A DNA stretch of 36,546 bases from Methanobacteriota archaeon (lineage in GTDB: Archaea; Thermoplasmatota; Thermoplasmata; RBG-16-68-12), in the NCBI GenBank assembly GCA_005878485.1, contig VBMG01000096.1, positions 1 through 36,546 of the forward strand, given 5' to 3'. How positions within the stretch are numbered: the stretch's first letter is position 1; the number at the start of each line of letters is the position of its first letter. Below are positions 1-36,546 of the stretch, piece by piece. The notes under the pieces are model-generated. The model was not told the DNA's origin. It did no database searches and was given only the letters and a program-made list of their open reading frames with translations. The translations under genes and the position numbers were made by a program.

Positions 1-190
1 CGGGCTCGAACGCCGGCCCCCAAATGACGAAGCCGATCGCCCGGCCGTCGGCCTCCGCGACCGTGATGCGGCTGCTGGCGTACCACGCCGCGTTGTCGAC
101 GAAGAACATCGGGTAGATGCGGCACAGGTCTGCGGCATCGTCGATGCGAAACGGCCTAAGCCGGGCCCGGGAGGGCTTCCGTCGCTTCAT
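1..190 (-). CDS. GNAT-family N-acetyltransferase, N-terminal part only
   Basis: The minus strand reads from an ATG at 190 off the left edge of the window, giving about 63 residues. The start (MKRRKPSRARLRPFRIDDA) followed by a D-x-x-D-L-x-x-I pattern, then V-A-E-A-D-G-R-A-I-G-F-V-I-W, matches the first helix and the beta2-beta4 region of GNAT acetyltransferases (RimI-like). The acetyl-CoA-binding motif A lies beyond the edge and cannot be seen, so substrate and activity are unknown. It lies 66 bases downstream of the broken ABM-like gene on the same strand and could be the last gene of the fumarase transcript. Confidence 0.6.
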   Translation of the reverse strand, partial: MKRRKPSRARLRPFRIDDAADLCRIYPMFFVDNAAWYASSRITVAEADGRAIGFVIWGPAFEP

Positions 191-256
191 GACGCGTTCA
201 TACCACCTCCCTTGTCCACGGGATGGATGAGGCGGACGAAAGACCTTTCGGCCCGA

Positions 257-454
257 TCAAGTCAGTCGATTGTCCACTCGTACTCGCAAACGAGCTTGCA
301 GGCCTTTGATCGAAGTGAATCCGGGGACCTCCTCGACGAGATCGTGCATCCGTTGCGAGGTCCGCTCATACACTCCAACGTCGGCTCCGTCCCGTAGGTG
401 CGTCTTGAAGATCACGACGACTTCGGTCGGCTCCTTGACTCGGCGATACGCCAT
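257..454 (-). pseudogene. Antibiotic-biosynthesis-monooxygenase (ABM)-like fragment, internally deleted
   Basis: The first ~50 residues (E-V-V-V-I-F-K-T-H-L-R, then Y-E-R-T-S-Q-R-M, then V-P-G-F-T-S-I-K-G) look like the N-terminal half of an ABM/dimeric alpha-beta barrel protein. The expected middle (usually F-T-A-E-D-G-E and a following E-F-E-S helix) is absent. The frame then runs into an arginine-rich tail. Shifting by one frame right after S-I-K gives K-L-V-C-E-Y-E-W-T-I-D and a stop at 262-264, which resembles the usual C-terminal strand of the family. I infer that about 45 codons were lost together with the frame, so the gene is probably non-functional or mis-assembled. Its start overlaps the tail of the DUF3052 frame by 89 bases. 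Confidence 0.45.
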
Positions 455-941
455 CCTGCCTCGCTCCCAAGCCTGCCCGGCGTAGGGCGGCAGTGCCAGG
501 GACCGCCTTCTCCTTTGCGGCGAGGCGGTGTAACGCGCGGTCCCGGAGCCGGAACACGAGTTTCATCCCGGACCAAGTGTCGTCAATTGCGGTGACCTTA
601 ACATCGACGAGCCCGCGGGCGAGGGCGATTTCCCGAACCACGTCTCCCGTGAGATCCGTCGAGACCCCCGAGGCTTTCTTCGGCCACGACACCCAGAGGC
701 AGCCGTTCGCCCGGATCGCGCCCTTCCACCGTTCGAAATCCGCCTCGAGCACGGAGCGCTTCTTGACGAACGCGTGAACGATGTCCACGACTCCGGATGC
801 ACGTCGTCGGAGGGCGACATTTTCCGGCATTGGTCCGACGAGCCGGCGGTAGTCACCGGGCGGGTGGACGAGCGCGACGACGAGGCCTGGTTTGAAGCCG
901 AGTTTCCCCGCGACCGGCCTCCCGGAATACCCGGCGCACAT
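366..941 (-). CDS. DUF3052 family protein
   Basis: Residues 3-135 carry the hallmarks of DUF3052: an A-G-Y-S-G-x-P-x-x-x-K-L-G-x-K-P-G start, the block L-W-V-S-W-P-K-K-A-S-G-V-x-T-D-L, and G-L-V-D-V-K-V-x-A-I-D-D-T-W-S-G near the end. No biochemical function is established for this family. The ATG at 941 lies 9 bases after the fumarase stop, so both are probably on one transcript. The last ~55 residues are arginine-rich, unlike the family, and overlap the ABM-like frame. The original stop may have been lost by a small indel, or the last part of this frame may not matter. The domain assignment is firm and the 3' end is not. Confidence 0.7.
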   Translation of the reverse strand: MCAGYSGRPVAGKLGFKPGLVVALVHPPGDYRRLVGPMPENVALRRRASGVVDIVHAFVKKRSVLEADFERWKGAIRANGCLWVSWPKKASGVSTDLTGDVVREIALARGLVDVKVTAIDDTWSGMKLVFRLRDRALHRLAAKEKAVPGTAALRRAGLGARQDGVSPSQGADRSRRDLQDAPTGRSRRWSV

Positions 942-950
942 GAGGGAGTC

Positions 951-2369
951 CTACCCGCCTCCGCCTCCGAGCATGTCCTTGCTCGGGGCCGTCAGGTGCC
1001 TCGGATCCAGGACCTTTTCCGCCTCTTCGGGACTCAGAATCCCTTTTTCAATCACGAGCTGCTTGACCGTCTTCCCGGTGCGTCCCGCTTCCTTCGCGAT
1101 CTCCGCCGCCTTCTCGTAACCGATGATCGGGTTCAGTTTCGTCGCGATCGCGGGACTCGACTCGGCGTAGCGCTGCAGGACGTCCACGTTCGCGGTGATC
1201 CCGTCGATGCACTTGTGGGCGAACACGCGGGCGACGTTCGCCAGGAGTTCGATGTTCTGCTGGAGTCGCTGGGACATGACCGGCATCATCGTCGAAAGGT
1301 CGAGGTTCGAATGGGTGTTCGCCACCGTGATCGCCACATCGTTACCGATGACCATGACGCCGACCTGCATGACTGCCTCCGGGATCACCGGATTCACCTT
1401 GCCCGGCATGATCGAGGATCCGGGCTGGACGGCGGGGAGGTTGATCTCCCGTAGGCCCGCGTGCGGCCCGGATCCGAGCCATCGCAGGTCGTTCGCGATC
1501 TTCACCATGGACACCGCGACGGTCCGGATTGCACCGCTCGCTTCCACGAGCGAGTCCTGAGACGCCTGCGCCTCGAAATGATTCTCGGCGACCCGGAACT
1601 TCGTATTCGTCGCCGCGCTGATTTTCTCCACGACGCGGCCGGGGAGGTCCGGGTGGGCGTTGATGCCGGTGCCGACCGCGGTCCCTCCGATCGCGAGCTC
1701 CGCAAGCGCCGCGCGGGCGGCGGAGACCCGTCGGATTCCATGATCGATCTGGGACTGGTATCCGGAGAATTCTTGGCCCAGACGGATCGGGGTGGCGTCC
1801 ATCAAGTGCGTCCTCCCTGACTTGACGATCGGGTCGAATTCCTTCGCCTTCTTCGCGAGGCTCTCCTCCAGCTCCCGCAACGCGGGCAGGAGGCTCTGGT
1901 CGACCTCCATCAGCGCCGCCACGTGGATTGCGGTCGGGATCACGTCGTTCGAAGACTGGCCCATGTTCACGTGGTCGTTCGGATGGACGACGCCTTTCTC
2001 GCCGAGCGGGTGACCCAAGATCTCGTTCGCGCGGTTCGCGATCACTTCGTTCGCGTTCATGTTCGTGGAGGTCCCGCTGCCGGTCTGGAAGATGTCGAGC
2101 GGGAACTGAGCGTCGAGCTTCCCGTCCATGACCTCTTGGCATCCTTGGACAATCGCCTTGCCGAGTTTGCCGTCCAGGAGCCCCAGCTCGACGTTCGTCT
2201 GCGCGCACGCCATTTTGATCAAGCCAAGGGCATAGATGAACCGCCGGCCAAACCGAATCCCGCTGATCGGAAAGTTCTCGATCGCCCGCTGCGTCTGGGC
2301 GCCCCAGTACGCATCCTTGGGGACTTTCAGCTCCCCGAGGAAGTCTTTCTCGATGCGGTAGTCCGTCAT
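951..2369 (-). CDS. fumC: Class II fumarate hydratase
   Basis: Catalyses the reversible hydration of fumarate to L-malate in the TCA cycle, as a cytosolic tetramer without an iron-sulfur cluster. The 472-residue product is full length for FumC. It shows the N-terminal Y-W-G-A-Q-T-x-R block, G-S-G-T-S-T-N-M-N, the S-S-N-D-x-x-P-T-A segment, G-R-T-H-L-M-D-A-T-P, and the superfamily signature G-S-S-I-M-P-G-K-V-N-P. The frame is open upstream to 2543, but the extra 58 residues are unlike the family. I chose the ATG at 2369 (MTDYRIEKDFLGEL), where family similarity begins. A TATA-like element lies about 35 bases upstream. The pentaglycine C-terminus is a small oddity. DUF3052 follows 9 bases downstream. 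Confidence 0.93.
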   Translation of the reverse strand: MTDYRIEKDFLGELKVPKDAYWGAQTQRAIENFPISGIRFGRRFIYALGLIKMACAQTNVELGLLDGKLGKAIVQGCQEVMDGKLDAQFPLDIFQTGSGTSTNMNANEVIANRANEILGHPLGEKGVVHPNDHVNMGQSSNDVIPTAIHVAALMEVDQSLLPALRELEESLAKKAKEFDPIVKSGRTHLMDATPIRLGQEFSGYQSQIDHGIRRVSAARAALAELAIGGTAVGTGINAHPDLPGRVVEKISAATNTKFRVAENHFEAQASQDSLVEASGAIRTVAVSMVKIANDLRWLGSGPHAGLREINLPAVQPGSSIMPGKVNPVIPEAVMQVGVMVIGNDVAITVANTHSNLDLSTMMPVMSQRLQQNIELLANVARVFAHKCIDGITANVDVLQRYAESSPAIATKLNPIIGYEKAAEIAKEAGRTGKTVKQLVIEKGILSPEEAEKVLDPRHLTAPSKDMLGGGGG

Positions 2370-2403
2370 TCGCATCCCGCGACGCGCAGACAGGGCGTGG
2401 AGG

Positions 2404-2414
2404 TCATTAAGGTT
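2404..2414 (-). promoter_or_regulatory. Putative fumC promoter (AACCTTAATGA)
   Basis: On the minus strand the sequence AACCTTAATGA lies 35 bases before the fumC ATG, a plausible position for a TATA/BRE giving a short 5' leader. Similar A-A-C-C-T-T-(T)-A-A-G boxes precede nuoB (9151) and the ThiF fusion gene (24685). Confidence 0.4.
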
Positions 2415-2637
2415 GTCAAAGGGGTCGTACCCATCGGGCGCATGACGCGGCGATCCGACGGGCGGTGCGAGCCATCGACGCCGGGCGGGGGCTGGCTTCG
2501 CCGATTCAAAGGGGGCTTGGAAGCGCGCCGTCCGATGCGTCACCGACGCTTAGGACGTCCTTCGTCCTGAACGGGTCAGCCACTCCATTCCAGCCCGGGG
2601 GGCCCGACGTTGTCACCGGCCACGATGACAAGGTATA

Positions 2638-2654
2638 ATATAAACGCGTTATAT
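2638..2654 (+). promoter_or_regulatory. Palindromic TATA element upstream of tfb
   Basis: Inverted repeat ATATAA-ACGCG-TTATAT centred on 2646, inside an AT-rich island (2634-2657) in GC-rich DNA, 40 bases before the tfb ATG. It must act as, or overlap, the TATA box. The 15-base core at 2639-2653 (TATAAACGCGTTATA) matches the core before sufB (15990-16004, TATAACGTCGTTATA) at 12 of 15 positions, at nearly the same distance from the start codon. It may be an operator or a symmetric TATA box. Confidence 0.6.
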
Positions 2655-2694
2655 TTACGAGGGCCGCCGAAGTCCAGCGAGCGGAAGGCATCCC

Positions 2695-3499
2695 ATGCCG
2701 AGCAGCACGCCGGCAGAACCAATGGTCGAAGAGGACCGGGTCTGCCCTGAATGCGGCAGCGAGCATCTCGTGCGCGACTACGCGCGCGGCGAGCTTGTCT
2801 GCGATTCCTGTGGCTTGGTCATCAGCGAGAGTGCGATCGACGAGGGCCCCGAGTGGGCCGCGTATTCCGTCGAAGAAAACGACCGGCTCGCCCGCACGGG
2901 AGCGCCCCGAAGCTACGTCGCAGGTTCGTCCGGGTTGACGACGGTCATCCCGCTCGCGAACAAGGACCTGCAAGAAGGCGCTCGAGAAGGGCCTCGTCCG
3001 GGGTCGGTCCATCGAAGCGATTGTTGCCGCCGCGGTCTATGCCGCGTGTCGCATCGACGGCGTCCCGCGAACGCTGGATGAGCTGCAGCAGGTCACCGGC
3101 GTCCGCAAGAAGACGATCGGCAAGGCATACGGCGCGTGCCTGAGGACGCTGACCCTCCGCGTCCCGCCGTCCCGACCGACGGACTATGTCAGCCGCTTCT
3201 GTTCGCGGCTCGGGCTGTCGAACGCGGTCGAGGCGGAAGCCCACAAGATCCTCAAGGAGTTGGAGAAGATTGATAGCTCCATGTCCCTGTCGCCCTCCGG
3301 CACCGCCGCGGCCGCGATCTACCTCGCTTCGCTCGCGTCCGGCGAGCGTCGTCCGCAGAAGGCGATTGCGAAAATCGCCGGCGTCAGCGAGGTCACGTTG
3401 CGCAACCGGTTCCAATTCATGGAGGGTTTCATGCAACAGCTCGTCCTCCCACGCGGCCGTGCGCCGAAACTCGATACATCGTCCCCGCCCGCTCCGTAG
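2695..3499 (+). pseudogene. tfb: Transcription initiation factor B (TFB), internal deletion with frameshift
   Basis: TFB bridges TBP-bound promoters and RNA polymerase. The first reading frame (2695 to about 2970) gives an intact zinc ribbon (C17, C20, C36, C39), the B-reader with G-P-E-W, and R-T-G-A-P. After A-N-K-D-L-Q the frame turns to nonsense and stops at 3081. The +1 frame, from 2972 to the stop at 3499, resumes cleanly with A-L-E-K-G-L-V-R-G-R-S-I-E, the end of the first cyclin repeat and the complete second repeat (Y-V-S-R-F-C-S-R-L, then S-P-S-G-T-A-A-A-A-I-Y). Roughly 55 codons, covering the B-linker end and the first helices of cyclin repeat 1, are missing and the frame is broken. 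As written, no complete TFB can be made. It has a strong promoter and archaea often carry several tfb paralogues, so either decay of one copy or an assembly error is possible. Confidence 0.8.
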
Positions 3500-3660
3500 A
3501 CGATGCGACCGAGTCCTCGGAGATGGAACGGGAAGAAAGGTTTGATAAGGTGTGCATCCGTCCCTCACGTGTGTCGAACGGGTCACCGCGATTCCGACCG
3601 CCGGAATTGGTAAAGTTCCATGAAGGCCCTTGCCTTCGGGCGTGACGGAGGGTTGGCCCG

Positions 3661-7445
<3,785 letters not shown>

Positions 7446-7470
7446 GGCGACCGTCGAAGGCGGTGGGCGA

Positions 7471-7479
7471 CATAAACGT
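7471..7479 (+). promoter_or_regulatory. Putative TATA box of the FAD-linked oxidase gene
   Basis: CATAAACGT is the only AT-rich patch in the spacer between trmB and the oxidase gene, and lies 70 bases before the chosen ATG at 7549. Its position between divergent genes makes it a candidate site for TrmB control. Confidence 0.35.
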
Positions 7480-7548
7480 TGGTTCGTTCCTCGGTCACAC
7501 CATGTGCGAAAAGCGGAAGTGAGCCCGGGACGTTCGTGCGCTGCTCAA

Positions 7549-9141
7549 ATGACGCGCCCTGCGGAGGATGCGACGCTTCGCCGGTCTCTCGAGTCCGCGA
7601 TCGGACCGGAGAAGGTCCGCATGGACGACGCAACTCGGCGGACTTACTCGACGGACGCGAGTCCCTGTGCCGTCGAGCCGCGAGCGGTGGCGTTCGTGGA
7701 AAGGGAGGAGGAGGTTCTCGCGGTGCTTCGCGTATGCCGCGAGCTGGACGTGCCTCTCACCCCTCGGGCTTCCGGGACGTCGTTGTCCGGGGCCGCGATT
7801 GGCGCCGGTGTGGTGATGGACACAACGCGATTCAAGCGGCTCCTCGAGTTCGATCCCGCTCGCGGCCTCGTTCGCGTCGAGCCCGGGATTCTCCTCTCCG
7901 AGTTGAATACCCATCTCGCGGAGCGCGGAATGCGCCTCGCTCCCGACCCTGGGTCCCAAGACCTGTGTCGGATCGGCGGGATGGTCGGGCACAACGCGTC
8001 CGGGTACCGCAGCGTGAAGTACGGCCAGACCGGCGATCACGTCCTCGAGTTGAAGGTCGTCTTGGCGGACGGGACCTCCGTGCGCGCCCATGATGTGCGC
8101 CTGGACAGCCCCGAGTGGGCCGAGGTCACCGGTCGCGCGGAAGCGTTGGAGCGAGTCCGCCGCGAAATCGATGAGAGCCGCGAGGCGATCCTCTCCAGTC
8201 GTCGCCCGATTCGGAAGCATTCCTCTGGGTACAATCTGGTCGGCCTCGCGGAGTCAATCGCCCACGGCGTCTTTCCTCTCGCCTCCCTCTTTGTGGGTAG
8301 CGAAGGCACGCTTGGGATCGTGACCGAGGCCACGTTGCGAGTCCTCCCGATCCCCGCACAACGGGTCACCCTCCTGCTGTACCTCGATCGGTTCGAGGAG
8401 CTCGGCCCGGCCGTCGCCGAAATCCTCGCATGGGGCCCGAGTGCGATCGAAGCCGTCGACGGAGGCTCGCTCGCCCTCCTCGACCGCGAGGCGCTCGGGG
8501 TTCCTCCGACGGCACAAGCGATGCTCCTCGTCGAGTTCGATGACGGGGACCTCGCCGCGATCGCGGACGGCGTGGTCGGGCGCATCCGCTCCCGTTATCG
8601 GTTGAGCCAAGCCGCGGAGGTCGCGTTCGACACGGCGCGTCAGTCGGCGCTCTGGAAAGTGCGTCGGGCCGTCTTCCCGACGATCATCCAGCGTCCCGGT
8701 CCGCGCAAAGCGTGGGGCTTCGTGGAAGACCCGATCGTCCCTCGCGACCGCGTCCCGGAGTTCATCGAATTCCTTGCGGGGCTCGCCCGCCGCCACGGGA
8801 CCGAGGCCGGGATCTACGGGCACATCGGGGACGGCAACACGCACTACCGCCCGTTCTTCGATCCGACGGACCCCGCCGACTTCGAGCGCATGCAGGCCCT
8901 TCGAATCGAATTCGACGACGCCGTATTGGATCGCTTCCGCGGGGCGCCGTCCGGCGAACATGGCATTGGCCGGATTCGCGCGGAGACGCTGCCGCGGGTG
9001 TGGGGACCTGAGGTCTACGGCGTCATGCTTCGGATTAAAGAGGCGCTCGATCCTCGCGGCCTCCTGAATCCGGGCGTCATGCTCTCGACGGACTCGTGGT
9101 GGGCCACATGGGGCGGGCTCGAATCCCGCATGCCCATGTGA
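7549..9141 (+). CDS. FAD-linked oxidase, GlcD / D-lactate dehydrogenase type
   Basis: Flavoprotein of the VAO/PCMH superfamily that oxidises 2-hydroxy acids such as D-lactate or glycolate. The N-terminal FAD_binding_4 domain has the phosphate loop P-R-A-S-G-T-S-L-S-G (72-81), G-G-M-V-G-H-N-A-S-G-Y and G-S-E-G-T-L-G-I-V-T. The C-terminal FAD-oxidase_C domain shows G-H-I-G-D-G-N-T-H-Y and G-E-H-G-I-G. I chose the ATG at 7549 (530 aa) over the frame opening at 7435, because the family starts about there and the upstream part would overlap trmB. It lacks the C-terminal iron-sulfur domain of longer archaeal versions, so an HdrD/GlpC-like partner is expected. A candidate (14356) lies 5 kb away. The exact substrate is open. 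Confidence 0.88.
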   Translation: MTRPAEDATLRRSLESAIGPEKVRMDDATRRTYSTDASPCAVEPRAVAFVEREEEVLAVLRVCRELDVPLTPRASGTSLSGAAIGAGVVMDTTRFKRLLEFDPARGLVRVEPGILLSELNTHLAERGMRLAPDPGSQDLCRIGGMVGHNASGYRSVKYGQTGDHVLELKVVLADGTSVRAHDVRLDSPEWAEVTGRAEALERVRREIDESREAILSSRRPIRKHSSGYNLVGLAESIAHGVFPLASLFVGSEGTLGIVTEATLRVLPIPAQRVTLLLYLDRFEELGPAVAEILAWGPSAIEAVDGGSLALLDREALGVPPTAQAMLLVEFDDGDLAAIADGVVGRIRSRYRLSQAAEVAFDTARQSALWKVRRAVFPTIIQRPGPRKAWGFVEDPIVPRDRVPEFIEFLAGLARRHGTEAGIYGHIGDGNTHYRPFFDPTDPADFERMQALRIEFDDAVLDRFRGAPSGEHGIGRIRAETLPRVWGPEVYGVMLRIKEALDPRGLLNPGVMLSTDSWWATWGGLESRMPM

Positions 9142-9150
9142 GTAGGTTCC

Positions 9151-9161
9151 GAACCTTTAAG
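9151..9161 (+). promoter_or_regulatory. Putative promoter of the nuoB-nuoI operon
   Basis: GAACCTTTAAG closely resembles the boxes before fumC and the ThiF fusion gene. A second similar stretch, GGGTTAAGA at 9242, lies closer to nuoB. Initiation from the first box would include the 31-codon ORF in the transcript. Initiation from the second would not. Confidence 0.4.
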
Positions 9162-9222
9162 CCGACCGGGGGGTTCGTTTTCAACAAGCCGAACGAGCGA
9201 TTCGGCCCCGGAGGGTTTCCCG

Positions 9223-9318
9223 ATGCGAAACGGCGAAGGAAGGGTTAAGAACGACCCGGATATTCGAGCGGCTCGGGAGCGACTCGAGGGCCATACCATG
9301 GGAGTCGTGATCGGATGA
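9223..9318 (+). CDS. Candidate 31-residue small protein, coupled to nuoB
   Basis: An ATG at 9223 is preceded by GGAGGG at 9210-9215, a good Shine-Dalgarno at 7 bases. The frame runs 31 codons (M-R-N-G-E-G-R-V-K-N-D-P-D-I-R ... G-H-T-M-G-V-V-I-G) and stops in an ATGA overlap with the nuoB start. The charged helix-like middle and the coupled stop favour translation. It could also be a leader that only delivers ribosomes to nuoB, since nuoB itself has no clear Shine-Dalgarno, or the remnant of a longer gene. I do not recognise it. Confidence 0.35.
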   Translation: MRNGEGRVKNDPDIRAARERLEGHTMGVVIG

Positions 9319-9980
9319 TTCAGCGAGCGGAGCAGGCGAACATCGTCGGCCTCCGATCGAAAGATTTCGTGCAGTGGGTCGAGCAGAACATCGATGCGCC
9401 GATGAAGCGCGGCCCGGGCGGTGCGGTCCTCGAACGCCTCAAAGGAGGCCTCGTCGGGGAGTTCTTCAACTGGGCGAAGCGGAACTCCACGTGGCCGTTG
9501 CACTTCGGCATCATGTGTTGTGCGATCGAGATGGCCGCGACCTCCGATCCCCGCTACGACGTCGAGCGGTTCGGCGTCATCTACCGGTCCTCCCCGCGCC
9601 AGTGCGACGTCCTCCTGTTGAACGGCCCGATCTCCTTGAAGCTCCGGCCCGCGGTCCGCCGGCTGTACGAACAGATGGCGGAGCCGAAATGGGTCATCGC
9701 GATGGGCGAGTGCACGATCTGCGGCGGGCCGTACTACGACTCGTACTCCGTCGTGAAGGGCTCGTACACGTTCGTGCCGACGGACATCTTCATCCCCGGC
9801 TGCCCGGTCCGACCGGAGGCGCTGATCGATGGCTTCCTGAAGCTCAGCGCGAAGATCAAGGCGGAGCGCACCGGTTGGGTCCGGACGAAGAAGGGCCGTC
9901 TCGTCAGCGCGCGCGAGGGGCAGCTCATGGACATGCAGAAGGGCGAGTACACCTATGAAGTCCCCCAAGTCCGATCCTAA
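9315..9980 (+). CDS. nuoB: NADH-quinone oxidoreductase-like subunit B (NuoB/FpoB/MbhJ family)
   Basis: Subunit that carries cluster N2, the last iron-sulfur centre before quinone in complex I and the proximal cluster in related hydrogenases. The ligands are all present: adjacent C68-C69 in G-I-M-C-C-A-I-E-M, C133 in M-G-E-C, and C163 in I-P-G-C-P-V-R-P-E-A-L. The length of 221 residues is slightly long because of a C-terminal tail. It starts in an ATGA overlap with the small ORF and overlaps nuoI by 26 bases. No other complex I subunit (A, C, D, H, J-N) is in the window, so the pair is separated from the rest or serves a smaller complex. Confidence 0.9.
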   Translation: MIQRAEQANIVGLRSKDFVQWVEQNIDAPMKRGPGGAVLERLKGGLVGEFFNWAKRNSTWPLHFGIMCCAIEMAATSDPRYDVERFGVIYRSSPRQCDVLLLNGPISLKLRPAVRRLYEQMAEPKWVIAMGECTICGGPYYDSYSVVKGSYTFVPTDIFIPGCPVRPEALIDGFLKLSAKIKAERTGWVRTKKGRLVSAREGQLMDMQKGEYTYEVPQVRS

Positions 9981-10794
9981 GGGCCGCCGCAAGGTCGGCA
10001 CGGTCGGGGGGACCGTTCGCCCGCTCCTCGCCACGATCAAGCAGGCGCTCGTGACGATGCCCGGGATCAACCGTCTCGTCCCGGGAGGCCGCAAGCCCGT
10101 CACCCACCTGTATCCGTATCAGAAGGTCGAGCTGCCTCTCGCGTACCGCGGACAGCACAGCATCGACTGGTTCAAGTGCATCGGGTGCGAGCTGTGCGCG
10201 AAGGTCTGCCCAAACGAATGCATCTACTTCGAGTTCTACGAGGTCGAGCCGACCTCGGAGTATCTCCATCCGAGCCGTGCGCAACTCGACGAGATGAAGA
10301 AGATCATCCGCCGGCCCGCGGTCGACGTGGGGCACTGCCTGTTCTGCGGCAACTGCATGGAGTACTGCCCCACGGACGCGTGGAACTTCACGCAGGAGTT
10401 CGAACTCGCGGACTACGCGCGGGAGGACCTCTACTACAAGGCGGACGAGCTCCGGATGCCGAAGGAGAACTCGGACAAGGAGATCGTCCTGATCAATCGG
10501 ATCGGCGAGCACCCGATCCTCGAGGTCGACGTCTGCATCGGCTGCCGCAAGTGCGAGCGGGAGTGTCCCACCCGTTGCATCGACATGCTCGACGGCCCGA
10601 ACGACCGGAAGGGCAAGCCGATCGTGATCCCGGAGTTCGACTACACGAAGTGCATCGGCTGCCAGCAGTGCGTTGACGTCTGCCCGGTCGACTGCCTGCA
10701 CATGGAAGAAATCGGGTACAAGGACCTCGAAGGTTTCTACCATATCAACCTCCAAGGGGAAGTCAAGCTCCTGGAGGAACAGGTCGAAAAGTAG
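9955..10794 (+). CDS. nuoI: NuoI-like polyferredoxin subunit with four [4Fe-4S] motifs
   Basis: Electron-transfer subunit expected to dock onto NuoB. The 279 residues hold four C-x2-C-x2-C-x3-C-P motifs: 75-85, 128-138, 194-204 and 233-243. Classical NuoI has two. Here the first pair matches NuoI, including D-W-F-K-C-I-G-C-E-L-C-A-K-V-C-P, and a second ferredoxin-like pair follows with extra linkers. This suggests a ferredoxin module fused to NuoI, fitting a ferredoxin- rather than NADH-fed complex. The ATG at 9955 lies inside the end of nuoB. The N-terminal ~45 residues are basic. Confidence 0.88.
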   Translation: MKSPKSDPKGRRKVGTVGGTVRPLLATIKQALVTMPGINRLVPGGRKPVTHLYPYQKVELPLAYRGQHSIDWFKCIGCELCAKVCPNECIYFEFYEVEPTSEYLHPSRAQLDEMKKIIRRPAVDVGHCLFCGNCMEYCPTDAWNFTQEFELADYAREDLYYKADELRMPKENSDKEIVLINRIGEHPILEVDVCIGCRKCERECPTRCIDMLDGPNDRKGKPIVIPEFDYTKCIGCQQCVDVCPVDCLHMEEIGYKDLEGFYHINLQGEVKLLEEQVEK

Positions 10795-10840
10795 GCCCGA
10801 TCCGGCCCTCGGTCGATTATTCCCAATGGAATTGTAGACC

Positions 10841-10850
10841 TTTTATACTA
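10841..10850 (+). promoter_or_regulatory. Promoter of the metE pair
   Basis: TTTTATACTA preceded by GACC is a good archaeal TATA/BRE, 43 bases before the TTG start at 10894. GGGAGG at 10881-10886 is the matching Shine-Dalgarno, 7 bases before that TTG. Confidence 0.6.
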
Positions 10851-10893
10851 TTCCCATCATCCATGCCCATCTCTCCCCCCGGGAGGCCCACTC

Positions 10894-11871
10894 TTGGTCG
10901 GAACGACGGTCGTTGGCAGTTACCCGCGGATTGGCGAAAGGCCGGAGGAGCAGTCCCTTCGCCGTGCGATCGCCCGTCTCGACAAAGGGGAGATCGACGC
11001 GGCCCAGCTGCGAACCGTGGAACGGGAGGTCGTCAAGGCGGTCCTGCGCGAGCAGAACGAGGCGGGAATCGACGCGGTCACCGACGGCCAGATTTCGTGG
11101 TACGACAGTCAGAGCCACATCGCGCGAAAGCTCACGTCCATCGAGATTGGCGGACTCGTTCGGTACTTCGACACGAACACGTACTACCGTCAGCCGATCG
11201 TGCGCGGAGCGGTCGCCTGGAAAGAGCCCATCCTCGGGGACGAATGGAAGTTCGCCCAAGCGAACTCGAAGGCGCCCGTGAAAGCCATCCTGACCGGTCC
11301 CCTCACGCTCGCGTCCCTTGCGGATGACAAGCACTATCGATCGAAGAAGGCGCTCGCGCTCGACCTCGCGACCGCGCTCGGGGAGGAGGTCTCGAGTCTG
11401 GTCCGCGGCGGAGCCGCCCAGATCCAACTCGACGAGCCGATCCTGACGCGCCATCCGGAGGACCTCGCGATCGCGATAGAGGGCCTCGAACGGATTCGCA
11501 GCCGCAAAGGCTCCGCCCGGCTCGCGTTCTTCACGTACTTCGGCGACGTCACGCCGATTTACGAGGATCTCCTCGAAAGTCCCGCGGACACGATCGGCCT
11601 CGACCTCGTGCAGGGAGCCGCGACGTGGGACGCGATTGCCAAGTACGGCTCGGAGAAGCCGCTCGTCCTGGGTCTGATCGACGCCCGCAACACGAAGAAA
11701 GAAGTACCCGGCGAGGTGGCGAAGAAGGTCCTCGAGTTGAGGGATCTCGTGGACCTGAAGACGACGGACCTGTCCCCCTCGAACGGGCTTGAGTTCCTGC
11801 CGCGGGAGCGGGCGCGCGAGAAGCTGGGGATCCTGTCGGCGGCCGCGCGGCAGGTCGGGGTGGCGGCATGA
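10894..11871 (+). CDS. MetE-like protein without zinc site (N-terminal-half type)
   Basis: A TIM-barrel protein of the UROD/MetE superfamily, 325 residues. It begins V-G-S-Y-P-R and keeps the P-V-K-A-I-L-T-G-P-L-T-L strand, I-Q-L-D-E-P and G-L-I-D-A-R-N. At the places where the catalytic zinc ligands should be (H-x-C and a late D-x-x-C-G) it has F-F-T-Y-F-G and L-S-P-S-N-G, so it cannot hold the zinc. This mirrors the inactive N-terminal half of two-domain bacterial MetE. The TTG start is supported by GGGAGG 7 bases upstream. The stop overlaps the start of the next gene (ATGA), so the two products are made together and probably form a split MetE. Confidence 0.85.
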   Translation: MVGTTVVGSYPRIGERPEEQSLRRAIARLDKGEIDAAQLRTVEREVVKAVLREQNEAGIDAVTDGQISWYDSQSHIARKLTSIEIGGLVRYFDTNTYYRQPIVRGAVAWKEPILGDEWKFAQANSKAPVKAILTGPLTLASLADDKHYRSKKALALDLATALGEEVSSLVRGGAAQIQLDEPILTRHPEDLAIAIEGLERIRSRKGSARLAFFTYFGDVTPIYEDLLESPADTIGLDLVQGAATWDAIAKYGSEKPLVLGLIDARNTKKEVPGEVAKKVLELRDLVDLKTTDLSPSNGLEFLPRERAREKLGILSAAARQVGVAA

Positions 11872-12851
11872 GCGCCCTCCTGACGACGAGCGTCGGCTCG
11901 TTCCCGAAACCCGAGTACCTGCTGCGGGCGCGCACGAAAGCCTCGAAAGGCGAGCTGTCGGAGGAAGGCCTCCGGGCGCTCGAGGAGAAGTCGACCGCGG
12001 AATGGATTCAGTTCCAAGAGCAGATCGGGATCGACATCCCCGTCGACGGTGAGCAGTACCGCGGCGACATGGCCACGTACTTCGCGGAAAACATCGACGG
12101 CACGGAGATTTCCGGCCTGGTGCGTTCGTACGGGAACCGGTATTACAAGAAACCGATCATCGTCGACGAGCTGCGCCGGAAAGGCCCGATCAGCGTGGAC
12201 TGGTTCCGGTTCGCACAGGCTCGCACGCGGAAGCCCGTGAAAGGCATGATCACGGGGCCCTACACGATGATGGACTGGTCGTTCGACGAATTCTACGGGT
12301 CGCGGGAGACCGCGTGCCTCGCGTTCGCGAAGCTGTTGCACCAGGAGGCCCGCGACCTCGAGTCGGCGGGGGCGAAGATCGTCCAGGTCGACGAGCCCGC
12401 GCTCTCGACCCGGTTCGACGAACTTCCGCTCCTCGTCAAGGCGGTCGGCGTCGTGACGAAGGGTCTGCGCGCGAAGACGATCCTCCACACGTGCTACGGG
12501 AACTACAACGAGATTTTCGCGTACTTCAACAAGCTCCCGGTCGACCAGATCGACCTCGAGATGTCGAATTCGGGCCTCGACCTGCTCGAACGCTTCCGGC
12601 GGGAGCCCCTCCGGAAGGAGATCGCCTTCGGCGTCGTCGACGTCCACAGCCATGTGATCGAGCCGGAATCCCTCATCCGCGAGCGCATCGAGAAGGCCCT
12701 CACGATCTTTGACCCGGACAAGCTGTACATCGATCCGGACTGCGGTCTCAAAACGCGGAGCGTCGAGGAAGCCCAGGCGAAGTTGCGGAACATGGTTGCC
12801 GCGACCCGCGCGGTCCGAGAATCGCACCACCTAACGGTGGGCAAAGGGTAA
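11868..12851 (+). CDS. metE: Methionine synthase, MetE catalytic-half type
   Basis: Transfers a methyl group to homocysteine to make methionine. The zinc ligands expected for MetE are visible: H207 and C209 in I-L-H-T-C-Y-G-N, E231, and C292 in D-P-D-C-G-L-K-T-R. Also present are V-G-S-F-P-K at the start and V-D-E-P-A-L-S. At 327 residues it is a single barrel. Either the upstream barrel supplies the rest of a split MetE, or this is a core methionine synthase fed by a corrinoid protein or another methyl donor. No corrinoid protein is nearby, which favours the split form but does not prove it. Confidence 0.88.
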   Translation: MSALLTTSVGSFPKPEYLLRARTKASKGELSEEGLRALEEKSTAEWIQFQEQIGIDIPVDGEQYRGDMATYFAENIDGTEISGLVRSYGNRYYKKPIIVDELRRKGPISVDWFRFAQARTRKPVKGMITGPYTMMDWSFDEFYGSRETACLAFAKLLHQEARDLESAGAKIVQVDEPALSTRFDELPLLVKAVGVVTKGLRAKTILHTCYGNYNEIFAYFNKLPVDQIDLEMSNSGLDLLERFRREPLRKEIAFGVVDVHSHVIEPESLIRERIEKALTIFDPDKLYIDPDCGLKTRSVEEAQAKLRNMVAATRAVRESHHLTVGKG

Positions 12852-12866
12852 AGTCCCTCGTGCGCA

Positions 12867-13355
12867 ATGGACACCATGAGGATCTCGATGGGAAGCCCCG
12901 CGGATCTCCGCCTGCACTCGGATGCGCCGTTGCGGCTGTTCACGGTGACGGAAGCGGATGCGCTCGTCCCGCAGCTCGAACACGTTTTCCGGCGCCTCGA
13001 CCCGAAGCTCGCCCGGCTGCGGGAACTGCGGGAACTCATCGAAGACGCGGAATCGTATTTCGGCGAAGGCTTGCTCGGCGCGCCCCCGAAGGACCGCGAC
13101 GCGTACGCGGTGTCCCTCCAGGAACAGTCGGACCTTGAGCGATCCGTCCAAGCCGACGTCGACGAGGTTCACGCGCACGGCTGCGAACTCAAGGATGTCC
13201 ACCGCGGCCTCGTCGATTTCCCGGCCCGGATCGGGGACGAGGTCGCCTATCTGTGCTGGCAACGGGGGGAGCCTCGGATTGGATGGTGGCACACGCTCGA
13301 GGCCGGCTTCGCGGGCCGAAAGGTGTTGACCCCCGAAACGGGGCCCGTCAAGTGA
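12867..13355 (+). CDS. DUF2203 family protein
   Basis: The 162-residue protein shows the DUF2203 pattern: an F-T-V-x-E-A-D-A-L-x-P-x-L start, a charged helical middle, then G-C-E-L-K-D, G-L-V-D-F-P-A, V-A-Y-L-C-W-Q-R-G-E and W-H-x-L-x-x-G-F-A-G-R. The function of the family is unknown. The first ATG (12867) and a second at 12891 are both possible starts. Neither has a clear Shine-Dalgarno. It follows metE by 15 bases and may share its transcript. Confidence 0.8.
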   Translation: MDTMRISMGSPADLRLHSDAPLRLFTVTEADALVPQLEHVFRRLDPKLARLRELRELIEDAESYFGEGLLGAPPKDRDAYAVSLQEQSDLERSVQADVDEVHAHGCELKDVHRGLVDFPARIGDEVAYLCWQRGEPRIGWWHTLEAGFAGRKVLTPETGPVK

Positions 13356-13377
13356 TTCCCCCGATTGGAAGCGGAAC

Positions 13378-13386
13378 GTTAATAAC
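13378..13386 (+). promoter_or_regulatory. Putative promoter of the DUF59 gene
   Basis: GTTAATAAC in a GC-rich spacer, 34 bases before the ATG at 13421, fits a TATA box giving a very short leader. Confidence 0.45.
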
Positions 13387-13420
13387 GGACCGGCCGCCTA
13401 GGAAGTTCGAGGCATCCGCG

Positions 13421-13729
13421 ATGGCAAGCAAGGATGACGTGATCAGCGTCCTCCGCAAGTGCTACGATCCCGAGATCCCGATCAACATCTACGATCTCGG
13501 TCTGGTGTACAACATCGAGCTGAAAGGGGACGAAGGCAGGGTCGACGTCCGGATGACGCTGACCGCACCGGGTTGCCCCGCGTCCGCGTACATCCACCAG
13601 GACGTGAAACGGAAGCTCGAGCAGCTGCCGGGAATTAAGGAAGCGAAGGTCGACATCGTCTGGGATCCGCCGTGGACGCCCGAGATGATGTCCGAGACGG
13701 CAAAGAAGCAGTTCGGCTGGGGCATCTGA
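13421..13729 (+). CDS. DUF59 / MIP18-type iron-sulfur assembly protein (SufT-like)
   Basis: A 102-residue stand-alone DUF59 domain: D-P-E-I-P-I-N-I-Y-D-L-G-L-V-Y at 16-30, M-T-L-T-A-P-G-C-P-A with the conserved cysteine, and W-D-P-P-W-T-P-E-M-M near the end. Members (SufT, PaaD, Cia2/MIP18) take part in maturation of iron-sulfur proteins. The frame is open back to 13253, overlapping DUF2203, but similarity begins at this ATG and a TATA-like box lies 34 bases before it. It sits 2.6 kb before the suf operon. Confidence 0.88.
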   Translation: MASKDDVISVLRKCYDPEIPINIYDLGLVYNIELKGDEGRVDVRMTLTAPGCPASAYIHQDVKRKLEQLPGIKEAKVDIVWDPPWTPEMMSETAKKQFGWGI

Positions 13730-13822
13730 GCCTCCGCCGATTCCCCCTGCGTCAGTACCAAATCTTGATATTCTCTCCCCCGTATCCAGCGGCGCGCAGG
13801 GTTTCGGGGGTGGCCGAGTACC

Positions 13823-14341
13823 GTGACCTCCAAGGGTGGGAAGGAGTCGGACGCCCTCAGGCGGGCCGTCGGGGCCATCGTAGAAGGCCTGCGGTTCTAC
13901 GACCTCGCGAACGCCGCGGTCGCGGAAGTCCGCGTGAAGGTCGCCTTCGAGGAGCTCGGTCGCCGCAAGCGAGAGCAACTCTCGAAGCTCGAGAGCGTGG
14001 CGGGACCGACCGCGAAAGACGCGGCCGTAATGCCCGGCATCTACCCCATGGACGCCGTCGCGAAGGTGGAGTGCTACGTCTGCGGCTACGTCGCCGAGAC
14101 GAAGGCAATGCCGAGCCAGTGCCCGAATTGCGGTGCGGCCCGATACGCCTTCGAAAAGGAGATCGCGCTGACGAAAGCCTGGGAGATTGCCGCGGACGCG
14201 GACCGTAAGTCCGCCGTCGTCTTGCGCGCGTCTGCCGGCATGGCGCAGGGCCGCACGCGGGACGTCCTCGAGGCGCTCGCGCGGGAAGAAGAGGCGGGAG
14301 CCAACGAAGCGGCGAAGCAGCTCGCGGAACTCCGCGCCTAA
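13823..14341 (+). CDS. Ferritin-like/rubredoxin-like protein (degenerate rubrerythrin type)
   Basis: The 172-residue protein has a helical N-terminal part and a zinc-ribbon or rubredoxin-like knuckle at about 84-103 (C-Y-V-C-G-Y, then C-P-N-C-G), followed by a helical C-terminal part. Rubrerythrins pair such a knuckle with a di-iron helical bundle. Here I do not find the usual E-x-x-H pairs, so a di-iron peroxidase role is doubtful. It starts with GTG at 13823; GGGGGTGG lies 9 bases upstream. It is followed 14 bases later by the HdrD-like gene, suggesting an electron-transfer or oxidative-stress pair. Confidence 0.6.
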   Translation: MTSKGGKESDALRRAVGAIVEGLRFYDLANAAVAEVRVKVAFEELGRRKREQLSKLESVAGPTAKDAAVMPGIYPMDAVAKVECYVCGYVAETKAMPSQCPNCGAARYAFEKEIALTKAWEIAADADRKSAVVLRASAGMAQGRTRDVLEALAREEEAGANEAAKQLAELRA

Positions 14342-14355
14342 GCGAGGTGGGTCAC

Positions 14356-15519
14356 GTGGCGCGTCTCGCGAAGATGCCCCCCATTCAGGAAGATATTCAC
14401 GCCTGCACGATGTGTGGCTATTGCGTCCCCGTCTGCCCGGCGTACCAAGAGGCCGGCTGGGAGGGGGCCTCACCCCGCGGCCGGATTTTCGCTCTGCGCC
14501 AGTACGAGATGCGCGGCCCCCTTGACCGGCTCCTTCGCCGGAATGTGAAACCGGGCGAGGACTTCGCTCGGAACTCGTGGGAGTGCACCGGCTGCGGCGC
14601 GTGCGAGGACATCTGTCCCGTCGACATCCCGTTCGACACGCTGTGGGACGACGTGAAGGAGTGGATGGTGACCTCCGGGTACGGCCGGAAGGAACTCGAG
14701 CCGTACCTCGCGAACGTCCGGGAGACGCACAACCTCTTCGGCGAGCCGACCGAGAAGCGGGCGTCGTGGATCCCCCCGGAGGCCGAGCAGTCCGACAATC
14801 CGGAGGTGCTCTACTGGGTCGGCTGCGTCGCGAGCTACCGGAAGCAGCAGGTCGCCCGCGCGATGGTGAAGATCCTGAACGCCGCGCGGGTGCCATACAA
14901 GATCCTCGGGCCGGACGAATGGTGTTCGGGAGCGCCGCTTGCGCGGATGGGCTATCAGGAGTTCACGAAGAAGGAGCTCATGCCGCACAACGTCCGGGCG
15001 GTCCAGGAGACCGGCGCGAAGGTCCTCGTCACGGCCTGCGCCGAGTGCTATCGGGCGTTCGCCCGCGACTACCGGCAATGGGGCGGCAACCCACCGTACA
15101 GCGTGTTCCACATCTCCCACTACGTCGAGAAGCTGATCCGCGAGAAGCGGATCGCCTTCACGAAGCCCCTGCCTCAGAAAATCGCGTTTCACGACGCCTG
15201 TCACATGTCCCGCGTGTCCCACGTATACGAGCCGCCTCGCCAGGCACTGAAGTTCATCCGCGACCTGAAGGTCCTCGAGATTCTGCCGCACCACGAGGAC
15301 GCCCTTTGTTCCGGCGCGGGCGGTGGCTTCCCGGCGGTCTTCCCGGAGCAGGCGGCTAAGGTGGCCCAGCGGCGACTCGACGCCGCGGAGGACACAGGCG
15401 CGACGAGCCTGGTGACGACGTGCCCGCACGCGGAGATGCATTTCGAGGGCATCGCCCAGAAACGGAACATGACGCTGACCATCGTCGATCTCGCGGAGAT
15501 GCTCGCGAACGCGCTGTGA
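14356..15519 (+). CDS. HdrD/GlpC-like iron-sulfur oxidoreductase subunit
   Basis: Two N-terminal [4Fe-4S] ferredoxin motifs (C17-x2-C20-x2-C23-x3-C27, and C77-x2-C80-x2-C83-x3-C87) are followed by two CCG domains, as in heterodisulfide reductase HdrD and the iron-sulfur subunits of lactate and glycerol-3-phosphate oxidases. The CCG motifs are altered: W-C-S-G-A-P in the first and L-C-S-G-A-G-G-G in the second. The last C-x-x-C of the second is C-P-H-A. I chose the GTG at 14356, which has GAGGTGG just upstream, over the GTG at 14347. It may accept electrons for a flavin dehydrogenase such as the one at 7549. Confidence 0.8.
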   Translation: MARLAKMPPIQEDIHACTMCGYCVPVCPAYQEAGWEGASPRGRIFALRQYEMRGPLDRLLRRNVKPGEDFARNSWECTGCGACEDICPVDIPFDTLWDDVKEWMVTSGYGRKELEPYLANVRETHNLFGEPTEKRASWIPPEAEQSDNPEVLYWVGCVASYRKQQVARAMVKILNAARVPYKILGPDEWCSGAPLARMGYQEFTKKELMPHNVRAVQETGAKVLVTACAECYRAFARDYRQWGGNPPYSVFHISHYVEKLIREKRIAFTKPLPQKIAFHDACHMSRVSHVYEPPRQALKFIRDLKVLEILPHHEDALCSGAGGGFPAVFPEQAAKVAQRRLDAAEDTGATSLVTTCPHAEMHFEGIAQKRNMTLTIVDLAEMLANAL

Positions 15520-15530
15520 CCGCGGTCCGG

Positions 15531-15872
15531 TCAAATCGTGAAGCTCAGGCCGCACGAACAGGAGTGCTTCGCGTTCGGGTTCGTGATCTTGAACTGGCCG
15601 CCGAACAGATCCTCTTCCCACTCGAGCTTCGATCCCCGAAGGTACGTCATGCTCTTCGGGTCGACGAAGACCCGGACGTCCTCTTGGGCGACGACGAGGT
15701 CGGTCGGCCGTGGCGCTTCCGCCAGGTCCATCCGATATTGCATGCCGCTGCAGCCACCCGCGATGATCCGCAGACGCAGCGCGGCTTCCGGCTTGTTTTC
15801 CTTTTGCTGCAACACCCGAATCCGCCGGACGGCGGTGTCCGTCACGGTGAGCGGCAACGTCTCGGAGGCCAT
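15531..15872 (-). CDS. iscA: A-type iron-sulfur cluster carrier (IscA/SufA/ErpA)
   Basis: Carries or relays iron-sulfur clusters from the scaffold to target proteins. The three ligand cysteines are present: C41 in A-G-G-C-S-G-M-Q-Y, and C105 and C107 in S-C-S-C-G-L-S-F. The length of 113 residues is normal. The ATG at 15872 has a GTG codon directly before it at 15875, so the true start is ambiguous by one residue. It diverges from the sufB operon across about 170 bases. Its 3' end lies 11 bases from that of the convergent HdrD-like gene. Confidence 0.92.
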   Translation of the reverse strand: MASETLPLTVTDTAVRRIRVLQQKENKPEAALRLRIIAGGCSGMQYRMDLAEAPRPTDLVVAQEDVRVFVDPKSMTYLRGSKLEWEEDLFGGQFKITNPNAKHSCSCGLSFTI

Positions 15873-15910
15873 CACGCAGATCGCGTCCCGGTGCGTTCGA
15901 AGGCAGCCCT

Positions 15911-15922
15911 TGACCTTAAGTC
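15911..15922 (-). promoter_or_regulatory. Putative iscA promoter
   Basis: On the minus strand GACTTAAGGTCA lies 39 bases before the iscA ATG, the right distance for its TATA region. This means iscA need not use the palindromic element at 15990. Confidence 0.4.
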
Positions 15923-15989
15923 TTCCGCCGCGAATCGCGCGCCCGGAGTCGGCCCCGCGTCATTCGCCGGACGCACGACCAAAGATATA

Positions 15990-16004
15990 TATAACGTCGT
16001 TATA
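15990..16004 (+). promoter_or_regulatory. Palindromic TATA element of the suf operon
   Basis: TATAACG-T-CGTTATA is a perfect palindrome with 7-base arms, extended on the left by GATATA (15984-15989). It lies 37 bases before the sufB ATG, followed by GGGAGG at 16029-16034 as Shine-Dalgarno. It overlaps the only AT-rich stretch, so it must contain the TATA box. The match to the tfb element (12 of 15 bases, same spacing) suggests a common protein binds here, possibly an iron-sulfur or iron-responsive repressor. That is inference. Confidence 0.65.
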
Positions 16005-16041
16005 GTGACTATTTCGCTTCCCGAAAACGGGAGGCGTTCCC

Positions 16042-17493
16042 ATGGTATCCAAGACGGTCATCCAGGAGCAGATGGCGAAGCAGGAGTACAAATACGGCTT
16101 CGTCACCGACGTCGAGATGGAGACGGTCCCGAAGGGCCTGAACGAGGACGTCATCCGGCTCATCTCCGGCAAGAAAAACGAGCCCGAGTGGATGCTCGAC
16201 TGGCGACTCCGCGCCTACCGCCACTGGCTCACGATGAAGGAGCCGAAGTGGTCGAACGTCCGGTATCCGCCGATCAACTATCAGGACATCATCTACTACG
16301 CCGCGCCGAAGCCGAAGAAACCGGTCAAGAGCCTCGAGGACGTCGACCCGGAGATCCGCGCGTTGTACGCGAAGCTCGGGATCCCGCTCCAGGAGCAGGA
16401 GCGCCTCGCCGGCGTGGCCGTCGACGCCGTCCTGGACAGCGTCTCTGTCGCGACGACGTTCAAGGACCGACTTGCGGAGCTCGGGATCATCTTCTGCTCG
16501 TTCTCCGATGCGGTCCGGGAGCACCCGGACCTCGTCCGGAAGTACCTGGGCACCGTGGTCCCGTTCAACGACAACTTCTTCGCGGGCCTGAACAGCGCCG
16601 TGTTCAGCGACGGCTCCTTCGCGTACGTGCCACCGGGCGTCCGGTGCCCGATGGAACTGTCGACCTACTTCCGTATCAACGCGCAAGACACGGGCCAGTT
16701 CGAACGCACCCTGATCATCGCGGACGACGGTGCCTACGTCAGCTATCTCGAAGGCTGCACGGCCCCGATCCGCGACACGAACCAGCTGCATGCGGCGGTC
16801 GTCGAGCTGATCGCGCTCGACAACGCGGAGATCAAGTACTCGACGATCCAGAACTGGTACCCCGGCGATAAGCAGGGGAAAGGCGGCATCTACAACTTCG
16901 TCACGAAGCGCGGCAAGGCGCTCGGGGTGAATTCGAAGGTCTCTTGGACGCAGGTCGAGACGGGCTCCGCGATCACGTGGAAATATCCGAGCTGCATCCT
17001 CCAGGGCGACAACTCCCAGGGCGAGTTCTACTCCGTCGCCGTCGTGAACAACTACCAGCAGGCCGACACCGGCACGAAGATGCTGCATATCGGGAAGAAC
17101 ACCCGAAGCACGATCATCTCGAAAGGCATCTCCGCGGGCTACGGCCGGAACACGTACCGCGGCCGGGTGCATATCCACAAGGGCGCGACGGGCGCGCGGA
17201 ACTACTCGCAGTGCGACTCCCTCTTGCTCGGCTCGACGTGCGCGGCGTTCACGTTCCCGGACATCGTCGTCCAGGATCCGACCGCGCAGATGGAGCACGA
17301 GGCGTCGACCTCGAAGATCGGCGATGAGCAGCTGTTCTACTGCCAGACGCGCGGCATCACGCCCGAAGACGCGACGAACATGATCGTCAACGGCTTCTGC
17401 AAACAAGTCTTCTTGAAGCTCCCGATGGAGTTCGCGGTGGAAGCCCAGAAGCTGATCGGCGTGAGCCTGGCCCTCGAGGGCACGGTCGGCTGA
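16042..17493 (+). CDS. sufB: Fe-S cluster scaffold SufB
   Basis: Core scaffold of the SUF machine, acting with SufC and SufD to build [4Fe-4S] clusters in the cytosol. The 483-residue sequence is a canonical SufB: N-terminal [39 protein letters not shown], and E-H-E-A-S at 418-422 followed by [12 protein letters not shown]. It is the first gene of a nine-gene run and has a good Shine-Dalgarno (GGGAGG). Codon use and composition match the neighbours. Confidence 0.96.
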
Positions 17494-17522
17494 GCGCGTC
17501 CCGCTCCCGGGAGGAGATGGCG

Positions 17523-18293
17523 ATGCTCGAGATCAAGGGTCTGCACGTGAAGGTGGCCGGCAAGGAGATCCTGAAAGGGATCGACCTGTCGATCCAGCCG
17601 GGCGAGGTCCACGCGATCATGGGCCCGAACGGTAGCGGAAAGACGACGCTGGCCCAGGTCCTGGCCGGCCGCGTGACGTACGAGGTCACGGGGGGCACGG
17701 CCCGCTTCGAAGGGAAGGACCTGCTCGCGATGAAGCCGGAGGACCGGGCCCGCGAAGGCGTGTTCATGGCATTCCAGTATCCCGTCGAGATCCCGGGCGT
17801 GAGCAACGCCTACTTCCTGAAGGCCGCGCTGAACGCGATCCGGAAGTACCGCGGCCAGGACGAGATCGATGCGATGGACTTCGTAACCCTCGTCCAGGAC
17901 AAGGCGAAGCTCCTCGGCCTCGACGAGACGTTCATGAAGCGCGGCCTGAACGAAGGCTTCTCGGGCGGCGAGAAAAAGAAGAACGAGGTGTTCCAGATGG
18001 CGGTCCTCGAGCCGAAATTCTGCGTCCTCGACGAGACCGACTCCGGACTCGACATCGACGCCTTGCGGCTCGTGGCGAACGGCATCAACGCGATGCGCAG
18101 CCCGAAGCGGGCGATGCTCGTCGTCACGCACTACCAGCGTCTGCTCGACTACGTCGTGCCGGACGTCGTCCACGTCCTCGTCGACGGGAAGATCGTAAAG
18201 AGCGGGGATGCGGACCTCGCGCGCAACCTCGAGAAGCACGGATACGGCTGGATCCTCGAGGAGGCCCCGAGACCAGCGCCCGCGCGTCCGTGA
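17523..18293 (+). CDS. sufC: SufC ATPase
   Basis: ABC-type ATPase that drives conformational change in SufB/SufD. Walker A is G-P-N-G-S-G-K-T (34-41), the signature is F-S-G-G-E-K-K-K-N-E, and Walker B is C-V-L-D-E-T-D-S-G-L-D. That signature and Walker B variant are typical of SufC. The ATG at 17517 touches the Shine-Dalgarno GGGAGGAG (17509-17516), so I place the start at the ATG at 17523, which gives the usual M-L-E-I-K-G-L start and 6-base spacing. The 256 residues are full length. Its stop overlaps the next start (GTGA). Confidence 0.95.
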   Translation: MLEIKGLHVKVAGKEILKGIDLSIQPGEVHAIMGPNGSGKTTLAQVLAGRVTYEVTGGTARFEGKDLLAMKPEDRAREGVFMAFQYPVEIPGVSNAYFLKAALNAIRKYRGQDEIDAMDFVTLVQDKAKLLGLDETFMKRGLNEGFSGGEKKKNEVFQMAVLEPKFCVLDETDSGLDIDALRLVANGINAMRSPKRAMLVVTHYQRLLDYVVPDVVHVLVDGKIVKSGDADLARNLEKHGYGWILEEAPRPAPARP

Positions 18294-19648
18294 GGCCGGT
18301 GACGGACGTGGCGGTGGCCGTCGACGCGAAGCAGACGTATGTCGCGGAGTTCGCGTCGTCGGAAAAGGAACTCGGCGGGCCGAAATGGGTCCGCACGCTC
18401 CGCCAGAACGCGATCGCACGGTTCGAGTCCCTTGGGTTTCCGACGCAGAAGCACGAGGAATGGAAGTACACGAACCTCGCGCCGCTCCTTCGTGCTCCCT
18501 TCAAGCCCGCCATCTTGGCGCGTCCGGATGGGGTCGTCGCGGAGAAGCTTCAACCCTTCACCTTCGGTGTCCTGAAGACGAACCAGGTCGTCTTCGTGAA
18601 TGGGCGATACGCGCCCCGACTTTCGTACCTGAGATCCTTGCCGGAGGGCGTTCGGATCGGGTCGATGGCGGAGATGCTGCGTTCAGAGCCGAGGGCCCTT
18701 GAGAAGCATGTGGCTCGCTATGCGAGCTTCGAGGCCGATTCGTTCGTCGCCTTGAACACGGCGTTCTTCCAGGACGGCGCGTTCGTCGAGATTCCCAAGA
18801 ACACGGTCGTGGACGAACCGATCCATCTTCTCTTCCTCTCGGCGTCGAGGGACCTTCCCATCGTCGCCCACCCCCGGAACCTGATCCTCCTTGGAGCGAA
18901 CAGCCACGCGACCGTCATCGAGACGTACGCCGGCTGGGCGCCCGACGTGACGTTCACGAACGCGGCGACGGAGGTCGTCGTCGGACCGGCCGCCGTCCTC
19001 GAGCACTACAAGGTGCAGCGGGAGTCCGAGCGGGCGTTCCATTTCGGGACGATGACCGTCGACCAGGAGCGAGATTCCTCCGTCACGGCGCACTCGATGT
19101 CCTTCGGCAGCTCCCTGTCGAGGAACAGCGTGTCCACGATCTTCCGCGGGCAAGGCGGGAGCCTCACGCTGAACGGGATCTTCATGCCCCGGGAGACCCA
19201 ACAACACGACAACTACACGCGCATCGACCATGTGGCGCCCTCGTGCACGAGCGTCGAGCTGTATCGCGGCATCCTCGACGGCCGGTCGCGCGGCGTGTTC
19301 AACGGGAACATCTACGTCCGGAAGGACGCCCAGAAGACGGTCGCGCGGCAGACGAACAAGAACCTCCTCCTCTCGAAAGAGGCGTTCGTCGACAGCACGC
19401 CGGGCCTCGAGATTCTCGCGGACGACGTGAAGTGCAATCACGCGTCCACGATCGGCCAGCTCGACGATAACGCCGTGTTCTACCTGCGATCCCGCGGCAT
19501 CGACGAGGAGGCGGCGCGGAACATCCTGACCTACGCCTTCGTCGCGGATGTCGTGAACCAAGTTCGGGTCGCGCCGATTCGCATCAAACTCGATCAGTTG
19601 ATTCTCTCGCGGCTCCCGAAGGGAGCGGGACTCGGCGAGACCTTATGA
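18290..19648 (+). CDS. sufD: SufD
   Basis: Partner of SufB in the SufBC2D complex, implicated in iron acquisition. The N-terminal part has the K-H-E-E-W-K-Y-T-N-L motif of SufD. The C-terminal part has L-E-I-L-A-D-D-V-K-C-N-H-A-S-T-I-G-Q-L, including the histidine region known to be important in E. coli SufD. The product is 452 residues. It starts with GTG at 18290, overlapping the sufC stop by 4 bases. Archaea more often have only SufB and SufC, so a true SufD supports a bacterial-type suf set. Confidence 0.93.
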   Translation: MRPVTDVAVAVDAKQTYVAEFASSEKELGGPKWVRTLRQNAIARFESLGFPTQKHEEWKYTNLAPLLRAPFKPAILARPDGVVAEKLQPFTFGVLKTNQVVFVNGRYAPRLSYLRSLPEGVRIGSMAEMLRSEPRALEKHVARYASFEADSFVALNTAFFQDGAFVEIPKNTVVDEPIHLLFLSASRDLPIVAHPRNLILLGANSHATVIETYAGWAPDVTFTNAATEVVVGPAAVLEHYKVQRESERAFHFGTMTVDQERDSSVTAHSMSFGSSLSRNSVSTIFRGQGGSLTLNGIFMPRETQQHDNYTRIDHVAPSCTSVELYRGILDGRSRGVFNGNIYVRKDAQKTVARQTNKNLLLSKEAFVDSTPGLEILADDVKCNHASTIGQLDDNAVFYLRSRGIDEEAARNILTYAFVADVVNQVRVAPIRIKLDQLILSRLPKGAGLGETL

Positions 19649-19703
19649 TGAGCGAATCCGTTACAAGGGGGTCGGGATCCATCGCCCGCCGGGAGGCCTT
19701 CTG

Positions 19704-20153
19704 ATGGCCGACCTCCGTGAGCTCTACCAGGACACGATTCTGGACCACAGCAAGAAGCCCCGCAACTTCCGCGAGATCCCGGGCGCCACCGCGAAGGCCG
19801 TCGGGCACAACCCGCTTTGCGGCGATCGGGTGACCGTCTACCTGCGCCTCGACGCCGGGAACATCGCGGACATCGCGTTCATCGGCCAGGGCTGCGCGAT
19901 CTCGAAGGCGTCGGCTTCCCTGATGACGGACGCGGTGAAGGGCAAGTCGAAGTCCGAGGCGACCCGTCTGTTCGAGCGATTCCGTAAGATGGTTACGGGC
20001 CGTCCGGGGGATCCGATCGACGCGTCCCTCGGCAAGCTCGCGGTCCTCTCCGGCGTCTGCGAGTTCCCGGTCCGCGTGAAGTGCGCGAGCCTCCCGTGGC
20101 ACACGCTCGAGGCGGCGCTCGAGGCGAAGCAGGAGACCGTGTCCCTGGAGTGA
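19704..20153 (+). CDS. sufU: SufU/IscU-like protein 1
   Basis: Zinc-dependent sulfurtransferase partner of SufS, or an IscU-type scaffold. Three conserved cysteines are visible: N-P-L-C-G-D (C39), G-Q-G-C-A-I-S (about 63), and V-K-C-A-S-L-P-W-H-T-L near the end. The ~20-residue insertion between the second and third cysteines that marks SufU is present (F-R-K-M-V-T-G onwards), so this copy is SufU-like. GGGAGG precedes the ATG by about 9 bases. The 55-base gap after sufD is the largest in the operon. Confidence 0.92.
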   Translation: MADLRELYQDTILDHSKKPRNFREIPGATAKAVGHNPLCGDRVTVYLRLDAGNIADIAFIGQGCAISKASASLMTDAVKGKSKSEATRLFERFRKMVTGRPGDPIDASLGKLAVLSGVCEFPVRVKCASLPWHTLEAALEAKQETVSLE

Positions 20154-20155
20154 CG

Positions 20156-21487
20156 ATGACCGTCGCGGACCTCCCTCCGACTCCGTTGCGAGAGGATGCG
20201 GGACGCTTCGTGACGATTGGCAACGCCCCGACTGCGGAGCTCGTCCGCGACCTGTCCCGAAATCGAAACGAACCCGATTGGATGCTCCGACACCGGTTGC
20301 GGGCCCTGGAACGGCTCCGATCGGACGGCGTGCCGGCGTGGGCCGCCTTCCTGCGGGATGTGGACTTCGAGGGCATCGTAGGCGCGGAAGGGCCGCCGCA
20401 TTCGCCCGAGACGGCGAAGGATGGATCGAGTATCTTGCCGGGCCTCGGCGCGCTCGCCGAATCCGAGGCGGCGTACCGTTCCGTCCGAAGAGACCTCGAG
20501 TCCCGCGGCGTGCGCTTCTCCGGATTGGGGTCCGCGCTCGCATCGACTCCGAACCTCGTGAAACCGCACTTCGGCACCGCGATTCCCATGGACGACCATC
20601 CGTTCGCCGCCCTCAACGGGAGCCTTTGGACGGGCGGGTCCTTCGTCTACGTCCCGCCGGACGTGCACCTCGAGATTCCACTCCAGGCTGAGATCCGCGC
20701 GGACTACGAGAAGGTCGAGCCGTTCGAGCGCAACCTGATCGTCGCCGACGCCGGCGCCCAAATCACGTACATCGAGGGGTGCACGGCACCCGTGTACACG
20801 CCGGACCAGCTTCACGTGTCCGCGATCGAGGTCCTCGCGTTGCCTCGATCTCGCGTGCGGTACATCGCGCTCCAGAATTTCTCCCGAGAGGTCGACAACC
20901 TCGTGATGAAGCGCGCGCTCGTGCACGAAGGCGCGACGATCGAGTGGGTCGATGCGAACCTGGGCTCGCGCCGCACGTGGAAAGTGCCTCGCGCCGACCT
21001 GCTCGGTCCAGGGGCCGTCGCCGAATTCGTCGGAGTCGCCCTCGCGGGCAGACGACAGCACCAGGACGTCGGGGCGGAAGTCGTCCACCGCGCACCGCGA
21101 ACCCGCTCGACAATTGTGAACCGCGGCATCGTCCACACCGGAGGTCGCGCGACCCTCCGGTCGGGCGTCCACGTGGCTCCGCAGGCCCTGGGCGCTTCCG
21201 CGTCCGTCGAATGGTCGGCCCTCATGCTCGACGCCGACTCGCGAGCGGAGACCGTGCCCACGATCGAGCTCGACGAAGCGGACGCGGAGATTGTCCAGGC
21301 CGGAAGCATCCGCAAGGTGAGCGACGAGATGCTGTTCTACATGGCCAGCCGCGGCGTGACGCGCGACGAGGCCCTGCGGATGGTCGTCCTCGGGGCCGCG
21401 GACGCGGCGATGGCGCGCATCCCCGTCGAGTACGCGGTCGAAGTCGAGCGACTCATCGAGCTGGAGCTCGGGGGCGGCGTCGGATGA
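20156..21487 (+). CDS. Third SufB/SufD-family protein, divergent SufB-like
   Basis: 443 residues, starting at the ATG at 20156, two bases after the sufU stop; the longer open frame overlaps sufU and is rejected. Similarity to SufB is clear: N-E-P-D-W-M-L-R-H-R-L-R, G-G-S-F-V-Y-V-P-P-D-V, Y-I-E-G-C-T-A-P, and a C-terminal S-D-E-M-L-F-Y-M-A-S-R-G-V. The SufB block E-H-E-A-S is replaced by V-Q-A-G-S, and the S-Q-C-D-S region by V-E-W-S-A. It is therefore neither a normal SufB nor a SufD. It may replace one partner in an alternative complex or act in a specialised step. It is coupled to sufS by an ATGA junction. Confidence 0.85.
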   Translation: MTVADLPPTPLREDAGRFVTIGNAPTAELVRDLSRNRNEPDWMLRHRLRALERLRSDGVPAWAAFLRDVDFEGIVGAEGPPHSPETAKDGSSILPGLGALAESEAAYRSVRRDLESRGVRFSGLGSALASTPNLVKPHFGTAIPMDDHPFAALNGSLWTGGSFVYVPPDVHLEIPLQAEIRADYEKVEPFERNLIVADAGAQITYIEGCTAPVYTPDQLHVSAIEVLALPRSRVRYIALQNFSREVDNLVMKRALVHEGATIEWVDANLGSRRTWKVPRADLLGPGAVAEFVGVALAGRRQHQDVGAEVVHRAPRTRSTIVNRGIVHTGGRATLRSGVHVAPQALGASASVEWSALMLDADSRAETVPTIELDEADAEIVQAGSIRKVSDEMLFYMASRGVTRDEALRMVVLGAADAAMARIPVEYAVEVERLIELELGGGVG

Positions 21488-21522
21488 CCGCGTCACGAGA
21501 AAACTCAAGTAGGGAGGCGGTC

Positions 21523-22788
21523 ATGGCAAGAAAGGACCGCATGGCGAAACCGGCCAAGATGCTGTTGAACGTGCCCGCCATCCAGGCGGACTTCCCCATC
21601 CTCAAGCGGACGGTGCGGGACAAGCGGCTCGTGTACCTCGACAGTGCGGCGACGTCCCAGAAGCCGAAACAGGTTATCGAGGCCACGTCCGACTACTATT
21701 CGCGGTACAACGCGAACGTCCATCGCGCGATCTACGAGCTCGGCGAAGAGTCCACGCGGGAGTATGAAGGCGCGCGGGAGAAGGTCGCGGACTTCATCCA
21801 CGCGAAGGCGGCGAGCGAAATCGCGTTCACGAAGTCGACGACGGAATCGATCAACGTCATCGCATACGGCTACGGGCTCAAAGGCAAGATCCAGAAGGGC
21901 GACGAGATCCTCGGCACCGTGATGGAGCACCATTCGAATCATGTGCCCTGGCACTTCGTGAAGGACCACAAGGGCGCGGTCCTGAAGTACGTCGACGTGG
22001 CCGACGACGGCACCCTGAAGATGGAGCAGTACGACGACCTCCTCACCCGCCACACGAAGATCGTGACGGTGACCCTGTGCTCGAACGTCCTCGGGACGAT
22101 CAATCCGGTCAAGGAGATTGCGAAACGGGCCCATGAGGTCGGCGCGCTCTGCGTCGTCGATGCGGCCCAGGCGGCTCCCCACATGCCGGTCGACGTCCAG
22201 AGCCTCGACGCGGACTTCCTCGCGTTCAGCGGGCACAAGATGCTGGGGCCGACGGGGATCGGCGTGCTCTACGGCAAGGCGGAACTCCTCGAGGAAACGG
22301 AACCGCTCCTGGGCGGCGGCGAGATGATCCGCGAGGTGCACCTCGGCTGGGCCAAGTGGAACGACGTCCCGTACAAGTTCGAGGGCGGCACACCGAACAT
22401 CGCGGGCGCGATCGGCCTCGGCGTCGCGGTCGACTACCTCACGAAACTGGGGATGGACGCGGTCCGGGCCCACGAAATGGAGGTCACGCAGTACGCGCTC
22501 GAGAAGTTCGACCGCCTCAAGGGCGTTACCACGTACGGACCGAAGGATGTCAAGAGGCGCGCGGGCGTGGTGTCCTTCACGATCGAAGGCGCGCACCCGC
22601 ACGACATCGCCTCGATCTTGGACGTGGAGGGCATCTGTATCCGATCGGGCCACCACTGCGCTCAGCCGCTCATGGAACGGTTCGACCTCCCCGCGACGGC
22701 GCGGGCGTCGTTCTACATCTACAACGACCTGGACGATGTCGACGCGCTGATCGCCGGCATCAAGCGAGTCCAGGAGGTCTTTGCCTGA
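21523..22788 (+). CDS. sufS: Cysteine desulfurase SufS
   Basis: PLP-dependent enzyme that takes sulfur from cysteine as a persulfide for cluster assembly. A 421-residue class II desulfurase with the PLP lysine K239 in F-S-G-H-K-M-L-G-P-T, H-H-S-N-H in the substrate site, and the active cysteine C379 in R-S-G-H-H-C-A-Q-P-L. I chose the ATG at 21523, which has AGGGAGG 5 bases upstream. An in-frame ATG at 21484 overlaps the previous stop and would add 13 residues. The stop overlaps the next ATG by one base. The adjacent cysteine synthase could supply its substrate. Confidence 0.95.
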   Translation: MARKDRMAKPAKMLLNVPAIQADFPILKRTVRDKRLVYLDSAATSQKPKQVIEATSDYYSRYNANVHRAIYELGEESTREYEGAREKVADFIHAKAASEIAFTKSTTESINVIAYGYGLKGKIQKGDEILGTVMEHHSNHVPWHFVKDHKGAVLKYVDVADDGTLKMEQYDDLLTRHTKIVTVTLCSNVLGTINPVKEIAKRAHEVGALCVVDAAQAAPHMPVDVQSLDADFLAFSGHKMLGPTGIGVLYGKAELLEETEPLLGGGEMIREVHLGWAKWNDVPYKFEGGTPNIAGAIGLGVAVDYLTKLGMDAVRAHEMEVTQYALEKFDRLKGVTTYGPKDVKRRAGVVSFTIEGAHPHDIASILDVEGICIRSGHHCAQPLMERFDLPATARASFYIYNDLDDVDALIAGIKRVQEVFA

Positions 22789-23180
22789 TGGCGGTCTCCT
22801 ACGAGATGTACCAGGAGCAGATCCTGGACCATTACAAGCACCCTCGCAACAAAGGCTCCCTACCCAGCGCGACGAAGAACGCCCGGGACACGAACCCGCT
22901 GTGCGGCGACGAAGTCGTCCTCCATCTGAAGATCGACGGATCGGATCGCATTGCGGACGTGCGGTTCGAGGGCCAGGGGTGCGCGATCAGCCAGGCGAGC
23001 GCGTCGATGTTGACGACGATCGTGAAGGGGATGTCTCTGGGGGACGCGACCGCCCTGGACCGGGACGCGATTCTGAAGAAGCTCGGGATTCCGCTCAGCG
23101 CGGTTCGCCTGAAGTGCGCCCTGCTGTCTCTGCACGTTCTCAAAGTCGCGCTGGGGCCCAAGCCTGACGTCTCGAAGTGA
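22788..23180 (+). CDS. SufU/IscU-like protein 2, shorter form
   Basis: A second paralogue, 130 residues. It keeps the three cysteines (N-P-L-C-G-D, G-Q-G-C-A-I-S, R-L-K-C-A-L-L-S-L-H) but lacks most of the insertion seen in the first copy, so the region between the second and third cysteines is closer to IscU length. It starts at an ATG overlapping the sufS stop by one base. Two SufU-like proteins in one operon suggest a division of labour, for example zinc-dependent sulfur acceptor versus scaffold. That is inference. Confidence 0.9.
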   Translation: MAVSYEMYQEQILDHYKHPRNKGSLPSATKNARDTNPLCGDEVVLHLKIDGSDRIADVRFEGQGCAISQASASMLTTIVKGMSLGDATALDRDAILKKLGIPLSAVRLKCALLSLHVLKVALGPKPDVSK

Positions 23181-23193
23181 GGCCGTCGATCCC

Positions 23194-24123
23194 ATGCGGC
23201 CGGCCGCGACGCCGCCGAAGGCTCCCCGGATCGCGGATCTCATTGGACACACCCCCCTTCTGCGCCTCGAGCGGTCGGCGGACCACGTCGCTCCCGCCGT
23301 GCGGTTGTTTGCGAAGGCCGAATGGCACAACCCGGGCGGCAGCGTGAAGGACCGTGCGGCGCTCTGGATGCTTCGGGCCGCGGAGCGGGCGGGCCTGGCG
23401 AAAGACCGGGTGCTCCTCGACGCCACCTCGGGCAACACGGGGATCGCGCTTGCGATGCTGGGAGCGTCAGAAGGTTATCAAGTGACGCTGTGCGTCCCCG
23501 CGAACGTCAACGCCGAGCGCAAAAAGATTCTCCAGGGGTACGGCGCCAAGCTCGTGCTAACTCCCGCGGCGGAGGGGACCGACGGAGCGCAAAGAGCGGC
23601 GAAGGATCTGGCCGGTTCGAAGCCGGAGACGTACTGGTATCTCGACCAGTACAACAACGAGGCGAACTGGCGGGCCCACTTCGAGTCGACCGGCCTGGAA
23701 ATCTGGGACCAGACGCGCGGGACGATCACCCACTTCGTCGCGTGCCTCGGCACGACCGGGACGTTCGTCGGAGTGGGCCGGTATCTGAAGAAGATGGCGC
23801 CGCGGGTCCGCCTCGTCGCCGTCCAGCCCGACAGCCCGTTCCATGGGCTCGAAGGCGTCAAGCATCTCGAGACGTCGACGGTCCCCGGGATTTGGGACCC
23901 CGGCCTCGCCGACGAAGTGATGTCCGTCGCCACGGAGGACGCCCAGGTCGCCGCGCGCCGCCTCGCACGGGAGGAAGGCCTGCTCGTCGGCACATCGAGC
24001 GGGGCGGCTTTCGACGCGGCCCTGCGGCTCGCAGAACGAATCCGCGAGGGCGTTGTTGTCGCGGTCTTCCCGGATTCGGGCCAGTATTACTTGGCGGAGC
24101 GGTACTGGGAGCCGGCGCCGTGA
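23194..24123 (+). CDS. cysM: Cysteine synthase, CysM (CysO-dependent type)
   Basis: PLP enzyme of the cysteine synthase family, 309 residues. The PLP lysine is K52 in N-P-G-G-S-V-K-D-R-A, the substrate loop is T-S-G-N-T-G at 78-83, and L-G-T-T-G-T binds the cofactor phosphate. Q-Y-N-N-E-A-N-W, T-H-F-V-A-C-L-G-T-T-G-T and G-T-S-S-G-A resemble mycobacterial CysM, which uses O-phosphoserine and the thiocarboxylate of CysO. It lies 13 bases after sufU2 and overlaps the JAMM gene (GTGA). With the JAMM protease and the carrier/E1 fusion next door, a thiocarboxylate-dependent route is more likely than a sulfide-dependent one. Donor preference needs assay. Confidence 0.85.
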   Translation: MRPAATPPKAPRIADLIGHTPLLRLERSADHVAPAVRLFAKAEWHNPGGSVKDRAALWMLRAAERAGLAKDRVLLDATSGNTGIALAMLGASEGYQVTLCVPANVNAERKKILQGYGAKLVLTPAAEGTDGAQRAAKDLAGSKPETYWYLDQYNNEANWRAHFESTGLEIWDQTRGTITHFVACLGTTGTFVGVGRYLKKMAPRVRLVAVQPDSPFHGLEGVKHLETSTVPGIWDPGLADEVMSVATEDAQVAARRLAREEGLLVGTSSGAAFDAALRLAERIREGVVVAVFPDSGQYYLAERYWEPAP

Positions 24124-24539
24124 CGATCGAAATGCCGAGAGCCATCGTGCGCTCGATCGAGGACCACGCCCGCGACGCATATCCGGAGGAGGGCTGCGGG
24201 TTCCTTCTCGGGCGGATGAGCGAGCCTCGGCGCGCCGTCGAGTCCCGCCGCGCGCGGAACATCGCCACCGAGGATCGTTCCCGCCGGTATACGATCGACC
24301 CTCTCGAGCTCCTCCGAGCCGACGACGACGCGCGCAAGAAAAGACTCGACCTCATCGGGATCTACCACAGCCATCCGGACCATCCGGCCGCCCCATCCGA
24401 GTTTGATCGATCCCGGGCTACCAGCTGGTATTCGTACGTCATCGTGAGCGTCGTCGATGGCCAACCCAAGGACACGACGGCCTGGAGCTTCGATGAAGCT
24501 GCGCGGGCGTTTCGCCCCGAAAAACTCGTTCTCCGTTGA
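24120..24539 (+). CDS. JAMM/MPN+ metalloprotease (Mec-like)
   Basis: A 139-residue JAMM (JAB1/MPN/Mov34) zinc peptidase. Catalytic E24 lies in E-G-C-G, and the zinc ligands follow the H-S-H-P-x6-S-x2-D pattern (H83, H85, S93, D96). In actinobacteria the homologue Mec frees cysteine from the carrier CysO after CysM has attached it. In haloarchaea JAMM enzymes cleave SAMP conjugates. The GTG start at 24120 overlaps the cysM stop, so the protein is made together with CysM, and the Mec role is the best guess. Processing of the internal Gly-Gly in the downstream fusion is another possibility. Confidence 0.88.
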   Translation: MTIEMPRAIVRSIEDHARDAYPEEGCGFLLGRMSEPRRAVESRRARNIATEDRSRRYTIDPLELLRADDDARKKRLDLIGIYHSHPDHPAAPSEFDRSRATSWYSYVIVSVVDGQPKDTTAWSFDEAARAFRPEKLVLR

Positions 24540-24584
24540 GGCCGAGGCCCGTCCCGGACTTCGGGTGCCGTCCCTCCGTCTGTT

Positions 24585-24600
24585 AACCTTGTTTAAGGTT
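24585..24600. repeat. Inverted repeat AACCTT-GTTT-AAGGTT
   Basis: Perfect 6-base arms with a 4-base loop, 45 bases after the JAMM stop and about 85 bases before the TATA-like box of the fusion gene. The same AACCTT recurs exactly 100 bases further on within that box. It may be an operator, a weak terminator stem or chance. Confidence 0.35.
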
Positions 24601-24684
24601 GCCTGCGCTTGAACGGAGACTTCGTTTGGGTGGTGCTCCCGCGGTTCCTCCGCACTATTCGAGTTCGCATATCGCGCTGGGGTG

Positions 24685-24696
24685 AACCTTAAGTAT
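24685..24696 (+). promoter_or_regulatory. Promoter of the MoaD-ThiF-rhodanese gene
   Basis: AACCTTAAGTAT ends 27 bases before the ATG at 24724. With transcription starting about 25 bases downstream of the TATA, the mRNA would be nearly leaderless, in keeping with the absence of a Shine-Dalgarno. Confidence 0.5.
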
Positions 24697-24723
24697 CTCA
24701 CTGTTGTGGCACGAGGCACGACG

Positions 24724-26073
24724 ATGGCCGCGGTCAAGATCGTCATCCCTACCGCCCTCCGGCAATACGTCGGCAATCTGGATGCGGTGGAGGTCGACGC
24801 CAAGAACGTGAAAGAGGCCCTCGACGACCTCGTCGATCGATTCGACCTCCTCCGGCGACATCTCTACGCCGACGACGGCGACCTCCGAAACTTCGTGAAC
24901 GTGTACGTGAACGAAGAAGACATCCGCTACCTCGGGAAGGACGCGACGCCGCTGCACGAGGGCGACACGATCTCGATCGTCCCGAGCATCGCGGGCGGTT
25001 CCTTCTCCCTCATGGACCGCCTCGTGGCGAAGCGGAAGGACGTCGCGGGCGGCCTCGGGGTCCCGCTCACGCAGTATCTGAGCGCGGCGGGCGTTGGCCG
25101 CCTCGGGATCGTCGACTTCGACGTGATCGACGAAACGAATCTCCAGCGCCAGGTGCTGTATGGGACGAAGGACGTCGGGCGCAAGAAGATCGACGTCGCG
25201 AAAGAGCGGGTCGCGCAGATCAACCCGAACGTCGACGTGCAGACCCACGAGACCCGACTGACGTCCGAGAACGCGCTGGACATCTTGCGTGACTACGACG
25301 TGGTCATCGATGGGACGGACAACTTCCCGACCCGGTACCTCGTGAATGATGCGACCGTCCTCCTGAAGAAGCCGAACGTCTACGGGTCGATCTTCCGGTT
25401 CGAAGGTCAGGCGAGCGTCTTCTTCGCGGCGAAGGGGCCGTGCTACCGCTGCCTCTACGCGGAACCACCGCCGCCCGGGCTCGTGCCCTCGTGCGCGGAG
25501 GGTGGCGTCCTCGGCGTCCTCCCGGGGATCGTAGGATCGATTCAGGCATGCGAGGCGATCAAACTCCTCCTCGGTAAAGGCGACACGCTGATCGGCCGCC
25601 TCCTCGTGTTCGACGCCCTTCGCATGAAGTTCCGCGAGCTGAAGCTGCGGAAGAATCCGGAGTGCCCGGTCTGCGGCACGAACCCCACGATCAAGGAGCT
25701 GATCGACTACGAGGAATTCTGTGGCCTCCGCGGCCCGTCGGAGCAGGTCGGGGAGGAGTTCCAGATTTCCGCCGACCAGCTCAAGGAGAAACTCGATGCG
25801 GGGCAGGCACCTGTCCTCCTCGATGTCCGCGAGCCGACGGAGTGGGAGATCGCTCGGCTGGACAAGGCGATTCTCATGCCCGTCGCCCAAGTTGCCGCCC
25901 GAGTCAACGAGCTGAGCACCGCGGACGAGATCGTCGTGTACTGCAAGACGGGCGCGCGATCCGGACGAATCACGAATTTCCTCCGGGAACTCGGATTCCG
26001 CAAGGTGAAGAACCTTATCGGCGGGATCGACGAGTGGGCGGAGAAGATCGAACCAGAGATGCCGAGGTACTAG
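24724..26073 (+). CDS. MoaD/ThiS carrier - ThiF/MoeB E1-like - rhodanese fusion
   Basis: 449 residues with three parts. Residues 1-92 are a ubiquitin-fold sulfur carrier (MoaD/ThiS/CysO type) ending in P-S-I-A-G-G. Residues ~105-325 are a ThiF/MoeB/MoeZ adenylation domain: A-G-G-L-G at 108-112, N-L-Q-R-Q, catalytic D199 in G-T-D-N, zinc cysteines C240, C243, C314 and C317, and C257 in S-C-A-E-G-G. Residues ~345-445 are a rhodanese with active C407 in Y-C-K-T-G-A-R-S. The set would adenylate the carrier and load it with sulfur. Odd points: the carrier Gly-Gly is internal, and only 15 residues separate it from A-G-G-L-G, so the usual E1 N-terminal segment with R-Y-x-R-Q and the first strand is missing. 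The start at 24724 is where carrier similarity begins. Confidence 0.85.
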   Translation: MAAVKIVIPTALRQYVGNLDAVEVDAKNVKEALDDLVDRFDLLRRHLYADDGDLRNFVNVYVNEEDIRYLGKDATPLHEGDTISIVPSIAGGSFSLMDRLVAKRKDVAGGLGVPLTQYLSAAGVGRLGIVDFDVIDETNLQRQVLYGTKDVGRKKIDVAKERVAQINPNVDVQTHETRLTSENALDILRDYDVVIDGTDNFPTRYLVNDATVLLKKPNVYGSIFRFEGQASVFFAAKGPCYRCLYAEPPPPGLVPSCAEGGVLGVLPGIVGSIQACEAIKLLLGKGDTLIGRLLVFDALRMKFRELKLRKNPECPVCGTNPTIKELIDYEEFCGLRGPSEQVGEEFQISADQLKEKLDAGQAPVLLDVREPTEWEIARLDKAILMPVAQVAARVNELSTADEIVVYCKTGARSGRITNFLRELGFRKVKNLIGGIDEWAEKIEPEMPRY

Positions 26074-26160
26074 CGGTTGAGAGAATCCGACCAACTCGGC
26101 GCCGGCGTCACGAAGACTTCGGCCTTTTCAAAGCTGAACCGGTAATGAGAGGCTCCGCCA

Positions 26161-27033
26161 TCACCGTCCGGTGAGGAGGCTCGGGAGGCGGAGGGCGCCC
26201 CAGGTCATGCGACTGAATAATACGATGCCGAAAATCGGGATCGCGATGAACTCCAAGACGATGCCGATGATGAACGTCATCCCCGGAACGCCGGTGGCGC
26301 CGCCTAGGAGGAGCAGAATCGGGATCGTGACTAGCAGCACGCCCAGGAGGTTTATACTGGAGTACGCCACGAGGCCCTCTATTCCGAAGGACGTTGGACT
26401 CCGGGTTTCGAACCCTACCCCCCGGACGAACTCCGTGAACATTCCCGCAGCGATGACCAAGAACACCGAGGCAACTATCCATGCGAACGAGAGCACGGCA
26501 AGCGAGGTTCTGGCGGCGTCCCCGGTAACGCCTGCGGCGCCGGTCGAGAGGCTCAACCAGGCGATGCTCGCCACGATTCCAAGGGCTCCGTAGATAAGAA
26601 ACGCAATCCCGGTGGTAACCGCTTTCGACCGAGTGCGTTCGGAGATTCGGTGCTCCGCGCCGGCGGGACTCGTCCGCGTGACCGCCGTGGTCCCGCCTCG
26701 ATAAGAGAACATACCAAATGCCAGGACGAATGCCGCGATCGGTACCGCCGCAATTGCGCCGAGGTACACGGCCTGTGCGGTCGCGACACCGATCGTCCCT
26801 GCTTGGGGGACCCCTGATGTCCCAGCGAAGATTGCCGCGACGACATCGAAGAAGCCCGTCAGCATGAGGACGCTGTGTGCGAGCCAGCATACCGCGCCGA
26901 CAGCAACCAGCCCCGCTCCACGCTGGACGTGAAACCACGCCGATGCCTGAGCGGTCGCAGCACGCACGTCGTTAGGTTGAGTCGCCACCAGACCTTTTCC
27001 CGGTTGCCCTCCCGTACTGAGTTCTCGATACAA
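26161..27033 (-). CDS. Multi-pass membrane protein of unknown function
   Basis: 290 residues with about six hydrophobic segments (roughly residues 38-62, 87-112, 140-165, 175-200, 222-248 and 255-278) and short hydrophilic loops. I recognise no family motif. The only start codons near the N-terminus are TTG (27033) and GTG (about 26988), so the start is uncertain. Its base composition and codon use are less GC-biased than those of the neighbours (more A/T at third positions), which may mean a different history. It stands alone on the minus strand between two plus-strand genes. Confidence 0.6.
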   Translation of the reverse strand: MYRELSTGGQPGKGLVATQPNDVRAATAQASAWFHVQRGAGLVAVGAVCWLAHSVLMLTGFFDVVAAIFAGTSGVPQAGTIGVATAQAVYLGAIAAVPIAAFVLAFGMFSYRGGTTAVTRTSPAGAEHRISERTRSKAVTTGIAFLIYGALGIVASIAWLSLSTGAAGVTGDAARTSLAVLSFAWIVASVFLVIAAGMFTEFVRGVGFETRSPTSFGIEGLVAYSSINLLGVLLVTIPILLLLGGATGVPGMTFIIGIVLEFIAIPIFGIVLFSRMTWGALRLPSLLTGR

Positions 27034-27116
27034 GCGTATTGCGAAAAGTGGGCGAGCTGGAAACTAGAGGATAGACGGTCTCCCGGTTGTTACCGGTAGG
27101 AATATACCGTCGTCGG

Positions 27117-27449
27117 ATGCATGCTGTTGCGGTGCCGCTCGATCCCGGGACCGTCCATCGGTTCGCGATGCTCGAGCGCGCCGTGAAGTCCTTCGCGAAG
27201 ACAGGCCGGTTCGATGAGTCGCTGAAACTCGTCGAGGAGATGCTCACGATCGCACCGGACGATGCCGGCCTGTCGAAGCTCAAAGCCCGACTCGCGGCGG
27301 ACCTGGTGAACCAGGCCGTGCAGGCCCAGAAGATCGCCGCCGCGGCGCAAATCGTGGAGCTCGTCGAAGCGAAAATCCCTGCGGCCCACCTCGGACCGCC
27401 GGAGCGGGAGCACCTCGCGAAGGCGAAGGACCGCCTGTCCTCCATGTAG
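27117..27449 (+). CDS. Small helical protein, TPR-like
   Basis: About 110 residues, predicted all-helical, with an A-x-x-x-F-A-K-T-G-R-F-D-E-S-L-K-L-V-E-E-M stretch typical of a tetratricopeptide-like helix pair. No enzymatic motif is seen. The ATG at 27117 is the first good start, but a TATA-like AATATACC at 27101-27108 would place transcription near 27130, favouring the ATG at 27168. It precedes the DUF1684 gene by 12 bases and may be co-transcribed. Confidence 0.55.
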   Translation: MHAVAVPLDPGTVHRFAMLERAVKSFAKTGRFDESLKLVEEMLTIAPDDAGLSKLKARLAADLVNQAVQAQKIAAAAQIVELVEAKIPAAHLGPPEREHLAKAKDRLSSM

Positions 27450-27461
27450 CAGCACAGGCTT

Positions 27462-28064
27462 ATGGTGGACGAACGGCCTCGGCCCGGCATGCCAGGGCAG
27501 CACTCCGACGCCGACTACGTGAAAGAACTCGAGGCCACGCGTCGGGAGAAAGACTATTTCTTCCGGGAAGACCACGAGTCCCCGATTCCCCATGCGATCC
27601 GCCATGAATTCAAAGCCCTCGCGTACTTCCCTCCGGATTCGAAGTACCGCGTGCGAGCGAGACTGCTGAAGGACCCGAATCCGCAGCGTGTCGTCCTCGC
27701 GACTTCGAAAGGCGTACCGCGGGACATGATTCGGTTCGGCGTGTTGGAGTTTGCGATCGACGGGACGAACCAACGGCTCGCGGCGTACAAGTCCGTGCCG
27801 CAGCCTGGCCACCACCATGAGGACGAGAGCCTCTTCGTCCCGCTCCGGGATGCGACCTCCGGCAAGGAAACGTACGGCGCCGCGCGCTACTTGGACATCG
27901 AAGAACGGCCTACCGACGAGTACGTGATCGACTTCAACCTCGCCTACAATCCGTACTGCGCATACAGCGAGGACTACGTCTGCCCGTTCCCTCCACGGGA
28001 GAACTGGCTCTCCGTTCCGATTCGAGCGGGCGAGAAGAACTTCCCATTGCCCCACGAGCCTTGA
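27462..28064 (+). CDS. DUF1684 family protein
   Basis: 200 residues with the DUF1684 pattern: an F-F-R-E-D-H-E-S-P-I-P start, F-x-x-L-x-Y-F-P-P-D-S-K-Y-R, G-A-A-R-Y-L-D-I, and the C-terminal N-L-A-Y-N-P-Y-C-A-Y-S-E-D-Y-x-C-P-F-P-P. The end contains conserved cysteine, asparagine and proline residues, but no activity is established. No signal peptide is visible, so it is probably cytosolic. It follows the small helical protein and faces the GTPase gene tail to tail with a 51-base gap. Confidence 0.82.
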   Translation: MVDERPRPGMPGQHSDADYVKELEATRREKDYFFREDHESPIPHAIRHEFKALAYFPPDSKYRVRARLLKDPNPQRVVLATSKGVPRDMIRFGVLEFAIDGTNQRLAAYKSVPQPGHHHEDESLFVPLRDATSGKETYGAARYLDIEERPTDEYVIDFNLAYNPYCAYSEDYVCPFPPRENWLSVPIRAGEKNFPLPHEP

Positions 28065-28115
28065 TAGGTTGAAAGCCGATTCCTGATCGAGGCGTCGAAG
28101 CCGAGCTGGGGGCGG

Positions 28116-28946
28116 CTACCACTCGGCGCCTTCGAGCCAGGCGAGACGCCGTTCGCGGTTCGACGCGATTTCGTCCGCGAGCTTGAAGTCCCGCTCCACG
28201 ACCGCGAGGCGCTCGATCAAATCGTGGATCGCGTCCGCGGCGGGCGCGCGGACATCGAGTCCCGCGAGCACGAGTTGTCGCTTGACGATCGGCATGCCGG
28301 TCTCGACGCCGCCCATGTGGTAGCAGAAGTCGGTCATGATCTTGTCCGTGACCCGGATCAGGCGGTCCACGGGTTCCTGCGGCGGCGTCACGAGGTCGAT
28401 CCGCTTGACCGAATGGCCGGCCGCCCGCAGGATCTGCTCTCCGAGCGCCTTGAACGCGGGTTCGACGTGGTCGCCCGTCTTCGCGCTCGTCAGGATGCCG
28501 GGACACGTGTACTTCTGGGACAGGAAGTACAGGTACTCCTCGGACCAGACGCGATCCGCCACGAGGTCCGACTTGTTCCCCACGAACACCATCGGGATCC
28601 GCCCCGTGAGGCGCCACACGGCCGGGATCCAGTATTCCTCGAGCGCCCGGCGGCTCTCGTCGTTCGTGCCGTCGTACACGAGGAGGACCCCCTGAGCTCC
28701 CTTGATCGCGGTCTCCTGCACGCCGCTGTACCCTTTCTGACCGAGGACGTCCCAGATCTGCATGACCATCTCGACTTCCGACAAGGCGGACCCGAGGCTC
28801 AGGCTCCGCTTCGAGACCTTCGTGCCGACCGTGGTGATGTAGTCGTCCGAATACTGGTCGACGACGAAGCGACGAACGAGCGATGTCTTCCCGACGCCGC
28901 CGTCGCCCAGGAGCACGACCTTCGATTTCATCGGCTCGCGAGGCAT
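28116..28946 (-). CDS. Ras/Rab-like small GTPase with C-terminal helical extension
   Basis: Residues 7-175 form a complete Ras-superfamily G domain: P-loop G-D-G-G-V-G-K-T-S (14-22), a switch I with D-D-Y-I-T-T-V-G-T, D-x-x-G-Q at 66-70 including the catalytic glutamine equivalent, N-K-S-D at 124-127, and T-S-A-K at 153-156. The remaining ~100 residues are predicted helical, with D-F-C-Y-H-M-G-G and I-V-K-R-Q-L-V-L-A-G-L-D. I do not recognise this part. No C-terminal prenylation cysteine is present, so membrane anchoring of the eukaryotic kind is unlikely. It may be co-transcribed with the DUF4242 gene upstream. The ATG at 28931 is an alternative start. Confidence 0.88.
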   Translation of the reverse strand: MPREPMKSKVVLLGDGGVGKTSLVRRFVVDQYSDDYITTVGTKVSKRSLSLGSALSEVEMVMQIWDVLGQKGYSGVQETAIKGAQGVLLVYDGTNDESRRALEEYWIPAVWRLTGRIPMVFVGNKSDLVADRVWSEEYLYFLSQKYTCPGILTSAKTGDHVEPAFKALGEQILRAAGHSVKRIDLVTPPQEPVDRLIRVTDKIMTDFCYHMGGVETGMPIVKRQLVLAGLDVRAPAADAIHDLIERLAVVERDFKLADEIASNRERRLAWLEGAEW

Positions 28947-29078
28947 CGACGGGGTGGGATGTCCAAGTCCCCCTCTTGAAGCGTTCCCCGTGGTTCTCAG
29001 ACGGGGGATTCTTTCGAATCGGAATGCGGTACGCGGGGCGCGGCCTGTGCGCCCCGTCCGCGGGCCTCCCCAACCGGT

Positions 29079-29318
29079 TCAATCACGCGTCGACTCGACT
29101 TCGTGAATCCAATCGCAGCGAATCCCGAGTTTCGCATGGTGCTTCTCGATTGCCTCCCGGTCCGGGGCATCGAGGACGCAGTACAGCTTGTTCTCCGGCT
29201 CGCTGAACAGGATGTCGTGGTGCGTGACGCCGAACTCGTCCGCGGGCGACGTCTGCGCGGCGCGGAGTTGGTCCGCCGTCAAGGGGTCCATCGGATGCTG
29301 GTCGATGAACTTCGGCAT
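29079..29318 (-). CDS. DUF4242 family protein
   Basis: A 79-residue ferredoxin-like-fold small protein. It starts M-P-K-F-I-D-Q-H-P-M and has L-T-A-D-Q-L-R-A-A, L-Y-C-V-L-D-A-P-D-R-E-A and a final H-H-A-K-L-G. Members of DUF4242 include nickel-binding SCO4226. The histidines here (H8, H33-H34, H59-H60) could bind metal, but this is not shown. A TATA-like GCTTTGTACC lies about 25-35 bases upstream on the minus strand, suggesting a leaderless message. Confidence 0.72.
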   Translation of the reverse strand: MPKFIDQHPMDPLTADQLRAAQTSPADEFGVTHHDILFSEPENKLYCVLDAPDREAIEKHHAKLGIRCDWIHEVESTRD

Positions 29319-29384
29319 CGTGCCGGGGAGAGTCCGGCCGGTACAAAGCGATTGCGCAGCCCGCGTTCGGCCCGCCGGGTCGCC

Positions 29385-30329
29385 TCAGAAATCGTCCGTG
29401 GAATATTGGACGAATCGTCCGGACGTCCCTCCGAAGAGTCGAGGGAGATCGGCGGTGCGCAGTTTGTTCGTCAGCGAAAGGGCCATCGTCGCGTCCGGGA
29501 CGGGGCCGTCCACGGTGTAACCGAGCCCTCGGAAACTGGACACGTCTGCGTCGGCCGTGATCCAGTTGACCGTCGCGATGCCCCGCCGCAACCGGGACTC
29601 CATCGACACGACGGCGGCGCGAAAATCTCGTCCTTCACGTGCGATCACTTCTTCCATTGTCACCGCGTCGCCCGGCCTCGTCCGGAGGTATCCGAGCCGC
29701 TGTCCGTCCCGCGTCACGATTCGGTACTTCGAGAGATAATCGGGGTCCTTGACGAGCGCCCACACGAGCTGCTCGGGATCGCGCTCCGTCCATCCGAGCA
29801 TCCTCCGCGTGTGCGAGCGATAGAGACTGTGCATCGCCGGCAAGTCCGCCTTGGTCGCCTTCCGGAGGCGATACCCTCCCGGCAGAAGGCGTTGCGTGAC
29901 CGGCCGCACGCCGCTCCAGAAGGGAGCGAGGTCCACATACCCCATCTTTGCGTAGACCCCATACCCTCGGATGTTGCGGCTGGTCGTCAGGGTAGAAATG
30001 CGAAACCCGAGCTCGCGGAAGCGATCGTGGACGGCGTCCATGAGACGCCGCGCGTATCCGCGGCCCCAGACCGACGGATGGGAACAGACCCCGGCCAGGC
30101 CGCCGACCTCCTCGACGCCGGTGGAGAGCCGGACGGAGAACCGCAAGGGGACGACTTGAGCGAGGACGCGTCCCCGTTCCTCGGCATAGAGGGCGAAGTC
30201 GCTGAAGTATCTGCGATCACTGGCCCTCACTCGGCGGATCTTCGCCGCGTCCCATGCAGACCCGAAGGCGAGCAAGCTGAGCCGGAATGCTTCGAGCGGG
30301 TCGATCTCGTCGTACGCCCGGACGTTCAT
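29385..30329 (-). CDS. Two-domain GNAT acetyltransferase (Eis-like)
   Basis: 314 residues. The N-terminal GNAT domain (1-125) has the acetyl-CoA loop in V-C-S-H-P-S-V-W-G-R-G-Y-A-R-R-L-M, and Y-G-V-Y-A-K-M-G-Y. A second, less obvious GNAT-like domain follows, as in Eis-type enzymes that acetylate amines. The substrate is unknown. The start codon lies 10 bases after the tRNA-Ser gene on the same strand, leaving no room for its own promoter, so it is probably transcribed with the tRNA. Confidence 0.8.
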   Translation of the reverse strand: MNVRAYDEIDPLEAFRLSLLAFGSAWDAAKIRRVRASDRRYFSDFALYAEERGRVLAQVVPLRFSVRLSTGVEEVGGLAGVCSHPSVWGRGYARRLMDAVHDRFRELGFRISTLTTSRNIRGYGVYAKMGYVDLAPFWSGVRPVTQRLLPGGYRLRKATKADLPAMHSLYRSHTRRMLGWTERDPEQLVWALVKDPDYLSKYRIVTRDGQRLGYLRTRPGDAVTMEEVIAREGRDFRAAVVSMESRLRRGIATVNWITADADVSSFRGLGYTVDGPVPDATMALSLTNKLRTADLPRLFGGTSGRFVQYSTDDF

Positions 30330-30339
30330 GAGACAACCA

Positions 30340-30422
30340 CGCGGGGAGGGGGATTTGAACCCCCGAGCGCAGAGCGCACCGGGTTAGCAACCCGGCGCCC
30401 TACCAGGCTAGGCGATCCCCGC
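30340..30422 (-). tRNA. tRNA-Ser (anticodon GCT)
   Basis: Folds as a class II tRNA. The acceptor stem GCGGGGA pairs perfectly with TCCCCGC. The D arm is GCC...GGC, the anticodon stem is CCGGG/CCCGG with loop TTGCTAA, the variable arm has a GCGC/GCGC stem, and the T arm is GGGGG-TTCAAAT-CCCCC. Anticodon GCT reads AGC/AGT serine codons. The discriminator base is G, and CCA is not encoded. No intron is present. Confidence 0.95.
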
Positions 30423-30446
30423 AGGGCCGCGTTCATTGGGAACCCG

Positions 30447-30456
30447 CTATAAACGC
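30447..30456 (-). promoter_or_regulatory. tRNA-Ser promoter (GCGTTTATAG)
   Basis: On the minus strand GCGTTTATAG is centred about 28 bases before the first base of the tRNA, the standard archaeal TATA distance. Confidence 0.65.
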
Positions 30457-30507
30457 TTTCGGAGCGCTGAGGACTCGGGGCGCGTAGATGGCCGTCCGCG
30501 GGACAGC

Positions 30508-30515
30508 ATTATAAC
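30508..30515 (+). promoter_or_regulatory. Putative promoter of the trehalose gene
   Basis: ATTATAAC followed by GC is the best TATA box on the plus strand before the gene. Transcription would begin near 30540, giving a leader of about 85 bases that holds a T-arm-like sequence. Confidence 0.4.
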
Positions 30516-30623
30516 GCATGAGGGTGTCGGGTTCCCGAGGACCCCCTCAACCGGGTTCGATCCCGCTACGCCTTCCGCGCGGTGCGGCCAAGGACTTGGA
30601 CGCATCACGGACTCGCGGTGCCT

Positions 30624-32804
30624 ATGACCCTCCTCCTCGTCTCGAATCGTCTGCCGATCAGTCTGCGGCGGATCGGGAATCGGCTCGATGTTCAGCCGAA
30701 TCCGGGCGGGGTCGCCGCGGGCCTGGCGGCGTTCTACCGCGAATACAAGGCGCGTTGGTTCGGCTGGCCGGGTGAGGTCCTGCCTTCGGAGACGCGGCAG
30801 GTCGCTGCACGCCTCGAGAAGGAGTTCGACTGTCGCCCGGTGTTCCTCCCGCGGAAACTCGCGCGGGCATATTATGCCGGTTTCTCGAACGGGACGTTGT
30901 GGCCGCTGTTCCATTCGTTCGCGACGTACGCGCACTACTCGGCCTCCGAATGGGACGCATATCGCGCGGTCAACGAACGCTTTGCGGACGAAGTCGTGCG
31001 CGGGATGAAACGCAGCGATTCGATCTGGATTCACGACTACCACTTGTTCCTGCTGCCGCGCCTGATTCGAACTCGCGTCCCGGATGCACGCATCGGATTT
31101 TTCCTGCATATTCCGTTCCCGCCGTACGATGTGTTCCGTCTACTCCCGTGGCACCGGGAGGTCCTCGAAGGCCTCCTCGGGGCGGACCTGATCGGGTTTC
31201 ACACGTACGACTACGCCCGCGCGTTCCTCGGGAGCGTCTTGCGGGACCTCGGGCTCGACAACCGGATCGGTGCGATCACCGCGGGCCACCGCATCGTCCA
31301 AGTGGACGTCTTCCCGCTCGGCATCGACGTCGCGAGGTTCGGATCCGCGTCGGTTGCCCCTACCGTCGAGCGCTCGCTCTCTCGCATCCACAAAGGGCGG
31401 GGTCCGTCGAAGCTCCTGTTTTCCGTTTCCCGCCTCGACTACACGAAGGGGATCCCGCAGCAGCTCGAGGCCTTCGGACGGTTCCTCGAGGCCCACCCCG
31501 AGTGGCGCCGCAACGTGACGTATCTTCTCGCGGTGGTGCCGTCCCGGGAACGGGTCGCGGAGTACGCGCGGCTGAAGCGGGAGATCGACGAGCGAGTCGG
31601 GCGGATCAACAGCCGGTATGGGACGATTGCCTGGACGCCGATCCGATACCTCTATCGGCAGCTCGACTTCGACGAGCTTGTCGCGTTGTACCGGGCGAGC
31701 GACGTCGCGCTGATCGCACCCCTCCGGGACGGGATGAACCTCGTCGCGAAGGAGTACGTCGCCTCGAAGCGAGAGCCGAGCGGGGTGCTGATCCTCAGCG
31801 AGATGGCGGGCGCATCGAGGGAGATGCGCGAGGCCTTGACCGTGAATCCGAATGACGTGGAGGAGGTCGTCGCAGCCATCGCGCGCGCGGTCACGATGCC
31901 GCCCGAGGAACAGGCCGTTCGGATTCGGGCGATGCAGGAACGGCTCCGCCGCTACGACGCGCGGACTTGGGCGATGCGTTTCCTCGAACGCCTGGATGAG
32001 GCCGTCCGTCTCTCCGAGGACCTCGCGGTCAAGATCCTCTCGGAGGCGGAGCAGAAGGAGATTCGCCTCGCCTACCGGAAGGGCCAACGTCGGCTGATCC
32101 TGCTCGACTACGACGGAACCCTCGCGCCGTTTTCCCCGGACCGCGATGCCGTCTTCCCAACGGAACGCGTCGTTCGTGTCTTGAAGGATCTCGTCTCGGA
32201 TTCGGCGAACCACGTCGTCGTCGTGAGCGGCCGGCCGCGAGATGTCCTGGACAAATGGTTCGGGGGTCTGGCTCTCACCCTCATCGCGGAGCACGGCGGG
32301 TGGGTTCGCGATCGCGGGGACTCGGAGTGGAAGGCGACGCTCTCGCTCGATGGAAGCTGGAAGGGGCGCGTCCGCCCGGTGATCGAGCGGTACCTCGACC
32401 GGGTGCCGGGTTCTTCCCTGGAGGAGAAAGACTTTGCGCTCGCATGGCACTATCGCGCCGCCGACGCGGAGTCCGGGGCGTTTGCGGCCAAAGACCTCGT
32501 CGATGTGTTGACGACGCTGACTGCGAACTTCGATTTCCAGGTCCTGCCGGGAGACAAGGTCATCGAGATTCGTCGAGCCGGGGCGGACAAGGGCACGCAC
32601 TTCGCGACACACCTGGGCCCCGAGCCCTCGGACTTCATCCTCGCCGCGGGCGACGATTGGACGGATGAGGCGCTCTTCGCAGTGCTCCCGCGGAGCGCAT
32701 TCTCGATCCGGGTCGGCTTCGCCGCCTCGTCGGCCCGTTTCAACGTGGAAAGCTTCGCGGATGTCGTCGAATTTCTCGAGTCGCTTGTCGCCGCGAAGCG
32801 ATAA
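30624..32804 (+). CDS. Bifunctional trehalose-6-phosphate synthase/phosphatase
   Basis: Makes trehalose, a compatible solute, from UDP-glucose and glucose-6-phosphate. Residues 1-~470 are a GT20 synthase: V-S-N-R-L-P-I, N-P-G-G-V-A-A-G-L, W-I-H-D-Y-H-L, F-F-L-H-I-P-F-P, S-R-L-D-Y-T-K-G, and R-D-G-M-N-L-V-A-K-E-Y. Residues ~490-726 are a HAD phosphatase with D-Y-D-G-T-L, S-G-R-P-R and A-G-D-D-W-T-D-E. Both active sites look intact. The ATG at 30624 gives the usual start; the frame opening at 30582 adds 14 unlikely residues. It is divergent from the tRNA-Ser gene. Trehalose suits an organism facing desiccation, osmotic or heat stress. Confidence 0.94.
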   Translation: MTLLLVSNRLPISLRRIGNRLDVQPNPGGVAAGLAAFYREYKARWFGWPGEVLPSETRQVAARLEKEFDCRPVFLPRKLARAYYAGFSNGTLWPLFHSFATYAHYSASEWDAYRAVNERFADEVVRGMKRSDSIWIHDYHLFLLPRLIRTRVPDARIGFFLHIPFPPYDVFRLLPWHREVLEGLLGADLIGFHTYDYARAFLGSVLRDLGLDNRIGAITAGHRIVQVDVFPLGIDVARFGSASVAPTVERSLSRIHKGRGPSKLLFSVSRLDYTKGIPQQLEAFGRFLEAHPEWRRNVTYLLAVVPSRERVAEYARLKREIDERVGRINSRYGTIAWTPIRYLYRQLDFDELVALYRASDVALIAPLRDGMNLVAKEYVASKREPSGVLILSEMAGASREMREALTVNPNDVEEVVAAIARAVTMPPEEQAVRIRAMQERLRRYDARTWAMRFLERLDEAVRLSEDLAVKILSEAEQKEIRLAYRKGQRRLILLDYDGTLAPFSPDRDAVFPTERVVRVLKDLVSDSANHVVVVSGRPRDVLDKWFGGLALTLIAEHGGWVRDRGDSEWKATLSLDGSWKGRVRPVIERYLDRVPGSSLEEKDFALAWHYRAADAESGAFAAKDLVDVLTTLTANFDFQVLPGDKVIEIRRAGADKGTHFATHLGPEPSDFILAAGDDWTDEALFAVLPRSAFSIRVGFAASSARFNVESFADVVEFLESLVAAKR

Positions 32805-32938
32805 TCGTCACCCCGGGCCCTGCGGCGGCAGACCTGCCCGGTGGGATTCCCGCTGCGCTGAGGCCGTCGTGAGCGAAGCGCCGTGAGATCGGTGCATCGA
32901 ATCCTCTTTGTACTCGCGCACGTCTCGAGGCGGCCCGG

Positions 32939-34078
32939 ATGGTCTCGGCCCCTCCGGCCCCACCGCCGTTCCGGGTCTCGCAACGCCTGCGGTACCGAGA
33001 GCTGCTCGGACTCGTCGCGGTCCAGTCGTTCGGAAATCAAATGGCGGGGAGCTTCTGGATCGTCTACCTCGTGAGCGAGCCGCAGGCCCTTGCCTTCGAC
33101 GTCGCGGCACTTCTCTGGGTCGTCGCCTATCTGACCGCGGCGGTCGTCGTGGTCGTGATGTCTCGCGGCCGGCCAATTCACGCGAGGTCGAGCATGACGC
33201 TCGCCTTGATGATCATGGCCTTCTGCCACTTCGCGTTCGCGGTCCTTCCCGCCTCCTGGATCGTGGTGGTGGGAGGCCTGGCGTTCGGTCTCTATCTCCC
33301 GCTGTTCTGGCTCCCCATGAATTGCCTCCTTGTCCGGGAGACGAGCCCAGCGAACCGAGCGGGGCGACTCGCCGCCGTGACGGCGACGTTCACGACGGTC
33401 GCAATCGCCGCGCCGATCCTCGGCGGCTTCCTGGCGAACGTCGTGGGATACCCCGTCGTGTTCGGACTTGGCGGCGTCATCGTGGCCAGCAACCTCCTGC
33501 TCATCCGTCGTCGGGTCGCGCCGAGCGAATCGTTCGCGTTCTCGATCGACTTGCGCCGGACGGCACCTCGGACCACCCTCGCATTTTCCGGGCAAGGCGG
33601 CGTCGACGGCCTGTTGTCCGCCGCCACGCCTCTCGGTTCGTTCCTCTTCACGACGAATTCGCTCGCGCTCGGGCTCCTGTTCGCGCTCTTCTCTTTGGCG
33701 GCTGGCATCGCCGCGCTCCTCCTCGGGCGTGCCTCGGATCGCGTGCGAACCCGCGCGCCCTTCTTGCTGTTGGGCCCGATCCTCTCGGTGCCCGCCTGCA
33801 TCCTCGCGTTCGGGGTCCGCGATCTCCGAGCCTTCGCGTTCGCGGTCGGGTGGCTCTCGATGACCTCCGCGGTCGCGCCCTCGTTCATCTTCACGATCCT
33901 CGTCGACCGTACGGAGGACTCGATTCCCACGGTGACCGCGACGCGGGAATTGCTGTTGAATACGAGCCGCACCCTGGCGCTCGTGGCCGGCCTCGTCGTG
34001 CTCGCCCTCGGCGGTGACGTGTACGCGCTCTACGTCCTCGTTGGAGGCGTCATCCTGCTCGAAGCACTCGCGAAGTGA
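32939..34078 (+). CDS. MFS-family transporter
   Basis: 379 residues with about 11-12 hydrophobic segments, arranged as two halves around a polar central loop near residue 190-200. The pattern Y-L-P-L-F-W-L-P-M-N in helix 4 and the loop A-S-D-R-V-R-T-R-A-P after helix 8 fit the major facilitator superfamily (equivalent to the G-x-L-S-D-R-x-G-R-R loop). The substrate is unknown. A weak GAGGCGG lies before the ATG. It sits 134 bases after the trehalose gene; no strong promoter is visible between them. Confidence 0.78.
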   Translation: MVSAPPAPPPFRVSQRLRYRELLGLVAVQSFGNQMAGSFWIVYLVSEPQALAFDVAALLWVVAYLTAAVVVVVMSRGRPIHARSSMTLALMIMAFCHFAFAVLPASWIVVVGGLAFGLYLPLFWLPMNCLLVRETSPANRAGRLAAVTATFTTVAIAAPILGGFLANVVGYPVVFGLGGVIVASNLLLIRRRVAPSESFAFSIDLRRTAPRTTLAFSGQGGVDGLLSAATPLGSFLFTTNSLALGLLFALFSLAAGIAALLLGRASDRVRTRAPFLLLGPILSVPACILAFGVRDLRAFAFAVGWLSMTSAVAPSFIFTILVDRTEDSIPTVTATRELLLNTSRTLALVAGLVVLALGGDVYALYVLVGGVILLEALAK

Positions 34079-34094
34079 CCGTCCACAGGCAGGG

Positions 34095-34106
34095 TTTTCT
34101 TTTCTT
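34095..34106 (+). terminator. T-rich tract after the MFS gene
   Basis: TTTTCTTTTCTT, 17 bases after the stop, is the longest T-rich run in this part of the GC-rich window and matches the oligo-T signals that end archaeal transcripts. No stem is needed in archaea. Confidence 0.4.
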
Positions 34107-34123
34107 GGGACATACGGCGGGAC

Positions 34124-35164
34124 GTGGGAACCGCCTCGGAAGTCCGGATCACGAAGCCGCTCCACCTCTCCCCGAGCGACCTCTCGGAGCTTATTGTGAG
34201 CATCGGCGGCGTCAAGTTCTGGATTGTCTCTGTGGTGCCCCTGTACGTCGGCTGGGTGCTCGCTCAGGCCGCGACGGCGCGCCATCTGTTCATCGATGAC
34301 CTTCGCGTCGTGATCGGCATCATCGTCGTCGGTCCCTTGCTCGGGACGTTCACGCTCCTGCTCAACGTGTACTTCGACATGGAGACGACGGACCGCGTGA
34401 ACCCGCGAAAGAAGTACGTCCAGGTCGTCGAGGAGCTGATCGGCGAGGGCCTCATGGAGCGGGACACGCTCCTCCTGGCCGCGTTCGGATTTGCCGCGAT
34501 GGCCGTCGTCATCGCCGCGTACGTTTCCGGGACCCTCGTGCGGTACGGTGCCAGCGAGGCCATCGGCCCGCTCACGGCGATCGTCGGGACGCAAGGGTTC
34601 CTCCTCCTCACGGTCCTGATGATCCTCCTGTCGTTCGCGTACTCAATCCCGCGCATCCATTGGAAGGGCGTCGCGGGGATGGACCTCGTCACGAACATGG
34701 TCGGCTTCGGCGTCCTCTGTCCCCTGTGCGGCTGGTCCCTGATGCGGCCGATCGAGGCCGCACCGTGGTGGTACATCGGGACGATCGCCCTCTTCCTCGG
34801 AGCACTGTATGCGCCGACGACCGCCTCGGACTACGAGGCAGACCGCGCGTTCGGGATCCGCACAATGGCGGTCCGGCTCGGCGTGGGCCGGACCCTGCTC
34901 GTCGGGTTTGGCCTCCAGTTCCTGAGCGTCGCGTCCCTCATCCTCGGGTGGAGCCTCCGATGGTTCCCGTTCGACGGACCCGCGTACGCGGCCCTCGGCG
35001 AACTGTGGCCGTTCCTCGCCTTGCAAGTCTTGTTCTACGCCGTGTTCATCCGACGCGCGACCGTCGGCCGCATCTGGGCTCTCCTCCTGTTCCTCTCGAT
35101 CCTGCAAGGACTCGGCGTGCTCCTCATGCTCTGGCGGTTCGTCGGCGGGCGCACTTTGCTGTAA
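34124..35164 (+). CDS. UbiA-family prenyltransferase
   Basis: Membrane enzyme that joins an isoprenoid diphosphate to an acceptor, for example in lipid or quinone synthesis. 346 residues with about nine hydrophobic segments and both aspartate-rich motifs: N81-x3-D85-x4-D90 and D236-x3-D240, the latter followed by R-A-F-G-I-R-T. A Y-S-I-P-R segment precedes the second half, as in archaeal and chlorophyll-synthase-like members. The GTG at 34124 is the first start in frame and no strong Shine-Dalgarno is visible, so the start could be slightly later. The acceptor cannot be told from the sequence. Confidence 0.87.
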   Translation: MGTASEVRITKPLHLSPSDLSELIVSIGGVKFWIVSVVPLYVGWVLAQAATARHLFIDDLRVVIGIIVVGPLLGTFTLLLNVYFDMETTDRVNPRKKYVQVVEELIGEGLMERDTLLLAAFGFAAMAVVIAAYVSGTLVRYGASEAIGPLTAIVGTQGFLLLTVLMILLSFAYSIPRIHWKGVAGMDLVTNMVGFGVLCPLCGWSLMRPIEAAPWWYIGTIALFLGALYAPTTASDYEADRAFGIRTMAVRLGVGRTLLVGFGLQFLSVASLILGWSLRWFPFDGPAYAALGELWPFLALQVLFYAVFIRRATVGRIWALLLFLSILQGLGVLLMLWRFVGGRTLL

Positions 35165-35243
35165 ACACGGAGATGCGCAATGGCGACGCGTCGGCCGGGC
35201 GGCTCGGGTCCGCTCGATACGTACTCTAAGTTCAAGAACCGGG

Positions 35244-36047
35244 ATGGCGCAGGCGACCGGCAGGCTCGAGAACGGCTCGCCATGGGGTGCGAAAACGGCC
35301 GGTGAATCGAAGCGTTGGACGCGGCGCGATTGGCTCAAAGCCAGCGCGATGGCCGGTGCCTCGGCCGGTGCGGGCACGTTGGTCGGGCTCGCTCTGTATC
35401 CGACCCTCTTCGGTACCCCCGCACCGCCCAGGACGGTCGCGCGCGAGTCGTTGGTGTACACGAACCCCGCGAATCTCGACGTTTGGTGGAAGGGCCTCGT
35501 GAACCGCGAGGTTTCGGTCACGGACTTCCAGGAGTGGCAGGGAGCTTCTGCCTTGTGGCAAGGCATTTTCCAAGATGCGACGTGGGTGGAAGGGACCGGC
35601 CTTCCGGTCTTGGTGATCCGGGTGAAGCGCGACACCGCGAACTTTCAAGCGCCCAGCGATGTAAGCGTGCCGAGCGGCTTCTCGCTGTACTACGACGACC
35701 CGGGGCGAGACCTCCGAATCGTGGTCGTCTTTGACCGGTCCACGTACTTGTGCTGCTATCCCGGCTGGCACCTCGTCACGAACCCGCCGCCGTTACGGGA
35801 CTACATCGCGTACTCGCCAACCTACGAGCTGTACGGCCAAGACCCCATCTACGACATCTGTCACGGCGGCCAATGGGATCCCATGATTTTGGAATGGGGA
35901 ACGAATTCTCGGAACAACACCGCGTACGTCGGCGCCCGCATGGTCCACGGTCCCGGCTTTGGCCCGCTCCCCGTCGTCTCCGTCCGCGCGGATGGCGACC
36001 TGGTCGTGGGCGGAATGATCGATCCGCGCTGGTACCAGTATTGCTAG
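35244..36047 (+). CDS. TAT-exported Rieske-like protein with non-canonical ligand boxes
   Basis: 267 residues. The twin-arginine signal T-R-R-D-W-L-K (26-32), followed by a hydrophobic stretch to about 52, indicates folded export with a membrane-anchored N-terminus, as in Rieske subunits of bc1-type complexes. The later part has two boxes resembling Rieske boxes: C-C-Y-P-G-W-H at 170-176 and I-C-H-G-G-Q-W-D-P at 205-213. Canonical boxes are C-x-H-x-G-C and C-P-x-H-G. Here the first histidine position is tyrosine, its disulfide cysteine is tryptophan, and the second-box ligand cysteine is aspartate. A normal [2Fe-2S] Rieske cluster is therefore unlikely without different ligation. The last residue is cysteine. 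TCTAAGTT at 35225-35232 is a possible TATA box. Confidence 0.7.
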   Translation: MAQATGRLENGSPWGAKTAGESKRWTRRDWLKASAMAGASAGAGTLVGLALYPTLFGTPAPPRTVARESLVYTNPANLDVWWKGLVNREVSVTDFQEWQGASALWQGIFQDATWVEGTGLPVLVIRVKRDTANFQAPSDVSVPSGFSLYYDDPGRDLRIVVVFDRSTYLCCYPGWHLVTNPPPLRDYIAYSPTYELYGQDPIYDICHGGQWDPMILEWGTNSRNNTAYVGARMVHGPGFGPLPVVSVRADGDLVVGGMIDPRWYQYC

Positions 36048-36371
36048 TCCTTCCTCGAGAGGAAGAGACCAAGCAAACGGTCGGGTCGAAAGACTCATAT
36101 AGCCCGCTCCGGTATCTGTTGGAAGACTCGGCAAAGGCGATGAATTAAGGAGAGCCGACATCGTCCGAGTCCGTGGTGGCCGCCTCCGGCGAAGGCCCCG
36201 ATTCGTGAAGGGCCTCATTCTGATGCGGCCGACACTGTGGAGGTTTGAGAACCCCGCGCTCTCTGGGGCGCGTGCCCTCTCGAACCCGACGTTCGCGATC
36301 AAGGCAGAGGTATGTTCGAGCTACCTCGCCAAGATTCCTTGAGATGGCAATAGTGTGCGTCGTGCGAGATC
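36048..36371 (+). other. 16S rRNA leader region
   Basis: 324 bases without a protein gene. It carries a TATA-like box at 36095-36102 and then the presumed rRNA transcript leader. I cannot identify the bulge-helix-bulge processing stem because the matching 3' strand lies outside the window. Confidence 0.6.
36095..36102 (+). promoter_or_regulatory. Putative rRNA promoter
   Basis: TCATATAG, preceded by GAAAGAC, is the most AT-rich element before the 16S gene. It implies a leader of about 250 bases, plausible for archaeal rRNA. Confidence 0.45.
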
Positions 36372-36372
36372 A

Positions 36373-36546
36373 ACTCCGGTTGATCCTGCCGGCGGGCACC
36401 GCTATGGGAGTTCGCTTAAGACATGCGAGTCGAGAGGTGCAAGACCTCGGCGGACGGCTCAGTAACACGCGGATAATCTGCCCTCAGGTGGGGAATACTC
36501 TCGGGAAACTGAGGCTAATGCCCCATAGATCTGGGATGCTGGAACG
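36373..36546 (+). rRNA. 16S ribosomal RNA, 5' end only
   Basis: Begins ACTCCGGTTGATCCTGCCGG, the near-universal archaeal 16S 5' end. It continues with ACATGCGAGTCGAGAGG, then CGGCGGACGGCTCAGTAACACG, and GGGAAACTGAGGCTAATGCC. The gene runs off the right edge after about 174 bases. Whether 23S follows cannot be seen. Confidence 0.97.

Follow-up and report, generated by a model that had tools for sequence, protein, structure and literature searches.

Why do the promoter of an iron-sulfur (Fe-S) cluster assembly operon and the promoter of a TFB gene carry almost the same palindrome? The question is raised by the 36,546 nucleotides of archaeal DNA analyzed here (the window), in which TATAACGTCGTTATA lies at 15990-16004, before suf, and TATAAACGCGTTATA lies at 2639-2653, before tfb. 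An initial annotation had noticed the pair and offered two readings: a common regulator of cluster assembly and a TFB paralogue, or a symmetric TATA box that simply reads both ways. We consider it likely that TATAAC-N3-GTTATA is the operator of one dimeric regulator, probably a repressor, of a small Fe-S regulon that includes one TFB paralogue.

The palindrome and its two promoters in the window

The coordinates of both 15-mers were confirmed, and a recount bears out that 12 of 15 positions are identical and that the distance to the start codon is 37 nt for suf (ATG at 16042) and 41 nt for tfb (ATG at 2695). Both are members of a conserved 6-3-6 palindrome, TATAAC-N3-GTTATA. The description of both as inverted repeats holds without qualification for the suf copy, TATAAC-GTC-GTTATA, which is a perfect 7-1-7 palindrome. 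The tfb copy, TATAAA-CGC-GTTATA, is imperfect as a 15-mer, with a perfect right half and one mismatch in the left half (TATAAA, not TATAAC); with a wider flank its arms extend to 7 bases (AATATAA-ACGCG-TTATATT). When up to 3 mismatches to the suf 15-mer are allowed, the window matches just at the suf and tfb places (4 strand matches). Shuffled windows gave a mean of 0.08 matches, and none of 100 shuffles reached 4.

The predicted suf operator overlaps the 3' end of a putative TATA box (ATATATATAA), which together with a putative BRE (CCAAAG) spans 15979-15994 on the plus strand. CGACCAAAGATATATATAAC is kept in relatives at the suf promoter, and the architecture around the box is identical in 16 further genomes of the family and at locus L177. 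Downstream on the plus strand are sufB, the first gene of the cluster (16042-17493, SUFBD_core), sufC, encoding an ABC ATPase (17517-18293), sufD (18290-19648, SUFBD_core), and, at 19704-23180, genes for a NifU_N protein, a second SufB/D-like protein, a cysteine desulfurase (class V aminotransferase) and a second NifU_N protein. The locus thus encodes a SUF system with SufB, SufC and SufD, scaffold and desulfurase. A sufA-like gene for an A-type Fe-S carrier (15531-15875, minus strand, PF01521) is divergent from sufB, and the intergenic operator is common to both; the divergent arrangement is the same in relatives. The soil metagenome-assembled genome "Euryarchaeota archaeon EA_2" has a SufB that is 93% identical and an exact box at suf; its sample name and published work (PMC9038741) hint that it may belong to the Thermoplasmatota order Ca. 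Angelarchaeales. Outside the close archaeal relatives, the best SufB matches in the genome collection come from bacteria (about 70-77% identity), an indication that the suf cluster has a bacterial source.

At tfb, most of the left half of the operator is held within the putative TATA box (TATAATATAA, 2634-2643, plus strand). Overlapping the presumed BRE is a second inverted repeat, TTGTCA-N10-TGACAA (2610-2631). This repeat lies upstream of the tfb TATA box in the window and at L038, L068, L069, L084, L086 and L092, and among all loci examined it was found at no place but tfb promoters. It is possibly the site of a second regulator of tfb. The gene itself (TFB-C; 2695-3499, plus strand, Zn_Ribbon_TF) has a broken frame in this assembly. 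Compared with its orthologues, 182 bases are absent near 2967 (2960-2975), and the frame shifts before and into the first cyclin repeat. This loss may be a real deletion or an assembly fault, and the argument from the promoter is unaffected. The orthologues are full length (about 328 aa), and the zinc ribbon is present in the window copy.

Relatives have several TFBs per genome, and TFB-C is indeed one paralogue among several, as had been proposed. Of 21 other family genomes, 18 have an orthologue with the box, at 1-2 mismatches, as do both genomes of family f5. Among the sampled genomes, the box is confined to one of three TFB paralogue clades. A tree built from 29 TFBs of these genomes requires a single change for the box, and the box-bearing TFBs are parted from the rest by a branch supported at 100/100; TFB-C is distinct from the other TFBs of its genome by this same branch. 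The promoters of the other TFB genes differ at 5 or more of the 12 fixed positions in nearly all cases, and at 4 in one. Even among quite diverged tfb promoters, the right arm CGTTATA hardly varies. In the left arm, the sixth base is C in 2 of 23 tfb copies, both of a second paralogue, and A, G or T in the main paralogue. It may be that the tfb operator is weaker by design, or that C is forbidden there by the TATA box, which overlaps the left arm. Given this base, the regulator may act on tfb less strongly than on its other targets, or in a partly different way.

Conservation of the site and its target genes

The genome to which the window belongs is a draft of 2.08 Mb that is 84% complete. 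It contains 2 exact sites and 3 sites with one mismatch to TATAAC-N3-GTTATA, located at suf, a ZIP transporter gene, tfb, a rhodanese gene, and adjoining a gene with an Lrp-type ligand domain. The reversed control pattern gives 2 sites at the same level, so the count in this genome is by itself modest evidence; the strong evidence comes from the relatives.

The geometry of the palindrome is fixed well above chance. When the spacer was left free from 0 to 15 bases in 26 related genomes, 28 of the 29 exact TATAAC-N(0-15)-GTTATA matches had a spacer of 3, and the reversed control had no matches at all. Many of the 29 matches are orthologous and not independent, yet they span at least 5 different genes. 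In 18 genomes of the same genus there are 57 sites at no more than 1 mismatch, and 4 for the reversed control. Counts at 2 mismatches come near those of the control, and for this reason lone sites at that level were accepted only if an orthologue also had one. We scored 802 kb of sequence with a weight matrix derived from the sites; about 0.65 Mb came from G015, a near-complete relative, and the remainder from parts of the window's own genome. This found 8 distinct matches above 19 bits, all at genes of the proposed regulon. The next match scored 18.5 bits and noise starts below about 16 bits; the matrix was trained on several of the same sites, and the scan is a measure of the gap to background, not an independent discovery.

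The initial annotation proposed a scan of the whole genome, in which occurrence of the pattern at many unrelated promoters would speak against a shared regulator. Among 19 genomes of the genus, including that of the window, 56 of 62 sites at up to 1 mismatch fall into seven classes of iron, sulfur and TFB genes: suf (14), tfb (19, of which 2 belong to the second, related paralogue), rhodanese (8), ZIP (5), DsrE-like (5), the FTR1 iron permease (3) and a ThiS-ThiF-rhodanese fusion (2). The other six precede the gene with the Lrp-type ligand domain, a carbonic anhydrase, a hexapeptide transferase, an HTH-ThiN protein and, in two cases, a small conserved protein that matches no Pfam family. Looser sites add ftr1 in 3 more genomes, the ThiS-ThiF-rhodanese gene in 3, rhodanese in 4 and a second A-type carrier in 2; the members with 2 mismatches and orthologous positions are thiSF, ftr1, rhodanese and the IscA-like gene. 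In the window itself, a degenerate box (TATCTCACTGTTGTG, 24694-24708, plus strand) with 4 mismatches lies 15 nt before the ThiS-ThiF-rhodanese gene, and in G008, G011 and G016 a better-matching box precedes the orthologue at 14 nt.

The proposed link between suf and a TFB gene therefore stands, through a shared box that is kept upstream of both in relatives, but membership is larger than the annotation had it, and includes ZIP, FTR1, rhodanese, DsrE-like, ThiS-ThiF-rhodanese and second A-type carrier genes. Within the order, four families (f1, f4, f5 and f6) have the suf box, also where sufC opens the suf cluster, and two families (f1 and f5) have the tfb box.

For the small conserved protein that matches no Pfam family (FVRDELLRCFESANREFF...), the box lies at the start codon or immediately ahead of it in three genomes from two families (L027, L066 and L070), and the copy at L027, which is from another family, is exact. 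This protein is a possible further member of the Fe-S regulon.

A candidate repressor of Fe-S supply

The predicted regulon comprises suf and sufA, a second A-type carrier, iron or metal uptake by FTR1 and ZIP, sulfur delivery by rhodanese, DsrE-like and ThiS-ThiF-rhodanese proteins, and one TFB paralogue. The box at suf, ftr1, rhodanese and ThiS-ThiF has its left arm on the 3' end of a TATA-like element, which follows a BRE-like sequence. At dsrE, the box ends 6 nt before the ATG, and some 15-20 bases upstream of it is a separate TATA-like element. Since the box overlaps the 3' edge of the TATA box or sits between it and the start, the regulator is most likely a repressor. In SurR of the Thermococcales, sites downstream of the TATA box repress and upstream sites activate (PMC12162507). 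We postulate that a dimer bound to the box blocks TBP/TFB or polymerase while iron or Fe-S clusters suffice, and would leave the box when either is short. Release on shortage is the simplest reading, because all of the targets would be wanted together at that time. On derepression the TFB paralogue would rise too; this TFB could then send polymerase to additional promoters, in a manner loosely resembling that of an alternative sigma factor. For iron status acting by way of a TFB there is a protein-level precedent, in that iron starvation alters the abundance of TFB paralogues in Haloferax volcanii (PMC11349517). What the analysis shows directly is the site, with its geometry, conservation and targets, and the distinctness of the TFB paralogue; we infer the single regulator, the repression, the iron or Fe-S signal and the downstream action of the TFB. 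The arrangement points to a core transcription factor that is switched in step with iron-sulfur supply.

Other readings of the palindrome are possible. The resemblance is most unlikely to be a chance likeness of AT-rich promoter sequence: the own genome, with 5 sites and 2 for the control, leaves some room for this, and the spacer test, the coherence of the targets and the conservation across families refute it. A symmetric TATA box that drives two divergent genes, the other reading of the initial annotation, would fit suf/sufA and tfb/fumarase, which are divergent pairs. We find this very improbable, since a TATA box needs no fixed 3-base center between TATAAC and GTTATA, the ferredoxin-like gene that precedes the box-bearing ZIP gene is on the same strand, so that this pair is not divergent, the dsrE box lies 6 nt before the ATG with its own TATA-like element upstream, and other TFB genes lack the box. 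These observations contradict the idea that the element simply reads both ways.

The element could also be read by TFB-C itself, as a core promoter element specific to this paralogue, with no separate regulator. TFB-C does belong to its own target set, and the region of its recognition helix differs somewhat from that of other TFBs (SEVTLRNRF versus TEVTIRNRY). We give this little credence, as the box lies downstream of the BRE and not at it, the dsrE box is downstream of a separate TATA-like element, and two-fold symmetry fits a dimeric regulator and not a TFB. An activator, or a factor with both roles, is unlikely but would serve genes that are all wanted simultaneously, and tfb promoters have a second inverted repeat upstream of the TATA box; against it, the palindrome is at or downstream of the TATA box in the examples inspected, the position from which SurR represses.

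The identity of the regulator was sought among three families. A metal repressor of the DtxR/IdeR/MntR family, encoded divergently beside ftr1 with the box between the two genes, was one candidate: this arrangement occurs in G003, G010 and G012 (L063, L090 and L093), and iron genes are among the targets. However, DtxR (PF01325) is above cut-off in just 9 of 26 genomes, and none is above cut-off in the window's own genome (G000), G008, G011, G015, G017 or the family genomes G019-G021. G015 is 98% complete and has the box at suf, tfb, rhodanese and dsrE, yet has no DtxR above cut-off, and ftr1 keeps its box without DtxR in G009, G011, G017, G019 and G021. A DtxR-type regulator is thus largely refuted, and we hold it to be very improbable. 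Fur (PF01475) was rejected as the common regulator, as it is missing from family f1 and was found in f3 only. Rrf2 (PF02082) was rejected as well, with no match above cut-off in the 26 genomes of the order and class and none at all in the own genome. Apart from DtxR by ftr1 in three genomes, no regulator gene is conserved beside the targets. From these absences and the lack of a conserved neighbor, we conclude that the regulator is probably something else, unlinked to its targets.

Several other candidates were considered. A ribbon-helix-helix gene was set aside: it lies directly before ftsZ, is CdrS-like, and has a constant and different palindrome. That palindrome, TATGAC-N3-GTCATA, is located 31-32 nt before the start in seven genomes (L004, G000:C36:1055-1069; L296-L301) and is probably the gene's own operator. 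OxsR of Haloferax has a CG-rich, unrelated motif. A 128-aa HTH protein with four C-terminal cysteines (L013:1554-1937, contig C85 of G000) has a 2-mismatch box 38 nt before its start, and its HTH is related to that of the HTH-ThiN protein L087, which has a 1-mismatch box. In a search of nine other genomes at up to 2 mismatches, no orthologue of L013 showed the box, and the gene was not found in the sampled part of G015; L013 is a weak candidate for the regulator.

A broader scheme is possible, and we offer it tentatively. A previously unrecognized sensor of iron or Fe-S clusters, outside the DtxR, Fur and Rrf2 families, might control assembly, uptake, sulfur transfer and a dedicated TFB; this TFB might act like a sigma factor in iron-sulfur shortage, and the second inverted repeat might bring in a further input.

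Comparison with known systems

The system proposed here would work like an IscR, SufR or IdeR regulon and appears to be a member of none of those that could be tested. In the bacterial isc/suf systems, the Rrf2 protein IscR is likewise one regulator of Fe-S assembly that answers cluster demand, with suf and A-type carriers among its targets; here no Rrf2 protein is above cut-off, and the targets add FTR1, ZIP, sulfur-transfer proteins and a TFB. SufR of cyanobacteria and mycobacteria represses the suf operon, as we propose for the present regulator. SufR reads other inverted repeats, and no SufR-type gene was found beside suf. Archaeal DtxR/IdeR/Idr regulons have operators near the TATA box and include the iron permease among their targets. 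The likeness to the present sites extends to the dtxR gene beside ftr1 in a few genomes, but DtxR is missing from the window's own genome and from most box-bearing relatives. None of our tests, including the presence of a DtxR protein in every box-bearing genome, assigned the system to the DtxR/IdeR, Fur or IscR/Rrf2 families.

SurR of the Thermococcales is likewise archaeal and sulfur-linked, has GTT and AAC three bases apart, and represses when bound downstream of the TATA box; its recognition site is GTTn3AAC (PMC12162507). Here the order is AACn3GTT, of opposite polarity and within a 15-base palindrome, so the SurR site was not matched, and the targets and lineage differ. The haloarchaeal TFB networks also have several TFBs per genome, and TFB levels in Haloferax shift with iron (PMC11349517), whereas here one TFB paralogue bears the operator of suf and iron uptake, which would be a direct wiring. 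We propose that the system is distinguished by a single operator that joins genes for cluster assembly, iron uptake and sulfur transfer with a TFB paralogue. In the papers searched, we found no report of a TFB paralogue wired in this way with Fe-S or iron genes.

It has long been asked why archaea retain several TFB genes. The presence of the suf and iron-uptake operator at one TFB paralogue across many species turns that question into a definite and testable wiring. In this group of soil archaea, Fe-S supply is probably regulated by a factor that belongs to none of the three families commonly sought, and the 15-base box is usable as bait to find that factor.

In families f2 and f3, the palindrome lies instead before genes for proteins of multi-heme cytochrome type, as read from their sequences (L150, L151, L156, L161, L162 and L171, among others), and before an ABC ATPase gene that adjoins one of them; in f3 it also precedes a TrmB-type regulator gene (L031 and L032). 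The regulon seems to have shifted in these families, which would indicate that the role of the regulator is not fixed across the order.

Follow-up and report, generated by a model that had tools for sequence, protein, structure and literature searches.

The locus lies at the end of the window, by which we mean the whole analysed stretch of 36,546 nucleotides (contig VBMG01000096.1 of assembly GCA_005878485.1). Along the forward strand, an MFS transporter gene (32939..34078; PF07690, 53.9 bits) is followed by a UbiA-family prenyltransferase gene (34124..35164; PF01040, 39.2 bits), an intact open reading frame for a degenerate Rieske-family protein of 267 amino acids (35244..36047) and the start of an archaeal 16S rRNA gene (36373..36546; Rfam RF01959, 131.7 bits), which is cut by the contig end. 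The neighbours of the Rieske-family gene are the UbiA gene and the 16S rRNA gene, and cytochrome b is not beside it. The product was assigned from the open reading frame list, its match to NCBIfam TIGR01409, its family matches and a profile match to Rieske proteins. The initial annotation had described an exported protein with a Tat signal, which was borne out by a twin-arginine signal at residues 25-49 (TIGR01409, 21.3 bits, cut-off 16.7). The signal and N-terminal anchor region spans residues 21-49 (35304..35390, forward strand), and its arginines R27 and R28 are invariant across the 31 aligned relatives that keep all cluster ligands (hereafter canonical) and are retained in the window protein. 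Open reading frames with N-termini resembling, by eye, SUF-type Fe-S assembly proteins (SufB/C/D, SufS, SufU-like) were also noticed at 16042-23180 of the window.

The window genome (G000) is a draft of 230 contigs, 84% complete, and encodes a copper membrane monooxygenase (CuMMO; PF02461, 49.1 bits, cut-off 27.5). Three named relatives are the 'Euryarchaeota archaeon' isolates EA_12, EA_6 and EA_23. The host is probably a CuMMO-bearing soil archaeon of Ca. Angelarchaeales, an order name chosen because the CuMMO gene is combined with these relatives; the accessible passages of Diamond et al. 2022 (PMC9038741) describe it as an order of Thermoplasmata.

With the own genome counted, matches to the family were found in 21/22 family genomes, 24/37 order genomes and 24/400 class genomes; among the other family genomes they occur in 20 of 21, the match in G013 being a fragment only. 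The order search returned 37 matches, of which 33 were aligned and one (G031:C19, canonical) was read separately, while the remaining three (G013:C126, G008:C100 and G016:C28:2401, a short piece) were excluded because they fail to span both boxes. Two of the 33 rows are partial (G017_B and G016_A), and alignment A2 comprises 28 rows, without G007_A, G020_A, G017_B, G016_A and G015_x. For the canonical Rieske gene of G016 there are two separate matches, at G016:C28:2401-3220, probably because of a frameshift in the gene or the assembly.

Pfam and NCBIfam scans of the window protein gave no Rieske match, and the Pfam Rieske model matched 3/28 family members at E<=1. Because the family is too divergent for these models, we turned to profile-profile comparison. 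Aligned by hhalign to four Rieske proteins from other class genomes, a profile of 26 canonical relatives (A3) reached 97.0% with a pairwise E of 1e-10, and a profile of the window protein plus three others (A1) reached 95.4% and 1.7e-8. The four comparison proteins score over the PF00355 cut-off and are stop-to-stop frames with C-Q-H-L-G-C and C-x-C-H boxes. A phmmer search of the PDB with the window protein returned titin alone (E 0.66); with the family profile, Rieske proteins made up 13 of the 16 listed matches, including the best six, with a best E of 0.013 and none reaching 0.001. PF00355 was found at four other places in the own genome, none of which is the window gene or its canonical paralogue. 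An AlphaFold2 model of the window protein built from 4 sequences has a mean pLDDT of 35, too low for use, so that the fold and ligand geometry of the protein rest on alignment.

Canonical boxes, C-x-H-x-C-C and C-x-C-H with a Tyr four residues past the His, were found in 32 of 34 proteins (31 of the 33 aligned). Positions C166/H168/C171/C204/C206/H207/Y211 are kept in 31/31 aligned canonical relatives and, read by eye, in G031:C19 as the 32nd. In contrast, these positions read S/Y/C/D/C/H/W in the window protein, whose box 1 is S166-T-Y168-L-C170-C171 (35739..35756, forward strand) and whose box 2 is D204-I-C206-H207-G-G209-Q-W211-D (35853..35879, forward strand). Substitutions have removed three of the four [2Fe-2S] ligands (Cys166→Ser, His168→Tyr and Cys204→Asp): the C-x-H ligand pair of box 1 is absent (Ser166, Tyr168), and that of box 2, C-x-x-H, is reduced to His207, the sole surviving ligand, with Asp204 in place of the Cys. 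All ligands are kept in 32/33 other matches covering both boxes, and the exception, G011, reads S/H/C/D/C/H/W (S-T-H-L-C-C and D-V-C-H-G-G-Q-W), with the identical Cys→Ser and Cys→Asp changes and both His kept. The Tyr at position 211, which according to the accessible passages of Degli Esposti et al. 2023 (PMC10715153) contacts the cluster, is Trp in both proteins. At the two box-2 positions where the window protein has Gly209 and Trp211, canonical relatives have Ser in 28/31 and Tyr in 31/31. The Ser is presumably also a cluster contact.

The strings C-C-Y-P-G-W-H and I-C-H-G-G-Q-W-D-P, on which the initial annotation had based its reading of the boxes, are present in the product, and its statement that the box-1 ligand His and the box-2 ligand Cys are absent agrees with the alignment, in which Tyr168 and Asp204 occupy these places. 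The register it gave for box 1, with C170/C171 as the ligand Cys, was wrong. The profile-profile alignment with the four Rieske proteins pairs C171 with the closing Cys of C-Q-H-L-G-C, and D204 with the Cys that opens C-x-C-H. As C171 takes the closing place of the C-x-H-x-G-C motif, the ligand Cys of box 1 has been lost as well (Ser166), which brings the missing ligands to three of four. C206 and H207, said to remain, are both present, and H207 is the surviving ligand, but C206 is a disulfide-type Cys. Together, Cys171 and Cys206 align with C-x-H-L-G-C and C-x-C-H and constitute the disulfide-type pair of the window protein, in which a bond is predicted. Canonical boxes elsewhere in homologues had been named as what would speak against replaced ligands; they lie at exactly these positions, and the claim stood. 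The suggestion that the cluster ligands are replaced and that there may be no cluster is supported beyond its original strength.

In the midpoint-rooted tree of the 33 rows, six other-genus rows split from 27 same-genus rows at 97/100. Rows from the kind of locus seen in the window, which we call locus B, form two groups, B1 (4 rows, 100/99) and B2 (9 rows, 96/98), and the remaining rows form several separate branches, mostly copies from the cytochrome b operon, with the locus examined for all but two. The window and G011 proteins make up a 100/99 clade, one of three B2 branches, the other 7 B2 rows being canonical; this degenerate clade has two members among the 400 class genomes searched. 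Judged by this placement, the window protein is a B2 paralogue of the complex-III-type Rieske protein found in this group of archaea. Loss of both Cys ligands and the Tyr is, in the alignment, common to the window and G011 proteins, and loss of the His ligand is found in the window protein only. Parsimony suggests a single loss of both Cys and the Tyr in the ancestor shared by the two proteins, and a later loss of His168 in the line of the window protein.

Locus B typically runs from a trehalose-phosphate synthase-like gene (identified by eye) through MFS and UbiA genes and one or more Rieske copies to the 16S rRNA gene, with variations. The 16S rRNA gene follows the Rieske gene in 7/8 locus-B loci scanned, and in the eighth, G011, about 400 bases remain past the gene. 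The MFS and UbiA genes adjoin several, not all, locus-B Rieske genes. UbiA was considered as an obligatory partner and rejected, for the gene calls of G020, G019 and G021 have no UbiA beside the locus-B Rieske gene. In G009, G010 and G016, a protein of about 675 amino acids (family F22; L035, L036, L045, also L053 and L054) is encoded on the opposite strand between MFS and UbiA. The number of Rieske copies at locus B varies between genomes. A B1 gene lies 12 nt upstream of the B2 gene in G011 and G007, and it is the degenerate B2 gene that starts 12 nt after the canonical B1 gene in G011; no canonical B1 tandem partner was found in the window genome, which has 2 family matches in total at 84% completeness. 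In G021, a canonical B2 Rieske gene stands directly before cytochrome b genes (L052, G021:C178, 5702-7950).

The initial annotation had also raised whether cytochrome b genes exist in the genome. The own genome, 84% complete, yielded one cytochrome b, on a contig other than that of the window gene and adjoined by a canonical Rieske paralogue. This operon (L044, G000:C1, 228-5704) encodes a blue-copper protein, a DUF7318 protein, the canonical Rieske protein, the cytochrome b N-part, a cytochrome b C-part joined to a ferredoxin-like 4Fe-4S dicluster domain, a CCG-domain protein and one more 4Fe-4S protein. The N-part has the expected His pairs, which we take to be the heme ligands of cytochrome b. 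Further matches to cytochrome b, besides the operon copy, were seen in two relatives (G018:C38, G018:C255 and G019:C11). In G011, no cytochrome b was found in a genome that is 85% complete, and a complex-III partner therefore cannot be assumed there.

Changes in the degenerate proteins concentrate at the cluster site. There are 21 invariant columns in the 31 canonical rows; the window protein differs at 4 of them (ligands 166, 168 and 204 and Tyr211) and G011 at 3, which it shares with the window, all being cluster positions, whereas the other 17/17 are kept in both. The hypergeometric probability is 8e-4 for the window protein and 0.0075 for G011, with five cluster columns (four ligands and the Tyr) that were named after looking and values that are not independent. 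In the same-genus set of 25 canonical rows, with 39 invariant columns, the window protein differs at 5 and G011 at 6, the non-cluster changes being V104L in the window protein and T73L, D164N and G174D in G011. When the members of five canonical pairs were each held out as controls, 0-2 of 40-42 columns differed per member, and never at a cluster position. D164N and G174D are close to box 1, and some loosening around the cluster site, near box 1 in G011, is possible. The pattern D-x-C-H-G-x-Q-x-[DE]-P matched 2/400 class genomes, at exactly the window and G011 genes, and its weight lies in the place rather than the number of matches because the backwards control pattern also matched 2/400; in the window it has one match, compared with none in 100 shuffles.

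The window and G011 proteins share 58% identity, with dN 0.35, dS 1.48 and a dN/dS of about 0.24, the dS being near saturation. If the loss was indeed single and ancestral, these values measure selection on a protein that already lacked its cluster ligands. Canonical B2 pairs gave dN/dS of 0.37/1.30 and 0.26/0.95, similar to the window-G011 pair, and 0.15/1.25, which is lower. Tip depths of the degenerate pair are 0.68 and 0.78, compared with 0.43-0.68 for the 7 canonical B2 members. From two sequences with dS near saturation, the window protein looks to be under purifying selection, constrained rather than decaying.

These data bear on several explanations of the altered site. That it is a sequencing or assembly artefact might be suspected in a draft of many contigs, but Cys204→Asp requires two base changes (TGY→GAC), the same two Cys replacements recur in a second genome at the protein identity given above, and the canonical paralogue lies on another contig; we regard an artefact as hardly credible. 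A redundant Rieske copy, relaxed and on its way to a pseudogene, would fit a genome that has a canonical Rieske gene, the variable copy number at locus B, tip depths at or above the top of the clade, and 5 and 6 changed columns in the same-genus set against 0-2 in the controls. However, both genes are open frames without internal stops, and the gene is not read as a pseudogene because of the dN/dS, like that of two canonical B2 pairs, and the complete retention of non-cluster invariant columns. We consider decay quite unlikely.

Other explanations keep an inorganic centre in the protein. An iron-sulfur cluster might still be held by shifted or mixed ligation, through C170/C171/C206/H207 or through Ser, Asp and Tyr oxygen ligands, as there are three Cys and two His in or near the boxes and O-ligated clusters are chemically possible. 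The initial annotation had proposed such ligation by C170/C171, H176, C206 and H207, which found no support: C170, C171 and C206 cannot be counted as replacement ligands because they are invariant (31/31) in relatives with all four normal ligands, H176 is His in 27, Gln in 3 and Arg in 1 of the 31 aligned canonical relatives, and the cluster-contacting Tyr has changed too. This arrangement is highly improbable. The main alternative to a cluster-less protein is a new metal site, in which Asp204, His207, Ser166 and Tyr168 (His168 in G011), placed at the positions of the two cluster irons, would bind one Fe(III), Zn or Cu ion for a new redox, metal-binding or catalytic function. It is consistent with the same Cys204→Asp and Cys166→Ser changes in both genomes, which offer possible O-ligands, with both His kept in G011, which could still bind metal, with the constraint on the rest of the protein, and with the presence in the genome of a copper monooxygenase gene and, in the canonical Rieske operon, of a blue-copper gene. 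Yet residue 168 is unlike in the two members (Tyr and His), and Trp211 and Gly209 have removed polar contacts, so that we consider a new metal site unlikely.

A [2Fe-2S] cluster held by S/Y/D/H instead of C/H/C/H is very unlikely, and we strongly infer its absence from the window protein. Our preferred reading, to which we give a probability of roughly 55%, is that the gene encodes a cluster-less, non-redox ('blind') paralogue of the Rieske protein whose role is structural or regulatory, stabilising or limiting a respiratory membrane complex. The protein would be exported folded by Tat, with its N-terminal helix staying as an anchor and its Rieske fold held by a Cys171-Cys206 disulfide. Lacking the [2Fe-2S] cluster, it would take no electron from quinol, and it could sit where a Rieske protein docks, on the cytochrome b complex or on a different membrane complex of respiration, and there stabilise the complex or limit electron flow. 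A non-redox subunit is favoured because the parts that remain, namely the Tat signal, Cys171/Cys206 and the invariant residues, are those needed for folded export and docking. Our choice of partner and role is a guess that draws on the gene arrangement in G021, the G011 tandem and the precedent of Acidocella. A bolder and quite improbable version is a re-purposed archaeal Rieske fold, in which conserved Ser/Asp and His (with Tyr or His) at the places of the irons would bind a single metal ion, or in which the blind protein and a canonical Rieske neighbour would form a mixed dimer that switches off one half of a cytochrome b complex. NirD, the small subunit of assimilatory nitrite reductase, also has a Rieske fold without a cluster; unlike the window protein, it is a cytosolic enzyme subunit without a Tat signal.

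Loss of cluster ligands in a Rieske protein is already known from Acidocella, and the archaeal paralogue is what is new. The accessible passages of Degli Esposti et al. 2023 (PMC10715153) describe a 'deranged' Rieske ISP of Acidocella without three or four ligands but with the Cys pair kept, and propose that the deranged complex is retained because it helps structurally to stabilise Complex I. Compared with that description rather than by sequence alignment, the window protein is alike in having lost three ligands, in keeping Cys171/Cys206 and in being retained as a gene. However, the Acidocella protein, as described there, serves as ISP in a bc1 complex, and the cytochrome b of that complex is deranged too, whereas the window protein is an additional archaeal paralogue whose genome also encodes a canonical Rieske protein next to a cytochrome b with the expected His pairs, and its G011 counterpart has a canonical tandem partner.

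The complex-III Rieske protein of Ca. Angelarchaeales (PMC9038741) belongs to the same family, as far as gene context shows. In the accessible passages a blue-copper gene stands upstream of the Rieske gene in 23/30 loci, with hdrD-like and rnfB-like genes near the complex (Diamond et al. 2022), and the canonical paralogue of the own genome, with a blue-copper gene upstream and cytochrome b immediately after it, resembles these loci. That paralogue retains its four ligands and is encoded at another locus than the window gene; a ligand-less copy is not mentioned in the same passages. Among the matches listed from the open-access literature, no ligand-less archaeal Rieske paralogue was found.

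The window protein looks like a second, independent case of a complex-III-type Rieske protein that lost its cluster ligands with the rest conserved; here the loss affects an additional copy, and a canonical Rieske protein is encoded in the same genome. Such a protein would set apart what the Rieske subunit does for structure from what it does in electron transfer. Rieske genes in these genomes should have their ligands checked before they are counted as electron carriers.
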